From Methanosarcina barkeri str. Wiesmoor (lineage in GTDB: Archaea; Halobacteriota; Methanosarcinia; Methanosarcinales; Methanosarcinaceae), in assembly GCF_000969985.1 (NCBI RefSeq), contig NZ_CP009526.1, positions 2,480,001 through 2,544,000 on the forward strand: a DNA stretch of 64,000 nt. The letters run 5' to 3'. Position numbers and translations under genes: made by a program. Shown piece by piece: positions 1-64,000 of this stretch (its first letter is position 1; every line of letters starts with the position of its first letter). The notes below the pieces were generated by a model, which saw nothing but the letters and a program-made list of their open reading frames with translations, ran no database searches and was not told where the DNA came from.

Positions 1-1
1 C

Positions 2-1615
2 GACGAACTAGCTTATTCTCCTACTAGTTACGGAACTACGCTTGAAGAAGCCACTGCCTATGCTCCTTTCACAGGCATGTCTGTTGACGTGAGTAAGGTA
101 AGGAACGCTACGCTGTACAGTTTCGCAGGAAGTGCCGGTCCAGATGAAGGGAATCTGCTCTTCAATGGCAATACCGTTGCAAGCAATGCATGGCAGGGAA
201 ATGCAAGCTCCAGCAATGCACAGGTTTTTGACGTGAAAAATTACATTAACAAAACCGGTAACGAGGCAGGTATCCAGGAAACAATACGCGGAGGTATGAA
301 TGTGCTCCAGCAGATCCTTGTTGTTGAATATCAGGAAGAACAAGAATCTGCACCAGTAGCTAACTTTACTGCAAATGTAACAACCGGTACAGCACCAATG
401 ACCGTAGAATTCACAGATATCTCGACTGGCTCGCCGACGGGCTGGCAGTGGGATTTCAACGATGATGGGATAATTGACAGTACTGAGCAGAACCCTATCT
501 ACACATATTCAACAGTAGGTAACTATACCGTCAACCTTACTGTTGTCAATGCTGACGGTAACGATTCTGAAGTAAAGACTGAATACATTGTGGTAAGTGA
601 ACCATTGCCTGGAGCTCCGGTTGCAAACTTTACTGCAACTCCGACGTCTGGTAATGCTCCTCTCACTGTCAACTTTACGGATCAGTCAAATGGCAATATC
701 TCATCCTATGCATGGGACTTTGATAACGATGGAACAGTTGACAGCACTGAGCAGAACCCTATCTACACTTATGCTGCAGCCGGTACCTACACTGTCAACC
801 TTACGGTTGCAAATGCTAACGGTAACGATTCTGAGGTAAAAACTGAGTATATTAAGGTCTCCAGTCAATCTTCAGCAAAGCCAGTAGCTGAATTTTCTGC
901 GAATCCAACATCAGGAAAAACACCATTAAAGGTTAAATTTACTGACACAAGCACTGGTTCTCCAACTTTCTGGTTCTGGAAATTTGGGGACGGGTCAAAG
1001 TCATTCCACCAGAACCCTGTTCACAAGTATTCAAAGGCAGGAACATATACTGTTAACTTGACTGTAAAGAATGCTAAAGGCAAGAACACGGTAACAAAAA
1101 CAGAATACATAAAAGTGATAACAAAACCTGCTGCAAACTTCAACAGCAGTGTTACATTAGGAAAAACACCATTAAAGGTTAAATTTACTGACACAAGTAC
1201 AGGAATACCTGCTAAATGGAGATGGGACTTTGGAGATGGAGCAAAGTCATTCCTCAAGAATCCGGTTCACAAGTATTCTAAGGCAGGAACATATACTGTT
1301 AACTTGACAGTAAAGAATGCTAAAGGCAAGAACACGGTAACAAAAACAGAATATATAAAAGTGATTACAAAACCAGCTGCAAACTTTTCTGCAACTCCAA
1401 CCTCAGGAAAAACGCCATTAAAGGTTAAATTTACTGACACAAGTACAGGAATACCTGCTAAATGGAGGTGGGACTTTGGAGACGGAGCAAAGTCATTCCA
1501 TCAGAATCCTGTTCACAAGTATTCAAAGGCAGGAACATATACTGTTAACTTGACAGTAAAGAATGCTAAAGGCAAGAACACGGTAACAAAAACACAATAT
1601 ATAAAAGTTGTATAA
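2..1615 (+). CDS. PKD-repeat surface protein with DUF3344 end, 5' partial
   Basis: The frame is open from base 2, so the gene starts before the window; the ATG at 77 is internal. The first ~110 visible residues match the end of a DUF3344 domain (compare the second such domain of the next gene). Five PKD domains follow, each with an NFTA/EFSA opening, a WDFGDG- or WDFDNDG-type core and a YTVNLTV strand. There is no C-terminal membrane anchor. PKD proteins of Methanosarcina are exported, often glycosylated envelope proteins; many N-x-T/S sequons are present. The last three PKD domains are nearly identical in DNA to those ending the next gene, which points to duplication or gene conversion. Role inferred: cell surface or adhesion; substrate unknown. 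Confidence 0.85.
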   Translation, partial: DELAYSPTSYGTTLEEATAYAPFTGMSVDVSKVRNATLYSFAGSAGPDEGNLLFNGNTVASNAWQGNASSSNAQVFDVKNYINKTGNEAGIQETIRGGMNVLQQILVVEYQEEQESAPVANFTANVTTGTAPMTVEFTDISTGSPTGWQWDFNDDGIIDSTEQNPIYTYSTVGNYTVNLTVVNADGNDSEVKTEYIVVSEPLPGAPVANFTATPTSGNAPLTVNFTDQSNGNISSYAWDFDNDGTVDSTEQNPIYTYAAAGTYTVNLTVANANGNDSEVKTEYIKVSSQSSAKPVAEFSANPTSGKTPLKVKFTDTSTGSPTFWFWKFGDGSKSFHQNPVHKYSKAGTYTVNLTVKNAKGKNTVTKTEYIKVITKPAANFNSSVTLGKTPLKVKFTDTSTGIPAKWRWDFGDGAKSFLKNPVHKYSKAGTYTVNLTVKNAKGKNTVTKTEYIKVITKPAANFSATPTSGKTPLKVKFTDTSTGIPAKWRWDFGDGAKSFHQNPVHKYSKAGTYTVNLTVKNAKGKNTVTKTQYIKVV

Positions 1616-1689
1616 AAGGACAACAAATACAAGACCTAAAATATATTCTGAAAGCAAATAAATCCTTAACTTGAAAAACAATAAAAAAT

Positions 1690-1748
1690 CGAGGCTAAAG
1701 GGTTGAGAGATCATTGATCAAATCTGGCAAAATAGCCCTTTAGCCTCG
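1690..1748 (+). terminator. Stem-loop terminator after the first PKD gene
   Basis: A perfect 13-bp stem (cgaggctaaaggg at 1690-1702 pairing with 1736-1748) encloses a 33-base loop, 75 bases after the stop codon. The same hairpin stands after the next PKD gene. The loop is long for a classical intrinsic terminator, so it could instead be an mRNA 3'-end stabiliser or an element end. Confidence 0.6.
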
Positions 1749-2005
1749 TTGAACAGAGTTGAAAACCAACTTTGGTTTGAAATTTTTAATAACTGACACC
1801 ATTACCTAATCTCAGGTTAGCATGAAAGTGTGGAATAAAACTGGTTCCTCATGTGTATTCTTCCTTTTCTGCTCATAATCACATTTAAACTTCGATGACA
1901 ATTTTTTGGTTAGTTTAGGTACAACTTTGAAAAATCAAAATGCCGACAATTTACTGCAAGTGGTGAGGGCTTAATAACCAAAAAAAGCAGGGTAGAGTAC
2001 TTTCA

Positions 2006-2305
2006 TTTATTTGTTCATGTTGTTCGAAAAATATTATGCGCATTTAGATTCCTTTATCCTAATGATAAATATCCTATTATGGATTTATTTGTTCCTGTTA
2101 TTCGAAAAATATTATGCGCATTTAGATTCCTTCATCCTAATGATGAGTCTATCCCAAAACCTATTTAATTCTAAATCATCCTGAGTTTTCAGGATCATTT
2201 TAGTTATTAGGTATTCAATTGACTGTTCTAAATACAAGGTTCACAAATCAAATTTTGAGTTTCAGGATAGGCTCGATAAATATCCTATTATGGGTAAATA
2301 ATAAC
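2006..2305. repeat. 78-bp direct repeat, second unit split by a MITE
   Basis: Unit 1 is 2006-2083. Unit 2 starts at 2084 and is cut at 2144 by the 130-bp element at 2145-2274, then resumes at 2275 with gataaatatcctattatgg. Unit 1 therefore supplies the empty site, which shows a 3-bp target duplication (gat). The rest of the 1749-2828 spacer holds no gene I can support; it is AT-rich. Confidence 0.75.
2145..2274. mobile_element. 130-bp MITE, family 1, copy A
   Basis: Terminal inverted repeats read gagtctatcccaaaac at the left and gataggctc at the right. The flanks are gat/gat, and the tandem copy of the target at 2006-2083 gives the unoccupied sequence. No coding capacity. Other members are at 24350, 40820, 54107 and 61424, with older candidates at 13728 and 20983. 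Confidence 0.8.
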
Positions 2306-2828
2306 ATAAAAAGATATAAATCATGGATATTATGTTACTAATATATATATTTGTGTTAATTATGATGAATATAAATTAATATGTTCTTATTTTTTTCAAA
2401 CAACTTAAATACTTCTTACTATTCATTCTTTTTTGAGTTTCTCTGAAAAAGGAGACACTATCTTCAAAGCAGGATTAAACGTCTGGCCCTTTACAAACTG
2501 ACAATAAAAATAAAAGTTGTAATTTTGAGAAATTTGTCCATACAGCTTTTAAAAATTTTGTTTTTGGTCTCAAAAATAACTACAAATTTTACAGAGTAGT
2601 CGGATTTTAGGAAGTTGAATCTGATCTGAAAACCATTCGCGAGTACAGATTTAAATTTTCAAATTCACGGCAAAAAGGTTTCAATTTTTTTGTTTATAGG
2701 AGTTTTTCCTCCAAATTTGAACAGATACAAAATCATTACGATTCAACCCGAACAGACCTCTCAGGCCTTTCCAAAGCGGGCCGCAATAGTAGGTTTCAGG
2801 GAGAATCTCAAAGTAGGTGAATAAAAAG

Positions 2829-5800
2829 ATGAAAAAAATATTTCTGATTCTCTGTATCGTTGCACTGATGTGCATGACTGGATTAGTGTCCGCAGCAGTT
2901 GTGACAGATGCTCCTGTCGCAAACTTCACTGCTAATCCCACCAGCGGCACTGCCCCCCTAACTGTACAGTTCACTGACATATCCACCAACGCAACCAGCT
3001 GGGCGTGGGACTTTAATAACGATGGAACTGTAGACAGCACTGAGCAGAACCCGGTTTACACTTACACCGCAGCTGATAACTATACCGTCAACCTCACGGT
3101 TGCCAATGCAGGTGAGAAGAGTGATTCTGAAGTAAAGACCGATTACATTGTCGTAAATGAATCGCTTCCGAAGTCACTGGTTGCAAACTTTACTGCAAAT
3201 GTGACAACCGGTACATCACCACTGACCGTCGAATTCATAGATATCTCTACTGGCTCACCGACGAGCTGGCAATGGGATTTCAACGATGATGGGATAATTG
3301 ACAGTACTAAGCAGAATCAAATCTACACGTATTCAAAAGCAGGTAACTATACCGTCAACCTTACGGTTTCCAACGCCGACGGTAACGATTCTGAAGTAAA
3401 AATCGAGTACATTATTGTGAGTGAATCACTTTCTGGAGCTCCGGTTGCAGATTTTGCAGCAACACCTACTTCTGGAGATGCACCACTTACTGTTAACTTC
3501 ACTGATGCTTCAAATGGTACGGTTTCTTCCTATTCATGGGACTTTGATAATGATGGAACTGTGGACAGCACTGAGCAGAACCCCTCGTATACCTACACCT
3601 CAGCTGGCAAATACACCGTCAACCTCACTATCACGAACGCCACTGGTAGTGACTCCAAAGTGAAAACGAATTATGTAACTGTAGAAGGAACAGGAACTGG
3701 TGGACTTGCAGACACAGCATGGCCCAAATTCCACAGAGATCTCAACAACACCGGGCAATCACCATATAACGGGCCGCAGACTAACACTACCATATGGAAC
3801 TACACCACTGGGTCCATCAATTACGCATCTCCTGTTATTGGATCAGATGGAACCATCTATATCGGGAGTTACGGAAACAGTAAATTATATGCAATAAACC
3901 CTGATGGAACCCTAAAATGGACATACAACACAGGAGGCAAAATCTCAGGTTCAGCGGCTATCGGGACAGATGGAACAATTTACATTGGAAGCTACGACAA
4001 AAATATTTATGCAATAAACCCTGATGGAACCCTAAAATGGGCATACAACACAGGAGGCTCAATCTCAGGTTCAGCGGTGATTGGATCAGACGGAACCATA
4101 TACATAGGAAGCAGTGACGATAAAGTCTATGCTATAAATCCCGACGGAACCCTAAAATGGACATACACTACAGGAAAAACGATTTCCGGTTCATTGGCGA
4201 TTGGAAAAGATGGAACTATATACATAGGAAGCTATGACAAATATCTACACGCACTAAATCCCAATGGCACACTTAAATGGAAATATAAAACATGGCAATT
4301 CTACCATGGATCCCCATCAATTGGAACAGATGGAACTATATATACAGGAAGCTCTGGAAGCAGTAACTTATACGCATTAAATCCCGATGGAACACTAAAA
4401 TGGAGATATTCCACAGGGGATATATATGGAGGCACACCCGCAATTGCAACTGATGGAACTATATATATAGGAAGCTACAGTCGTAGCCAAATCTATGCCT
4501 TGAATCCTGACGGAACACTGAAATGGACGTACAACGCAGGAGCTATTTTTGGTTCAATGGCTCTTGGAGCAGACGGAACCATATACATAGGAAGCAGTGA
4601 CAAGAAAGTCTATGCAATAAATCCTGATGGAACCCTAAAATGGAGCTATACCACCGGAGGCACAATATACGGTTCGCCAGTTATTTCAGCAGACGGAACT
4701 CTTTACATTGGAAGCTACGACGGTAAATTATATGCTTTCAAAGATGTTGGTCCTGTTGCCAATTTCACCGCCACCTATGTTCCCGGTGCCCCGCTAACAA
4801 TTCAGTTTAATGACACTTCCAGCTATAACCCGACTTCTTGGGCATGGGACTTTGGAGACAACGAGACCTCCACTGAGCAGAACCCGGTACATACCTATGC
4901 AAAAGCTGGGAACTACACTGTCACTCTCACTGCAGCTAATGATTACGGCAGCGACGCTGAGACTAAAACTGAAAGATTCGAAACTTTAGTCGCCACATCG
5001 ATCACGGTTTCTCCTGTTTCTGCTCAACTCTATCTGAACAAGACCCAGCAGTTCTCTGCAACTGCTATCGATCAGTTTGGGAAAAACATGTCTGACGTTT
5101 CCTTCACCTGGTTGAGCAGTAACGAAAGCGTTGGTACTATCAATACCTCAGGGCTATTAACATCTCTTGCCCCAGGCACGACAAATGTCACCGCTTCATC
5201 CGGGAATGTCAGCGCATTCGCACAGGTAACAGTCATAGGGCCATCTCCAGACCTTAACATATCTTCCGTCACCTCCACTACATATCCAATTTCTTACAAT
5301 AAAATCACTGCAACTATCAGGAATGAGGGAACCGAGGATGCAGGTGCATTCAAAACCAATTTCACAGTGGACGGCAACACCACGAGTATTGAAATTCCTG
5401 GACTCGATGTGGGAAATACAACTACTATTAGCATCACTGACATGGTAAGACGGAAATCTGGAGATTCCATCCCTATCATGGTCATGGTCGACCCTGAAAA
5501 CTCTGTTGCCGAAGCAAATGAGACCAATAATTTGTACACAACAAATGCGACCATAACTGCAAGTGGTGATCTCTGGCAGGGTGGCCGGTTCTCTGTGGGC
5601 CACGACCTAGTAAATAATGCTGTTTACGAGGAAGGAAATAGCGGAGTGGCAATTGCACTGTCTGGTGCCTATACTTCAAGTTCCAGCGCGACAGGTATTA
5701 CTTTTACTAGGACTTTTAGTGCTGAGGACATGAAAATCCCAGCAGGGGCAACCATTAAATCAGCCAGAATCTATCAAGGCTGGACCTGGTACGGCGATCC

Positions 5801-8800
5801 CGGATTCAACATGCAGTTCAACGGCCGTGAGAGCCAGAAACCTGATGTCAAATATATTGATTCCATTAATGGTCAGGCTGTCTTTGATGTGACTCCTTAT
5901 TTCAATGCAACAGGCAACAACACCGCAGTTATAGCCTCAACAACTACTTCCCAAGTTGATTTTGCCTACTACGGCACATTGCTTGTTGTGGTTTACGAGG
6001 CTCCCAGTGAACCCTACAGGCAGATCTGGGTTAATGAAGGCAGCGATTGCCTGCTCTACAGCATGGGTACCGGCTATACCATGTTCGAAAATGTGACTAC
6101 TGACGGTCTTTTCTCCGCTAAAATCACCACAGTCCTGGAATCAGGTGATGGTACGGATGGTAGCAGTATCACCTTTAATGATAGATCCCTTTCTAACACT
6201 GGAAGCGGCGGAGCAGATCCACTTCTCAGGTATTTTAATGTATCCGATGCCCTTCGGGATGGAGAGAACGAACTGGGAGTCGCTGGTAATAGCTACTTTA
6301 ATCTTGCCAATGCTATCCTCGAAGTCACCAAAGTAACCGCCTCTGAAGCAAATTTCACAGCAAACACTACGAATGGAAACGCTCCACTAAACGTGAAATT
6401 CACCGACACCTCTACAGGTACCCCAACCAACTGGACCTGGGACTTCGGAGACGGCAAAACATCAACCGAGCAAAACCCGACTCACATTTACAAGTCAGAA
6501 GGAAATTATACCGTAAAACTCACGGTATCAAATTCCCTTGGAAGCGATTCAGAGGAGAAAAACGGGTACATAACCGTTGGTTCTGTAGTCCTTGCTCCTG
6601 AAGCCAATTTCAGTGCAGATCAAACAAGTGGTAATGCGCCTCTCACTGTTCAGTTCAAGGACAAATCTACAAACACTCCAACTTTGTGGGAATGGGACTT
6701 CGGAGACGGCAAAACCTCTATCGAACAGAATCCATCTCATACTTATGAAACCGTGGGCACATACACCGTAAATCTGACTGCCATGAACTATGGCGGGAGC
6801 AACACCACAACAAAAACCGACTACATAACTGTAACTTCTGATACTTCAGCACCGGTTGCGAGTTTTACTACCGATTCAAATTCAGGCCAGGTGCCTTTTA
6901 CAGTCAAGTTCACAGACACCTCCACAGGTAAAGTAAGCAGCTGGAATTGGGACTTTGGTGACGGCAGCACTTCCATAAAACAGAATCCCACCCACACTTA
7001 CGTGACAGAAGGAAGTTACAATGTCACTCTCACTGCCACTGGTCCTGGAGGAAGTAACACAGCAACTTCTGCCAAGCCTATTATTGTCAGTACCCCGCTT
7101 ACCTCACCAAGTTACAACGGAGGGATTCCACTGACTACCGCTCAGAACGGAACTGTTTCAGGCGGGTTATGGTATGATTCGTATCCCGGATTTTCAACAT
7201 CTGCTCAAAAAACATTTACTTTGCCTGATTACACTAAGGTTAAATGGGCCAGGCTCTACGTCGATGTCTACGACGGACATATGGAAAATAATTACCGTGG
7301 CAATGTGAATATCGACATAGATGCAAACGGAGACAGCAAATACGAGATACAGAAGAATGAGACTTTCGACACAACTTATTCGTTCCCAGGCGAAGGCGGA
7401 ATCGGTCCTGTCTGGTTAAGTGACCACATGAACCGTGTAACAAGCGACTACCTTATGTGGTACGACCTTACCGATGTGATTACAGGTCAGCAGGTTAATG
7501 TTCAAGCCACAACCACAAAAATTGATTCGTCATTTGACGGTCGTGTCAAAGCTATGATGCTGGTTGTTGCATATGACGATGGCGATTCTGACCAGGTTTA
7601 TTACTGGGTCAACCAGGGCCATGATACAGTTAATCCGCTGGATGAAACATATACGGGTTCGACCTCATTTGGTACCTCCTCACTTGCAAGCGGTTGGAGT
7701 TCAGCAAATCTGACTGCGATCTATCTTGCCAGCAAAGATGGGGGCTACACTTTCAATGGAACAACACTGGATTCTGGTGTGGCATCAGGGTCTTATTATG
7801 GAGCTAATACCTGGGATATAAGCAGCCTTCTTGGTGCTGGACAGGACAGTGCACTTACTTACAACAAGCAGGACAGCAGCTACTATAAGATTCCACTTGC
7901 CCTTATGAGTGTCAAGTATACGTCAGCTTCACCTGAATTACTCACTGCAGATTTCAAAGCGGACGTAACAAGCGGTAATGCACCTCTAACGGTTAACTTT
8001 ACGGATCAGTCAACTGGATCACCGACGTCCTGGTTCTGGGACTTCGGGGACGGTACAAATGCTACCGAGCAGAATCCGATCCACACGTACATATCAGCCG
8101 GTAACTATACTGTCAATCTTACGGTTGCAAATGCTGACGGCAATGATTCTGAAGTAAAAACTGAGTACATTATCGTAAGTGAACTACTTCCTGGCGCTCC
8201 GGTTGCAAACTTTACAGCCAATAAGACCAGTGGAAAGGCTCCACTTGACGTTCAGTTTACAGACGCTTCAACTGGTAATATCTCATCCTATGCATGGGAC
8301 TTTGATAATGATGGAACTATAGACAGTAACGAACAGAGTCCTTTGTATACCTACGCTTCAGCCGGCACCTATACTGTCAACCTTACGGTTGCAAATGCTA
8401 ACGGTAACGATTCGGAGGTAAAAACCGGGTACATTAAGGTCTCCAGTCAATCTTCATCAAAGCCAGTAGCTGAATTTTCTGCGTCGCCTACTTCAGGAAA
8501 AACACCATTAAAGGTTAAATTTACTGATACAAGCACTGGTTCTCCAACTTTCTGGTTCTGGAAATTTGGAGATGGATCAAAATCATTCCACCAGAATCCT
8601 GTTCACAAGTATTCAAAGGCAGGAACATATACTGTTAACTTGACAGTAAAGAATGCTAAAGGCAAGAACACGGTAACAAAAACACAATATATAAAAGTGA
8701 TTACAAAGCCAGCTGCAAACTTCAACAGCAGTGTTACATCAGGAAAAACACCATTAAAGGTTAAATTTACTGACACAAGCACAGGAATACCTGCTAAATG

Positions 8801-9197
8801 GAGATGGGACTTTGGAGATGGATCAAAGTCATTCCTTCAGAATCCGGTTCACAAGTATTCTAAGGCAGGAACATATACTGTTAACTTGACAGTAAAGAAT
8901 GCTAAAGGCAAGAACACGGTAACAAAAACAGAATATATAAAAGTGATTACAAAACCGGTTGCAAACTTCACCAGCAGCGTTACATCAGGAAAAACGCCAT
9001 TAAAGGTTAAATTTACCGACACAAGCACAGGAATACCTGCTAAATGGAGATGGGACTTTGGAGACGGAGCAAAGTCATTCCATCAGAATCCAGTTCACAA
9101 GTATTCTAAGGCAGGAACATATACTGTTAACTTGACAGTAAAGAATGCTAAAGGCAAGAACACGGTAACAAAAACACAATATATAAAAGTTATATAA
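2829..9197 (+). CDS. Giant secreted multidomain protein: PKD, PQQ propeller, Big2, CARDB, DUF3344
   Basis: About 2122 residues. I start at ATG 2829 because aggtga (2815-2820) lies 8 bases upstream; an in-frame GTG at 2817 overlaps that site. A hydrophobic signal peptide covers the first ~23 residues. Order: three PKD domains; eight PQQ-like propeller repeats (each with DGTIYIGS and AINPDGTLKW-type motifs, ~residues 300-640); one PKD; a Big2-like Ig domain; a CARDB-like domain (VDPENSVAEANETNN); DUF3344; three PKD; a second DUF3344; five PKD. The total is 12 PKD domains. No anchor is visible at the C terminus. It is rich in N-glycosylation sequons. Likely an envelope or extracellular adhesin or scaffold; the ligand of the propeller cannot be read from sequence. 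Confidence 0.9.
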   Translation: MKKIFLILCIVALMCMTGLVSAAVVTDAPVANFTANPTSGTAPLTVQFTDISTNATSWAWDFNNDGTVDSTEQNPVYTYTAADNYTVNLTVANAGEKSDSEVKTDYIVVNESLPKSLVANFTANVTTGTSPLTVEFIDISTGSPTSWQWDFNDDGIIDSTKQNQIYTYSKAGNYTVNLTVSNADGNDSEVKIEYIIVSESLSGAPVADFAATPTSGDAPLTVNFTDASNGTVSSYSWDFDNDGTVDSTEQNPSYTYTSAGKYTVNLTITNATGSDSKVKTNYVTVEGTGTGGLADTAWPKFHRDLNNTGQSPYNGPQTNTTIWNYTTGSINYASPVIGSDGTIYIGSYGNSKLYAINPDGTLKWTYNTGGKISGSAAIGTDGTIYIGSYDKNIYAINPDGTLKWAYNTGGSISGSAVIGSDGTIYIGSSDDKVYAINPDGTLKWTYTTGKTISGSLAIGKDGTIYIGSYDKYLHALNPNGTLKWKYKTWQFYHGSPSIGTDGTIYTGSSGSSNLYALNPDGTLKWRYSTGDIYGGTPAIATDGTIYIGSYSRSQIYALNPDGTLKWTYNAGAIFGSMALGADGTIYIGSSDKKVYAINPDGTLKWSYTTGGTIYGSPVISADGTLYIGSYDGKLYAFKDVGPVANFTATYVPGAPLTIQFNDTSSYNPTSWAWDFGDNETSTEQNPVHTYAKAGNYTVTLTAANDYGSDAETKTERFETLVATSITVSPVSAQLYLNKTQQFSATAIDQFGKNMSDVSFTWLSSNESVGTINTSGLLTSLAPGTTNVTASSGNVSAFAQVTVIGPSPDLNISSVTSTTYPISYNKITATIRNEGTEDAGAFKTNFTVDGNTTSIEIPGLDVGNTTTISITDMVRRKSGDSIPIMVMVDPENSVAEANETNNLYTTNATITASGDLWQGGRFSVGHDLVNNAVYEEGNSGVAIALSGAYTSSSSATGITFTRTFSAEDMKIPAGATIKSARIYQGWTWYGDPGFNMQFNGRESQKPDVKYIDSINGQAVFDVTPYFNATGNNTAVIASTTTSQVDFAYYGTLLVVVYEAPSEPYRQIWVNEGSDCLLYSMGTGYTMFENVTTDGLFSAKITTVLESGDGTDGSSITFNDRSLSNTGSGGADPLLRYFNVSDALRDGENELGVAGNSYFNLANAILEVTKVTASEANFTANTTNGNAPLNVKFTDTSTGTPTNWTWDFGDGKTSTEQNPTHIYKSEGNYTVKLTVSNSLGSDSEEKNGYITVGSVVLAPEANFSADQTSGNAPLTVQFKDKSTNTPTLWEWDFGDGKTSIEQNPSHTYETVGTYTVNLTAMNYGGSNTTTKTDYITVTSDTSAPVASFTTDSNSGQVPFTVKFTDTSTGKVSSWNWDFGDGSTSIKQNPTHTYVTEGSYNVTLTATGPGGSNTATSAKPIIVSTPLTSPSYNGGIPLTTAQNGTVSGGLWYDSYPGFSTSAQKTFTLPDYTKVKWARLYVDVYDGHMENNYRGNVNIDIDANGDSKYEIQKNETFDTTYSFPGEGGIGPVWLSDHMNRVTSDYLMWYDLTDVITGQQVNVQATTTKIDSSFDGRVKAMMLVVAYDDGDSDQVYYWVNQGHDTVNPLDETYTGSTSFGTSSLASGWSSANLTAIYLASKDGGYTFNGTTLDSGVASGSYYGANTWDISSLLGAGQDSALTYNKQDSSYYKIPLALMSVKYTSASPELLTADFKADVTSGNAPLTVNFTDQSTGSPTSWFWDFGDGTNATEQNPIHTYISAGNYTVNLTVANADGNDSEVKTEYIIVSELLPGAPVANFTANKTSGKAPLDVQFTDASTGNISSYAWDFDNDGTIDSNEQSPLYTYASAGTYTVNLTVANANGNDSEVKTGYIKVSSQSSSKPVAEFSASPTSGKTPLKVKFTDTSTGSPTFWFWKFGDGSKSFHQNPVHKYSKAGTYTVNLTVKNAKGKNTVTKTQYIKVITKPAANFNSSVTSGKTPLKVKFTDTSTGIPAKWRWDFGDGSKSFLQNPVHKYSKAGTYTVNLTVKNAKGKNTVTKTEYIKVITKPVANFTSSVTSGKTPLKVKFTDTSTGIPAKWRWDFGDGAKSFHQNPVHKYSKAGTYTVNLTVKNAKGKNTVTKTQYIKVI

Positions 9198-9272
9198 AAG
9201 TGACAACAAATACAAGACCTGGAATATATTCTGAAAGCAAATAAATCCTTAACTTGAAAAACAATAAAAAAT

Positions 9273-9331
9273 CGAGGCTAAAGGGTTAAGAGATCATTGA
9301 CAAAATCTGGCAAAATAGCCCTTTAGCCTCG
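9273..9331 (+). terminator. Stem-loop terminator, copy of that at 1690
   Basis: The same 13-bp stem (9273-9285 with 9319-9331) and a near-identical loop lie 75 bases after the stop. Sequence similarity to the first locus continues past the hairpin to about 9375, so the duplicated segment includes the 3' flank. Confidence 0.6.
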
Positions 9332-9900
9332 TTGACCAGAGTTGAAAGCCAACTTTGGTTTGAAATTTTTAATAGTTTACTGCACAATTTTTGGCTTTGT
9401 AAAAACCTGATATTAAAGGGTATGATTTATTGAAACATAAGCGCTAGAATTTTTTTATTTTTTCACAAGATTTAATGTTATTCAAATAAATATTAATATT
9501 ACTCGATTTAGGGAAATTAGCACCTACTTTGACCCTATATGATTTGAGAATGTTTTAAAAACACTAGCGAAAAACATTTACTTTCAAAAAAACTAATATT
9601 TTAGAAAGTGATGGACAGTTCACATAGTAAAACCAATATTTTAAAAAGAAATATAATTACTTACCAAAAGTATTACTTTGAAATTGAATATCATTTTATC
9701 TCTTCAACGTTTCCAATTCATTGTGATTTTTATACGATATTTTATTGTTGACACATCACTAGTTTCTGTAATTGATAGAGATTAATTATTTATAAACAGC
9801 CGGTCGTTATTTAATTATTATTATATAATTATTTTTTTATTTAAGTTGACCAAGTTTATTCACAGGTTCAACTGATCTGATTTGTTTATGGGGGTAAAGG
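9332..9900. other. AT-rich spacer with promoter of the Met-rich gene
   Basis: No gene seen. A TATA-like ttatataatt lies at 9821-9830, about 80 bases before the ATG, and gggggt at 9890-9895 is a good ribosome-binding site. The segment around 9728-9765 resembles 31280-31315 (a tatacga-attttat-gttgaca pattern), so it may carry another dispersed repeat. Confidence 0.4.
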
Positions 9901-10170
9901 ATGAAGGTGAAATTGATAATTCCTCTGCTAATCCTATGCTTAGCTTTTTCTCCTGGATTAGTGCAAGCACAGACTGATATGACTGGAAGTATGACCGGAA
10001 ATATTACTGAGAATATAATGATCAATAATATGGGTAACGTAACCGGAAACATAAATGGAACCATGATTTGCAACATGACTGGAATGACTAGAATGCAAAA
10101 TATGACCGGAAATATGAGGAATATGCCAATGATTGGAACCATAACCGGAAACATAACCGGGGGCATGTAA
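9901..10170 (+). CDS. Small secreted Met/Asn/Gly-rich repeat peptide
   Basis: 89 residues: a clear signal peptide (about 1-23, ending VQAQ), then a low-complexity tail built on N-M-T-G and N-I-T-G units. The tail contains repeated N-x-T glycosylation sequons and regularly spaced methionines. I do not recognise a family; Met-rich exported peptides can bind Cu(I) or Ag(I), but that is only a possibility. The sequence after the stop repeats the last ~80 bases with a period of 83 (10093 and 10176). 83 is not a multiple of three, so the second copy is out of frame and coding potential continues to about 10268 in frame 3. Either the tail was cut off by the duplication or the extra copy is inert. 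Confidence 0.6.
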   Translation: MKVKLIIPLLILCLAFSPGLVQAQTDMTGSMTGNITENIMINNMGNVTGNINGTMICNMTGMTRMQNMTGNMRNMPMIGTITGNITGGM

Positions 10171-10256
10171 CCACAATGCAGAATATGACCGGAAATATGG
10201 GGAATATGCCGATGACTGGAACCATAACCGGAAACATAACCGTGCATATGAAAAAT
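10093..10256 (+). repeat. 83-bp tandem duplication across the stop of the Met-rich gene
   Basis: Positions 10093-10170 and 10176-10256 align almost base for base (gcaRaatatgaccggaaat and onward). The period of 83 shifts frame. 10257-10559 contains no further gene I can support. Confidence 0.8.
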
Positions 10257-10559
10257 ATGACAGAAATGCAGAACATGAAAAAATGCAGAACATGAAAAAT
10301 GCAGAATATGGCAAAAACACAGAAAACTCGTAACTAATCTGTTGCTTGTGCTTAAGAGCATAAAATTCCAAATCTGTTATGTCGGAAGATCACGGTTTCG
10401 AAATTAGAAATATGGATTCGTGAGCTTAAACTTAAGCACATAATTCGATGTCAATAGAAGGCTATGTACCCAAAAACGCGGAACTAAAGATATAATTATT
10501 TTCGACTAATATGAAACAGTGACGAGACACACCATTAAGTGCAATAACCGAAATATAAT

Positions 10560-11618
10560 ATGGGGAATATGGTGGGTATTCAACATAGCAGTTCCGGGGA
10601 AAAGGACTTTGTAGAAGTTCTTGGATTAAGGGAGGAGATCGCGAAAATCCAGTCAACAATTGCTGATTTTGAGACGGGAAAAAAGCTGAATATAGCCATT
10701 ATAGCCGAACCTCTTAGAGGAAAAACTACCCTGAGCAGTGAAATTGAGAGAATAAATTTAAACAGGGCAACAAAAATCACTTTTTCTAAAATTGTCCAGA
10801 ATAAAAACGAAATTTCCCTCCCGAATGACACAAAAAAAGTAGTAGTCTTTGATAACTGTCATTTTCTGTATATGAGAAAACCAGGTGGTTTTGACATCTT
10901 TTATGAATTTTTGGATATGATTAGCTCTCAGAACAGGATATTTGTCACTACCTGGAACATTTATTCCTGGAAATACTTAAATGAAGCTTTCGGGCTTGGG
11001 AAATATTTTCCGGTACAGATCTTCATTCCTGCTTTTGAAAAAGAAAATATCAGACTTTTTATTCTCAAAAGATATGAAAAAAATGAGATAAAATTTGCTA
11101 AAGATGAAGAATCCGAAGAAAAACCCTTTTTCTATATAATAAAATATCCTGTAGAGCTAGCTTCACTAGGCAAAAAAATTTTTATTCCAGTCCCTAAAAT
11201 AAATGTCTCCTATCTCAGGAATCGCCTTCTGAAAAAACAAAAAATCGAAGCTGCTGAGGACCAGGTATTTGAAAAGCTTTACCTGGAATCAAATGGTAAT
11301 CCCGGAATTGCTTTGAGAATCTGGGAGCTTGGGCTTGACTACCCCCGGATAAAGCCTAAAAATATAGGCATATTTTCGTATGAAGTAGACCTTGAATATG
11401 AAGAAGCTTTTACTTTGAACCTTATTCTTTCTTACCAGGGCCTTAAAAAATCTGAAATCGCCGAAATAATAGGCTCTATGGTGAGTGTGGACAAAATTCT
11501 CTACCAGCTTTTAAGCCAGGAACTTATTTTGAAAAATAAAAATGATTCTTATCGTGTCAGGCCTGAAGCCCTGAGCAGTGTTATTACATACATGGAAAAA
11601 CTGAGGTTGGTGTGGTAA
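10560..11618 (+). CDS. P-loop ATPase with C-terminal winged-helix-like region, paired with MscS
   Basis: 352 residues. Residues ~43-57 carry a degenerate Walker A (AEPLRGKTT, with the first Gly replaced by Ala) and residues ~93-100 a Walker B strand (KVVVFDNCH). The layout is that of AAA+/STAND-type ATPases of the archaeal ATPase/ORC-like group: a following VTTWN sensor-like segment, a helical region with SNGNPGIALRIWELG (a lid-like motif) and a C-terminal winged-helix-like stretch (residues ~280-352). No membrane segment. The stop codon is followed directly by the ATG of an MscS channel, so the two are almost certainly cotranscribed and translationally coupled. The function is not established; regulation or gating of the channel is an inference from context. 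ATG at 10569 is an alternative start. Confidence 0.75.
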   Translation: MGNMVGIQHSSSGEKDFVEVLGLREEIAKIQSTIADFETGKKLNIAIIAEPLRGKTTLSSEIERINLNRATKITFSKIVQNKNEISLPNDTKKVVVFDNCHFLYMRKPGGFDIFYEFLDMISSQNRIFVTTWNIYSWKYLNEAFGLGKYFPVQIFIPAFEKENIRLFILKRYEKNEIKFAKDEESEEKPFFYIIKYPVELASLGKKIFIPVPKINVSYLRNRLLKKQKIEAAEDQVFEKLYLESNGNPGIALRIWELGLDYPRIKPKNIGIFSYEVDLEYEEAFTLNLILSYQGLKKSEIAEIIGSMVSVDKILYQLLSQELILKNKNDSYRVRPEALSSVITYMEKLRLVW

Positions 11619-12524
11619 ATGGTGGACGGAAACACAAGCAGGGAGCAACTTTTAGAAACTCTCAGGTCGGTTGATACGCAAACCCTCATAACTATGGCTC
11701 TTATTGTATTAATTGCATATGTTCTTGGCAGGGTCATTACCATTCTCTTATTAAAACTTTCAGAAAAATTGAGCCATACTGGTAGAATAAAAGTAGAACT
11801 AGTTATCCCGATCATAAAATTTGTAATCTACCTCATAGCTTTTTATTTCATCTTTAGAGAAATATTCAAAATTTTCGGACCGGAAATCTTTCTCCTTGCT
11901 GGACTTCTAGGTGCAGCCATTGGATTTGGGCTTAAAGACCTTTTTTCAGATATCGTCGGAGGGCTGGTAATTACATTTGAAAAACCTTACCAGATAGGGG
12001 ATAAAATTTCAATTGGGAACTATTTTGGCGAAGTCACTGATATAGGTCTAAGGGCAACGAAACTGTTCACACCTGATGCCAATGTCGTTACGGCCCCAAA
12101 TAGCCTGATTTTCAAAGAAACCGTTGCCAGTGCAAATTATGGGGTCTCGGAAATGATGGTTGTAATAGACCTGTATATTGCAGGAGAGTCACATGTAGAA
12201 ACTGCAATGAGGATTTTATGGGAAGCAGTTGTGAGCTCTAAATATGTTTATATCTCCAAAGAAAAGCCTGTTATTCTGCTGCATAAAGCCCTTCCATTCT
12301 ACACGAGGTTAAGGGCCAAAGCTTATGTCAATGACCTTAGAGACCAGTTCAAGTTTGAATCAGATGTTCACACAAGGGCCTGGGTAGAATTCCAGAAGAA
12401 GGGGATCATGGCTCCCCAGCTCCATATCTTGAATATTCCTTCAATAGAAGAAAAGTATGAATCAGACGCTACAACTCGGAGAAATCTGGGGGCAAATGTA
12501 AGAGGTCTTAAAGATTCCAAATAA
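11619..12524 (+). CDS. mscS: MscS-family mechanosensitive channel
   Basis: 301 residues. Two or three hydrophobic helices in residues ~18-105 lead into the MscS pore helix (AGLLGAAIGFGLKDLFSDIVGG), then the beta domain (KPYQIGDKISIGNYFGEVTDIGLRATKLFTPD) and an alpha/beta C-terminal part. It should release small solutes under membrane tension. It abuts the ATPase gene with no spacer. It is distinct from the second MscS gene that converges on it, with low sequence identity apart from the pore and beta domain. Confidence 0.88.
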   Translation: MVDGNTSREQLLETLRSVDTQTLITMALIVLIAYVLGRVITILLLKLSEKLSHTGRIKVELVIPIIKFVIYLIAFYFIFREIFKIFGPEIFLLAGLLGAAIGFGLKDLFSDIVGGLVITFEKPYQIGDKISIGNYFGEVTDIGLRATKLFTPDANVVTAPNSLIFKETVASANYGVSEMMVVIDLYIAGESHVETAMRILWEAVVSSKYVYISKEKPVILLHKALPFYTRLRAKAYVNDLRDQFKFESDVHTRAWVEFQKKGIMAPQLHILNIPSIEEKYESDATTRRNLGANVRGLKDSK

Positions 12525-12604
12525 AAGAGATTAAATTTACAAAAATTATTTCTTTGAGTTTTAATGACGATGGCTAATGCTTTTGTTTTGTTCAGGCTGA
12601 ATCA

Positions 12605-12694
12605 CTGCATCCAGATAAATTACTACATCCAGATAAACTACTACATCCAGATAAACTACTACATCCAGATAAACTACTACATCCAGAGAATTAT
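12605..12694. repeat. Five 18-bp tandem repeats between convergent mscS genes
   Basis: Unit ctacatccagataaacta, with units at 12605, 12623, 12641, 12659 and 12677; the last is degenerate and runs into the TAA stop of the minus-strand mscS gene (12691-12693). The array fills much of the 166-bp convergent spacer. Confidence 0.85.
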
Positions 12695-13632
12695 CTACCC
12701 ATAAGGTCGATACTTGTAGCAGTTCCAACCATTATATCTTTTTCTTTTTCAAGGGCTTCAAGAATATTTGAGACCAAAAGGTGGCTAATTTCTCTCCTTT
12801 TCCTGGGCTCGACTACATATCTTAACTGCATTTCTATCCAATTTTCCTCCATTTTCATATAGAGCTTTGTCTGTACATCATAGGTAGTAATAAAATATTT
12901 TTGCCCCATTCGCCGGAGTTCTTTCTGTGCCAGGTTTTCGAACTCTCCTAATATTGAACCTGCAACACTGAGTGTAATTCCCTCAGCTTTTTTCCAGTTG
13001 CTCCCGTAAATAAGTAGAAAACGAACTTCGTCCCAGATAAAGGAATAATCCCTAGTGTAGTTTTTTATCGTTTTATTGAGGGCAAAGCTGTTAGGGATAT
13101 GGAGAATCCTGCCAGTATACTGATCTGCATCCACCCATTCCCTGATTTCCATTATTGTGGTACTTATGCTCCCTATGTCAAGCACATCACCTACGTTGTC
13201 TTCAACTTGAATCCGATCTCCTGCTTTAAAAGGGTGGTATAAAATTAGGAGAACACCTCCGACTATGTTGCGCAAAAGGTCTTGAAGTGCAATTGCGACT
13301 CCTGCACTGAGAATCCCATAGGCAATAAGCAGGGTGCTGGTTCTCTTGAACCAGATCGCAAAAAGTGCGGCAAAAGCAAGTACTGTGATAAGGATAGATG
13401 CAGTTTTTCTCAGAGTATATCTATCTTTGGCAGTCGATACTTTTCTAAGAATAAGATTTCCGGTAATGAAATTTATTATATAGGCCAGAAAAATCACAAG
13501 TAAAGAGATCAGAAGGGCATCTAGGAGAGATCGATCCTCGAAGATGTAGAAGTTAGTCAGGTATCGGATATATGCGATAAAAAGGATCAAAATGAGCAAA
13601 ATAAAAATATTCAGTCTCCTGATAACCCTCAT
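12691..13632 (-). CDS. Second MscS-family mechanosensitive channel
   Basis: 313 residues from the ATG at 13632. An upstream in-frame TTG at 13710 would add 26 residues, but they look like leader, and an AT-rich ttttatatataaaa box sits at about 13650. N-terminal helices occupy ~residues 8-30, 40-65 and 80-105; the pore segment is AYGILSAGVAIALQDLLRN and the beta domain contains HPFKAGDRIQVEDNVGDVLDIG. The C-terminal cytoplasmic domain is complete. It probably works in osmotic release, as its neighbour does. It is transcribed toward the ATPase-MscS operon. Confidence 0.87.
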   Translation of the reverse strand: MRVIRRLNIFILLILILFIAYIRYLTNFYIFEDRSLLDALLISLLVIFLAYIINFITGNLILRKVSTAKDRYTLRKTASILITVLAFAALFAIWFKRTSTLLIAYGILSAGVAIALQDLLRNIVGGVLLILYHPFKAGDRIQVEDNVGDVLDIGSISTTIMEIREWVDADQYTGRILHIPNSFALNKTIKNYTRDYSFIWDEVRFLLIYGSNWKKAEGITLSVAGSILGEFENLAQKELRRMGQKYFITTYDVQTKLYMKMEENWIEMQLRYVVEPRKRREISHLLVSNILEALEKEKDIMVGTATSIDLMGR

Positions 13633-13727
13633 GCAGATAAATATATAATGTCTTTTATATATAAAATATGGCTGCGGTAGCCAAGACTCCTTGATGCTTG
13701 ATTCGGTCAATGTTAGCTTTGGACTAA

Positions 13728-13855
13728 GAGTTTATCCAAAATGGGTACCTGCTGTAACTTTAACAATAGGCAATATGTAAAACCGGAACGAATACTTGGA
13801 TATTAGATCTTTATTGTGATTTTTCAACATGCATTACTGACTTTTCGGATAGGCT
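13728..13855. mobile_element. Diverged family-1 MITE candidate
   Basis: 128 bp with ends gagtttatccaaaa and cggataggctc, the same terminal pattern and length as the ~130-bp family. No clear target duplication remains (taa versus tta), so it is either old or a chance match. A short cttatttca repeat follows at about 13870-13900. Confidence 0.4.
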
Positions 13856-13914
13856 CTTAGCCGAAGACACACTTATTTCACTTATTTCACTTATTTCACT
13901 TTGTCTTTTAAAAA

Positions 13915-16347
13915 TCACCCTTTACGGTCCATTATTTCATAAAACTTCACTTTCATAAAATCAGTTATGACAAAAGCCGCCAGTGCATAGATCCAGATAA
14001 AACCCGCCAGTTTCCATCCAATTGGAGATATATAAAATCCATACACTGCAACTAATGTTGCCAGTATTTTTGTAATCACTGCAGCCCAAAAAAGTACCTT
14101 TCCCGGAGGAGGTGACCAGAAGTGCCCCCTGTTGCGGGCAACGAAGATGGTCAGGTGCCCGGCGATTGCAAGCTTCAGGAAAATAAAAGATTGTAGTACA
14201 CCTGGACCGAGGTAAAGAATCCTGGCTCCTATATAATATATTACAAAAGAAAAAAACACACCTATGATTCCCAGAAAGGTGGACATTCTCAGGACTTCGC
14301 GCATGTTCCATTTTTCTGGGATTAGGGAATATCTCACATTATCATAGGCGATAGCCATTATAGGGGCATCATTGAGAATAGCGAGCAAAACAATCATTAT
14401 AGCGGTTACAGGATAAAAGTTAAACACAATTATTGCAGTAGCAATAAAAAATAGCACCCTTACAGTCTCAGCTATTCTATAGATGGCGTAGCTCTTCATC
14501 CTCTGGAATATCATGCGGCTTTGTTGAATTGCATTAATAATGGTCGAGAGCCCTGAGATTGTAAACACTATGTCTGCAGCGGATTTTGCAGCATCTGTAG
14601 CCCCTGCAACAGCAATTCCAGCATCAGCCATTTTAAGGGCAGGGACATCGTTGACTCCATCACCTGTCATGCCAACAATATGTTCTTTTTTCTGAAGGAG
14701 TTCAACGATCTTGTATTTGTGTTCGGGAAAAACCTGGGAAAAACCGTCTGCTTTCTCTACAACTTCCTGGGCTTCAGAATCTGGTTTTTCTACAAAATCA
14801 TCAGCTGTAACTATATTCGTGCCCAGACCTACCTGGCTTGCTATTTCCTTAGCAATGGCAAGGTGGTCTCCTGTTACCATTTTCACATTTACGTTAAGGG
14901 AGTTTGCTGTCTTTATCGTCTCAGCGGAATCTTCATGCGGTGGGTCATAAAGTCCAAAGAGACCTGTAAACCTGTATTTTCCTTCCTCTTCTACACAAAC
15001 TCCCAGGGCACGGTACCCCTTTGAAGCCATAGAATTTACTTTTTCTTCTACTTTCTGCCTTATTTCTTCTTTATTGCTTGACATGCCCAGAATAACCTGG
15101 GGTGCGCCTTTGGCAACTTTAAACTCTCCTTCTGGCCCTTTAACCGCAGCCTCGGTGTGCTTTATGACAGGGTCAAATGGCGTGAATTTCTCGATTTCAT
15201 AAGTTTTTATTTTGTCTTCAAGGGATTCGGTGTCTTTTGCCTTCTGGAGAATTGCATTGTCAATAGGGTCATTGTCCTCTTCCCTTGAAGCCAGAGATCC
15301 ATAGATCAGAAGGTCGTTTTCTTTAAAGTCTCCGAAAGGCACCAACTCGGATAATTTTAGCTTGTTCTGGGTAATTGTACCGGTTTTATCCGAACATAGA
15401 ATGTCCATTCCTGCCATTTCTTCTATGGAGACCAGTTTGCTGACGATAGCTCCTTTTTTTGCAAGTTCAGTAGCTCCTACAGCCATTGAAACGGACATTA
15501 CTGCTGGAAGAGCTGCAGGAATTGCAGCGACTATTAGCACAAGCGCAAACTGGAGGGTTTCCAGAAAAGGAGTGTGCCTGAAAAGCTCTTCTACAACTAA
15601 AACAATTGCAACAATACAGCCCGCAAGGACAATCAGGTAGTTTCCGATATTGAGAACAGCTTTTTGAAAGTGGCTCCTGGTCCGAATCTCGGCCACCAGT
15701 TTTGTTGTTGCTCCAAAATAGGTATTCATGCCCGTAGCCACAACCAGAGCATTCATTTCACCTTTCTGGATCACAGATCCTGAATAGGCAATGCCATCAG
15801 ATTTTTTCTCTACAGGCAGAGATTCTCCCGTAAGGGCTGATTCGTCTACCTGCAGATATTCACCTTCAAGGAGCTTAAGGTCAGCAGGCACAACATCCCC
15901 TGAACGTATGCGTACAATGTCTCCCGGAACCAATTCCCGTGCAGGTATTTGGGCCCATTGTCCTTCTCTAAGTACCCTGGCATTAAGGGCCATTTTCTGC
16001 TTAAGGAGTTCAATGGCATTGTCAGCCTTATGTTCCTGCCAGAACCCCACGACACCATTTAAGATAAGGAGCAAGGAGATTATTATAAAGTCTTCCCATC
16101 GCTGGATGACACCTGAAATTGCAGCTGCCACTTCAATCATCCAGGGAATTGGACCCCAAAAATAACTTAAAAATTTTATAAGCGGGTTGACCTTCTTTTC
16201 GGAAATTTCATTATAACCATACTGCTTAATCCGGTTTTCAGCTTCCGATGAAGAAAGTCCTTTATTACTTGAATTAAGGTTTTTCAGGACCTCACCCGCA
16301 GGCGAATCCTTGATTTCATCGATTTTGAGATTTACATTTTCTGCCAT
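13915..16347 (-). CDS. P-type H+-translocating ATPase (P3A type)
   Basis: 810 residues from ATG 16347, chosen because ggttgggga stands 5-10 bases upstream; a longer frame to 16389 lacks such a site. Order: cation-ATPase N-terminal domain (1-60), TM1-2, actuator domain with TGES (~173), TM3-4 with the PAALP motif, phosphorylation domain with the DKTGT aspartate (~320), nucleotide domain, GDGVNDVPALK hinge, and C-terminal TM5-10. Size and motifs match plasma-membrane proton pumps of the fungal/plant/methanogen type. It would export H+ at the expense of ATP and help set membrane potential or internal pH. A near-identical second gene follows in tandem. Confidence 0.92.
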   Translation of the reverse strand: MAENVNLKIDEIKDSPAGEVLKNLNSSNKGLSSSEAENRIKQYGYNEISEKKVNPLIKFLSYFWGPIPWMIEVAAAISGVIQRWEDFIIISLLLILNGVVGFWQEHKADNAIELLKQKMALNARVLREGQWAQIPARELVPGDIVRIRSGDVVPADLKLLEGEYLQVDESALTGESLPVEKKSDGIAYSGSVIQKGEMNALVVATGMNTYFGATTKLVAEIRTRSHFQKAVLNIGNYLIVLAGCIVAIVLVVEELFRHTPFLETLQFALVLIVAAIPAALPAVMSVSMAVGATELAKKGAIVSKLVSIEEMAGMDILCSDKTGTITQNKLKLSELVPFGDFKENDLLIYGSLASREEDNDPIDNAILQKAKDTESLEDKIKTYEIEKFTPFDPVIKHTEAAVKGPEGEFKVAKGAPQVILGMSSNKEEIRQKVEEKVNSMASKGYRALGVCVEEEGKYRFTGLFGLYDPPHEDSAETIKTANSLNVNVKMVTGDHLAIAKEIASQVGLGTNIVTADDFVEKPDSEAQEVVEKADGFSQVFPEHKYKIVELLQKKEHIVGMTGDGVNDVPALKMADAGIAVAGATDAAKSAADIVFTISGLSTIINAIQQSRMIFQRMKSYAIYRIAETVRVLFFIATAIIVFNFYPVTAIMIVLLAILNDAPIMAIAYDNVRYSLIPEKWNMREVLRMSTFLGIIGVFFSFVIYYIGARILYLGPGVLQSFIFLKLAIAGHLTIFVARNRGHFWSPPPGKVLFWAAVITKILATLVAVYGFYISPIGWKLAGFIWIYALAAFVITDFMKVKFYEIMDRKG

Positions 16348-16389
16348 AAATATCCCCAACCCTTTATTATTCCAATCAAAATTGCCCAA

Positions 16390-16880
16390 AATATTGGTGA
16401 TATCAGAAAGGCACCAAATTACATCTGTTTAGAACTATGCAGTTGAATTGGAAAATCAATGGCATAGGCCTATAAATATTTAAAATGCAAATTTAAATTA
16501 TAGTGCTTATTGTAATTAATTTTGTACCTATTGTAATTAATTTTGTACCCCAGGTGAGTAAGTCCTTAAATTATTGAATATTACTTCAGGCTTGTTTCTC
16601 TCATAACTTTCTTCTTTCAAACTTATCTTATTATTAACTTCAGTTTTAAGAACAGACTTTTGAGCAAGTTTCAAAAATCAGGTTCATTTTTTGAAATTGT
16701 ATACCTGTAGTATACATGATGATCAAATTCCCATTATAATATAGAAGCGAACAAAATAAAAGTTTATGACATAATTTTATTATTGTCTAAGAAATACTAG
16801 GCTTTATTTATATTGGGAAATCTTACTAATGAACCTTAAATTTCAGGGATCTAAAAAATGGTTTGAAATTACAAAGCAGA
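16390..16880. promoter_or_regulatory. Upstream region of first H+-ATPase gene with direct repeats and a block shared with its twin
   Basis: Two 21-bp direct repeats (ytattgtaattaattttgta) stand at 16508-16528 and 16529-16549, 160-200 bases before the ATG. Further out, about 16725-16790 is closely related to about 19706-19780, upstream of the twin gene: gatcaaattcccat, atagaagc and acaaaataaaa are shared. Conservation of a non-coding block upstream of both copies suggests a duplicated promoter or leader. No gene seen. Confidence 0.45.
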
Positions 16881-16976
16881 TTAATATGGCTTATGCTTTA
16901 AAAAACCTTTAATGAGGTTATCTTTTAATAAATACATTTTGTTTTTGCTTAAAATCGATTTAATTCCTAAAAATGC

Positions 16977-17080
16977 TGTAAAATTTATTGAAGAGGACGT
17001 AAAATCCTCTTCTGGTAAATATTTGTAAAACCTCCGCTTATCCCTATAAAGAAGATTACAAACATAGACTGCTTTCGAGA
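16977..17080 (+). pseudogene. Relic of the 5' end of an IS transposase gene
   Basis: The plus strand here resembles the start of the transposase gene at 41241-41330: attttattga, a short hairpin of ggattttcaatcc type, tctggt and aacctccrcttat, but with indels and stops. The small minus-strand open frame over 16881-17135 is therefore not credited as a gene. Confidence 0.5.
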
Positions 17081-17158
17081 TACCAAACTTTTTAGATTTC
17101 CATTTCATCAAGTAAATTCCTGCACAATACGACATATTTTCCTTTTGAAAAATCAGCT

Positions 17159-19585
17159 TTAGCGCTCTAGTCTCTCATAGAATTTCACTTTCAGAAAATC
17201 GATAAAAACAAAAGCTGCAAGTGCATAGGCCCAGTCAAAAATCGCCAGACCCCATCCTATGGGAGTTATATAAATTCCATATACTACAAAGAGGGTTGCT
17301 ATCACTTTTGTAATCACCACAGCCCATAAAAGAAGTTTTCCTGGAGGAGGTGACCAGAAGTGTCCCCTATTTCGAGAAAGGAATATGGTCAGGTTCCCGG
17401 CTGCTACGAGTTTCAGGAAAATAAAAGACTGTAGTACATTAAAAGTGAGGTGAAAAAAATAAATTCCTATATAAATGGTAGAGAACGAAAAAAATACACC
17501 TATAACTCCCAGAAATGTGGCCACCTTCACAACTTCGCGCATATTCCATTCTTCTGGTTTCTGGGAATATTTCACTTTGTCATATGCAATAGTCATTATA
17601 GGAACATCGTTGAAAATGGCAAGCAAAACGATCATGATGGCGGTTATGGGATAAAAATCTAGCACAAGTATTGAAGTGGCAATAAAAAAAAGTACCCGGA
17701 TAGTTTCGGCAATTCGATAGATAGCATAGCTCTTCATCCTCTGAAATATCATGCGGCTTTGTTGAATTGCATTAATAATTATCGAAAGACCTGGACTTGT
17801 AAATACGATGTCTGCAGCCGATTTTGCAGCGTCCGTAGCCCCTGCAACAGCAATTCCTGCATCAGCCAATTTCAGGGCAGGGACGTCATTAACTCCATCA
17901 CCTGTCATGCCAACAATATGTTCTTTTTTCTGAAGGAGTTCAACGATCTTGTATTTGTGTTCAGGAAAAACCTGGGCAAACCCATCTGCTTTTTCTACAA
18001 CTTTCTGGGCTTCGGAATCGGATTTTTCTTTAAAATCATCTGCTGTAATTATATTCGTGCCCAGACCTACCTGGCTTGCTATCTCTTTGGCGATGGCAAC
18101 GTGGTCTCCAGTTACCATTTTCACATCTACGTTAAGGGAGTTTGCTGTCTTTATTGTCTCAGCGGAATCTTCATGCGGTGGGTCATAAAGTCCAAAGAGC
18201 CCTACAAACCTGTATTTTCTTTCCTCTTCTGCACACACCCCCAGGGCACGATATCCTTTTGAAGCCATAGAATTTACTTTTTCTTCTACTTTCTGCCTTA
18301 TTTCTTCTTTATTGCTTGACATGCCCAGAATAACCTGGGGTGCGCCTTTGGCAACTTTAAACTCTCCTTCTGACCCTTTTACCGTAGCCTCAGTGTGCTT
18401 TATGACAGGGTCAAATGGCGTGAATTTCTTGACTGTATAAGTTTTTATTTTGTCTTCAAGGGATTCGGTGTCTTTTGCCTTCTGGAGAATTGCATTGTCA
18501 ATAGGGTCATTGTCCTCTTCCCTTGAAGCCAGAGATCCATAGATCAGAAGGTCGTTTTCTTTAAAGTCTCCGAAAGGCACCAACTCGGATAATTTTAGCT
18601 TGTTCTGGGTAATTGTACCGGTTTTATCCGAACATAGAATGTCCATTCCTGCCATTTCTTCTATGGAGACCAGTTTGCTGACGATAGCTCCTTTACCTGC
18701 CAGTTGAGTGGCTCCCACAGCCATTGAAACGGACATTACGGCAGGAAGAGCTGCAGGAATTGCAGCGACTATCAGCACAAGCGCAAACTGGAGAGTCTCC
18801 AGAAAAGGGGTATGCCTGAAAAGCTCTTCTACAATTAATACAATCGCAACAACGCAGCCTGCAGTGATGATCAGGTAGTTTCCGATTTTGAGGACAGCTT
18901 TTTGAAAGTGGCTTCTGCTCTTAATCCCGGCCACCAGTTTTGTTGTCTCTCCAAAATAGGTATTCATGCCCGTAGCCACAACCAGAGCATTCATTTCACC
19001 TTTCTGGATCACGGATCCTGAATAGGCAATGCCATCAGATTTTTTCTCTACAGGCAGGGATTCTCCCGTAAGGGCTGATTCGTCTACCTGCAGATATTCC
19101 CCTTCAAGGAGCTTAAGGTCAGCAGGTACAACATCCCCTGAACGTATGCGTACAATGTCTCCCGGAACCAATTCCCTTGCAGGTATTTGGGCCCATTGTC
19201 CTTCTCTAAGTACCCTGGCATTAAGGGCCATTTTCTGCTTAAGGAGCTCAATGGCATTGTCAGCCTTATGTTCTTGCCAGAATCCCACAACCGCGTTTAA
19301 GATGAGGAGCAAGGAGATTATCACAAAGTCTTCCCATCGATGAATGACACCTGAAATTGCAGCTGCCGCTTCGATCATCCAGGGAATTGGACCCCAAAAG
19401 TAACTGAAAAATTTTATAAGCGGGTTGATTTTCTTTTCGGAAATTTCATTATAACCATACTGCTTAATCCGGTTTTCAGCTTCCGATGAAGAAAGTCCCT
19501 TATTACTTGAATTAAGGTTTTTCAGGACTTCATCCGCAGGCGAATCCTTGATTTCATCGATTTTGAGCTTTACATTTTCCCCTAT
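17159..19585 (-). CDS. Second P-type H+-ATPase, intact frame but start codon ATA
   Basis: The frame runs uninterrupted for 808 codons and matches the first copy throughout: TGES, DKTGT and GDGVNDVPALK are all present. Where the first gene has ATG-GCA, this one has ATA-GGG (ATA at 19585-19583), with the ribosome-binding site gggggt (19592-19597) still in place. No ATG, GTG or TTG lies between that codon and an ATG at 19378 inside TM1; a protein starting there (739 residues) would lack the N-terminal domain. So it is either recently silenced at the start, translated from a rare codon, or expressed truncated. Long stretches of near-identity with the first copy suggest recent duplication or gene conversion. 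Confidence 0.8.
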   Translation of the reverse strand: MGENVKLKIDEIKDSPADEVLKNLNSSNKGLSSSEAENRIKQYGYNEISEKKINPLIKFFSYFWGPIPWMIEAAAAISGVIHRWEDFVIISLLLILNAVVGFWQEHKADNAIELLKQKMALNARVLREGQWAQIPARELVPGDIVRIRSGDVVPADLKLLEGEYLQVDESALTGESLPVEKKSDGIAYSGSVIQKGEMNALVVATGMNTYFGETTKLVAGIKSRSHFQKAVLKIGNYLIITAGCVVAIVLIVEELFRHTPFLETLQFALVLIVAAIPAALPAVMSVSMAVGATQLAGKGAIVSKLVSIEEMAGMDILCSDKTGTITQNKLKLSELVPFGDFKENDLLIYGSLASREEDNDPIDNAILQKAKDTESLEDKIKTYTVKKFTPFDPVIKHTEATVKGSEGEFKVAKGAPQVILGMSSNKEEIRQKVEEKVNSMASKGYRALGVCAEEERKYRFVGLFGLYDPPHEDSAETIKTANSLNVDVKMVTGDHVAIAKEIASQVGLGTNIITADDFKEKSDSEAQKVVEKADGFAQVFPEHKYKIVELLQKKEHIVGMTGDGVNDVPALKLADAGIAVAGATDAAKSAADIVFTSPGLSIIINAIQQSRMIFQRMKSYAIYRIAETIRVLFFIATSILVLDFYPITAIMIVLLAIFNDVPIMTIAYDKVKYSQKPEEWNMREVVKVATFLGVIGVFFSFSTIYIGIYFFHLTFNVLQSFIFLKLVAAGNLTIFLSRNRGHFWSPPPGKLLLWAVVITKVIATLFVVYGIYITPIGWGLAIFDWAYALAAFVFIDFLKVKFYERLER

Positions 19586-19994
19586 AAATAGACCCCCAAT
19601 CCGTACTCTCCCAACATAAAATGCAAAAAATTCAGGCTCATTTTTCCTATAGATCTCTTCTTTGAACCTGTTATTTTTCGCAGTTGTAAATCTATATCAT
19701 GAACCCGATCAAATTCCCATTTATAACATAGAAGCAGACAAAATAAAAATATATGACATAATTTATAATTTATTATTGACCCGGAAACTTGGGACCATAC
19801 CTATTCTGGCAATTTTTGGCGTTGAACCCAGTATCTCCGAATGATATATGGATTTTACATGCAGCAAGCCAATGCTAATGAAAAAAATAGAGTTGTTTCT
19901 ATATTCTGTTTTTTCAAACAATTTTCAATATTTTTTCAGACTGCTTTCAATATTTTTCAAACTATCTACAATATTTTTCAAACTATTTGCCGTA
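19586..19994. other. Spacer with conserved ATPase upstream block and AT-rich repeats
   Basis: About 19706-19780 is the block shared with the upstream region of the other ATPase gene. 19910-19990 holds four imperfect ~21-bp repeats of the form caatatttttcaaact just beyond the end of the GH130 gene. No gene seen. Confidence 0.5.
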
Positions 19995-20969
19995 TTATTC
20001 AGGGCATTGCATCCCGGGACATCCATGGATATACTGCATAACATCGCTCATTTTTGCACTGGCCATTGCTACAGACATATCTGCGCTTCCATAATAAATA
20101 CGGAGTTCATCGCCCGCAAGGATCCATCCACACGGGAAAACAACATCATTAACATCTCCAGTCCGCTCATACATTTCACGAGGCCCGAAAACCCAGCCTT
20201 CTGACCTATGGAGTACTTTTGTAGGATCTTCAAGGTCAAGAAGAGCAAGTCCGAGACGATAACTCTTTTTAGATGTTGTCTGACGTACCCCATAATACAG
20301 AATTAACCATCCATCAGATGTTTTCATTGGCGGAGGGGCTAGTCCAATTTTACGGGCATCCCACCATCCTCCTTCTCGAGCGTATAGAAGAACTTTATGT
20401 TCTCCCCAGTATTTCATATCAGGCGAAAAAGATATCCAGAGATTTGCCTTTGCACCCGCAATGTTAGATACGGGCCTGTGTAACATTGCCCATCTGCCAT
20501 TAAGTCTTGTAGGAAAAATAGCAGCATCTTTATTTTCAGGCGGCATTATAGGCCCTACTCTCTCAAAATTAGTGAAGTTTTCTGTATAGGCAAGCGACGT
20601 TAATGGACCAGAATCCGAAAAAGCCGTATAAGCTATAGCCCATTTTCCCATCTCATCAATGTAAGTTATACGTGGGTCTTCAATACCATATACCTCTTCA
20701 GAATAGTATGTTGGATCCGAGGTAAAGGTTGGTTTGGGGTCAATTTCCCAACCGTCAATTCCATTCTTACTTCTAGCTACTGTAAGATGGGAAAAACCTC
20801 TGTGGTCTTCAGCCCGTACCAGTAGTATAGTTGTATTGTCAACCATAACCGCTGCAGGGTTAAATACCGAGCTGACTTTATAAGGCCAATAATCAGCTGT
20901 AAGTATCGGATTCTTCTTATATCTTACAAATAATTCTCCTTCATCTTTCCAGATCATATTATTCCCCAT
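19995..20969 (-). CDS. GH130-family glycosidase/phosphorylase
   Basis: 324 residues forming the five-bladed propeller of glycoside hydrolase family 130, known for beta-mannoside phosphorylases and related hydrolases. Visible family features: NPAAV early in the fold, VYGIEDPRIT with the candidate catalytic Asp near residue 99, DAAIFPTRLNGRWAMLHRP, and GLAPPPMKTSDGWLILYYGV. No signal peptide, so cytoplasmic. The exact sugar cannot be read from sequence; mannose-containing oligosaccharide turnover or glycan recycling is the usual role. Start: ATG 20969 has ggagga immediately before it; ATG at 20957, with gggga before it, is equally plausible. Monocistronic. Confidence 0.85.
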   Translation of the reverse strand: MGNNMIWKDEGELFVRYKKNPILTADYWPYKVSSVFNPAAVMVDNTTILLVRAEDHRGFSHLTVARSKNGIDGWEIDPKPTFTSDPTYYSEEVYGIEDPRITYIDEMGKWAIAYTAFSDSGPLTSLAYTENFTNFERVGPIMPPENKDAAIFPTRLNGRWAMLHRPVSNIAGAKANLWISFSPDMKYWGEHKVLLYAREGGWWDARKIGLAPPPMKTSDGWLILYYGVRQTTSKKSYRLGLALLDLEDPTKVLHRSEGWVFGPREMYERTGDVNDVVFPCGWILAGDELRIYYGSADMSVAMASAKMSDVMQYIHGCPGMQCPE

Positions 20970-20982
20970 TCCTCCCGATTTA

Positions 20983-21124
20983 GAGCCTATTCTAAAATGT
21001 GTGGCGAATTACAGATTACAATTAGCCATATACACAAATTGAATAGTGCTAGATATATGATGATGCTAGATATTATAAACCAATTCTAAATTAAAACACG
21101 CTCTTAACGACTTAGGATAAGCTC
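20983..21124. mobile_element. Diverged family-1 MITE-like element
   Basis: Ends gagcctattctaaaat and ggataagctc in inverted orientation, about 142 bp, upstream of the GH130 gene. Longer than the family and without a target duplication, so tentative. Confidence 0.3.
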
Positions 21125-21179
21125 TGAGTTTTAGAATAAGCATTAGAGAGGTAAAAGAAGTAGTCTTATTATCAAAGAA

Positions 21180-21547
21180 GGCTGGAAGACTTATTCCTCG
21201 CCACTTTCCAATGAAAGCCTGAAAGTGATAGGTGGAGAATGAGAGCCGTCAACTTCCCAACTTTCTACCGCTATAGTTTCTGTAAATCTTAATATGGTTT
21301 CATTAAAATTAATCAATGGTTGTCATCATCAAAAAATTGCAATATTAGTGGATACAAACATCCAAATCTTACTGAAAATATAAAGTAATGGCTTTGTCCC
21401 GAATGTAATGCTTTGCACTCCCGTGATGTAAATACCGCTATTAATATCAAAAAACTTGCACTCATTGAACGCGAGGAAGGACTTGTGGACTTGTTGACAG
21501 AAGTCAGGGGAATGAAGCAAGAAGTTGTTTATCCCTCAAAAACTTGA
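21180..21547 (+). pseudogene. IS200/IS605-type relic: left-end sequence plus TnpB C-terminal fragment
   Basis: 21389-21547 reads WLCPECNALHSRDVNTAIN and onward to a stop. This is the last zinc-finger Cys pair and the RuvC-III aspartate region (RDVNTA) of TnpB. Everything upstream in the nuclease is gone. The block at about 21240-21285 (gccgtcaacttcccaac and following) resembles 52398-52436 in another relic, so a left part and a right part of the element are joined by an internal deletion. It cannot encode an active nuclease. Confidence 0.75.
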
Positions 21548-21750
21548 GCCGTCAGGTGAGAGTTTTAGGGCAAGGTAGTTCATTCAGCAATCTCAGTAAC
21601 AATCATTTCATTGCCGAAAATTACGAAAGTATTTTGATGTTTCAAAATATATTTTGATGTTTCAAATATCTTTTGATATCTTTAGATATATTTTGATATT
21701 TGGAACTGTATCTTGATATTTCAAAATATTTTTTGATTTTCCTAAATCTG
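21548..21750. repeat. AT-rich ttttgatatttc repeats
   Basis: 21630-21740 is a run of imperfect 15-20-bp repeats around ttttgatrttt-caaa, directly beyond the stop of the radical SAM gene on the minus strand. Could act as a transcription end; no gene. Confidence 0.5.
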
Positions 21751-23238
21751 TTATTCTTGTTCAGATTCGTGCTCCTGTATATAAGGCACCGAGAACTTTG
21801 ATTCGACGGAGTCTCTATGAAAGTTGTTATATGCGCAGAAAGGAATTATTCTACCGTCTGGTAAGGCATAATGTACTCCGCATTTTTTGACTCTTTCGAG
21901 ATCTATATTGTATAAATCCTGAAAATGCATTGTTCCGAGGAATAGTGTATTTCTGTGAAAACGTGATGTATTTTCCATGTCACCTTTTTTAAGGACACCG
22001 AGGATCATCTGGACTACATTTATCGACTTTGGTCCTTTCTTCTCGTCAATATACCTTGGCACTTGCTTGATGATCTTTGCAAGGGTTAGAACTCTGCTAA
22101 TTTTTCCATTCATCTCAGAAGTTGCTTCCTTCAGGAATTCAACAAAACCTTCTACGTCAAGAAAATTTGTAATTGGGATAAAGTGACCTTCTTCAAAGAA
22201 AACATAAGTTCCAGCACCGCAATGTTGGTGAACTGTCAACTCCGGAATAGGAACTTTTCTCATAGCTGACAGAAAACGGCTCATAGGAACCACAAAGGAT
22301 ACCGGATACCAGGCATTACGGGGAATCTCTCCATTAGTCTGTTCTTCCGCAAGCTTTATGACATCAGGTATGGTGATTCTCCTCTGTTCTCTTTGAGACT
22401 GATCTATTCTTCCTGTAAACGCAATCGGCTGGAAGTTCACTCCTTTTATAATATCAAGATTTTCGGCTGCATAACGGATGATCCCTCCTACTTGAGAATC
22501 ATTTACACCTTTTGCAAGAGTTGGGACAAGTACAATACTTTCAGGCCCGAAACGTCTACAATTTTCAATAGCTTTTTTCTTCGAAGGCAGAGCGTTAAAG
22601 CCCCGAGTTTCGAAATAAGGCTCTGGAGTGATCCCGTCAAAAGCCAGGTAAATAGTACGCAATGTAGCGTCTCTTAACCTTTTGCAGTATTCAGGGCTAT
22701 TAGCAAGGCGAACCCCGTTGCTTGCAAGCTGGATATGTGCAAACCCAAGCTCCTGGGCCAGTTCAATAATCTCTGGAAGGTCATCTCTTACTGTTGGCTC
22801 TCCACCTGAAAACTGAATTGCAGAGCAGGGAACAGGTTTCTCGTTTCTGAGTGTTTCCATCATCTTTCGGATTTCTTCGAAGCTTGGTTCGAAAACGAAG
22901 CCTTTTACTTTTGCATTTGCAAAACATACAGGGCATCTAAGGTTGCATCTATTAGTAACATCTATGTTTGCAAGCAAAGTTCCAGATTCATGATGCTGGC
23001 AGATCCCGCAACCAAAAGGGCAGTTTAAGGGACTGTAACTCTGGAAGTTTGAAACCCCTGCTCCTGTATATGAATACTTTTCGAACTTCTTGTAGAGTTC
23101 AGCATCTGACCAGTAGACATCCCTGAAACTCCCATGATCAGGACATTCTTTTTCCATTATTATTTTCTCATTTTCCTCAAAGATCGAAGCTTCAATTACT
23201 CTTTTGCATTCTGGGCAAATAGATTTTGTTAGTCTCAT
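21751..23238 (-). CDS. tes: Radical SAM enzyme of the Tes/MJ0619 type (tetraether lipid synthase family)
   Basis: 495 residues. The N-terminal cysteine-rich domain has C8/C11 (CPEC) and C32; a second motif, CPFGCGIC, is at 73-80; the radical SAM motif CNLRCPVC is at 98-105, followed by FSGGEPTVRDD. The C-terminal part has HQHCGAGTY and GVHYALPDGRIIPFCAYN, likely to hold further Fe-S clusters. This architecture (COG1964) is that of archaeal tetraether synthase, which joins archaeol tails to make tetraether or macrocyclic lipids; a family member was earlier proposed as a methanopterin methylase. The start is supported by agggtga before ATG 23238. Monocistronic. The family call is firm; the exact substrate is inferred. 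Confidence 0.82.
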   Translation of the reverse strand: MRLTKSICPECKRVIEASIFEENEKIIMEKECPDHGSFRDVYWSDAELYKKFEKYSYTGAGVSNFQSYSPLNCPFGCGICQHHESGTLLANIDVTNRCNLRCPVCFANAKVKGFVFEPSFEEIRKMMETLRNEKPVPCSAIQFSGGEPTVRDDLPEIIELAQELGFAHIQLASNGVRLANSPEYCKRLRDATLRTIYLAFDGITPEPYFETRGFNALPSKKKAIENCRRFGPESIVLVPTLAKGVNDSQVGGIIRYAAENLDIIKGVNFQPIAFTGRIDQSQREQRRITIPDVIKLAEEQTNGEIPRNAWYPVSFVVPMSRFLSAMRKVPIPELTVHQHCGAGTYVFFEEGHFIPITNFLDVEGFVEFLKEATSEMNGKISRVLTLAKIIKQVPRYIDEKKGPKSINVVQMILGVLKKGDMENTSRFHRNTLFLGTMHFQDLYNIDLERVKKCGVHYALPDGRIIPFCAYNNFHRDSVESKFSVPYIQEHESEQE

Positions 23239-23802
23239 GCTTTCACCCTAACTCGAGTAACTATACATGACAGCAAGATGTAGCTTTTAGATCATACATT
23301 CAGATTTTGGGAAACTTTTTTTGAATTTTTCCATAGCCTTATTTACATAAGATTTTTAGTTTTGTCTGAGTTTTCTTAGTAACTATTGAATAAAAGTTAA
23401 CCAGAGTCAAAGCTCAAAGTTTTGCAGGACGAGATTTCGGATCATAAAAGGAACATAATGGTGATAATTCAATTTACAAACAGTTCTTAAGCGCTTTTTC
23501 GTCTATCATTTTGCTAAAGTAGCCTTTCTACCATTACGTAAAACTATTTATTTCGTCCACTATCTCGAAAAATTGTTTTTCTTTCCCCCATTTATAAAAT
23601 AAAGCTTTAATATTATTTAAATTCATTGAATAAATGTTATATCTAATGCTAAATGTAAAAGAGTCTCTTCTAGACTTTAAATAAAGAATCTTTTATAGCC
23701 ATTAAACTATTTCTTTAAAAGAGATCTCATACTTATAGCCACTGTATATATAATGCAATGTATCTACACATATATATTTGATTTATTTATATTACTTTAG
23801 TT
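23239..23802. other. AT-rich spacer, nothing recognised
   Basis: Divergent spacer between tes and the transposase relic. Several tatatata-like stretches at 23740-23790 could be archaeal TATA boxes. No gene or element boundary identified. Confidence 0.4.
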
Positions 23803-24346
23803 ATGAGTTTAGAGATGTTTACTGCTTCTGATATTGCCACAGCTATATGTCATTCCTGTGACAAAAATGAGAAGTTAATACTTCAAGCATTATTGTTGGT
23901 TAAAAATGATTTGAGTCCAGCTAAAGTTGCTGAAGATTTTTCAGTTCATTGTTCAACAGTTCATTGTTGGATGAAAAGAGCTGAAGAAGAAGGTTTGTCT
24001 AGCCTTAAATGTAAACCTGGTAGAGGAGTAAAGTCCTATTTAACTGCAGAGCAACTTTCTGAATTAAGGAAAGCACTCTCAAAACCTATCTCAATAGACG
24101 ATGGTTTTTCTCGCGGTTGGAAAACTGGAGACACGCAAAACTGGGTTACAGATGTGCAGGATATGGATGAACCATATGGATGAATCAAAACTTGAGAAGT
24201 TGGCAAAGAAGTCATGGAAAATTGAGGAATATCACAGAGGAATAAAGCAATTCTGTGGTGTCGAAAAATTTCAGGCAAGAAAGGAAGAGTCACAAAGAGC
24301 ACATATAATGTTCTCATTAAGAGCTTTTCTTAGACTGGAATTATAA
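23803..24346 (+). pseudogene. Chimeric transposase relic: HTH part of one element, DDE tail of another
   Basis: 23803-24183 begins like the helix-turn-helix domain of IS630-type transposases (LSPAKVAEDFSVHCSTVHCWMKRAEEEG, then a GRGVKSYLTAEQLSELRKAL linker) for ~100 residues, then stops. A different frame then gives LAKKSWKIEEYHRGIKQFC and RAHIMFSLRAFLRLEL, which is the C-terminal end of an IS701/IS4-like DDE transposase. The two parts belong to different families, so this is a deletion junction and not a gene. A family-1 MITE begins right after the stop. Confidence 0.7.
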
Positions 24347-24349
24347 AGA

Positions 24350-24479
24350 GAGCTAATCCCAAAACTCAAAATTGCTTCTCTGAATCCTGTATTCCAAACA
24401 ATCAATCAAGTTTCTGATCATGAAAACAATCCTGAAAATTCTTGATGATTAAGAACGAAATGGCTTCTGGGATAGGCTC
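24350..24479. mobile_element. 130-bp MITE, family 1, copy B
   Basis: Starts gagctaatcccaaaactc, ends gggataggctc, 130 bp, flanked by aga on both sides. It lies against the end of the transposase relic. Confidence 0.75.
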
Positions 24480-24660
24480 AGAATCAAAAGTGGAATATCC
24501 TGGTTTGAAAATACTATGAAAATTGAACGAGTGGCAGTGACGGAATATTTGAGGAATCCTCAATACATGTTAAATTAATTCGGATATTTTTAGAGTTAGT
24601 AAAAAAGATCTGTGAGACACCAACTGCGTAACTCCTAAATGTATCATAATTAAGTTGCCA

Positions 24661-24799
24661 TGAAACTAGCTCTTGACAGAAGAAATGTTGAGGTCCTTTA
24701 TACACTCTCGGCGTATTTTATGAAACACCCACTGAACAATATCCCGATAATGAAGTATATCGTATGACTGAAGAATTCATTGCCGGTAACCTGTTGTAA
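24661..24799 (+). pseudogene. Short gene relic, family unknown
   Basis: Reading ALDRRNVEVLYTL in one frame and, after a one-base shift, GVFYETPTEQYPDNEVYRM and TEEFIAGNLL to a TAA at 24797 gives a coherent protein tail with normal codon use. I do not recognise it. The rest of 24480-24975 shows nothing else. Confidence 0.35.
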
Positions 24800-24975
24800 T
24801 TAAGGTATAATTTGCAGAAGAACCTTAGAAGAACCTGACTATAAAATTAAGTTTAAAAATTTGGTTTCCCTGAAAGTTTTCAGGGAAATTCGAGGCCTTG
24901 AGGGATCCAGATAAATTGATTCGGAGATATATTTGGAGATATATTTAGAGATACATTTAGACTTTGAGGACGCAG

Positions 24976-25260
24976 TTACTTTGACGATATCTCTTCCACC
25001 TCTTTAGCTCCGGCCTCGAGTTCCTTTTTCTGTTGAGAGTCAAACTTAAGTAAAAGAGCCTGAAACTCTCCTATGTGCGTTTTTTCTTCTTTTGCCACAT
25101 CCATAAGCACGGCTTTTATATTCGCATCTTTTGTTAAGTTTGCCATCTGTTCGTAAAGGTTTACAGCATCAAGCTCGGCGACAATTGCAGCTCTGAGAAC
25201 CTCTTTATCAATGTCTTCTTCAGATATGCTTTTAAGATCTATAGGTATTTTGGATAACAA
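24976..25260 (-). CDS. Short ferritin-like (rubrerythrin-type) protein
   Basis: 94 residues, mostly helical. EVLRAAIVAELDAVNLYEQMA and VAKEEKTHIGEFQALLL carry the E...ExxY and EExxH metal-ligand pattern of ferritin-like diiron proteins. Only two of the usual four helices are present, so a diiron site would form between subunits, as in encapsulated-ferritin-type proteins; no encapsulin gene is in the window. TTG start with agggg upstream. A tttatttttatac box lies 30-45 bases before the start. Probable role: iron or peroxide handling; assignment within the superfamily is uncertain. Confidence 0.7.
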   Translation of the reverse strand: MLSKIPIDLKSISEEDIDKEVLRAAIVAELDAVNLYEQMANLTKDANIKAVLMDVAKEEKTHIGEFQALLLKFDSQQKKELEAGAKEVEEISSK

Positions 25261-25344
25261 CTTGTTATTCCCCCTGTTTACGTATATGCAAGTATAAAAA
25301 TAAATACATTTACCAGATTACGATTACCATATAATGGAATTGGA

Positions 25345-26490
25345 TCAGCTGTAGCTGATCCTGTAGATTGCATTATTTTTGTCATCCGAAACAAGCAGTG
25401 CCCCATCAGGCATCACAAGAACATCCACAGGCCTTCCCCAGGCCGCAAGTCCCTGAAGCCAGCCATTAGCAAAAGGTTCGTAACTTACAGGCTTTCCGTT
25501 CTCCAGCCTGACAAGAGAAACCCGGTATCCAATTGGAATTTTTCTGTTCCAGGAGCCGTGTTCTGCAATGAAGATCTGGTTTCTGTACTCTTCAGGAAAC
25601 ATTGTACCTGTGTAAAAAGTCATTCCAAGGGCAGCCACATGAGGCCCCAGCTTCATTTCAGGAGGTGTGAATTCTGAGCAGTTCCTGAGTTTCCCGTATT
25701 CAGGATCTGGAATATCTCCACCGTGGCAATAAGGAAAACCGAAATGCATTCCCTTTACAGGCGCCCTATTAAGTTCATCCGGAGGCTCATCATCTCCAAG
25801 CCAGTCCCTTCCGTTGTCAGTAAACCATAATTCTCCGGTCCTGGGATTCCAGTCAAACCCGACACTGTTCCTGACACCCTTTGCAAAAATCTCAAGCTGG
25901 CTTCCATCAGGTTCCATTCTCATGATTGTTCCGTACCTTTCGTCCTCTCCCTCCTTATTACAAACATTGCACGGCATTCCTACAGGCACATACAGCTTTC
26001 CGTCAGGCCCGAATTTGATATATTTCCAGCCGTGTGAGCGATCGGACGGGAAATTATCGTTCACTACAATAGGTTCAGGCGGATTTTCAAGCCTTGCTTC
26101 GATGTCATCATAGCGGATCACCCTGGAGACCTCAGCGACATATAGCGAACCGTTCCTGAACGCCACCCCGTTTGGCATGTCTAGGCCCTCAGCAAGCACA
26201 AGAACCTCGTCGGCTTTACTATCATTGTTCCGGTCAAGAACTGCATAAACTTTCCCTGTATCCCGGCTTCCGACAAAGATAGTGCCATTAGGGCTAAGCG
26301 CCATTGACCTTGCACCCTCAATATTCTCAGCATAATAATCAATGGAAAAACCGGGTGGAAGCTCGATACAGTTAAGTCCTGTCCCGTTATCTCCGCAATC
26401 ATTAAGTGGTATGGTTCTGAGAACCGCATAAGCTACAAAGATAAGTGCAATGATTGCAAAAAAACCAAGTATTACTCTTGTTCCCTTCAT
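25345..26490 (-). CDS. Membrane-anchored PQQ-type sugar (sorbosone/glucose) dehydrogenase-like protein
   Basis: 381 residues. An N-terminal hydrophobic helix (~8-26) is a signal or anchor. The rest is the six-bladed propeller of the soluble-glucose-dehydrogenase/sorbosone-dehydrogenase family: FVGSRDTGKVYAV, DMPNGVAFRNGSLYVAE, GPDGKLYVPVGMPCNVC, GVRNSVGFDWNPRTGELWFTDNGRD, AEHGSWNR and WGRPVDVLVMPDGALLVSDD. The conserved His, Arg and Asp of the family are present, but PQQ synthesis genes are not known from this neighbourhood, so the cofactor is uncertain. ATG 26490 has ggtgggga upstream. It is downstream of the ATP10-like gene through a chain of mini-ORFs. Confidence 0.85.
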   Translation of the reverse strand: MKGTRVILGFFAIIALIFVAYAVLRTIPLNDCGDNGTGLNCIELPPGFSIDYYAENIEGARSMALSPNGTIFVGSRDTGKVYAVLDRNNDSKADEVLVLAEGLDMPNGVAFRNGSLYVAEVSRVIRYDDIEARLENPPEPIVVNDNFPSDRSHGWKYIKFGPDGKLYVPVGMPCNVCNKEGEDERYGTIMRMEPDGSQLEIFAKGVRNSVGFDWNPRTGELWFTDNGRDWLGDDEPPDELNRAPVKGMHFGFPYCHGGDIPDPEYGKLRNCSEFTPPEMKLGPHVAALGMTFYTGTMFPEEYRNQIFIAEHGSWNRKIPIGYRVSLVRLENGKPVSYEPFANGWLQGLAAWGRPVDVLVMPDGALLVSDDKNNAIYRISYS

Positions 26491-26606
26491 TTCCCCACCA
26501 TTTTTTGAGATTCTATCATTTCCCTACTATTTTTTGAGATTCTATCATTTCCCTACTATTTTTTGAGATTCTATTATTTCCCTACTATTTTTTGAGATTC
26601 TATCAT
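26491..26606 (-). repeat. Four 29-bp tandem repeats forming ATGA-coupled mini-ORFs
   Basis: Units at 26578-26606, 26549-26577, 26520-26548 and 26491-26519 (minus-strand order). Each unit reads atgatagaatctcaaaaaat and then a ggga-containing SD-like end. Three units encode a 10-residue peptide, MIESQKIVGK or MIESQKMVGK. The first ATG overlaps the TGA of the upstream gene, the unit-2 stop overlaps the unit-1 ATG, and the unit-1 stop overlaps the dehydrogenase ATG (all ATGA). Unit 26549-26577 has ATA in place of ATG. Confidence 0.85.
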
Positions 26607-27220
26607 ATGAGAATTTCTGCAATCTCAAAAAGTTCAATTTCAGTCTCAGGTCTAGAATACCCTTGCCCTTTCCAGCGGATAATTCCCTTCGGGTCTAGCA
26701 AAAAGACATAGGCAAGGTTTGTATCATCCATTCCAAGAGTTTTCTGATAGCCGGAGTAATCTCCATAAAAAGTAACTACGTTGCCATGTTTTTCTACTGG
26801 AATCCCACTTCTCATACCTGAGTCGATTGCCCAGGAGACGATCTTCCAGGCTTTGTTTATCATCGGAATTTCATAGACTGCAAACCTGCTGTCTTTTCCA
26901 AATTTCCTTTCAAAAGGCCGAGTCCAAGAATCAATCATATCCTGGGCACTACGCACAAAAGCAATACAGATGAGTATCACCCTTCCCTCCAAAGCCCCTG
27001 GAAAAGTTACGACGTTACCTGCAAGTGATTTTGATGTGATTTCCGGAAAAGGCTGTCCGATAATATTTTTTTCAGTTTTTTCAGGATAAGCATCCCTTTG
27101 ATTAATTGCCTCGTTCTTCGAAGATTCAACTTCTTCTGAAATAATCTGCTCTAAATTCTCCTGATCTTTTTTAATTAAGCTCCCCCCGTTTGAAATTAGG
27201 GAATAAAGATGAAAAGACAT
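26603..27220 (-). CDS. ATP10-like thioredoxin-fold protein
   Basis: 205 residues. After ~50 low-complexity residues comes a thioredoxin-like fold without a CxxC pair: NIIGQPFPEITSKSLAGNVVTFPG, VILICIAFVRSAQDMIDSW, then NLAYVFLLDPKGIIRWKGQG. This matches the ATP10 family (named for a yeast F1Fo-assembly factor), common as a stand-alone protein in methanogens and bacteria. The first residues are poorly supported as coding; ggggggag at about 27180-27187 is the only strong ribosome-binding site and would suit a later start with an unusual codon. The stop is shared with the first mini-ORF, so it probably heads an operon with the dehydrogenase. Confidence 0.72.
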   Translation of the reverse strand: MSFHLYSLISNGGSLIKKDQENLEQIISEEVESSKNEAINQRDAYPEKTEKNIIGQPFPEITSKSLAGNVVTFPGALEGRVILICIAFVRSAQDMIDSWTRPFERKFGKDSRFAVYEIPMINKAWKIVSWAIDSGMRSGIPVEKHGNVVTFYGDYSGYQKTLGMDDTNLAYVFLLDPKGIIRWKGQGYSRPETEIELFEIAEILI

Positions 27221-27289
27221 ACAAATTACACAAGTTTATCATATGTGGTGACATAATGAAGACGTGGGAGGTTCTGAACATGTGGGAGG

Positions 27290-28140
27290 TTCAAAGGAAT
27301 TGTTGTCCATATAAAACCAGACCCGAAAGTGTAGTTGTAGATAGGAAAATACAATCGGAATCGGACAACAGGAAATTATATTTATGCGTTAAATGAATAT
27401 TGTAATTTTGCAAATAAAAAACCTCCTCAACTGATAAAAGAAGCCATAGAAGATATCAAAGCGGGCAGACTAATGAATGAACGTCGAATTCTTTAAGAAT
27501 TCCTAAGATACGTAGCGTTTTTAAAGAAGGTAAAAATCGTACCGAACACAAAGAGCCTAAAAATTGCAGGTATCGCATCTTTTTTCAAGAATTTTTACAC
27601 CGATGTTTCCACATCGAGAATCAACATACCAATAGAACCGCTAGTCAAAAATCAAATTTAGAAAACAAGACGATTCAAAAGCTTAAGAGCGAAGTTTGAC
27701 AACTCAGATAAATCCATGGACGAGAGAACATCCATGGAATAAGAGATTATGGATATTATAGCAGGCGAAATGAACGTTTTGAACCGGGTGACGGTTTTGA
27801 AGATAAGTATCATTGGCATTTTCAAGGACTGAAAAACGATACTGCATACAAAAAAAATCTTATGAATATGAAAAAACGATTATATTAGACGTTTTCATAG
27901 AAAACGAATTTCACGATGAATTGAAAAAATATGAAAACAATAGAAAAATGGAATGAAAACAGGCATATAAGGACTCTTTATAGGTTGCTTAACAAGATTT
28001 AACAGTTGAAGAAGCGACTAAAACAGAAAGAGTTATATGTTTGCGTGGACATATCGGTATTGTGGGCCGACCCAAAGTATCAAGACCAAACAAAACCAAA
28101 CAAAAAATCCTGTGAACTGTCTAGCCGATTTCGAATCCTA
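27290..28140 (+). pseudogene. Decayed tyrosine recombinase (phage-type integrase)
   Basis: From 27362 the plus strand reads RTTGNYIYALNEYCNFANKK, then PPQLIKEAIEDIKAGRLMNE, RRIL, stop, EFLRYVAFLKK and IVPNTKSLKIAGIASFFKNF. This is the SAM-like N-terminal domain of archaeal site-specific integrases. Further frames downstream keep fragments of the rest but with many stops. The arm-binding half is recognisable; no intact catalytic Arg/His/Tyr set remains. It implies an integrated element once lay here. Confidence 0.65.
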
Positions 28141-28673
28141 TTTATTAGGAAGCCATAATTCGCATCGGCCAGCCCACTTTTTTCTATTTTTACGATTTCG
28201 TTTTAAGCGAAATTTGACGAATAACAAATTGAAATAATATTGAAAGTGTTTTAACGGAGTGTGGTTAGAGTATAGTAAAAGTAATACCAGTAGCTGATTC
28301 GACCCACCCAAAAAACACACCCGAGCAGCCAATTGTGAAATTCTCAACTTGAGAGGATATTCACAATTGATTGACACTATTTTTTGAATTTTCCGGTTAT
28401 GACTTGTTGGGTGAACTGTGACCCCCCACCCTTCACGGGAATTTTATTCAGAATATTGTTTTTCATGTAATGAACTATGTATTCACCAAATCAATTTTAG
28501 ACTATATTTAATTCAAAAAAGATGAAATGTCGGATTATGAAAAGAGGTAACATAAAGAAAGAGAAAAAGGAGAAGAAAAATCTTTAGAGAAATCTATGTT
28601 TGGTTTCTCTTCGTTATCTGAATCTTAGAGAAATCTATGTCTGGTTTTTTCTTCATTATCTGTATCATCCTGA
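28141..28673. other. Non-coding spacer in the decayed region
   Basis: No gene supported; the short open frames here have no recognisable product. A small duplication (ttagagaaatctatgtttgg and ttagagaaatctatgtctgg) stands at 28584 and 28624. Confidence 0.4.
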
Positions 28674-28945
28674 CCCCTTTGCAAAAATCTCAAGCTGGCT
28701 CCCATTGGGTTCCATTCTCATGATTGTTTCCGTACCGCTCGTCCTCTCCCTCTTTATTACAGACATTGCACGGCATTCCTACAGGCACATACAGCTTTCC
28801 GTCAGATCCGATTTTGATGTATTTCCAGCCGTGAGCACGGTCAGATGAGAAACTATCGTTCACCACAACAGGTTCAGGCGGATCAAGCCTTGCTTCGATG
28901 TCATCATAGCGGATCACCCTGGAGACCTCAGCGACATATAGAGCA
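28674..28945 (-). pseudogene. Copied fragment of the sugar dehydrogenase gene
   Basis: About 270 bases match 25880-26148 of the dehydrogenase gene at roughly nine bases in ten, covering YVAEVSRVIRYDDIEARL through GMPCNVCNKEGEDERYG. An extra t in the segment near 28730 breaks the frame and a codon pair is missing near 28885. No start, no fold. It ends where the M48 protease gene ends. Confidence 0.85.
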
Positions 28946-28978
28946 GCGCTCATTGAAGTATCTGGAAGAGAACAGCAC

Positions 28979-30355
28979 TCATATGAAATATCCGAGAAGA
29001 AAAAAACAAAATACAATTCCTGCACTCAAAACATATTGCTTATAATTATCCCGATTAGAAAGTTCAACTTCTCCTGCAAAAAATCTTACCCAATAGACTG
29101 CAATAGTAGGCCAGAGTAAAATAAAGACAGCACTAAAGAGCCATACTAGAGAAGTTGTCCGTAAATATGCCCCTATACTAGCGGCTAATGAGTCAAAGAT
29201 ATCATCAAACCCGCTTAATCCCGGAATATATGCGATGAAATTTCGGATCAAGAGCTCCACTATTGTTAAAAAATAAGCAAGTGGGAACAGTAAAAGGAGT
29301 ACTACCCTACTTTTTGATTTGTTAGTATCATTCACCATCCATTTCCTAAACCATTTTGGAGGGTGGGAAACCTGTGACAGGAGCCAACGGACCATAGACA
29401 CTTCATCATAAAGCCTGTCTAAAGCTTTTTCCGGAGCATCTGGAGAGACTGATGCTCCTGCCATAAATCTGTCTGCATTGAGTTCTGCACACCAGATTCC
29501 GGCAATAGGGGGAATAAAAGCATTAATTGTCCATAACAATAACCATAGTGTAGTAAACAGCAAAATAGGCAAATATAGAAGTAAATTTTTAAGCTCAAAT
29601 ACGATTATTGAAACTAAAAAATTCAGAATGTGAATAATAGCCTCCTTCGAGGACATTCCAGCATCTATCATTACATCTAAAAAAGTAAATTCTTGATAAA
29701 CACTGTCATAGAAAGAAGTAATTCCCTGAGTAGTCAGAACCAGAACAGTAGGGACTAAGAAAAAAAGTACAGCAATGGTCAAGCAATTCTTAAGAACCCA
29801 TTCAAAAGCGCTTCCTGCGCCTATAACTAAAGCATCTCCATTTCGATAGTGACCAATTTCATGTAATAGAACAGATTCTGCAGCTTTTCGGTCTAATTTC
29901 CATAGCCTCAAAAAACCTGCGAATATAGCTATGGATGCCTTACGGTATCCTGAAGCGTATAAAAAAGCATTCTGGTCAAAACGGTTAAAATTGACTTTAA
30001 TCTGTAAGTTTTGGGCATGGATTTTCAGAAAATCTTCAATTTCAGAGGTCACTTGCTTTACACTTTTAAGCTTGTCTGGAGAAACAGAGTCGATCTTAAC
30101 AAGGTCGAATTTCTTTTCCAACCATCTCGCGCGAATCTGAGGGAAAGATATAGTAATAATTCCAAAAAACAAAGCTAATGAAGGCAGAAGTTCCGGGATA
30201 TTTGCAAGTGGCAGCGGCCCAAGAAAAGAAAACAGATCCCTGGAATACCATTTCCAATACTTTACCTGGATAGGAAAAGTAAACAGGTAGAAAACTAACC
30301 AAAACCATAACCAGGATGGCAGTGTACAGTTCTTTTGTAAGGTTTCTTTCTTCAT
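28979..30355 (-). CDS. M48-family membrane metalloprotease
   Basis: 458 residues with about six hydrophobic segments. HEIGHYRNGDAL (near residue 165) is the HExxH zinc motif of M48/HtpX peptidases, and the downstream AELNADRFMAGA supplies the ExxxD third-ligand helix. A cytosolic Tyr/Asn-rich region follows. Such enzymes cut damaged membrane proteins; the specific target here is unknown. The C-terminal ~20 residues end in a hydrophobic helix at the junction with the copied dehydrogenase fragment, so the natural end may have been altered. It directly follows the 176-residue gene (TAA then ATG), so the two form an operon. Confidence 0.85.
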   Translation of the reverse strand: MKKETLQKNCTLPSWLWFWLVFYLFTFPIQVKYWKWYSRDLFSFLGPLPLANIPELLPSLALFFGIITISFPQIRARWLEKKFDLVKIDSVSPDKLKSVKQVTSEIEDFLKIHAQNLQIKVNFNRFDQNAFLYASGYRKASIAIFAGFLRLWKLDRKAAESVLLHEIGHYRNGDALVIGAGSAFEWVLKNCLTIAVLFFLVPTVLVLTTQGITSFYDSVYQEFTFLDVMIDAGMSSKEAIIHILNFLVSIIVFELKNLLLYLPILLFTTLWLLLWTINAFIPPIAGIWCAELNADRFMAGASVSPDAPEKALDRLYDEVSMVRWLLSQVSHPPKWFRKWMVNDTNKSKSRVVLLLLFPLAYFLTIVELLIRNFIAYIPGLSGFDDIFDSLAASIGAYLRTTSLVWLFSAVFILLWPTIAVYWVRFFAGEVELSNRDNYKQYVLSAGIVFCFFLLGYFI

Positions 30356-30886
30356 TTAAGACTTCGCCTTCTCAGGCTTTGATAATATATTTACGAAAAG
30401 AATCGAACTTGAAGGATTGTCAAGCAATCTCATTAAGGTGCGATATGCAATTACTTCTGATTCTTTTTTAGGAAGTCCTGATTTACATATTTCGTCTGTA
30501 AATGTTTCCAGTAAAGTCTTTAAACCTGCACAGAATTCCTCAGGTAAAGCTTCCGTTCTGGACTGATTCAAAGATACTGTTTCCTTCTTATTTTTTATTT
30601 CATTTAGTATACTCTGTATGTCCTTTATAGCGGATACAGGGGAGAGAATTTGAGTAAGTAACTGAGAGGAATTTGCTATACTTTGCAGAATAAGGGGAAA
30701 CACAGTCATAATCTCTGTGATTCCAAAGCCTCCAAGCACGCACTCCTTCTTCTGGGAGAAAAGGCTTTCTCGTTCCTTTCCACCACTGATGAAAGCTTCT
30801 GTCATTAGCGGAGCAAAATCCAGTTCATCTGGAGCCGCAACCTCTGCAATTTTTATGGCCCAGGTTTCAATTATATCCGGATTCAT
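30356..30886 (-). CDS. Hypothetical protein paired with M48 protease
   Basis: 176 residues, not recognised. The start is MNPDIIETWAIKIAEVAAPDELDFAPLM and an FGITEIMTVFPLILQSI segment near residues 52-70 is amphipathic to hydrophobic. The C-terminal ~70 residues are predicted helical, with charged turns. No signal peptide. Its stop touches the protease ATG, so cotranslation is likely. An adaptor or regulator of the protease is a guess from context only. Confidence 0.6.
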   Translation of the reverse strand: MNPDIIETWAIKIAEVAAPDELDFAPLMTEAFISGGKERESLFSQKKECVLGGFGITEIMTVFPLILQSIANSSQLLTQILSPVSAIKDIQSILNEIKNKKETVSLNQSRTEALPEEFCAGLKTLLETFTDEICKSGLPKKESEVIAYRTLMRLLDNPSSSILFVNILSKPEKAKS

Positions 30887-31541
30887 GTTTCTTATCCTAC
30901 ATAGCTATACATTTTAAAAAAATATAACTTTATTTCTTTCCAGCTTTTTACTTAAGTTAAGTCTCTAAGTTAAGTCCGGACTCACTTAGATTAGATTGAA
31001 TATATAAACAAATATTCGGGGATAAATACGAATTTTTAAGAAATTATAAGAATCTGAGGGTTGATATAACTTTTCTAAAACTTTATTTCCAGTGGTATCT
31101 GTTGTTAGCAGCATGAATTGATACTAGCGCTTCGATTCCAAAATCGATTCCTTATTTCCTGGAAAAGTCCATGATCATTGGATCTATTCAAAATTCAATT
31201 TTTATGGACCTACTTAGGAATCGCAGTTAGTATCGCAGCAATCCTCAAGGATTCCCCGATCACAAATACTTGCAATCGATTTTATACGACATTTTATCGT
31301 TGACATGACACCAATGATATAATCCACAAACTGTTGTTAAGTTGGTATTAAAATCTCAGATTTTCACATTTGATTACAAATTTCTATCTTATATAGTCCT
31401 GTATATCTTAATTTATCCTGAACAAATTATTGTTTAGAAGGGTTTATGCTTCTTGAAAACATATTATAACCAATGTAAATAATATTTTGGGATTTAAAAT
31501 AAATTAATTTGAAAAAACTGCTTGCTTATTGGTGGTTTTAA
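30887..31541. other. Spacer with imperfect inverted repeat
   Basis: No gene seen. gatactagcgcttcgattcc (31121-31140) and ggaatcgcagttagtatc (31217-31234) are imperfect inverted ends about 115 bp apart, possibly an old MITE. 31280-31315 resembles 9728-9765. Confidence 0.35.
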
Positions 31542-32771
31542 ATGAAGGCTACAGTATGTAACATAAAAATCGGTATTAAAGTTGTTCTATTCTTTTTTGC
31601 TCTGTTCCTGGCTTTAGGGTCTACTACCGCTGCTACCTTGACTGTAAGCAACAGCGAGGAAGCTGACTATACATCAATACAGAAGGCTATTGACTCTGCT
31701 TCCGAAGGGGATACTATCCTGGTTTCTTCAGGTACTTATATTGAAAATCTTGTTATCACAAAATCTTTAATCCTTAAATCGGTTTCCGGAATTCCTGAAT
31801 ATACCATTATTGAATCTTCCAACCCGAAAGATCATGTTTTTAATGTAACTGCAGATTCTGTAAATATAAGTGGTTTCACTATAACTGGTTCGAGTTCTCC
31901 ATATGCCGGCATATCATTTTATGGCTGCGATAACTCGACAGCTACTGATAATAAACTCCTGAATAATAATGAAGGAATCTGGCTGGACTCGGCCAGCGGA
32001 TGCAGAATTCACAACAATATTGCAAACTCTAATAAAGATTCAGGCATCTTTCTCTATGATTCAAAAGATAACATCATAGAAAATAATACCTTAAATTTAA
32101 ATGAATTCTCTGGAATTAGTCTGAACAATTGTAGCAAAAATATTTTAAAAAACAACCGTGCAACTCAAAACAAAATTGACGGAATCTTTCTTGTAAATTC
32201 AAGTAGTAACCTTCTTCTCAATAACAGCGTAAATTCAAGTGAATTTTCAGGAATTACTCTCAGTGAGTCAAATTATAACGAAATGAAAAATAATTCTGTT
32301 TATTCGAATTGGAACTGCGGATTCTCACTTGTAAATTCTAGCAACAACATACTTACTGGCAATGATGCAGAAAAAAACAATTTTGGCGTCTTTCTGAAAA
32401 ATTCAACCAATAATACCGTCGAAGGCAATGAAATATCAGAAAACTCCGAGGGAGTTTGCTTACAGAGTGCCTCTGGCAATAAACTCTACTCCAACAAGAT
32501 AAATTTTAACGAATGGTATGGTATTGATACATGTGAATGCAAAGATAATAATACCTACAGTAAGAACCAGATCAAAAATAATTACATTGGGTTCTATATT
32601 GACAAATCCAATGATAATATAACAGAAGACAATTTACTGGAAGGCAATGAAAAAGACATTGCGAAATCTCGTCCTACTAAACCTGTACTAACGCTACTTA
32701 TCATTGGTGTTACTCTTATCTTTGTTATTATCATTGTTTTTGTTTTTTTAAAGCATAGAAATTCAAAATGA
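31542..32771 (+). CDS. NosD-like right-handed beta-helix surface protein with C-terminal anchor
   Basis: 409 residues. Signal peptide (~1-30), then the TLTVSNSEEADYTSIQKAID opening of Methanosarcina NosD/CASH-domain proteins and about 12 parallel-beta-helix coils of ~23 residues (NNEGIWLDSASGCRIHNNI type) rich in NxS/T sequons. A single transmembrane helix near 375-400 is followed by KHRNSK. The beta-helix is external; the protein should be anchored in the membrane. Such proteins often bind or process polysaccharide; no catalytic residues can be assigned. ggtggt upstream of ATG 31542 supports the start. Confidence 0.85.
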   Translation: MKATVCNIKIGIKVVLFFFALFLALGSTTAATLTVSNSEEADYTSIQKAIDSASEGDTILVSSGTYIENLVITKSLILKSVSGIPEYTIIESSNPKDHVFNVTADSVNISGFTITGSSSPYAGISFYGCDNSTATDNKLLNNNEGIWLDSASGCRIHNNIANSNKDSGIFLYDSKDNIIENNTLNLNEFSGISLNNCSKNILKNNRATQNKIDGIFLVNSSSNLLLNNSVNSSEFSGITLSESNYNEMKNNSVYSNWNCGFSLVNSSNNILTGNDAEKNNFGVFLKNSTNNTVEGNEISENSEGVCLQSASGNKLYSNKINFNEWYGIDTCECKDNNTYSKNQIKNNYIGFYIDKSNDNITEDNLLEGNEKDIAKSRPTKPVLTLLIIGVTLIFVIIIVFVFLKHRNSK

Positions 32772-33093
32772 ATACTCGAATTTAGAAGAGCATGGAGCGA
32801 GGAAATGTGAAGAGAATAATTCTAACCTTCATTTCATAAACGAAAAATAGTATACGAAGCTTATCTCTTTGCAATCCTTCTCCTTACGTTTTATATTCCT
32901 ACTTCATAAAACAGGCTTGAAGTCCTTGATAAATCAGAAGGCACTGATACAATTTTAAAGCATCTTTTTGATAATGTTTATGGGAATATTTTAGCGATTT
33001 ATGTTACTGAATCTATCTTCCAAGGTTTGAACAAATTAATACTTTCACTCTACTTCCTCAAACCTTTTTTATATTTTTTCCAATCTGAGAGTA
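32772..33093. other. Spacer upstream of dinB, nothing recognised
   Basis: AT-rich. ttttttatatttttt at about 33066-33080 is a TATA-like box very near the dinB ATG; no strong ribosome-binding site, so the dinB mRNA may have a very short leader. Confidence 0.4.
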
Positions 33094-34197
33094 ATGCCTA
33101 TCTCCAGTTCGAAAATAAATCCTCCTGAAAGGCGAATTACCTTCCACGCAGATACGGACAGTTTCTTTGCATCAGTTGAGGTAAGGGAAAGGCCGGAACT
33201 GAAAGGGCTGCCTGTAGTTGTGGGCTCTGACCCGAAAGGAGGTTCAGGAAGGGGAGTTGTAAGCACTTGCTCGTACGAAGCGCGGAAATACGGTATTCAC
33301 TCGGCAATGCCCATCTCACAGGCTTACAAACTCTGTCCTGATGCGGTTTTTTTGCCTGTAAACATGAAACTCTACGCGGGCGTTTCGACAAAAATAATGG
33401 AACTTTTGAAGGGATTTGCAGACAGGTTTCAGCAGGTCAGCGTGGATGAAGCCTATCTTGTACCAGGACCCGAAATCACGAATTTTGAAGAAGCTGCCCT
33501 TTATGCCCTCAGTATCAAGGATAAAGTAAAGGAACAGGAAGGAATTACCTGTTCAGTTGGAATCGGGCCAAACAAATTAATCGCAAAAGTCGCGTCTGGT
33601 TTCCAGAAGCCTGATGGGCTTACCGTCGTCAGTCCTGAAGATGTAAGGAAATTTCTATTTCCGCTGCCGGTTTCAAAAATTCCAGGAATAGGGGACAAAA
33701 CGGCTGAGACGCTGAAATCAATGGGCTTAAACAGAGTAGAAGAACTTGCAAACTTTGATGTACAGTTGCTTTCTGGAAAGTTCGGTAAAATGGGGTTCCG
33801 CATGAAGCAACTGGCAAACGGGCTTGATTTTGGGGAGGTTCGGGAAAAAGAAAGTGTAAAATCAATTAGCAGGCATGGAACCTTTGCTGAAGACACCAGT
33901 GACCCTGTAAAAATCACCGGGTCTCTTGACCTGCTTGCTGAAAGTGTGCATAGTTCTCTCCTCAAAAACAAGCTTCTTTTCAAAACCGTAGTCCTCACCG
34001 TGCGTTTCGAGGATTTCTCTACTTATACACGCTCAAAAACTATCTCAATCTGGACTTCGGACATCTTTGTGATCAAAAGAACAGCCATGCAGCTTCTCTC
34101 CGAATTCATAGGAAAGCAAAAACTCAGGCTAGTAGGCATAGAAGTCACCAAACTTCGCGAAAGGGATGAAAATCAAACCCTGATAACAGACTTTTAA
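33094..34197 (+). CDS. dinB: DNA polymerase IV (Y family)
   Basis: 367 residues, normal length for archaeal Dbh/Dpo4-type enzymes. The catalytic carboxylates are in HADTDSFFASVE (residues ~18-30) and SVDEAYL (~115-121). The thumb has the helix-hairpin-helix FPLPVSKIPGIGDKTAETLK, and the little-finger domain follows from about 240. It copies past damaged bases with low fidelity. The C terminus ends without an obvious PCNA-binding peptide of the classic QxxLxxFF form (NQTLITDF is close). Monocistronic. Confidence 0.93.
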   Translation: MPISSSKINPPERRITFHADTDSFFASVEVRERPELKGLPVVVGSDPKGGSGRGVVSTCSYEARKYGIHSAMPISQAYKLCPDAVFLPVNMKLYAGVSTKIMELLKGFADRFQQVSVDEAYLVPGPEITNFEEAALYALSIKDKVKEQEGITCSVGIGPNKLIAKVASGFQKPDGLTVVSPEDVRKFLFPLPVSKIPGIGDKTAETLKSMGLNRVEELANFDVQLLSGKFGKMGFRMKQLANGLDFGEVREKESVKSISRHGTFAEDTSDPVKITGSLDLLAESVHSSLLKNKLLFKTVVLTVRFEDFSTYTRSKTISIWTSDIFVIKRTAMQLLSEFIGKQKLRLVGIEVTKLRERDENQTLITDF

Positions 34198-34362
34198 CAC
34201 AACCCTTTTCAAAAAAAAGCTTGACTGCAACCCTTTTCAAATAAAGTTTGACCGCAACCCTTTTCAAAAAAGGCTTGACCGAAAATCCCAGCAACATTTG
34301 AATTTGAGGTCCTTATCCCCAAACCCTACCCGGCGTGATCAACCGGCGCAACGGTTGATTTG
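34198..34362. repeat. Dispersed repeat family with caaccctttt and caaccgg palindromes, copy 1
   Basis: Three copies of a caacccttttcaaa-aaag-ttgac unit run from 34200 to 34283, followed by a palindrome at 34338-34357 (tcaaccg gcgcaa cggttga). The same modules in other arrangements lie at 52735-52935 and 55570-55690. Non-coding. Confidence 0.7.
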
Positions 34363-34408
34363 AAACAGTCATACTTATATTTTAATAATAGAAAGCTAAT
34401 TAGGTTTG

Positions 34409-35449
34409 ATGAAAAAAGCTGTAAAGATGGCTCTGGCCCTTCTCATAATTGCTGTTCTGACTGTGCTTATTACTTATGCTACACTTCCTTATTTAAATTA
34501 TATTTTTGGGGCTTTGATCCTTTTTATTATATTTCGTCCTTTATACCATTTTCTCATAAGAAGACTAAAGATTCGGAAGCAATTCGCAGCCTTACTTATA
34601 ATAATAATTTCTATCTTTGTTGTACTAGTTCCTCTTTACTTTCTTTTGAATACAATCATCGACGAAATCGAACAGCTTTTAGTTAATCAGGCATCCATTC
34701 TCGCGTCTATTGAGGCTGGAGGTCACTTTTTAACTGATTCTCTCCTAAGGCTGAATATTCCTATAAATATATTCCAGGCCAAAATTGAAGAAAAAGCAAT
34801 GGAACTTGCTTCACAGGCCGTTAATTACACAAGTCTATTCATTGTGGAGTCAATCCAGAATCTAAGCCATCAGTCCATCGGGCTATTGATAATGTACTTT
34901 CTGCTTTACTACCTCTTTACTGAAGAAGATTCAGATTTTATGCGCCAGGTCTCTGTTGCAGTTCCTTTCAATGAAGAAAATACAGCCACTCTTCTGGATG
35001 AATTCCGAAAAATTGTTCGGACGACTCTTATCGCCAGCGGGGCAGTTGCTCTTGTCCAGGGTGGAATTCTGACTATAGTATTTGTTATCTTTAATATCCA
35101 GGGAGCTTTCCTCTGGGGCTTCATCGCAGCAATTCTATCCTTTTTACCTGTTGTCGGAGCGCCTTTTATTTGGGTTCCTGCAACTATTGTCCAGTTTTTC
35201 CAGAAGGACTATACTGCAGCGATCGCTATACTTGCAGCTGGGATTTTTATAAGTGTTATTGACAATTTCCTCAGGCCAATTATCCAGAAAAGAGTTGGAG
35301 AAATCCATCCATTTCTGTCCCTGCTTGGGGTTGTTATAGGAGTATCCCTTTTCGGACTGTTAGGAATCGTTATAGGTCCCCTCTTGCTTTCCTACTTTGT
35401 TCTGACCGTACAGATGTTTTCCAGAGAATACCTTTCTGGAAAGGAGTAA
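34409..35449 (+). CDS. AI-2E/PerM-family membrane transporter
   Basis: 346 residues. Seven to eight hydrophobic helices in the two-block layout of the family: pairs in residues 8-80, a central soluble loop (85-135), then helices to 335. The family signature is near IIDNFLRPIIQKRVGEIHPFLSLLGVVIGVSLFGLLGIVIGPLL. Transport substrates differ widely (AI-2, Na+/H+ exchange), so none is assigned. I take ATG 34409; an in-frame TTG at 34406 overlaps. Its stop codon lies inside the ribosome-binding region of the next gene. Confidence 0.85.
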   Translation: MKKAVKMALALLIIAVLTVLITYATLPYLNYIFGALILFIIFRPLYHFLIRRLKIRKQFAALLIIIISIFVVLVPLYFLLNTIIDEIEQLLVNQASILASIEAGGHFLTDSLLRLNIPINIFQAKIEEKAMELASQAVNYTSLFIVESIQNLSHQSIGLLIMYFLLYYLFTEEDSDFMRQVSVAVPFNEENTATLLDEFRKIVRTTLIASGAVALVQGGILTIVFVIFNIQGAFLWGFIAAILSFLPVVGAPFIWVPATIVQFFQKDYTAAIAILAAGIFISVIDNFLRPIIQKRVGEIHPFLSLLGVVIGVSLFGLLGIVIGPLLLSYFVLTVQMFSREYLSGKE

Positions 35450-35522
35450 AATGTGAAGATTGAAATACTTGGGTAAAGGAGTAAAATGTGAAGATCGAAA
35501 TACTTGGGTGTGAGTCTTTTGG
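35443..35522 (+). repeat. 35-bp tandem duplication of the start region of the UPF0282 gene
   Basis: ggagtaaaatgtgaagat-gaaatacttgggt occurs at 35443 and again at 35478, 35 bases apart. The first copy makes an eight-codon frame, GTG AAG ATT GAA ATA CTT GGG TAA (35453-35476), with the same ribosome-binding site as the real gene. The real GTG is 35488. Confidence 0.85.
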
Positions 35523-36396
35523 GGCAAGATCCCTTGCCTGCGTTGTAAAGACGGACGATAGAACGATACTGATCGATCCCGGAGTCGCACTTGCACGCTT
35601 ACGTTCAGGCCTTCTTCCTCACCCAATAGAGGTTGCAGCTGCTTTCAGGATAAGAGATAAAGTTCTTTCTGCATTTGAGCAGGCTACAGATGTCGTTATC
35701 AGCCATTTTCACGGTGACCACATGCCAATGAGGGCTGAAGATCCTTATCAGCTCCCAATGGAAGTTCTACCTTCACTTGGCGGGATAAATTTCTGGTGTA
35801 AAGGCCCAGAAAAAATTTCAGGCCTTTCTTCAAAGAGGAGGCGTGAACTTTCGGATTTTCTGGGTTTCTCTCTCCCGGCTTCGGAAGGCGTGAAGTCTGT
35901 CAATATGGAGTTTTCTTCTCCTGTCCCTCATGGAGCCAGGGAAAAAGGCTTCGGTACTGTAATGATGACCCGGATCTGCGAGGGAGATGAGGTTTTTGTC
36001 TATGGTTCTGACATCCAGCTTCTGGACAGAGAAACAGTCCTCAAAGTGCTCGCCTGGGAACCTACAATTGTTTTTGCCTCAGGTCCTCCTCTTTATCTTT
36101 CACACCGCGTCCCTGAAGCAGGAAAAGAGGCTTCAGAAAATGCCCTCCTTCTGGCCAGGCATGTGGATACCCTGATTCTGGACCATCATCTACTCAGGTC
36201 TTTTGAAGGATACAGCTGGTTAAAAGAATTGGCTGGAAAGGTTGAAAGCCGGGTACTCTGTGCTGCAGAATTTATGGGAAAGGCTCCGGACCTTCTTGAA
36301 GCTCAGAGAAAAAAACTTTATGAAAAAATGCCCGTACCTTCAGGCTGGCACGAAGCCTATTCAAAGGGTAAAGTAGGTTTTGAGGAATATCTCTGA
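35488..36396 (+). CDS. UPF0282-family metallo-beta-lactamase-fold protein
   Basis: 302 residues from GTG 35488, with aaagga upstream. MKIEILGCESFGARSLACVV opens the fold, LIDPGVAL follows, and VISHFHGDH (near residues 70-78) is the metal-binding HxHxDH motif; further ligands are likely at YGSDIQ and LDHH. The size and the Cys-x-Ser-x-Gly start match the archaeal UPF0282 family, a metal-dependent hydrolase family of unknown substrate. It follows the permease gene with only a duplicated leader between, so the pair is probably cotranscribed. Confidence 0.82.
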   Translation: MKIEILGCESFGARSLACVVKTDDRTILIDPGVALARLRSGLLPHPIEVAAAFRIRDKVLSAFEQATDVVISHFHGDHMPMRAEDPYQLPMEVLPSLGGINFWCKGPEKISGLSSKRRRELSDFLGFSLPASEGVKSVNMEFSSPVPHGAREKGFGTVMMTRICEGDEVFVYGSDIQLLDRETVLKVLAWEPTIVFASGPPLYLSHRVPEAGKEASENALLLARHVDTLILDHHLLRSFEGYSWLKELAGKVESRVLCAAEFMGKAPDLLEAQRKKLYEKMPVPSGWHEAYSKGKVGFEEYL

Positions 36397-36419
36397 AAGG
36401 CGGCTGGAAGGAATAGAAA

Positions 36420-36500
36420 CACCGCTATTTCTCTGGAGCATGTTTCTCTGAATAGTTCTCTGGAGCATAGTTCTCTGGAGAATAGTTCTTTGGAACATAT
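36420..36500. repeat. 15-16-bp ttctctggagcatag repeats
   Basis: Five imperfect units of agttctctggagcat stand between the end of the UPF0282 gene and the end of the convergent regulator gene. Non-coding. Confidence 0.7.
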
Positions 36501-36606
36501 GGACTTACAGGTTGGTTTTAAAAATCCCGATTTTATTCGGTCAGGGGACACAGGTATAATTATTAATATTATGCATTGGATGCGATTGTCGATATTACGC
36601 ATGGGT

Positions 36607-37398
36607 TTAATTGTCTATATTCTTAATTTGTTTGGAGCGCTGCTCATAGTAGTCGTATAGCTCTTTTCCCCAGGCCCGAGCTCCTGTCTCAAAACAGATC
36701 ATATATTTTCGGTCAAAGACCGTGCTTTTCGGGAAAAGAGCCATTGCCATGAAATTATCCGCTACTACAATAGCAGGTATCCTTTCACAATCCTTGCAGA
36801 CAAAAAGCTTAGCGTTTTCCTTTTTAAGGTATTGTTCAGTCTGTTCTCTGTAATCTTCAATCCATCTTTTCAGGATGGCCTCGTGAAGTACCAGCGATAT
36901 GGGGATTCCTTTTTCGGCAATTTCCAGGTAAAAAGAAGGGAAAAGTGGGTGGAAATATGAAATTGCAACCTTTAGCTCTTTTGCCGTCCGGACATTTTGG
37001 ACGTATTCCGGTATCATCTCAAACATATAGTCTACTTGAGGTTCGATTATAGTGCAGTGCCCAAGCTCGTTAATTCTTCGCAGGAGAAAAGGCGGAATCT
37101 CGTTCACTTCCCTTTCTGTCCAGTAATTTGTGTTCTCTTTGAGAATGGCAAGCGTGTCCACAAGAGGCTTCATCTTCTCAACCACAACTCTGCCTATCTC
37201 GCTCAGTTTATAGAGGTTTTTTTCCTGGACTACCAGGTGCTGCTCTTTGAGCTTTTTTACCTGGGGCTGGACTGAGGTTGCACTGGCATTAAGGGCTTTT
37301 TTAATTGTTTCAATATCCTTTGGCCCTTCAAGCAGAAGAAGTAGTACATTCTTTCTTTTTTCAGAGAGAAAAATCAGATTGAGTAGATTGTTTTCCAT
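36607..37398 (-). CDS. HTH regulator with FilR1 middle domain (DUF1724)
   Basis: 263 residues from ATG 37398, which has aaggtg 6 bases upstream; an upstream in-frame GTG overlaps that site. The N-terminal winged helix (ArsR-like, ~residues 8-75: LLLLLEGPKDIETIKKALNA) is followed by the methanogen-specific DUF1724/FilR1 middle domain and a C-terminal ending KYMICFETGARAWGKELYDYY. Relatives control methanol and other methyltransferase genes or quorum-type responses in Methanosarcina; the targets here are not in the window. Paralogous to the gene at 53173-53970. Confidence 0.85.
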   Translation of the reverse strand: MENNLLNLIFLSEKRKNVLLLLLEGPKDIETIKKALNASATSVQPQVKKLKEQHLVVQEKNLYKLSEIGRVVVEKMKPLVDTLAILKENTNYWTEREVNEIPPFLLRRINELGHCTIIEPQVDYMFEMIPEYVQNVRTAKELKVAISYFHPLFPSFYLEIAEKGIPISLVLHEAILKRWIEDYREQTEQYLKKENAKLFVCKDCERIPAIVVADNFMAMALFPKSTVFDRKYMICFETGARAWGKELYDYYEQRSKQIKNIDN

Positions 37399-37743
37399 AT
37401 TATGCACCTTGACCGGCTGCCTGCAGGCTTGTAAATATATAAAAATTTTATAAGCTTAGAGAAACTTTGCAATAAAGAAAGCTTTACACTAAAAACTGAA
37501 ATATACTAATGTTTTCTATAAAACTTGAAAATTAATCGTTAATATATTTTTCTCTTTAATTTATAAGTGCAGTGCATTTTCATTAATTTTTTTCTCCGGT
37601 AAGTGCTTTTTTCCTGAGAAAACCTCAACTAAGAAACTCAATTTCAAAATGCATATTTGTTTAACAAATTATATATATACCGTTGTACGTCGTTGTACAC
37701 CGTTGATTTTAATTTCTTAGTGAATTTTTCGGGATTGCCTTCC
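37399..37743. promoter_or_regulatory. Divergent promoter region between regulator and UPF0228 genes
   Basis: AT-rich. A TATA box aaattatatatatacc at about 37667-37682 faces the UPF0228 gene (start 37744), and a duplicated tgtacgtcgttgtacaccgttg follows at 37685-37706. No gene. Confidence 0.4.
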
Positions 37744-38235
37744 GTGAAAGTTTTTATCTTTTTTCTGATTATCATAATATTATTGGGACTATGCATAAAA
37801 ACTTCAGTTAATATGATAAAGCAAACTCAAGAAACTAAAGTAGGTGGCTTAGATGTCGAATTTGAAAATGGAACTACTGAACCGGAAGTTAAAGCCATTC
37901 TTGAAAATTGCAACTTGAATGTGCATATACCGGATTATGATGTGGAAGACATAGTAGATAAATACTACATAAAAGTAGAAAAATACTACATAAAAGTAGA
38001 AAAATACTACATAAAAGTAGAAAACAATGAAAATATCGTTATAAGAGATAAATTTAAATCTGCTCCTGATAAAAAAAAGAAAAACTATTACATAATTTCT
38101 TTATCCGAACAAGCTATTGAGAATAAAAGCTTTCTTGAAATGCTGGATAAAAATAATCTTCAGATTAAAAAATTCGTCTGGTATGAACTTCATTTTGGGA
38201 ATGAATCTATGAATTGGATTCCAGAGAGGGCTTAA
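37744..38235 (+). CDS. UPF0228-family protein with triplicated heptad
   Basis: 163 residues from GTG 37744; an earlier TTG at 37657 would add 29 residues before the membrane helix. An N-terminal transmembrane helix (VFIFFLIIIILLGLCI) precedes the domain VGGLDVEFENGTTEPEVKAIL, NYYIISLSEQAIENKSFLEM, LDKNNLQIKKFVWYELHFG and NWIPER. This is the Methanosarcina UPF0228 family, of unknown function. A 21-bp unit (aaatactacataaaagtaga) is repeated three times at 37970-38026, giving KYYIKVE three times where the family has it once. The domain should lie outside the membrane. Confidence 0.75.
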   Translation: MKVFIFFLIIIILLGLCIKTSVNMIKQTQETKVGGLDVEFENGTTEPEVKAILENCNLNVHIPDYDVEDIVDKYYIKVEKYYIKVEKYYIKVENNENIVIRDKFKSAPDKKKKNYYIISLSEQAIENKSFLEMLDKNNLQIKKFVWYELHFGNESMNWIPERA

Positions 38236-38608
38236 ATTTAAATAAAAAATGAGCTTGAAATGAATGAGACAGTTTTGAACGTATCCCTTAATTATATAGA
38301 TGGGTAAAAATATGCAGAATTTTGTTTGAACTTTCTAGCGAGATACGATTCCATAATCTAGTGATTTTTCTTATTTTTGCTTCCTTAAACCTACAATTTT
38401 CTCTGCTAACTGCCTCAAAAAGTTGCAATGATCTTGAAAAACAGATTCTTTGGCATTTTTGCCAAAGAATCAGTATATTCATTTGATATTTTTTCAGAAT
38501 TTTTCAACTAAATCGATATGCTCCACTACTTCCCAAAGTGAAATTATTTCTTTCAAAAAGTTTGTTTATTTCAAAGCTATCAGGTAATCCGCCACATTGA
38601 AGTAGTTG
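38236..38608. other. Spacer with partial MITE-like sequence
   Basis: Around 38345-38375, gattccataatctagtgatttttcttatttt resembles one end of the ~200-bp family-2 element (ttccaaaatctagtgatttt) but has no partner end nearby. No gene supported. Confidence 0.35.
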
Positions 38609-38884
38609 TTACTCATCACGCAGCTCATGAAATTTAAATTGCTGGTTACCCAGTTCAAAGATATTGATAACTTTCTTGATCTTTGAACCATCCTGCATGC
38701 AGAATTCTACGAAAAACTCGCGTTGCGGCGGATTGGATTTCATGAGATAATCAGCCAGTTGTACGGACTCTACACCCTGTTGTGACCTGATCCAGGCCTC
38801 GATTTCTTCAAGAGACCTAGCACTGTCAATTACCGAAGACAATTTTTTTTCAAAAACCTGAAAATCAGCAGTTAAGAGTGACAT
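38609..38884 (-). CDS. Small conserved-looking protein downstream of trypsin-like protease
   Basis: 91 residues, unknown. FEKKLSSVIDSARSLEEIEA and WIRSQQGVESVQLADYLMKS form a helical N-terminal half; REFFVEFCMQDGSKIKKVINIFEL looks like a beta hairpin. No signal peptide. It follows the protease gene on the same strand after 272 bases. Partner or inhibitor of the protease is conceivable but only from position. Confidence 0.55.
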   Translation of the reverse strand: MSLLTADFQVFEKKLSSVIDSARSLEEIEAWIRSQQGVESVQLADYLMKSNPPQREFFVEFCMQDGSKIKKVINIFELGNQQFKFHELRDE

Positions 38885-38889
38885 CTTGT

Positions 38890-38985
38890 ACGCTTCTGTT
38901 CATTTGACGATACTGTTCATTTAGCGATACTCTTCATTTGACGACGTTGCTCATTTAGCGATATCTTCATTTGACAATATAAGCT
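38890..38985. repeat. Imperfect 18-20-bp ttcatttgacgata repeats
   Basis: Five units of the type tgttcatttgacgatac alternate with ttcatttagcgatac. They lie in the spacer between the protease and the small gene. Confidence 0.7.
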
Positions 38986-39156
38986 AACACGACTATGGTT
39001 GCAGCTATAGAAATTGACGCCGGGCTGTGTAATTCTCCTGAGTGAAAGGTTGAACCCAGTGTCAATCTGACTTCAGGACTGAAAGCAAGAATCCTTATCA
39101 TTTGCCTGTCAGAATAATCTGATAATCTGGCTGACACGTCAGCTGAGGTACTTTTC

Positions 39157-40152
39157 TTAACGCGGTATTGGTTGTTCACGGAGGAATGAAGGTTCAGGAA
39201 TAAGCTGCTGAAATTCAGTAGTCCGTGTACAGTCCTCCCCTCGGCATCCGGTACTTGGACATACAAGGGACACATTGCAGGTGCCCTGCCTGACGAAATC
39301 GGTGTCACCCCGAACAAGAATGCCTTCAACCTCGTGAGTCTTGCTGTTAAAAACCGGTGATCCTGAGTTGCCTCCATAAGTATCCAGATTTGCTATAAAA
39401 AATGCATCTGGCTGGTTATCGCGAACTGAGGCTCCACCCGCAAATTTTGTAGGCAAGCCGCTAGGATGCCCTATCACATGCAAGGCTTGAGTCTCATTTA
39501 TTTTTCCATTCCGCCTAATCCGGACAACATTGTGATTATTCACTGGTCGGTCGATGCGTACAAGTGCCCAATCCGGTCCATTTCCTATCTCCTGCCGACC
39601 TATGAGCTCTGCACCACGGTAGATTTCAGTATTGTTAATGGCAGTTTCCGCATTATCTGTATCGCGCATCCTGAATCCAAAAACGAAACAAATATTTGTT
39701 ACGTTGCCAGTATTCACACAGTGTCCTGCCGTGGCGATAATGTCCGGTGCAACGAGAAACCCGGAACAGAAAGCTCCAGTTGGCTGGTTCCTGAAGCGCT
39801 CTCCAGGGCACAGGTTTTTAGCTGTCCCAAAATTATTGATTTGTAGCGAAGAGGTACCGTCCCCATTGTCAGTCACTTTTGAAGCTCGGAAAAGGGCGAC
39901 TACACTGTCCGCGTCATTCCTATCCGGCCCAAATGGAAGATTGCATACGTCCACCCGGTCATCAACGCCATAAATTACTTTCTGTTTTTCTTTAAGAACT
40001 TTTGTCATAGTTGCGTCGTCAAATTCCTGAAGACTTTCACTCGGCTCTGCCAGTCCTGTAGGAGTAGTTTCTCTGGCCTTTGATTCACGGGCTCTTAACT
40101 CCTGCAACAGTTCATTAACAGGCATTTCTTTCAATTTCTGAATATTTTCCAT
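39157..40152 (-). CDS. Trypsin-like (S1B/V8-type) serine protease without signal peptide
   Basis: 331 residues. The catalytic triad is visible: His144 in TAGHC, Asp194 in DWALVRID and Ser263 in YGGNSGSPVF. The fold order and the NLDTYGGNSGSP motif match glutamyl-endopeptidase/V8-like enzymes, a mainly bacterial family. Residues 1-60 are a charged helical extension (MENIQKLKEMPVNELLQELR) with no signal peptide, so it is either cytosolic, exported another way, or a zymogen with a propeptide. The C-terminal ~45 residues are Cys-rich (CNVSLVCPSTGCRGEDC). Good start: ggagg 8 bases before the ATG. Base composition is richer in GC than the neighbours, suggesting transfer. Confidence 0.87.
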   Translation of the reverse strand: MENIQKLKEMPVNELLQELRARESKARETTPTGLAEPSESLQEFDDATMTKVLKEKQKVIYGVDDRVDVCNLPFGPDRNDADSVVALFRASKVTDNGDGTSSLQINNFGTAKNLCPGERFRNQPTGAFCSGFLVAPDIIATAGHCVNTGNVTNICFVFGFRMRDTDNAETAINNTEIYRGAELIGRQEIGNGPDWALVRIDRPVNNHNVVRIRRNGKINETQALHVIGHPSGLPTKFAGGASVRDNQPDAFFIANLDTYGGNSGSPVFNSKTHEVEGILVRGDTDFVRQGTCNVSLVCPSTGCRGEDCTRTTEFQQLIPEPSFLREQPIPR

Positions 40153-40819
40153 ATTAAATTTCCTCCTCTCACGAGCATTTGCACTTTTTCCGGTATAGCC
40201 GTTAAAAGATTACTTGCTGACCAGCTGTGACCTCTACAAGGCTTCACCCACCCTGCTCAAGCCCCAATCTTTGATTGGTAAGAGCCGCAAATTATTACCT
40301 CTTCCATGTCCGTTTGTTGAGCATCAGATTTATTTTGACCGGCAAAGTGACTTTCTCGCTTTAAGTTATTCTCGCGTTAAGTTCTTGTTTTAAAATTTAA
40401 AAGTAAAATCCAGCGCTGACCACTTCAAGGCTGAATTTTTGAATTCCCTGAGTATAATGTGTATCCTATTTTCGGCAGATACGTATCGTGGTTCTGGCAG
40501 ACAACTCATTTTTGCTAATCTATTTATTGAGCTTGTTTCGTCTATCTGCCTGTAGATATTAATATAAATATAATAATATTAAATTCTCAAAGAAAACGTG
40601 TTTAGAATCTATAATCACGATTGCGTATCCACCTGGTGAATGGTACTAATGTAAAAAATTAAAAAATAGTATGTGTTTTGGAATAGTATGCGTTTTGGAC
40701 TTGTTTTTCTATATGGTAAATATATTGAAAAGTTCACTTGGTAATACAAAATATCTGCCGAAAGGGATATGCAACACTCATAGCTTATTAATGAACTGAT
40801 TATTAATTGGCTAATTATT
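40153..40819. other. Spacer upstream of protease gene, nothing recognised
   Basis: The tcggcagatacgtatc (40472) and gaaagggatatgc segments do not form a clear element. No gene seen. Confidence 0.35.
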
Positions 40820-40950
40820 GAGTTCATCCCAAAACCAGTTTTATACTCAAAATTGATAAGAATTTCAGAACTATTTCCCGTGATCAGAAACTCATTGATT
40901 ATTCTTAATCCCATATTTGAAAAAGAAGTTTTGAGTTATGGGATAGGCTC
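40820..40950. mobile_element. 131-bp MITE, family 1, copy C
   Basis: Starts gagttcatcccaaaacc, ends gggataggctc, flanked by att on both sides. A second left-end-like sequence (gatcccaaaactcaaaaact) follows at about 40968, so another truncated copy may adjoin. Confidence 0.7.
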
Positions 40951-41174
40951 ATTAATAAACTGATTATGATCCCAAAACTCAAAAACTGTTTTTCTAAACC
41001 CGGTTATGAATTACCAATCAAATACAATATTTTTATCTTCTTTCTTTAAGTACATATTTTTTTGATTCAGATTTCTTTTTTGTTAATTATATCATTAAAA
41101 ATTATAGGGTCCTCTTAAACTCACTCTCAAACTAGAGGTTATTACTTCTTTGTTCCATTAATTAAGGTTATTAG

Positions 41175-42359
41175 TAGTTCCCCTCAAAAAAGTACATTCA
41201 ATTTTTCGTCTGAATTTTAATTAATGTCATAAAAAATCGTAAATTTTATTGAGAAGGATTTTCAATCCTTCTCTGGTGATTATTACGAAACCTCCACTTA
41301 TACCACTAAATGAAGATTTCAAATGGCAATTGTTGTCCGAAATATTAAATGTTTTTGATTTGAGATTCTGTAAGCAAACTCTTACAAGGAGGGGCATTGT
41401 GCCCCTCCACAGATCAGTACCTACTATAAAAATTGTTCTTCTAAGCATGTTTTTTTCTTGTGAAATCTCTTATGCTATAAAGGAATTAAAAGAAAGAGAA
41501 AGCTTGAGAAACTTTTTAAAAATCAGTTTAGTACCAACTGAAAAGGAAGTTTATGGCATTCTTAGTAAGTATGAACCCCAAGAGTTTACTGCTTTTGTTT
41601 TTGAAATATTGAATGATTTATGCCCTAAGAGAAAAAATGGATCAAGAGACATTATTATTGATAGTACTGACATAAACCTTAACCTGAACTGGCACGCTAA
41701 AAAGATTACCAAAGAAAGCCTAAAAAACAAAGAATACAAGTGGGGCCATTCAACCCATAGAGGTTTCTTCATTGGTATGAAACTTACTCTTGCACTTGAT
41801 TCTCAAACATTAAAACCTTTAGCGTTTCTGATTAATGAAGCAAATGTAGCAGAACCTAAAATTTATCCTGAAATACTTAAAGAACTTAAAAGAAAGAGAA
41901 TAATAAAAGCAGGTGACGTTATCTATGCTGATAGAGAGTACTATTCCTATGAAAACTACGTTATATCTGTAAGAAATTTTAAGGTAGTACCTTTAATTTT
42001 TCCAAGGAAAAACTGTAATTTTAAGAAACTTTTCAATATGTTTAGATATCCTCTGAAAATATTTGATTTAAGAAGAAATACTGAAAAAGAAATTAAATTC
42101 TACAAAGAAATAATTGCAAAGTTTAAAGAGTTAATAAGCAAATGGAAAGAACTCAGATCTGTAAGGTCAATCATAGAAGATGTATTCAAAATAGTGAAGA
42201 AAGCATACTCTATGGAGAATTTACACAGATATACAAGGAGTTCTGTCCAAAAGTACTGTTCTTTAGCTGTACTTTTAGTAGGGGTAACTGTAAATTACGG
42301 TATTAATGAAAGGAAGGAATTGCAAGCCTTCTCTGAATGAAGAAATTAAGAGGGGACTA
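41175..42359 (+). mobile_element. Insertion sequence, DDE transposase, ~1.19 kb
   Basis: The left end tagttcccctcaaaa (41175) and the reverse complement of the right end, tagtcccctcttaat (42359), form an imperfect terminal inverted repeat enclosing one transposase gene. No clear target duplication is left. Another end-like sequence, tagggtcctcttaaac (41106), just outside matches the right end of the 414-bp element at 61472-61885. Confidence 0.6.
41249..42340 (+). CDS. IS4/IS5-superfamily DDE transposase
   Basis: 363 residues. Catalytic carboxylates are placed at IIIDSTD (~residue 135), VIYADREYYS (~230) and RSIIEDVFK (~310), the spacing of DDE_Tnp_1 transposases. The C terminus (SSVQKYCSLAVLLVG) is typical. 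The frame is intact, so the element could be active. The start is uncertain: TTG 41249 lies in an inverted repeat (gagaaggattttcaatccttctc) that could hide it in mRNA; a GTG at 41276 is an alternative. Confidence 0.85.
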   Translation: MRRIFNPSLVIITKPPLIPLNEDFKWQLLSEILNVFDLRFCKQTLTRRGIVPLHRSVPTIKIVLLSMFFSCEISYAIKELKERESLRNFLKISLVPTEKEVYGILSKYEPQEFTAFVFEILNDLCPKRKNGSRDIIIDSTDINLNLNWHAKKITKESLKNKEYKWGHSTHRGFFIGMKLTLALDSQTLKPLAFLINEANVAEPKIYPEILKELKRKRIIKAGDVIYADREYYSYENYVISVRNFKVVPLIFPRKNCNFKKLFNMFRYPLKIFDLRRNTEKEIKFYKEIIAKFKELISKWKELRSVRSIIEDVFKIVKKAYSMENLHRYTRSSVQKYCSLAVLLVGVTVNYGINERKELQAFSE

Positions 42360-42589
42360 TTCTATTTTCACTCTAGTAGGACCAAACTCGCCAATCAGAC
42401 GAGATTTTGAGGAGAAGAAATCCTTATAGATTATGTCTTTTTACCGAACCGAAAAATTTCAGTCCTTATTTTCGTAGATCTTGCTTACAAATTATTTTTT
42501 ACTCAGTTTTCGTTGTTCTCAGTAATTTTTACTTTTCCAGTTCCGGAACTATTTATAACATTATTATAATATTTTATAATTCAAAAGAT

Positions 42590-43080
42590 ATGAATGAGCT
42601 GTTATCTGAAATGAAAAAGTATACCGATGGGTATAAAGAGCAGGTCACAGATCTGAATTTTGAACAAGTGAAGCATTAGAAAAAAGGTTCAATGCTGTAA
42701 TCGCGAAATGCATTGAAGAAAATCCACCTTCTCTAAATCCTGAAAAACAAGGAAAACGTGGTAAGCATCCAAAAACCAAAGCAAGGAATCTGCTTGATAG
42801 ATTTATAGGACATAAAAAAGATTCTGAGATTCCTGACAGACTTGAAAATTCCGTTTGAGAATAATCAGACAGAAAGAGATGTCAGGATGATGAAACTACA
42901 GCAGAAAATATCAGTAACTTTCAGAATTAAATAGGGAGCAGAAGCTTTCTGCAGAATTAAAGCATATATTTCCACAATAAGAAAGAGTGGTTTACCTGCT
43001 TTAGAGAGTATTCTCGCGGCGCTCAAAGGAGCGACGCTAACTATGCCCTGAATAATTATGAGCCTATAAGCATTCAGGGC
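42590..43080 (+). pseudogene. IS66-family transposase C-terminal relic
   Basis: Frames give MNELLSEMKKYTDGYKEQV, FNAVIAKCIEENPPSLNPE, KARNLLDRFIGHKKDSEIP, then ENNQTERDVRMMKLQQKISV and AYISTIRKSGLPALESIL. This is the conserved end of IS66 transposases (NNQxERDxRMMKxQQKISG), broken by at least two frameshifts and two stops. A terminal hairpin with gccctgaat arms lies at 43045-43080. No complete element remains; 43081-43401 has nothing else. Confidence 0.85.
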
Positions 43081-43401
43081 TTAACCAAAATTTTTATTTT
43101 TTTCATCCAGCTAGCAGGCAGCCAAAACAAACTGAAACCCATAAGATTAAATATGTTTTATCCTTATTTCCCTTGAAATCGGCGCTGGTAAGGCGATAAA
43201 AATCAGCTAACGCCCAAAAATAAACAAAAGGCACATTAGGGAAACCTAACACTATAATTCTTGCCAAAAAATAAATCAAATACTTTATAATTAGTATGGT
43301 GCAAACTGAGAATTATTTACCTATCTTATTTAATCCCGCATTCGAGTCACGAAAAGCGGGGACATTCAGTTAATTTCAAAATTTAAAATTGAGGCTTATA
43401 A

Positions 43402-43653
43402 ATGCAGTACCAGGCAACAGTTAGAATTGAACAGAAAGCAGGTATGCTTGACCCTGAAGGCACTACCGCAAAAAGGGCTCTCGGACAACTTGGCTACCAG
43501 GTAAGTAACGTAAAGACCGCAAAGCTGTATGAAATCGTACTTGAGGCCGAATCTGTCGAGATTGCAAACCAGAAAGTTGACGAGATGTGCCAGAAACTTA
43601 TTGCAAACCCAATTATCCATAATTATACAATCGATCTCAAGGAACTTAACTGA
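43402..43653 (+). CDS. purS: PurS subunit of FGAM synthase
   Basis: 83 residues: MQYQATVRIEQKAGMLDPEG, TAKRALGQLGYQVSNVKTAK and MCQKLIANPIIHNYTIDLKE. It matches PurS, which bridges the PurL synthetase and PurQ glutaminase in de novo purine synthesis (FGAR to FGAM). ttgaggc lies upstream of the ATG. Followed 62 bases later by purQ; purL is not in the window. Confidence 0.95.
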   Translation: MQYQATVRIEQKAGMLDPEGTTAKRALGQLGYQVSNVKTAKLYEIVLEAESVEIANQKVDEMCQKLIANPIIHNYTIDLKELN

Positions 43654-43715
43654 GGCGTGTGGATAAGCGATTGAGGCATAAGAAAAAGCCAAAGCTTGAA
43701 AATTGAGGGAAAAAA

Positions 43716-44414
43716 ATGAAAATTGCCATACTTCAGTTCGGAGGCACAAACTGCGACCAGGACGTCCTGCATGTCCTTAAAGACGTTGTGGGTGTGGACG
43801 CCGAGACTGTCTGGTACAAACAGGAAGATCTGACAGGTTTTGACGGAGTCGTCGTTCCCGGAGGCTTCTCCTACGGAGACTATCTCAGGGCAGGAGCAAT
43901 TGCAGCCCGCACTCCAATAATGAACTCAGTAAAAAAACTCGCAGCCGAAGGTAAGCCGGTACTTGGAATCTGCAATGGCTTCCAGATTCTTACCGAAGCC
44001 CGGGTGCTTGAGGGTGCTCTGACAACTAACGAGTACCCGAAATTCCGATGCCACTGGACGAACCTCAGGGTAGAGACCGTTGATACACCTTTCACCTCGA
44101 AGTTCAGGAAAGGAGAGGTTATCAGAATGCCCATTGCCCATATGGAAGGTCAGTTCTATGCCGAAGAGAAAACCCTGGCCGAGCTTGATGAAAATGAGCA
44201 GGTTGTCTTCCGCTATGTGGATGAAAACGGAAAAGTAACGGATGAAGCTAATCCTAATGGTTCTCTAGAAAATATCGCAGGAATTGTAAACACTTCGAGG
44301 AATATCTTCGGTCTCATGCCCCATCCAGAAAGAGCCTCCGAGTCAATTCTGGGCTCAGACGATGGCCTGCGGGTTTTTGAGTCTATGGTGGATTATATTA
44401 CTGAGAACTTCTGA
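43716..44414 (+). CDS. purQ: PurQ glutaminase subunit of FGAM synthase
   Basis: 232 residues, class I glutamine amidotransferase. GGFSYGDYLRAGAIA, then the nucleophile Cys in VLGICNGFQILTEA (~residue 87), and the His-Pro-Glu part of the triad in GLMPHPERASE near the end. It supplies ammonia from glutamine to PurL. gaggg sits upstream of the ATG, and it forms an operon with purS. The C-terminal residues VFESMVDYITENF are typical. Confidence 0.96.
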   Translation: MKIAILQFGGTNCDQDVLHVLKDVVGVDAETVWYKQEDLTGFDGVVVPGGFSYGDYLRAGAIAARTPIMNSVKKLAAEGKPVLGICNGFQILTEARVLEGALTTNEYPKFRCHWTNLRVETVDTPFTSKFRKGEVIRMPIAHMEGQFYAEEKTLAELDENEQVVFRYVDENGKVTDEANPNGSLENIAGIVNTSRNIFGLMPHPERASESILGSDDGLRVFESMVDYITENF

Positions 44415-44898
44415 GAATTCTTATATCTTTTTAAGAAATTTTTAGGATTTCTAAAAATTATAAGAGTTTCGGAACATTTTTAGGATTTCTAAAAATTTCT
44501 GATATATATTTCAATTTTATTTTCCTATATTTCCGTATTTTTCTTTCCTTTTATTTTTCTGAATTTCTTTTTTAATCCAATTTCTTCAATTTTACGAATT
44601 TGCCCCTTTATACTCTATGTTAATTTCTTATATCTATCTTGAATTCCTTTTCATGACCTCTATTTTTCCTCAGACAATCAGGCTGGACTCATAATTTGAT
44701 ATTTTTTAGATTGTATCCAATTTTCAACGTCATGTGGATCTATTGAATATACAAATAAAAATAAGTTCAGGCTTATTTTTCAGAAAACATGTTTCAAAAT
44801 CATTTTATTATCTGAGATTATTATTCATACGAGTTATTATAAAAACAGTAATTGTCTTTCTGTATATATAGTTTAGAATTAAGGGGAGTATTTAGTTC
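44415..44898. other. Spacer with direct repeats and promoter of the beta-helix gene
   Basis: tttttaggatttctaaaaatt is repeated at about 44439 and 44477 after purQ and may serve transcription end. ttataaaa at 44837-44844 is a plausible TATA box; aaggggag at 44881-44888 is the ribosome-binding site of the next gene. Confidence 0.45.
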
Positions 44899-45924
44899 AT
44901 GAAAAGAAAATCAATCCAAAACATCTGCATAATCTTTCTTCTTGTGCTGGGTGCAACAGCTACTCAGGTAAGTGCTGCGGTTCTTACCGTAGGCGTTAAA
45001 GGGGGAGAAAATTATACTTCGATTCAAGAAGCTGTCAATAATTCACAGAACGGGGATACAATTGTTGTAAGCCCTGGTATATACATAGAAAATGTAAACG
45101 TGAATAAAGAAATTGCAATTATCTCGAAAACTGATGTTTCGGGCGACAGGCTGAACCGTACCTATGTAATAGGCGCAGTTCCGACAAATGACGTCTTCAG
45201 TATTAACTCAAATAACGTGAAAATAACCGGTTTCCATATTATGGGAGGTCCTTCAGGAATTAATGCTTATCAGGAAGTCGGGCTTTACCTTGAAGGTGTG
45301 CAAAACTGCTCCTTAAGTAACAATACCCTGATGTTGAATGATGTTGGCATTGGCCTCAACAATTCTCAAGGCAATTTCCTTGACAACAATCGGATAGGTC
45401 TTGGATCTACAGGAATCATTCTTTCTAGATCAAACGAAAACAAGTTGTCAAACAACCTGGTAGAGACAAATGACGAGGGAATCCTTCTGGATAATTCTAC
45501 TAACAATACTCTCATGAATAACACTGCAGAATCAAATGATATAGGAGTCCTCCTTGCTACTTCAAAAACTAACACGCTTGGATACAACTCCATTTCAAGA
45601 AACAGTTATGGAATAGTCCTTGAAGATATGGCAGAATCTAATACTTTGACTAATAACAGCCTGTACATGAATGGTCTTGGAATGTACCTTAGAGGGTCCA
45701 CCGGAAATATGATTTCTCTCAATAAATTCTTCAACTTCATCAATGCCGTAGATGAAGGAACAAATTCCTGGAACAGCAGTTCAGCAGGCAATAAGTGGAA
45801 AGATTATAATGGAACAGATGCTGACGGAAACGGTATAGGAGACACTCCTTATGTTGTTAACCAGACAACCGGAAGCATAGATTACATGCCTCTGGCAAAT
45901 AACGTTTCTTCAGGTAATCAATGA
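44899..45924 (+). CDS. NosD-like secreted beta-helix protein
   Basis: 341 residues. Signal peptide (1-28, ending VSAA), then VLTVGVKGGENYTSIQEAVN and eight to ten parallel-beta-helix coils (NDVGIGLNNSQGNFLDNNRI type). The last 55 residues have the NosD/CASH end SAGNKWKDYNGTDADGNGIGDTPYVV. Unlike the relative at 31542 it has no C-terminal membrane helix. Likely extracellular; possible carbohydrate binding. Strong aaggggag ribosome-binding site. Confidence 0.85.
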   Translation: MKRKSIQNICIIFLLVLGATATQVSAAVLTVGVKGGENYTSIQEAVNNSQNGDTIVVSPGIYIENVNVNKEIAIISKTDVSGDRLNRTYVIGAVPTNDVFSINSNNVKITGFHIMGGPSGINAYQEVGLYLEGVQNCSLSNNTLMLNDVGIGLNNSQGNFLDNNRIGLGSTGIILSRSNENKLSNNLVETNDEGILLDNSTNNTLMNNTAESNDIGVLLATSKTNTLGYNSISRNSYGIVLEDMAESNTLTNNSLYMNGLGMYLRGSTGNMISLNKFFNFINAVDEGTNSWNSSSAGNKWKDYNGTDADGNGIGDTPYVVNQTTGSIDYMPLANNVSSGNQ

Positions 45925-46019
45925 AATATATGTAGCAATTACACTGGAATGTCTTAAAGAGTACTCAATAAAGAAATCTGCTAAACATTTGCTGGTAAGA
46001 TCTTAAAAACAAAAACGCT

Positions 46020-46075
46020 TTGCTTTTTTCTTTTTAATTTTTCTTTTTAATTTTTCTTTTTAATTTTTCTTTTCA
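46020..46075. repeat. 15-bp tttttctttttaatt repeats at the end of rnhB
   Basis: Four copies of ttttctttttaattt run up to the rnhB stop on the minus strand; the T-rich plus strand is A-rich on the rnhB transcript. Confidence 0.6.
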
Positions 46076-46747
46076 GTTTTTATTTCCAGTTTTTTTCAGT
46101 TCTTCCCTGATATTTTCTACAGTCTGCCAGGACTGCCTGACAATTTCAGGGAACTCTCCTGAGTGCTCTTTTCCCCAGTTCAACAGGAATTCTTTTGTTT
46201 TTGGGTCTGAAGGGTAACCGCTTCCAAAGTCGAGGCCCCATTCTTTCTTAAGCTCCTCGATAAGCTCATCCCTGCGCACCTTCGCAATAATTGAGGCTGC
46301 CGATACAACAGGATAAGTAGCATCGGCCTGATGCATGGAAATAATCTCTATTTCTTTTGCATGGTCAGGGTTGGTTTTTGAATATTGCTTGCGGATGTTG
46401 GTTGCAAAACGTTCTGCATTGACATCAGCAGCATCGGCATATAAGAGGTCAGGCTTTAACTGTTCGAGCACTTTTGAAAAACAGACCACCATTATCTCAT
46501 TCATTGTCATGATCTTGCGGAGCTCGTCAATTTGGGAAGGGCTGACCTCAAGAACAAAAAAGCCGTCTGCGTGTTTTTTAATTTGGGCTGCAAGTTGCTC
46601 CCGCTTTTTTGGCGTCAGTTTCTTGGAATCCGCAACCCCTAGCACTTTGAGGATATGCGCTCTGGATTCCTCAATTTTTACGCCTCCTATGCACATGGGC
46701 CCGATTACAGGGCCTTTTCCGGCTTCATCAATTCCTGCGATCATCAT
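46073..46747 (-). CDS. rnhB: Ribonuclease HII
   Basis: 224 residues. The MIAGIDEAGKGPVIGPM start has the first two catalytic acids; others are in LLYADAADV and AASIIAKVRRDELI. It removes RNA from RNA-DNA hybrids and cuts at single ribonucleotides. Length and GSGYPSDPKTKEFL motif are as in archaeal RNase HII. Two adjacent ATGs (46747 and 46744) make the exact start ambiguous by one residue. Confidence 0.95.
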   Translation of the reverse strand: MMIAGIDEAGKGPVIGPMCIGGVKIEESRAHILKVLGVADSKKLTPKKREQLAAQIKKHADGFFVLEVSPSQIDELRKIMTMNEIMVVCFSKVLEQLKPDLLYADAADVNAERFATNIRKQYSKTNPDHAKEIEIISMHQADATYPVVSAASIIAKVRRDELIEELKKEWGLDFGSGYPSDPKTKEFLLNWGKEHSGEFPEIVRQSWQTVENIREELKKTGNKN

Positions 46748-47083
46748 TTTTCGGTTGTCTCCTGATTTGAGGAAAGAGGACTTTTTTATTATTTATAAAA
46801 GTAGGTAAAGGTATACTTTACCCCACCAAACATCTGAAGTAAGAAGTTTCCAGAGCTTCAAGTCTCGCTCAAGTTATTCAAACACCCAACGAAACAAAAG
46901 CATTAAATCTAAAGTAGAGTATTTTGAGAGTTAAATTACAGTTATTCTCACGATGAGTTACACCTAATAGAAAGGATCTCTATACATTTTTTAATACATT
47001 ATGTTCTTGATTCTTTCTAAATATTAAGTGTAAACGTTTACGATTGATATTAGATTTCCACATCTCTCGGGGATGAATTACCA
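46748..47083. other. Divergent spacer rnhB/pheT, no element seen
   Basis: gggg-atga at 47069-47076 precedes the pheT ATG by about 8 bases. No tRNA or hairpin of a leader could be recognised. Confidence 0.4.
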
Positions 47084-48718
47084 ATGCCAGTAATTACCTT
47101 ACAGTACGACGACCTTGAAAAACTCACAGGAACCGATAAGGAAACCATTATAAAAAGAGCGCCCATGATAGGGGCCGATATCGAAAGAGTTGAAGAGGAA
47201 TCTATAGATATCGAGTTCTTCCCTGACAGGCCTGACCTTTACAGTGTGGAAGGAGCAGCCAGGGCAATGAGGGGTTTCCTGGATCTTGAGACCGGACTGT
47301 CAAAGTATGAGATAAAGCCTCCAAAGGTTTCGATCTCGGTCAGCGAGAAGATCCTTAGAATCAGGCCTTTTCTTGGGTGTGCGGTTGTAAGGGGCATAAA
47401 ATTCACATCCTCGTCCATAAAATCCCTTATGGATCTTCAGGAAGATCTGCACTGGGGGCTTGGAAGAAACAGGAAAAAAGTGTCTATAGGCGTGCACGAC
47501 CTCTCAAACGTCAAGCCGCCTTTCAGGTATATGGCCGTTGACCCCGGTTTCAAGTTCGTGCCCCTGGACTACACCGAAAAAATGAGCATGACCGAAATCC
47601 TGGAAAAGCACCCAAAAGGCACAAGGTTTGCCCATCTTGTCAGGGGCTTTAAGAAATATCCAATAATTCTGGACTCAGACGATAATGTGCTGTCCTTCCC
47701 GCCTATTATTAACGGGACACTTACAAGTGTGACCGAGAGCACAACCGACCTCTTTATCGATGTTACTGGACTTGGAGAAGCCGTTTATACCGCCCTGAAC
47801 ATTGTTGTTACTGCCCTTGCGGAAAGAGGTGGTCAGATCGAATTCGTAAAGGTTGTCAGGCCCGACTCTGGAGAACTTATCCTGCCTGACCTTGAACCGA
47901 AAACCAGGTTCCTTACAAAGACTGAAGTAAGGGACCTTCTAGGCATGGAACTCTCCATAGAAGAAATCGTTAAACAGCTTGAGAGAATGCGCTTTGGAGC
48001 AAAAGCCCTTGACGAAGAAACCATCGAGGTAAAAGTCCCGGCTTACAGGGCCGATATTCTTCATAACTACGACCTTGTAGAAGATATTGCCAAAGGTTAT
48101 GGATATGAAAATATCAAAGTAAAGATTCCTGAAACCTATACCCCAGGAAAGTCTCACCCGATTTCCCTGCTTCGCGCTCCCGTAAACGAGATAATGGTAG
48201 GGCTTGGCTACTATGAGGTCATGCCGTTTACACTTACCAGCGAAAAAATTAACTTCGAGAACATGCGCAGGCAAAAAACGGATGATGTTACCTATGTGCT
48301 TCACCCGATCAGCGAAGACCAGACAATGATCAGGACAACCCTGCTTCCGAACCTCCTTGAGATTCTTGCTTTAAATCAGCACAGGGAATTACCTCAGAAG
48401 ATTTTCGAGTTCGGCGAGGTCGTAAATAACGAAATAACCGGCCAGCACGTAGCTGCAGTCTCGATTCACCCGCAGGCCAACTTTACCGAGATCTATGAGG
48501 TTGTAGATGCTCTGATGAGGGAAATGATGCTTCCCTACGAGGTAAAAGAGTCCGAAGATCCCGCATTCCTCGAAGGCAGGCGGGCTGACGTTTATGTCAA
48601 TGGCAAAAAACTCGGAGTCTTTGGAGAATTCCATCCTGAGGTCATAAACAATTTTGCCCTTGGATACGCAGTTGTCGGGTTTGAACTTGACCTCAATGAC
48701 CTTATTGGTCAAAGTTAA
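47084..48718 (+). CDS. pheT: Phenylalanyl-tRNA synthetase beta chain
   Basis: 544 residues, the archaeal/eukaryal length. [16 protein letters not shown] opens the chain; [22 protein letters not shown] and the B5 domain ([43 protein letters not shown]) are present; the catalytic-core-like domain contains [10 protein letters not shown] and ends [13 protein letters not shown]. Pairs with PheS (not in the window) to charge tRNA-Phe. The last 30 bases of the gene plus stop are duplicated directly after it (48691 and 48721), so a downstream copy of the C-terminal codons, with another TAA, follows. Confidence 0.96.
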
Positions 48719-48750
48719 TACCTCAATGACCTTATTGGTCAAAATTAATT
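48691..48750 (+). repeat. 30-bp tandem duplication at the pheT stop
   Basis: cctcaatgaccttattggtc is at 48691 and 48721 with one base changed in what follows (aaagtta versus aaaatta). The original stop lies in the first unit. Confidence 0.85.
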
Positions 48751-49338
48751 TCAGAAGGTTAATTTTTCCCTACATTTCAATTAACCTTTTTTATTATGCT
48801 GTTTTTGTCACGCTTAATGCAGGAGACAGCCTTGCAAACAAATAGGAAAGAAAAGGAAAGAGAAGGCAAGTAACAATATAAATATATTTTTATTCGTTTT
48901 TACCGTATATTACAGCTCTTTCTGTCTTCTTTCCTCTTTTTCCTTTTCATTGTATTTTCTTTGAATATTATCAACAAATTAAGTATGAATAACTATTTTT
49001 TTATCAGTAGTTATTATATATTCTTATCTTTATATACTTATTAATGTAGTCTTACCAGTCATAGGTCTATATTTGTGTACCAATTTAGTTTTTGAAAAAT
49101 AGCCCTATTGATTTTGATTTTAATATAAAGGACAATTGTGACTGCTAAATTCAAATAAGAAACGAAAAAACACAATTATTAGTCACAAGTAAATAAAATT
49201 AAGTCTCTTCGACATTCTCTATGGCTAAGATGATTTTCAATTCAAGACCGCATTGGCTTTTATAAGGAAATTATGAGAATATCCACACAAAACAACGAAG
49301 AACCAAAATTAACTTGCGAAGTAATGGGAGAATAACAA
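48751..49338. other. AT-rich spacer, nothing recognised
   Basis: Long AT-rich stretch upstream of the propeller gene. tatatacttatta-like sequences near 49031 may be promoter elements. No gene. Confidence 0.35.
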
Positions 49339-51525
49339 ATGAAAACCAGAAGCGAGCTGTGTTCAATAGTTGTAGCTTTATTCCTTTTGCCTTTCACTTG
49401 TGCAACCGCATCAGCAGATATGGCACAGGGCATTGAAACTCAGATAACCACCGATGAATCCGATCAGGGAAGTACCCAGATCTATGGTGACAAAATAGTG
49501 TATGAAGATTTGCGCAATGGAAACTACGATATCTATATGTATGATATCTCCACGTCCACCGAAACCCGGATTACTACCAATGAATCAGCTCAGTCGGGAC
49601 CTGTTATCTACGGAAACAGAATAGTGTGGTATGATGCACGTAATGGAAATGGTGACATCTACATGTACGACCTCTCCACCTCTACCGAAACTCCGGTAAT
49701 CACCGATAAATCCGAACAGGGAGGCTCTTTTATCTATGAAGACAGGATAGTATACCAGGATTCGCGCAACGGAAACCTTGATATCTACATGTACAATATT
49801 TCCACGAAAGTGGAAACTCAGATTACCACAAACAAAGCCGATCAGTGGGATCCTGTTATTTATGGGGACTGGATAGTGTGGACCGATTCCCGTAATGGAA
49901 ACTATGATACTTACATGTACGATCTCTCAACTAAAAAGGAAACTAAGATATCCAACGAATCACGAGTTGTGAATTTAGGGCGATCTAATATATATGCGGA
50001 TAGAGTCGTATGGACAGGTGCAGATTCCACAGGACTCATTGATATTTACATGTATAATATCACCACCTCCGAAGAAATCCGGATAACTACAGGAAATTAT
50101 GGTTCAGGCTGGTCTCCTAATATATATGGGGACAGAATAGTCTGGATGGATGGACGGAATGGAAACCAGGATATCTACATGTACGATCTTTCCACTAAGA
50201 AAGAAACTCAGATTACCACCAATGAATCTTTTCAGGGGTGGCCTGCAATGTACGGTGGCCGAATTGTCTGGAGTGACAACCGTAACGGAAACAGTGACAT
50301 CTATATGTTTACTCTTGACTCTGGTGAGTTAAAGCCTCCTGAGATAGAGGGTACGCAAACTCAGATCACTACCAATAACTCAAGCCAATCGAGTCCCGAT
50401 ATCTATGGCGAACGAATTGTATGGCAGGATGATCGCAATGGATATTATGATGCCTATGTTTACGAACCGAACTGGGATATCTACATGTACGACCTTTCCA
50501 CTTCCACCGAGTCACAGGTTACCTCCAATGAATCGAACCAGAGCGGTCCTGCTATTTACGAGGACAAGATCGTTTGGACGGATGACAGGAACGGTAACTA
50601 CGATGTTTACATGTATAATATATCCACTTTCACAGAAACTCAGATAACTACCAATGAATCTAACCAGAGTATGCCTGCTATTTATGGAGACAGGATAGTC
50701 TGGACAGATGACAGGAATGGAAACCAGGATATCTACATGTACGACCTCTCCACTTCCACAGAAACCCAGATAACCACTAACGAATCAAACAAGAGGGGAC
50801 CTGCGATTTACGGGGACAGGATAGTCTGGACAGATGAGCGGAATAGATATGAGGAGGACTACATTGTCAACATCTATATGTATAACCTTTCTACTTCCAC
50901 GGAAACTCATATCGCAGGAGATGGAGGTTTTCGTGAGTATGGTCCTGTTATCTACGGGGATAGGGTAGTGTATATGAGTGAAGGAGCAGGCGATTTTGTC
51001 TGGACATATGATCTTTCCACTTCAGAACTAACTTTCATCGACTTCGATGCGTGGAGCCCGGACATCTACGGAAACAGAATAGTGTGGATGTCTGGAATGT
51101 TAATCTCAGACGTCTACATGTATGACTTCTCTACTTCCAGGAAAATTCAAATAACCAGCGATGACACAGTTCATAAAGGGGCTCCAGCTATCTACGGGAA
51201 CAGGATAGTGTGGGAGGATGACCGCAATGAAAACACGGATATCTACATGTTTACTCTTGCTTCTGCTGAGTTAACGCCTCTGGAAAGAACGAAGGCTCTA
51301 AGGAACTATGTAGAAAATACTTATGAGTGCCATGTGGGAACAGAAAAAGCTCTTAATGAGCTTCTTGGTACAGCAGAATGTTTCTATGAAATGAGTGAGG
51401 ATGCAAAAGCCGTTTCCATGATTAAGTCCTTTATTCATCTCGTTGAAAAAATGAAGGTATGCAAACAGATTTCTGCTTCTGAAGCTGATTATATGGTTAA
51501 GGAAGCAAATGGGATTATTGACTAG
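49339..51525 (+). CDS. Secreted protein with 14 TolB-like propeller repeats and C-terminal helical domain
   Basis: 728 residues. Signal peptide (1-26, ending ASA), then 14 repeats of ~42-50 residues with the motif IYGDRIVWTDDRNGNxDIYM-YDLSTSTETQ. A linker (TLDSGELKPPEIEGTQ) separates repeats 7 and 8, so the chain reads as two seven-bladed propellers. The last ~85 residues (LTPLERTKALRNYVENTYEC to ANGIID) form a helical domain like the FIMAH-type end found on other archaeal surface proteins. Exported, likely envelope-associated; ligand unknown. The repeat DNA is diverged enough to indicate age. Confidence 0.85.
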   Translation: MKTRSELCSIVVALFLLPFTCATASADMAQGIETQITTDESDQGSTQIYGDKIVYEDLRNGNYDIYMYDISTSTETRITTNESAQSGPVIYGNRIVWYDARNGNGDIYMYDLSTSTETPVITDKSEQGGSFIYEDRIVYQDSRNGNLDIYMYNISTKVETQITTNKADQWDPVIYGDWIVWTDSRNGNYDTYMYDLSTKKETKISNESRVVNLGRSNIYADRVVWTGADSTGLIDIYMYNITTSEEIRITTGNYGSGWSPNIYGDRIVWMDGRNGNQDIYMYDLSTKKETQITTNESFQGWPAMYGGRIVWSDNRNGNSDIYMFTLDSGELKPPEIEGTQTQITTNNSSQSSPDIYGERIVWQDDRNGYYDAYVYEPNWDIYMYDLSTSTESQVTSNESNQSGPAIYEDKIVWTDDRNGNYDVYMYNISTFTETQITTNESNQSMPAIYGDRIVWTDDRNGNQDIYMYDLSTSTETQITTNESNKRGPAIYGDRIVWTDERNRYEEDYIVNIYMYNLSTSTETHIAGDGGFREYGPVIYGDRVVYMSEGAGDFVWTYDLSTSELTFIDFDAWSPDIYGNRIVWMSGMLISDVYMYDFSTSRKIQITSDDTVHKGAPAIYGNRIVWEDDRNENTDIYMFTLASAELTPLERTKALRNYVENTYECHVGTEKALNELLGTAECFYEMSEDAKAVSMIKSFIHLVEKMKVCKQISASEADYMVKEANGIID

Positions 51526-51640
51526 ACAAAGGTTCAATAAGAGAGAAAAGGAAAATTTACAACAAAAGGTGTTAAATTTAATCAGTGCCTATTTTCTCTC
51601 CTCTTACTTTTTTCTGTTGCTTTTACCAGATCCTCTTAAA

Positions 51641-52267
51641 TCACTTTTCTTTCAGCATTTTCTCCATTTCAGCTGCGATTTTTCGGACTTCGGAAATCTC
51701 TTCAGTCTCAGCTAGCCTGTAAGTAAGTTCAAGCAGCCTTTCTTTCAGAGAGCCAAGTTCATTAAAAGTAAAGTTAAGCTCTTCAAGAAGGACTCCCAGG
51801 TTTTTTATCTCAGTTGTCTCTGAAAATTTTTCAGGGTCTGCTTCTATAAGGGAAAGTGCTTCAGGAGTACTGAGGTCAACATCATATTCTTCCTCGAAAT
51901 CTCCCTTCGGGATCGTTTTAGACCAACTCACACTCCTGATATGTCTGATAAAATCACTGATCTGCCGATACTCATAGTCTCCGGTAACTTTTCCAATCAG
52001 CATCTCGTTCCTGGTTTTGAGCGGTACTGCCACAAGGTCTCCTTTCTTTATTTTTGTGATAAATGAGTATATCTCTCCTGTCCAGGCAGAACTACGCTCT
52101 TCCTGCATCCCGGGATATTTCTCGAGCATTATTTTCTTTACCTGTACCTCATTTCTAACACCTGACAAATCCGGGAATTCAGCCCATCCTATTGTAATTA
52201 CACTGTTTTCCAGAATCAGTTCTTCGTCTTCCAGGGTGCCTGCAGCTTTGAGCAACCAGAATTTCAT
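51641..52267 (-). CDS. EVE/Mrr-N-like domain protein, no nuclease domain
   Basis: 208 residues. MKFWLLKAAGTLEDEELILE, NSVITIGWAEFPDL, GEIYSFITKIKKGDLVAVPL and GKVTGDYEY look like the PUA/EVE-like N-terminal domain found at the front of Mrr-type restriction enzymes and related modified-base readers. The remaining ~90 residues are helical and coiled-coil-like (LLEELNFTFNELGSLKERLL, EISEVRKIAAEMEKMLKEK). No PD-(D/E)xK motif. A reader or regulator without cleavage is possible; the family call is moderate. Confidence 0.55.
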   Translation of the reverse strand: MKFWLLKAAGTLEDEELILENSVITIGWAEFPDLSGVRNEVQVKKIMLEKYPGMQEERSSAWTGEIYSFITKIKKGDLVAVPLKTRNEMLIGKVTGDYEYRQISDFIRHIRSVSWSKTIPKGDFEEEYDVDLSTPEALSLIEADPEKFSETTEIKNLGVLLEELNFTFNELGSLKERLLELTYRLAETEEISEVRKIAAEMEKMLKEK

Positions 52268-52339
52268 GACCTGCCTCCTTTTTATTTTAATTGTGCCTTT
52301 TTCTAGAAATTCTACTTATATTCCCAATTTACTATTTTT

Positions 52340-52722
52340 CAGGTTTTTATAGGTCAAAGCGTAAAACCCCGAAGTCTTTGGCTTCGTGGTATATAAGCGT
52401 CAACTTCACAACCTTCTCCCGTTATTGATTCTGCATAACTATATAACCTTTTAAATTAATATAATATTTGCTATTGTCACCACAACCAAAATGCGAAAAC
52501 CAAGCTGAGGAGTTGGATAACAGGGTAGCATTTGGAAATACCCAAAGGGATTGGGAAATTTAAGCCGGAGAAAACCGGAAGCGTTAAGCATCTCAAGTAC
52601 AATCTCACGCTCATCTAATCTTTCACCTGTGGTACACGGGGCTAGATCCTGTATGACTTGTCAACATTGGTTGGAAGGATGACTCAGGAAGCCGCTAAAT
52701 CTTTAGCTTAGCGGTAGTTCAC
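52340..52722 (+). mobile_element. IS200/IS605-type relic without tnpB, with omega-RNA-like right end
   Basis: The left part carries ccccgaagtctttggcttcg (hairpin ~52370-52386), then gcgtcaacttcacaaccttc, matching the left block of the TnpB relic at 21240. The right part ends in a 7-bp hairpin, ccgctaa (52692-52698) with ttagcgg (52708-52714), followed by tagttcac, the usual end of tnpB-linked elements. tnpB itself is gone; about 250 bases between the ends may be the old guide-RNA-like region. Confidence 0.55.
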
Positions 52723-52734
52723 AATTGGTTATAA

Positions 52735-52935
52735 ATCAACCGTTGAGCCGCAACCGTTGCGCCGGTTGATCACGCCGACTACGCAGTTTTGCTAGGTTTT
52801 TCGGTCAAGCCTTTTTTCAAAAGGGTTGTGATCACGCCGATAGGGTTTGGAGATAAGATTTTCAAACTCAAACGTTCCTCGGGGTTTTCGCTCAAGCCTT
52901 TTTTTAAAAGGGTTGTTTGAAAAGGCTTGAGTGAC
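52735..52935. repeat. Dispersed repeat family, copy 2
   Basis: Contains caaccgttgcgccggttgat, two copies of caagccttttttyaaaaggg (52806, 52893) and a diverged intervening segment. Same modules as at 34198-34362, in inverse order. Confidence 0.7.
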
Positions 52936-53106
52936 ATCCTTGATGCGCTTGCGGAGGCAATCACTGTAATAATAGGACAAAGGTACGAATTTCAGTATGT
53001 ACCCGGCAAGTCCAAGAAAAACTCTGAATGACTGAATATCCAGTTGATTTTCTAATTCTTCGCAGGCTTGAATTTCAAGGGTAGAGCTTTCATAGAGTAT
53101 GTCCAC
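52792..53106 (-). CDS. Hypothetical short protein, probably truncated by the repeat
   Basis: 104 codons from a GTG. The first ~65 residues (SSTLEIQACEELENQLDIQS, FRVFLGLAGYILKFVPLSYY, IKDVTQAFSN) have normal codon use and look like real protein; the last ~40 are translation of the dispersed repeat. I read it as a gene fragment whose 3' part was replaced. Not recognised. Confidence 0.35.
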   Translation of the reverse strand: MDILYESSTLEIQACEELENQLDIQSFRVFLGLAGYILKFVPLSYYYSDCLRKRIKDVTQAFSNNPFKKRLERKPRGTFEFENLISKPYRRDHNPFEKRLDRKT

Positions 53107-53172
53107 TTAGAGTATGTCCGTTATCTATTACTGGATGTCTGAATTAATATCAATCGGGGCCTTAATCAGGTG

Positions 53173-53970
53173 TTACTGAAGGAATGAGTTCTCATTCAGA
53201 GGTTCGGCTGCTTCCAGATAGTACCTGAAAAGTTCCTTTCCCCAGCATAGTGCTCTTTCCCCAAAAGACAGGATTAGCTGGTCCCTTAACTTTCCATTGT
53301 TTTCGAAGAGTTTAAATGAAACGATCTTATCCGTTACAATCAAGGATGGGATTGTTGTCGGCCTTCGTGATATAAAAAGCCTGGAGTTAACTGCTCTGGA
53401 CAGTTTCTCTGCTTCTATACGATTATTTAAAAATAAACGCTGTGCAACACTTTCGGTCATACAGAGTACAATTTCAGCTCCCGTCTCCGCAAGTTCGGTA
53501 TAAATTGAAGGAGCTTGAGGGTGAAAATAAGCGGCAAAGGTCAGGGTCTCCCTTGAGCTTAGAATACTATCCCGGAGTATTTTTGGGGTTTCAAAAAGGT
53601 GTCCAACGTCAGGTTCCAGTAGCTTGCAGTTCCCTAGTTCGCCGATTCTTTCCAGCAGGAACTCAGGAATCGAGCTTAAATCGTGGCTCATCCAGTATTC
53701 GGTATTTTCTCCTAAGGTCTCAGCCGTACTGAGCAGGGGCTGCATATTTTCAACTATTATCTCTCCAATCTCGGACAAACTGTAAATTTTGTCTTTTTGG
53801 GTTATCAGGCCGGAATCTTTCATTTTTTTCATGTGGAGCTGGATCGAACTGGCGTTCACGTTAAGTAATTCTTTTATCTCATCAACGTCTCTTGGTTTTT
53901 CCTTTAGGAGTAGTAGAATATCTTTTCTTCTGCCCGAAAAAAGAATCAGGTTAAGAAGGCAGTGTTTCAT
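53173..53970 (-). CDS. HTH regulator with FilR1 middle domain (DUF1724), second copy
   Basis: 265 residues, paralog of the gene at 36607-37398. N-terminal winged helix (DILLLLKEKPRDVDEIKELL, SSIQLHMKKMKDSGL), then the DUF1724 domain (EFLLERIGELGNCKLLEPDV, GAEIVLCMTESVAQRLF) and a C-terminal LILSFGERALCWGKELFRYY. Same likely role: transcription control of methanogenesis-linked or envelope genes. No neighbour suggests a target. The sequences after the stop are non-coding. Confidence 0.83.
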   Translation of the reverse strand: MKHCLLNLILFSGRRKDILLLLKEKPRDVDEIKELLNVNASSIQLHMKKMKDSGLITQKDKIYSLSEIGEIIVENMQPLLSTAETLGENTEYWMSHDLSSIPEFLLERIGELGNCKLLEPDVGHLFETPKILRDSILSSRETLTFAAYFHPQAPSIYTELAETGAEIVLCMTESVAQRLFLNNRIEAEKLSRAVNSRLFISRRPTTIPSLIVTDKIVSFKLFENNGKLRDQLILSFGERALCWGKELFRYYLEAAEPLNENSFLQ

Positions 53971-54106
53971 TTTTGCTCACTTCCGGTCTCTACCTTTGCC
54001 TCTATACCAATATCATAAAAACTTTTTGTTATGGATCATTGGTTTTTAACTATTTTATTGTATTTTATGTTGTATGCAGGGTTTGATCAGTACAGTTTTA
54101 TTGGTT

Positions 54107-54235
54107 GAGTCTATCCCGAAACTCAAAATTTGAGTTTTGAATCTCGTATTTGGGACGATCAATTAGATACCTAATCACTAAAATGATCCTGAAAACTCAT
54201 GATGATTTAGAATAAAATAGTTTTTGGGATAGGCT
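54107..54235. mobile_element. 129-bp MITE, family 1, copy D
   Basis: Starts gagtctatcccgaaactcaa, ends gggataggctt, flanked by gtt on both sides. Lies between the regulator and the SUMF1 gene. Confidence 0.75.
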
Positions 54236-54319
54236 TGTTTTATAAGTAGTAACAACAAAAAAGATAAATCTTAAAGTATATTCCTTGTTCTTATAGTATT
54301 TTTTGGTTCTTAAATCAAC

Positions 54320-55474
54320 GTGGTGAGAACACTGATTTCTGAAAAAAAATATTCTTCACACTGCAAAGGTTCTGAAGAAATTGAACCTCTAAGATCTGAC
54401 GGTTTGGTTAATAGCTCAATCAGTAATTCAATCCACAGTTGTGGTGTTCCGGTGAATAACTCAATGAACAACGCAGTCCGTAACTCAATGAGTGACTCAA
54501 TAAATAACCAAGCCAATGACCCAATAAGTAGTTCATTGAATAACTCATCGAATAACTCACTGAATAACTCCCTGAATAACTCATCGAATAACTCATCAAA
54601 TAACTCACTGAATAACTCCCTGAATAACTCATCGAATAACTCATCAAATAACTCACTGAATAACTCCCTGAATAACTCATCGAATAACTCATCAAATAAC
54701 TCACTGAATAACTCCCTGAATAACTCATCGAATAACTCAATCAAGACTTTGTCCGGTAGCTCAATAATTAACTCTATGGAGTTTATTCTGATTTCTGCCG
54801 GAGAATTTAACATGGGCTCTCCAATGCGTGAAAAACGAAGAAAGCTCTGGGAAAGCCCTGTGCATAAAGTAACAATCGAAAAACCGTTTTACCTTAGCAG
54901 GTACCCGGTCACACAGGAGCAATGGCAGAAAGTCATGGGTAACAATCCTGCATATTTTAAGGGCGAAAAGCACCCGGTTGAAAATGTTTCCTGGAATGAG
55001 GTTCAGGTCTTTTTCCGGAAACTTAATGCTCTTGAAAATGTCGATGGAATTTCCCGAATCTACCGCCTTCCAACTGAAGCCGAATGGGAATATGCAGCCA
55101 GAGCAGGAACTGAAACCGCTTACTTTTTTGGAGACGATGAATCGAAACTTTCAGAATATGCCTGGTTTCTGGAAAATTCCGGATTTGCAACCCATCCGGT
55201 CGGCTTGAAAAAGCCAAATCCCTGGGGGCTTTATGATATTTATGGAAATGCAGGAGAATGGGTACAGGATGAGTACCATATTAGTTACAAAGGCGCCCCG
55301 GAAAACGGAAGGGCCTGGGAAAACGCCCTTCCAGGTGTATCCACTCCAGTAAGAGTAAGGAGAGGCGGAGGCTGGAATGGAAATGCAGGCTGCTGTCGGT
55401 CGGCTGAAAGACTTTTTGCGGCTCAGGATAAAAGGTTAAACAGCCTGGGCTTCAGGGTGGTTAAGGATATTTAA
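54320..55474 (+). CDS. SUMF1/formylglycine-generating-enzyme-like protein with Asn-Ser repeat leader
   Basis: 384 residues. Residues 153-384 are a SUMF1/FGE domain: FILISAGEFNMGSPMREKRR, YPVTQEQWQKVMGNNP, HPVENVSWNEVQVFF, YRLPTEAEWEYAARAGTETAY, GNAGEWVQDEY and RGGGWNGNAGCCRSAER. Cysteines at the usual FGE active site are only partly kept (CC), so sulfatase activation is not certain; other SUMF1 proteins are binding modules. Residues ~70-140 are a low-complexity NNSSNNSLNN repeat from a 48-bp DNA repeat. No signal peptide. GTG start at 54320; an ATG at 54776 would give the domain alone. The repeat also leaves the opposite strand open (ELFDELF-type). Confidence 0.8.
   Translation: MVRTLISEKKYSSHCKGSEEIEPLRSDGLVNSSISNSIHSCGVPVNNSMNNAVRNSMSDSINNQANDPISSSLNNSSNNSLNNSLNNSSNNSSNNSLNNSLNNSSNNSSNNSLNNSLNNSSNNSSNNSLNNSLNNSSNNSIKTLSGSSIINSMEFILISAGEFNMGSPMREKRRKLWESPVHKVTIEKPFYLSRYPVTQEQWQKVMGNNPAYFKGEKHPVENVSWNEVQVFFRKLNALENVDGISRIYRLPTEAEWEYAARAGTETAYFFGDDESKLSEYAWFLENSGFATHPVGLKKPNPWGLYDIYGNAGEWVQDEYHISYKGAPENGRAWENALPGVSTPVRVRRGGGWNGNAGCCRSAERLFAAQDKRLNSLGFRVVKDI
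54554..54742 (+). repeat. 48-bp tandem repeat (12-bp subunits) inside the SUMF1 gene
   Basis: Units of four 12-mers, aactcactgaat-aactccctgaat and two aactcatc-aat variants, start at 54554, 54602, 54650 and 54698 (last partial). Nearly perfect, so recent expansion. Encodes NNS triplets. Confidence 0.9.
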
Positions 55475-55569
55475 TTTCCAGTGAAATACAGCATCCTGTG
55501 TCGGGATTCGCCAGCGCAATTTTGATCTGGAAGAATCTGGAGAAATTCTTGTTTTCGGCCAAGTATAAT

Positions 55570-55690
55570 TGTTGAGCTGCAACCGTTAAGATGTTGATTT
55601 CGTCGCTGCTGAGTTTTTCGGTCAAGCCTTTTTTCAAAAGGGTTGTGCTACAACCGTTGCGCCGTTTGATCACGCCGATAGGGCTAGGGA
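55570..55690. repeat. Dispersed repeat family, copy 3
   Basis: gagctgcaaccgttaag, gtcaagccttttttcaaaag and aaccgttgcgccgtttgatc occur in this order, as in the copy at 52735. Confidence 0.65.
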
Positions 55691-55749
55691 ATAAAAAGGT
55701 ATTCCATCTGCATGGTAAAGATTAAAAGTAATCGTTTCTCCTCGTTTCT

Positions 55750-55910
55750 CACGACCGGATGAGCCACGAATCTTTACTAAAAGTCTGACCATTGGGATAT
55801 TTCAGAGCCTGCATCTTATCTAGTAGCCAAGCCGGTAAGGCACATAACTCTTTTGTGAATGGTATCTACTTCAATCCCTTCTATGTACTTCATTTCTATT
55901 TCAAATGAAC
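55750..55910 (-). pseudogene. Gene relic on minus strand
   Basis: Minus-strand frames read EMKYIEGIEVDTIHK and, after a one-base shift near 55855, KELCALPAWLLDKMQALKYP and NGQTFSKDSWLIRS before a stop. Codon use is normal; the family is not recognised. Part of the 55475-56287 decayed spacer. Confidence 0.4.
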
Positions 55911-55940
55911 AAAAAGGGCTTAAAAACCCTCAATTTTTAA

Positions 55941-56201
55941 AACAGAGTTAGAAGTGCGGTAAGCAGAAGTTTATTCGGAAAAGTATGCACTGAAATAAAT
56001 GAAACCACAGGGACAGGGACAAGATTTGTCAAAAACGTCGCTAAAACCGAATATGGAAATGAGAAAAAAGCTGCAAAATCGAAATATGGGCATATGCAAA
56101 GCGCGTACTACAAACATCAAGCAAAGGAAACACACAAAGGCAAACTGGCAAACATTGAATTCGATATCGAGAAAGGGTTATACAAAGATCGGAATAAATA
56201 G
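55941..56201 (+). pseudogene. Start-less coding fragment
   Basis: 86 codons without stop from 55941, reading NRVRSAVSRSLFGKVCTEIN, ETTGTGTRFVKNVAKTEYGN, KYGHMQSAYYKHQAKETHKG and KLANIEFDIEKGLYKDRNK to TAG. Good codon use and protein-like composition, but a TAA precedes it and there is no ATG, GTG or TTG before codon ~49. The frame that does have an ATG (55999) is less protein-like. A 3' gene fragment of unknown family. Confidence 0.5.
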
Positions 56202-56287
56202 CTAATGAGTTCTCTAACATACTAAGTAAACCCGTAAATTATAGGGATAAACAGACAACTTGGGGTCTTAAATTTAGTAGATCATTT

Positions 56288-56497
56288 TTAATTAATTTCT
56301 AACTTCACAAGAATCCAGTAGGCTAGAAACCCCAAAAGAAAAAATCCAATAAGCGATATTGTTATTAACGGATAGTCATGTACTCCATTTTTAGTTACGG
56401 CTTCTCCAATTTTTTGAGTTACAACTTGAGCAAGTACGACCATAGCAATACCCGTAAAAACTGGAATTAAAATCTTTAATATCTGTTTTCTTTCCAT
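56288..56497 (-). CDS. Small two-helix membrane protein
   Basis: 69 residues: helix 1 ILIPVFTGIAMVVLAQVVTQ, a short soluble loop with TKNGVHDYP, helix 2 LITISLIGFFLLGFLAYWIL. Follows the 252-residue gene on the same strand with a hairpin between. Unknown family. Probably in the same transcript, at lower level if the hairpin terminates. Confidence 0.6.
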   Translation of the reverse strand: MERKQILKILIPVFTGIAMVVLAQVVTQKIGEAVTKNGVHDYPLITISLIGFFLLGFLAYWILVKLEIN

Positions 56498-56516
56498 GTT
56501 ATCACCAAATAAAAAA

Positions 56517-56536
56517 AGGCTGATTTTTTAATCAGC
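56517..56536 (-). terminator. Hairpin between the two small membrane-protein genes
   Basis: ggctgatt tttt aatcagcc, an 8-bp stem; on the minus strand it is followed by a T-rich run (cctttttttatt). It could end most transcripts after the 252-residue gene. Confidence 0.6.
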
Positions 56537-56546
56537 CGATACTCAA

Positions 56547-57305
56547 TTAAATTGTATACCTATGACTGCCAATCTTCATGTAAACATGACCTGTTAGTGC
56601 TGTAGCTATGTTCGCGTAAGGTATTCTTACATCTAAGCTGCCATCTGAATTTGACTCATACCAATACCAGATTTGTACTCCTAAAGTGACCATTGCGCCC
56701 AATGCTATTGAAACAGCAAGTGATACAAATATACCTAATCCAGCAGCTAATGCCCCAGCTATAACTGAACTTCCATTTGCAAGAAGTCCTGCATCTTTTG
56801 GAGAGAAGTAGGTGTGCAGTCCACCTGTTATGGTAGTACCATACGTTTCAATATAACTTCCATTCGCAAAACTTGTCTTATACGCAGAGATTGTTGCTGC
56901 AACTGCTGCACTATCATTGAGACTTGTAGCAGATACGAGTTTTTTGGTTACTAATTCATTCGGATCTACAACAGCAAAATATATTTTGTTAGAATTCTTT
57001 TCATCTTTCCAGAAAATCGCGTATGCAATTGATCCATCATCTTTTTTGAAAGATACTATCTTTTCTTTATCGGTTTCTTTCAATACATTCATGTTTTTTG
57101 ATGTTTCACTCACTTTTTCCATTGCTTTTTTGATGCCTTCTTCAGAAGTTGATACTTTGTTCGGATTTTTTGTTGCATCAGCATACTCTTTATTTTGTGA
57201 TTCAGCTTGCTCCATCACAGTTGGTACAAAAGCAATACTCACAAGAAGTATTACTGCAAATATTGCGCCTACTATACTCACTATACCCACTATAGTTTCA
57301 CACAC
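56547..57305 (-). CDS. Membrane protein of unknown function, start disturbed by an A7 run
   Basis: 252 residues as read from GTG 57305. N-terminal helix (VGIVSIVGAIFAVILLVSIA), an external or cytosolic middle domain (~30-175: VSFKKDDGSIAYAIFWKDEK, KIYFAVVDPNELVTKKLV), two further hydrophobic stretches (~182-212) and a YWYESNSDGSLDVRIPY end. The GTG lacks a ribosome-binding site. An ATG at 57325 with ggag (57332-57335) six bases upstream is out of frame by one base across seven A residues (minus strand, 57314-57320); with one more A it would read MRKKIQTVCETIVG and onward. So the true start may have suffered a one-base slip. Confidence 0.65.
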   Translation of the reverse strand: MCETIVGIVSIVGAIFAVILLVSIAFVPTVMEQAESQNKEYADATKNPNKVSTSEEGIKKAMEKVSETSKNMNVLKETDKEKIVSFKKDDGSIAYAIFWKDEKNSNKIYFAVVDPNELVTKKLVSATSLNDSAAVAATISAYKTSFANGSYIETYGTTITGGLHTYFSPKDAGLLANGSSVIAGALAAGLGIFVSLAVSIALGAMVTLGVQIWYWYESNSDGSLDVRIPYANIATALTGHVYMKIGSHRYTI

Positions 57306-57325
57306 TGTCTGTATTTTTTTCTCAT

Positions 57326-57527
57326 GGTGAACTCCAGGAGGAAAAATCAGGCAAGTTTAAATACATATAAAGTTAATACAATTAATGGCTCTTAGGGCGT
57401 GTTTTATGGAGTTCAGTTACCTGGAACGTACTTTTGAACTCCACAAACTACTTTTTATTAACCCTCTTATAAGTTTTATATGCAAACTCTAGAATATATG
57501 CGATTTTTATACTTATTCGATATTTTC
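57326..57527. other. Spacer upstream of membrane-protein pair
   Basis: Promoter region of the pair; tttaaatacatataaagtt near 57355 holds a TATA-like box. No gene. Confidence 0.35.
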
Positions 57528-57738
57528 GACTCTGTTCCAAAGCCTAGTGATCTTTACATTTCTTGATTGGAAATCTGAATTAACAATCTGAATTAACAAT
57601 AAGAATCCAGTTTTCATCAAAATAAATATTCGACATCTAAAGACTTCAACCCCAAAGTTGTATCTCCAGGATTGTGACCAATAACGAAATCTAGTGATTT
57701 TTTATTTTATGTTCATCACAGGATTTTGATACTAAGTC
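57528..57738. mobile_element. 211-bp MITE, family 2, inverted copy
   Basis: Ends gactctgttccaaagcctag and (reverse complement of right) gacttagtatcaaaatcctg. Flanked by atattttc on both sides (57520-57527 and 57739-57746), an 8-bp target duplication. Non-coding. Other copies at 59953 and 61131. Confidence 0.8.
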
Positions 57739-57876
57739 ATATTTTCACTGGCAATGATTAAAACAGGGAGTTTGGGTGAAATATTAATGGCACCTTTCTA
57801 CTTCTAATTTTTAGGTTTGTAATCAAATTCGGAGATCATATTTTTCAAAAAAATAAGTTTGCTGAGGTGCAAATTT

Positions 57877-59283
57877 TCAGCAAATATGAACCATACCATC
57901 ATCAGGTGGGCAGGGTTTTTTTGTTTCGGATTTTCTACCATTTTCAAAAAACTGACATGCATTTTCAATATCGTTAACAAGAATTGCTGCCATGTCAGAA
58001 GTGAAGTTTTCTCTTACGACAATACGCATTATCTCGATATCTGCGGCATTTTCTGGAAGACAGTAGGCGGGAATTATCCAGCCCCTCTCCCTCAGCTTAT
58101 AAGAGAGTTGCTGCAGGGAATAATCAGTTTCCTCTTTTTGTTTGAAAGCAATGATGGGAAGTCTTTCTCCTTTGTTCAGCATTTCGAAACGGCCCAGTCT
58201 GTCAACCTTCTCGGCGAGATCCTGGGAAACTTCAAGGATATTTTTCATTATTCTAGTATAGCCAGCTCTTCCGAATCTTAAAATATTATAATATTGGGCC
58301 ACAACCATCGCACTGCCTCCTGAAAAGTTCAGGGTGTACGAATCTTCCATTTCTCCAAGGTAATTTACATGGAAAATCAGGTCTTCGGGAAGGTCATTTT
58401 CATCACGGAAAATCAGCCAGCCAAGGCCAGGATAAGTCAATCCGTATTTATGCCCCGAAACGTTTATCGATTTTACACTTTCCAATCTGAAGTCCCACTC
58501 AAAATCAGGTTCGGTAAATGGCAATATGAAGCCGCCACTTGCAGCATCTATGTGGATGGGTATGTCCCAACCTTTTTCTTTTTTGTATCTCAAAAGCAAA
58601 TCATTAATATCCTTTACAGGATCGATTTCTCCTGTAAAAGTTGTTCCCAGAACGCAACCAACACAGATTGTGTTCTCATCAATCTGCTCTGAGACAGCGG
58701 CTGCCGAAATTTTACGTTCATCTTTGTCTATAGGAATTTTTCTAGCTTCGACGTCAAAGTATTTGGCAAACTTATCCCAGCAAACATGAGCGTCGTTTCC
58801 AAAAATTATGTTTGGTTTGCCTGTGCCTCGCCCTGAGTTTTTCCAGCTCCATTTGTGAGCCAGCAAACCCAACATTATAGCTTCTGAAGAGCCAGCCGTT
58901 GCCGTACCCATAAATTTGGTATGATGCCCATTAAAAAGGCGCCCAAGCATATTCACAATATTACTCTGGATAACTTTGTCAGTTTGAGGATATTCAAAAA
59001 TATCTATGATATTTTTATTTATGTTTTCCATGACAAGCTTGTCTGCTTCCGGTTCCATCCATGTGTTGACAAAACTTGCCAGGTTCAGGAAGGGATTGCC
59101 GTCGAGGCTCTGTTCATCATGTACCAGTTGATAAGCAGCTCTCGGACTCATTCCCTCTTCAGGAAATTCGTACTTGGGAATTCCTTTTTCTTTGACCTGT
59201 GGGATATATCTGGCACTGTATGCGCCAACACGATACTTTTTAGACTCATCTAAAGTTTCCAGATTTACTTTCTTCGAAATCAT
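57877..59283 (-). CDS. gadB: Glutamate decarboxylase (PLP-dependent)
   Basis: 468 residues from ATG 59283, preceded by aggggtcg; a longer frame to 59316 contains that site. Group II decarboxylase fold: FMGTATAGSSEAIMLGLLAH, FGNDAHVCWDKFAKYFDVEA, HIDAASGGFILPFTEPDFEW, and the PLP lysine in INVSGHKYGLTYPGLGW (near residue 270). C-terminal KPCPPDDGMVHIC resembles the pH-sensing tail of E. coli GadB. It turns glutamate into GABA, consuming a proton. No antiporter gene adjoins. Confidence 0.93.
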   Translation of the reverse strand: MISKKVNLETLDESKKYRVGAYSARYIPQVKEKGIPKYEFPEEGMSPRAAYQLVHDEQSLDGNPFLNLASFVNTWMEPEADKLVMENINKNIIDIFEYPQTDKVIQSNIVNMLGRLFNGHHTKFMGTATAGSSEAIMLGLLAHKWSWKNSGRGTGKPNIIFGNDAHVCWDKFAKYFDVEARKIPIDKDERKISAAAVSEQIDENTICVGCVLGTTFTGEIDPVKDINDLLLRYKKEKGWDIPIHIDAASGGFILPFTEPDFEWDFRLESVKSINVSGHKYGLTYPGLGWLIFRDENDLPEDLIFHVNYLGEMEDSYTLNFSGGSAMVVAQYYNILRFGRAGYTRIMKNILEVSQDLAEKVDRLGRFEMLNKGERLPIIAFKQKEETDYSLQQLSYKLRERGWIIPAYCLPENAADIEIMRIVVRENFTSDMAAILVNDIENACQFFENGRKSETKKPCPPDDGMVHIC

Positions 59284-59399
59284 AACTTCGACCCCTAAAA
59301 CATAATTGTAAAACACTCTGCCTTTTCCAGCTTACTTGGAAGAATAAATAAAAAAATAAGAAATAACTGGATGCAGAGTTTATGCTTCTGATTAATGTA

Positions 59400-59535
59400 T
59401 TATTTACTTCTTATACTTCTTATTATTCACTTCTACTTCTTATTATTCACTTCTACTTCTTATTATTCACTTCTACTTCTTATTATTCACTTCTTATACT
59501 TCTTATTACTTACTTCTTGTACTTCTTATTACTCA
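59400..59535. repeat. 20-bp tandem repeats (attattcacttctacttctt)
   Basis: Three perfect copies start near 59421, with degenerate ones on both sides. No gene. Confidence 0.85.
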
Positions 59536-59654
59536 CTTTTAGGCAGTGTCTCGAATTTGCTGTAAATTTGAAGTCAAGTTTTTACGTACTATGTAGATAA
59601 CTGATCTTCCGATATGGAATTTTCTGCTCAATAACTTTTTGATATTTATGATTT

Positions 59655-60500
59655 TACAGAAAAATTGGCACACCACCCACTTTTATCATCTATCTGCTGA
59701 TAAGACGTAGCCTTAAGACCTTCAAGAAAAATCTCAGCTTTCTCTTTATGAAAGAGATCAATGTCTTTTGTCAAGATTCAAGAAATAGTGGCTTTAGATA
59801 TAATATGAACACCAATATTTCCAGAAATTCATGTTTTTGGCTTTGAAATATTAGCAACATGATTAAGAGTGATTATCAGAGATTTGATTCCGGGATCATA
59901 TTCACCCTTTATACCTTGTGGCAATTTTTCTGTATATGTTTTGTGCTTAGAAGGACCCAGTACCAAAATCCAGTGATAAATGTAAAATTCAAAATCACTA
60001 GATTTTGTAATTGACCACAGTTCATGTGATATAACTCAGATGTTGAAGTCTTAAGATGTCGAATATTGATTTTGATAAATACCGGATTCTTCTTGTTAAT
60101 TCAGATTTTCAATCAAGAAATGCAAAAATCACTAGATTTTGGAACAGAGCCGCTTAGAAGGAGAATAAAAAATTTCTATCTTGTAGTTAGTGTTCAAAGG
60201 CTTTATGGATATAGCTTCATATGGATATGTCTTGGATTATTACGTCTCTATAGCCTTTAAAATACTCATCGTCGGGTAAAATGGACTTATCAACTTTAAA
60301 TATCTCAACTTGATGAATTTCTATTTTGTCCAGTTTAGATTTAGACTCTTTATCCTATGGAAGTTTTCTTTTTCTTCTCTCTTTTTCAAAAGAAATGTCT
60401 TCATTCTTTTTATATTCACGAATCTTACGTTTGGTTTGTTCATCTTTGAGTAAGTTGATTTCATCTCGGAGCTTCTGGTTCTCTGCTTTGAGGAATTCAA
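59655..60500 (-). pseudogene. Transposase relic interrupted by a family-2 MITE
   Basis: Minus-strand frames give KKIEFLKAENQKLRDEINLL, EIFKVDKSILPDDEYFKGYR, then (after the MITE) HKTYTEKLPQGIKGEYDPGI, KSLIITLNHVANISKPK, stop, IGVHIISKATIS and EGLKATSYQQIDDKSGWCA. This is a Methanosarcina IS66-like DDE transposase with a coiled coil in front. Removing 59953-60151 and one copy of gcttagaag makes EIFYSPSKHKTYTEKLPQG read through in one frame. Other stops remain. Confidence 0.75.
59953..60151. mobile_element. 199-bp MITE, family 2, inside a transposase relic
   Basis: Ends ggacccagtaccaaaatcca and (reverse complement) ggctctgttccaaaatctag. Flanks gcttagaa on both sides. The terminal pattern and 8-bp duplication resemble IS6/IS26-type ends. 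Confidence 0.85.
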
Positions 60501-60582
60501 TCTTTTTATTCTGTTATATTTTTTCATTAATCGAAAAGCCATTAATGCTTTTAACCATACAATTTGAAGAGAATACAGTGCA

Positions 60583-60999
60583 TTATTTATTTAACGATAT
60601 AGTTGTAAGCTTTGAGAACTTGACGCCTTTCAAGGCTATTATGGATTCAGCAAGTTCTGCAATATCTTCACCTTTTCCATTGAGAAAAATTAGTTCAAAA
60701 CAATTTTCACAATCAAGGAAAACATGCACTGAAGATCTTATCAAGTGAGAATAGTTGTGCTGAATATTTGTTAAAACATTTGATAGGTCTTTTCTCGTAT
60801 TGTCATAAATAACCGCAATTGTTCCTATACGATAGCCTTTAACGTCGTTTATCCATTCATAATGGTAAATATAACTCCTGATAGCATCTCTCATGCCTTC
60901 CGAGCGGGAAGAATAACCTCTTTTCTCAACAATCTCATCAAATTTACTCAGAAGGGTGTCTGGAAGAGAGACCCCTATTCTCATAAGTTCTGGTTCCAT
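60583..60999 (-). CDS. nikR: NikR-like nickel-responsive regulator
   Basis: 138 residues from ATG 60999 (site ggtgggtga upstream; an ATG at 61014 overlaps it). N-terminal ribbon-helix-helix ([40 protein letters not shown]) followed by the ACT-like metal domain. Aligned to E. coli NikR, ligand His76 (QH), His87 (VH) and Cys95 (NC) are kept but His89 is Phe (VHVFLD) and a Cys stands where E. coli has His92. So the metal site is altered. The neighbouring genes are not nickel genes. A repressor of nickel uptake in general; the metal here is not certain. Confidence 0.85.
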
Positions 61000-61130
61000 T
61001 ATATCACCCACCATACGGTTTGACTTTAATTATGATGTTACATAATTTATTGTGTGTATTACTATATATGCTTTTTTCACATAGAGGTTAATATAAAATA
61101 GTTATATTAATTATAAAATTATGATTGAAG

Positions 61131-61331
61131 GGACTCAGTTCCAAAATCCAGTGATAAACATAAAACTAAAAATCACTAGATTTTGTAATTGGTTATAGTT
61201 CTTGTGATTATGCTTATGGATTGAAGGCTTTACATATCGAATCTTAATTTTGATTGGAAACTGAATTCTTTTTACGAATTCGGATTTTCAATCAAGAAAT
61301 TTAAAAAATCACTAGATTTTGGAACAGAGCC
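61131..61331. mobile_element. 201-bp MITE, family 2, third copy
   Basis: Ends ggactcagttccaaaatcca and (reverse complement) ggctctgttccaaaatctag. Flanks gattgaag and gttgaagg are similar but not identical. Upstream of nikR. Confidence 0.75.
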
Positions 61332-61423
61332 GTTGAAGGGCACTTTAGTAATAGAAAGCAAGCAGGAAAAGGACGCTTTAGTAATAGAAAACAAGCATAA
61401 ACTAGCATAGCCATTTTTTGTAT

Positions 61424-61975
61424 GAGCCTATCATGAAACTCAAAATTTGATTTTTGAATCTCGTATTTGAATAGACCCCTTGAAAAATGATTAGTTTTTT
61501 AAGGGGTATTAATCCTTATTTGCCAAATATAATGAAGTGGCAGCCCTCCTCCAGTTAAGGTACATTCATTAAATGACCTATTTGCTGTTTAAATGACTTA
61601 AATACTTTAATTGTTAAATTAAACGTTGATTTATCCTTACTTTTAACATTAAATTTTGTATGGATGAAAATGACATCAGATGCCTTATTTATAAATAAAC
61701 ATAAATTGTAAAAGAATAAAGTATTTATCTCCCTTTTTTCTTGATTTAAAAGAGTATTATAGATTATTTATCTAAAAAATTGATTTTTAGAGTGTACCTT
61801 AATTGTGGAAGCTCTAAATGTATACCTATCATCTAAAATAAACATCGTATGCCCTTAGTTTTAGTACTGATTTGGAAGGACCCTATATTTGAAACAGTCA
61901 ATTGAATACCTAATCACTAAAATGATCCTGAAAGCTCATGATGATTTAGAATAAAATAGGTTTTGGGATAGGCTC
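61424..61975. mobile_element. 130-bp MITE, family 1, copy E, split by a 414-bp insertion
   Basis: Left end gagcctatcatgaaactc at 61424; right end gggataggctc ends at 61975; flanks tat on both sides. Positions 61472-61885 are foreign to the family; without them and one tatttgaa the element is exactly 130 bp. Confidence 0.85.
61472..61885. mobile_element. 414-bp non-autonomous element, third family
   Basis: Ends tagaccccttgaaaaa and (reverse complement) tagggtccttccaaatc, with tatttgaa (61464-61471 and 61886-61893) duplicated. The right-end sequence matches 41106-41120 beside the IS. No coding capacity found in it. Confidence 0.8.
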
Positions 61976-62253
61976 TATAACAAAGTGATCTTTTTGTAAA
62001 GCAAATTGACACAAAAGTATCGATATCTATTTTGGGAGTTAGAAAAATTGGGACTAACCAAGATTATTAACTTTGATCACACTAATATGGCATTCAAGCT
62101 TCAATTACAAAAATTTGGTTTTCATTCTTTAAAATCCTCTTAAAAAATGTTGGTGAACAAAAGAACTTATTCTCCAAATAACACGCATCCATATTTTTTC
62201 AATTTTTTGCATTTTCACTCATATTTATAATTTTCAAAACTTCAAATTCCTAG
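61976..62253. other. Spacer, nothing recognised
   Basis: AT-rich end of the amidohydrolase transcript. No gene or hairpin I can support. Confidence 0.35.
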
Positions 62254-63849
62254 TTAGACTCTATGGTCGTATACCTGCTTTCCTGCTACCCAGGTTTCAG
62301 CAACAACAGGAGGGTTTTTAGGGTCAAGATTACCTTCAAGGACTACAAGATCCGCAACCATACCTTTTTTCAGCATACCACGCTCTTTTTCCTGTCCACC
62401 GGCGTAAGCGCCCCCTGCAGTATACATCCAGAGCCACTGCTCAAAAGGAAGCACTTGATCTGGAAAGATGGCATTGCCTGCTCCATCGCTCATAGTTGAT
62501 CCCATCACAGAACCCTCAATCGGATCGCGAGCATCCATAAATCCTCCGGGATTATCACTGCCGGAGGCCACAGTCACTCCTCCCTTCACAAGGTCACCGT
62601 AGGCATACCACTTTCCATCATCTAGCACAACCTGTTTTGTATTTTGTGCCCTGGACAAAAACTGAGGTTGGATACATGCACACCCGCCCATGGCAGCAAG
62701 GCGTTTGATCTGAGATGTACTTATGAGGGTTACATGTTCTAGGCGTGGGCGCATTTCAAATCCAGCAGGGGCTCGAGTAACAGCATTTTCGAATGCCGTA
62801 AGCACAGCATCGGTTGTTACATTCCCAAAAGAATGGACACATACCCGGAATCCCTTTTCTGTCGCTGCAAAGAGCATTTCCTCAAAGTCATCCCGGTAGT
62901 TACCGCTGTTTATAGTCTGCCCTCCGATTTTAAGAGAAAAGGCTACTGTTTCTTCTGTTGCACCGTCAGCGAATAATTTGACAGGACCTACACGCAGCCT
63001 TTCATCACCCACTCCGGTGACCGGCCCATGAAGCCTATAACCCAGCTGATTGTCCAGAATGGTCTCTCCATGTGGCATCATAAGTACCGATACCGGAAGC
63101 CGTTCTTCACTGTGAAGCTTTTGATATGCCGCCTCAGCAGCCGGTGTGACGCCGGGGTCGTGGACAGCAGTGATACCGAATTTGAGAAGCTCTTTAGCAT
63201 GTGCCTCTATGAGGTTCGCAAGTGTTCCCGTGTCCGCTTCCATTGCCAGTCGGAACACAGGAACCTGCGCACATTCCACAAGCACGCCTGTTGGCATTCC
63301 GTCACTTTCCCGGAGAATAATTCCGCAACGAGGATCCGGAGTTGACCGGGTGATGCCCACAAGTTCCAGCGCCCGGCTGTTTACTACACTCTGATGGAAG
63401 GTAGCCTGGATAAGAAGAACCGGCCTGTCGGAGCTAATCTCATCCAGATCGTTTTTCGTCAGGTCGACCCCGCCAATCTTGGCATCGAACCAACCGAAGC
63501 CGACAATCCATCCTTTTCCCGGTTTTTTTCGGGTCTGCAGTTGAATTTCTTCCAGTACAGATCCCTTTTCAGTCAAGCCTATCAGGTTCGCCCAGGTAGG
63601 AAAAAAACAACCGAATGAAGATAGGTGGTTATGTGAATCAATGAAAGCAGGAAGTAGAACCCGACCCTTCAGGTCGCGAATTTTTGCATTGGGAAAAGAT
63701 TTCAGTATACTCCTATCACCAACGGCGGCAATGCAGCCTCCATTGATGACTACAGTCTCTGCATGTTTTTGTTCAGAATCCATGGTGAATATCCGGCCAC
63801 CCGTGAATGCAATGATTGAATCATTTTCTACATCGATGGTGTTTTTCAT
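62254..63849 (-). CDS. YtcJ-type amidohydrolase (Amidohydro_3)
   Basis: 531 residues. GGRIFTMDSEQKHAETVVIN start, then LLPAFIDSHNHLSSFG with the metal HxH, GWIVGFGWFD, GITAVHDPG, GPVKLFADGATEETVAFSLK, FRVCVHSFGN, PRLEHVTLIS, ASGSDNPGGFMDARDPIEGS and the KERGMLKKGMVADLVVL end. Cytosolic metal-dependent hydrolase of uncertain substrate; the family is mostly bacterial. GC content is clearly higher than in the flanks, consistent with transfer into the archaeon. ATG 63849; the upstream 150 bases to the window end show no other gene. Confidence 0.87.
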   Translation of the reverse strand: MKNTIDVENDSIIAFTGGRIFTMDSEQKHAETVVINGGCIAAVGDRSILKSFPNAKIRDLKGRVLLPAFIDSHNHLSSFGCFFPTWANLIGLTEKGSVLEEIQLQTRKKPGKGWIVGFGWFDAKIGGVDLTKNDLDEISSDRPVLLIQATFHQSVVNSRALELVGITRSTPDPRCGIILRESDGMPTGVLVECAQVPVFRLAMEADTGTLANLIEAHAKELLKFGITAVHDPGVTPAAEAAYQKLHSEERLPVSVLMMPHGETILDNQLGYRLHGPVTGVGDERLRVGPVKLFADGATEETVAFSLKIGGQTINSGNYRDDFEEMLFAATEKGFRVCVHSFGNVTTDAVLTAFENAVTRAPAGFEMRPRLEHVTLISTSQIKRLAAMGGCACIQPQFLSRAQNTKQVVLDDGKWYAYGDLVKGGVTVASGSDNPGGFMDARDPIEGSVMGSTMSDGAGNAIFPDQVLPFEQWLWMYTAGGAYAGGQEKERGMLKKGMVADLVVLEGNLDPKNPPVVAETWVAGKQVYDHRV

Positions 63850-64000
63850 GGTTCAGCTCCTATATACCTCATTTTCTTATTGTTTACAATAGTATTGGAA
63901 ACATTTACAATAACCTCGGAAACAGCTGATAATATTTTATTCTACTATCGCATGGGCGAAGTGTGACAGGTAACATACTGGCCGTTTTTCATTAATTCCC

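Follow-up and report, generated by a model that had tools for sequence, protein, structure and literature searches.

A four-unit 29-nt array between an ATP10-like gene and a sugar dehydrogenase gene of Methanosarcina barkeri, most likely a minisatellite expansion of the junction spacer

Between an ATP10-like gene and a sugar dehydrogenase gene of Methanosarcina barkeri str. Wiesmoor lie four near-identical units of 29 nt, three of which open a short reading frame. The junction belongs to a stretch of 64,000 nt (contig NZ_CP009526.1, positions 2,480,001 to 2,544,000), referred to below as the window. It raises the question whether the mini-ORFs hand ribosomes from one gene to the next or merely accompany a repeat. 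An earlier note on this DNA had suggested a translational relay formed by duplication, with a repeat number that could tune the coupling. In such a relay, ribosomes would reinitiate at each ATGA on their way from the ATP10-like gene to the dehydrogenase. Our analysis points instead to a lineage-specific minisatellite expansion of the junction spacer, with the dehydrogenase initiated mostly at the last unit and the mini-ORFs being incidental. We give this reading a probability of roughly 0.8. The junction comprises the following features, listed in the direction of transcription:

26603-27220, minus strand: ATP10-like gene, upstream of the array (ORF and Pfam PF05176, E 9.6e-14)
26578-26606, minus strand: unit 1 (ATGATAGAATCTCAAAAAATAGTAGGGAA), with mini-ORF 1 at 26606-26574 (MIESQKIVGK, stop TAA)
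26549-26577, minus strand: unit 2, which starts with ATAA, not ATGA, and has neither an ATG nor a mini-ORF
26520-26548, minus strand: unit 3, with mini-ORF 3 at 26548-26516 (MIESQKIVGK, stop TGA)
26491-26519, minus strand: unit 4, which adjoins the dehydrogenase and has ATGGTGGGG, with mini-ORF 4 at 26519-26487 (MIESQKMVGK)
25345-26490, minus strand: GSDH-type sugar dehydrogenase gene (ORF and Pfam PF07995, E 1.6e-19)

The Pfam matches bear out the gene identities given in the earlier note, and TRF and the unit coordinates agree on four 29-nt units between the two genes. TRF placed the array at 26487-26606 with a period of 29, 4.1 copies, 95% match and a score of 219, and a chance match can be dismissed. 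Read in the direction of transcription, units 2 and 3 conform to TAGAATCTCAAAAAATAGTAGGGAAATGA, whereas unit 1 has the 3' end AAATAA and unit 4 reads TAGAATCTCAAAAAATGGTGGGGAAATGA. As had been described, a Shine-Dalgarno-like GGGA is present in all four units, in the form AGTAGGGAA in units 1-3 and GGTGGGGAA in unit 4, and an ATG with a 10-codon frame in three of them. The peptide MIESQKIVGK had been assigned to all three frames; this holds for units 1 and 3 but not for unit 4, where isoleucine is replaced by methionine at one residue.

Both ends of the array overlap with codons of the flanking genes, again in line with the earlier description. The stop codon TGA of the ATP10-like gene (26605-26603) is preceded by an A, which gives ATGA, and is overlapped by the ATG of the first mini-ORF (26606-26604). 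On the other side the stop TGA of the last mini-ORF (26489-26487) overlaps the dehydrogenase ATG (26490-26488), which is followed by an A since codon 2 is Lys. The start codon and the N-terminus of the dehydrogenase are conserved in relatives. Within the array, mini-ORF 3 terminates in an overlap with the ATG that opens unit 4. Mini-ORF 1 has TAA as its stop, which leaves unit 2 without an ATG; the ATGA chain is broken there, and mini-ORF 1 and mini-ORF 3 are 25 nt apart. The claim that the mini-ORFs are linked by ATGA overlaps is thus correct for both array ends and for units 3/4 but fails at unit 2. Mini-ORFs 3 and 4 have ATGA on both sides, mini-ORF 1 has it on the upstream side only, and unit 2 on neither.

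A relay between the two genes would need an unbroken chain of stop/start overlaps, which the TAA of unit 1 and the 25-nt gap interrupt. The idea draws on the -4 ATGA overlaps at the ATP10 stop, at units 3/4 and at the dehydrogenase start, since -4 is the commonest coupled spacing (PMC12548453) and termination-reinitiation takes place in an archaeon, Haloferax volcanii (PMC10666635). Huber et al. (2023) reported that a gap of +22 nt abolished termination-reinitiation in this species and that an upstream reading frame of 15 nt was enough for reinitiation in the cases tested (PMC10666635). The junction resembles this system in its ATGA overlaps at either end of the array and at the border of units 3 and 4, but at unit 2 the spacing is larger than the abolishing one. 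Because 25 nt exceeds 22 nt, ribosomes from mini-ORF 1 are not expected at mini-ORF 3, and by this comparison coupling of the ATP10-like gene and the dehydrogenase via the mini-ORF chain is not expected either. From unit 3 onwards the chain is intact, with two steps, mini-ORFs 3 and 4, leading to the dehydrogenase. As a 15-nt frame suffices, ribosomes that initiate afresh at the weak sites of mini-ORFs 3 and 4 may be delivered to the dehydrogenase in small numbers. It is a far bolder and very improbable proposition that these last two mini-ORFs are a naturally amplified ribosome-delivery leader in which the number of units sets the supply to the dehydrogenase, and that other duplicated initiation regions in Methanosarcina work likewise.

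We compared the junction with that of G029, the closest genome in the comparison, in which the dehydrogenase is 96% and the ATP10-like protein 89% identical. The best named relative was M. spelaei with a dehydrogenase identity of 93%. The G029 junction has one 30-nt unit (TGA-TAAAATCTCAAAAAATGGTGGGGGAA-ATG), found in the context ...CTCATATGA-TAAAATCTCAAAAAATGGTGGGGGAA-ATGAAAGG, whose borders are the ATP10-like stop (aTGA) upstream and the dehydrogenase start (ATGa) downstream. Both ends of the junction are ATGA: in the ATP10-like gene an A closes the final sense codon and the stop is TGA, and in the dehydrogenase the start codon is followed by one for lysine. In G029 the frame from the ATP10 stop continues in frame into the dehydrogenase and forms an N-terminal extension of it, not a mini-ORF, which argues against the relay.

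With four units in this genome and a single one with the same borders in G029, formation of the array by duplication, as suggested in the earlier note, is well supported by the two sequences. The ancestral junction would have held one spacer unit with ATGA at both sides, one belonging to the stop of the upstream gene and one to the start of the downstream gene. These ATGA microhomologies would then have allowed slippage during replication, or unequal exchange, to copy the spacer to four units, and we infer slippage as the mechanism. Duplication between ATGA tetramers 29 nt apart produces exactly the array observed. Since the unit extends from one ATGA to the next, has a length of 29 (2 modulo 3) and an open frame, every new copy necessarily carries a 10-codon mini-ORF with 4-nt overlaps. 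The proximal sequence ATGGTGGGG(G)AAATGAA(A/G)GG was found again in several relatives, M. spelaei among them. Units 1-3 have the derived ATAGTAGGG in common, with two G-to-A changes that weaken the Shine-Dalgarno sequence, and unit 4 alone keeps the form of the relatives. The proximal form being common to relatives and units 1-3 being derived, the change was probably an expansion in this lineage rather than a loss of units in G029, although a larger ancestral array that lost units in G029 is conceivable.

The strength of the putative initiation sites was estimated by pairing with the anti-Shine-Dalgarno tail GGATCACCTCCT, which was verified at three places in the genome. Pairing amounted to -4.1 kcal/mol for units 1-3, -6.3 kcal/mol for unit 4 and -8.4 kcal/mol for G029, against a median of -5.7 kcal/mol for 127 predicted ATG starts and -2.4 kcal/mol for random 20-mers. 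About 22% of random 20-mers and 66% of starts had values of -4 kcal/mol or better. Weak upstream copies and a kept proximal form are as expected if only the site adjoining the dehydrogenase is used. Most likely, the dehydrogenase would be translated by ordinary initiation at the Shine-Dalgarno sequence and ATG of the last unit, and the mini-ORFs would be translated weakly and incidentally at most.

It is unlikely, in our view, that units 2-4 offer extra weak ribosome entry, with mini-ORFs 3 and 4 handing over by the -4 overlap. Such an arrangement would modestly raise dehydrogenase translation, or lower it by competition, independently of the ATP10-like gene. Units 2 and 3 do supply the ATGs that follow them, those of units 3 and 4, with a weakly pairing AGGG (-4.1 kcal/mol). 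Initiation regions are also duplicated elsewhere in the genome, as at 35440-35509, where this genome has two copies and G029 three. However, units 1-3 pair more weakly than the dehydrogenase-adjoining site, and arrays over start regions are depleted, not enriched, in the survey given below. Four near-identical 29-nt units before a gene might also be a repeated control site in DNA or RNA, such as regulator iterons, a promoter or a structured leader. Folding of the leader RNA, however, was no better than that of shuffled sequences (z 0.67) and showed no unusual structure, no Rfam family matched the leader, and among the 31 genus genomes searched the unit is conserved no further than G029, which makes a control site highly improbable. 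Scans of the junction for sigma-70 promoters and terminators were set aside as their models fit an archaeon poorly.

Twelve orthologous ATP10/dehydrogenase gaps, this one included, measured 18-112 nt (the others 18-107 nt) and had largely unrelated spacers, so that no fixed coupling distance has been kept. A conserved chain of mini-ORFs was not found at these 12 junctions. Such variable gaps lacking a conserved chain are again at odds with the relay. Considering also the gap at unit 2, the weak Shine-Dalgarno sequences of units 1-3, the absence of the array from the other genomes checked and a geometry that comes automatically with duplication between two ATGA tetramers, we regard the relay as very unlikely, and tuning of the coupling by the repeat number is not supported. 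Independent arrays were present at the orthologous junction in KYL-1 (15 nt x 5.3), DH2 (11 nt x 4.5) and G003 (17 nt x 2.5). The array of strain KYL-1 is perfect (GAATTCTGAGGAAGG) and starts at the ATP10-like stop codon. We considered whether the junction is a hot spot for arrays; clear ones were seen at 3-4 of 14 orthologous junctions. For short co-directional junctions the corresponding figures were 7 of 54 and 4 of 48 in the two samples, and at such small numbers the rate at this junction is not clearly unusual.

In its own genome, similarity and pattern searches located the 29-nt unit at this junction only. A pattern search of 31 genus genomes did not find the array in the 30 others; matches to the unit beyond its own locus were limited to one at the G029 ortholog and one imperfect copy elsewhere in the genome of G007. 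A similarity at G000:C2:141148-141238 (73% over 90 nt) belongs to a different array of shorter period that has a TATTTTTTGA-like motif in common with this one; we took it as coincidence.

Among known systems, the mycobacterial MIRU comes closest as a precedent for mini-ORFs repeated at coupled junctions, and MIRU copies occur in tandem in the senX3-regX3 case. Like a MIRU, the 29-nt unit is intergenic and contains a short frame that overlaps its neighbours at the ends in ATGA fashion, in units 3 and 4 and on the upstream side of unit 1 but not in unit 2. A review describes MIRUs as ORF-bearing elements whose insertion at start codons leaves a -4 overlap (PMC12548453), and a mobile interspersed repeat of this type could in principle have entered a coupled junction here. 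Unlike MIRUs, which are dispersed and thought to be mobile, the 29-nt unit is the native spacer, its chain is broken and it resides at one locus; this single location, with no dispersal among the 31 genomes searched, contradicts a dispersed element, and insertion of a MIRU-type repeat is extremely improbable.

By the criteria tested, the 29-nt array is a Methanosarcina minisatellite. Subirana and Messeguer (2019) described that Methanosarcina stands out for satellites among prokaryotes, with 406 per genome in M. vacuolata and 328-379 in M. barkeri (PMC6749651). The array has at least 4 tandem units of 10-200 nt (29 nt x 4.1, 95% match) and its length differs between close relatives, with four units here versus one in G029. 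It shares with these minisatellites that it is tandem and non-coding, has a unit of <30 nt and a unique sequence, and varies in copy number between relatives. It differs from them in covering an initiation region and in having ends that are codons of the flanking genes, whereas most arrays in this genome are located away from start regions.

To place the array among its kind we surveyed 400-kb stretches of its own genome (G000, around the window) and of G029 with TRF at periods of 12-120. The G000 stretch held 180 arrays, 129 of them outside ORFs, and the equal-size sample of G029 held 192. Extragenic tandem arrays are thus very dense in these samples, at about one per 3 kb. The array at 26491-26606 ranked 7th by score among the 129 non-ORF arrays. 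Turnover is high, as only about four of the 23 arrays with both flanks placed in G029 had a nearly equal length there. An enrichment of arrays at start regions would have hinted at a function, but the opposite was found: with gene starts predicted by a crude rule, arrays covered 6 start regions versus 12.0 +/- 3.5 expected from random placement in G000 and 6 versus 16.5 +/- 3.4 in G029. Selection against the disturbance of start sites could account for this scarcity. In the 400 kb, a second ATGA stood 12-60 nt upstream of 14 of 61 ATGA starts and created a relay-making frame in three, this junction included, and 11 of 163 ATG genes had a mini-ORF ending in an ATGA overlap. Geometry of this kind is therefore not rare.

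Further duplicated sequences were also noted. At 35440-35509 of the window (plus strand), a 35-nt unit is present twice at the stop of an upstream permease-like gene. It includes, for an MBL-like gene (35488-36396), the Shine-Dalgarno sequence, the start codon and the first codons. The extra copy in the window gives a 7-codon frame, VKIEILG, and in G029 about three degenerate copies are present. Another duplicated initiation region lies at G000:C2:2377432-2377467 (plus strand), where the 15-nt unit AATATGAGGAAAAGG x 2.5 directly precedes a 113-aa ORF and the frame of the array terminates by overlapping the likely start of that ORF in an ATGA. Moreover, a degenerate dehydrogenase fragment at 28669-28950 of the window (minus strand), 73% identical to residues 113-207 and with one stop, lies upstream of the intact dehydrogenase at a distance of about 2 kb and is apparently a pseudogene from a partial duplication.

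Three points weigh against the minisatellite reading. The intact chain of mini-ORFs 3 and 4 may bring some ribosomes to the dehydrogenase. Units 1-3 differ little, so that selection on their sequence is conceivable, although these units may simply be young. In addition, arrays in start regions are rarer than random, and this one is atypical of the genome in that respect. We nevertheless infer that the array as such has no function.

The junction array is ordinary for Methanosarcina and is of small cautionary value in annotation. No selection is needed to produce an apparent mini-ORF chain with ATGA overlaps; duplication of a spacer that has ATGA at the stop on one side and at the start on the other, and whose length is 2 modulo 3, is enough. 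This calls for caution before relay leaders or micropeptides are annotated in repeat-rich archaeal genomes. If it is true that arrays at initiation sites alter translation, Methanosarcina would be a source of natural copy-number variants.
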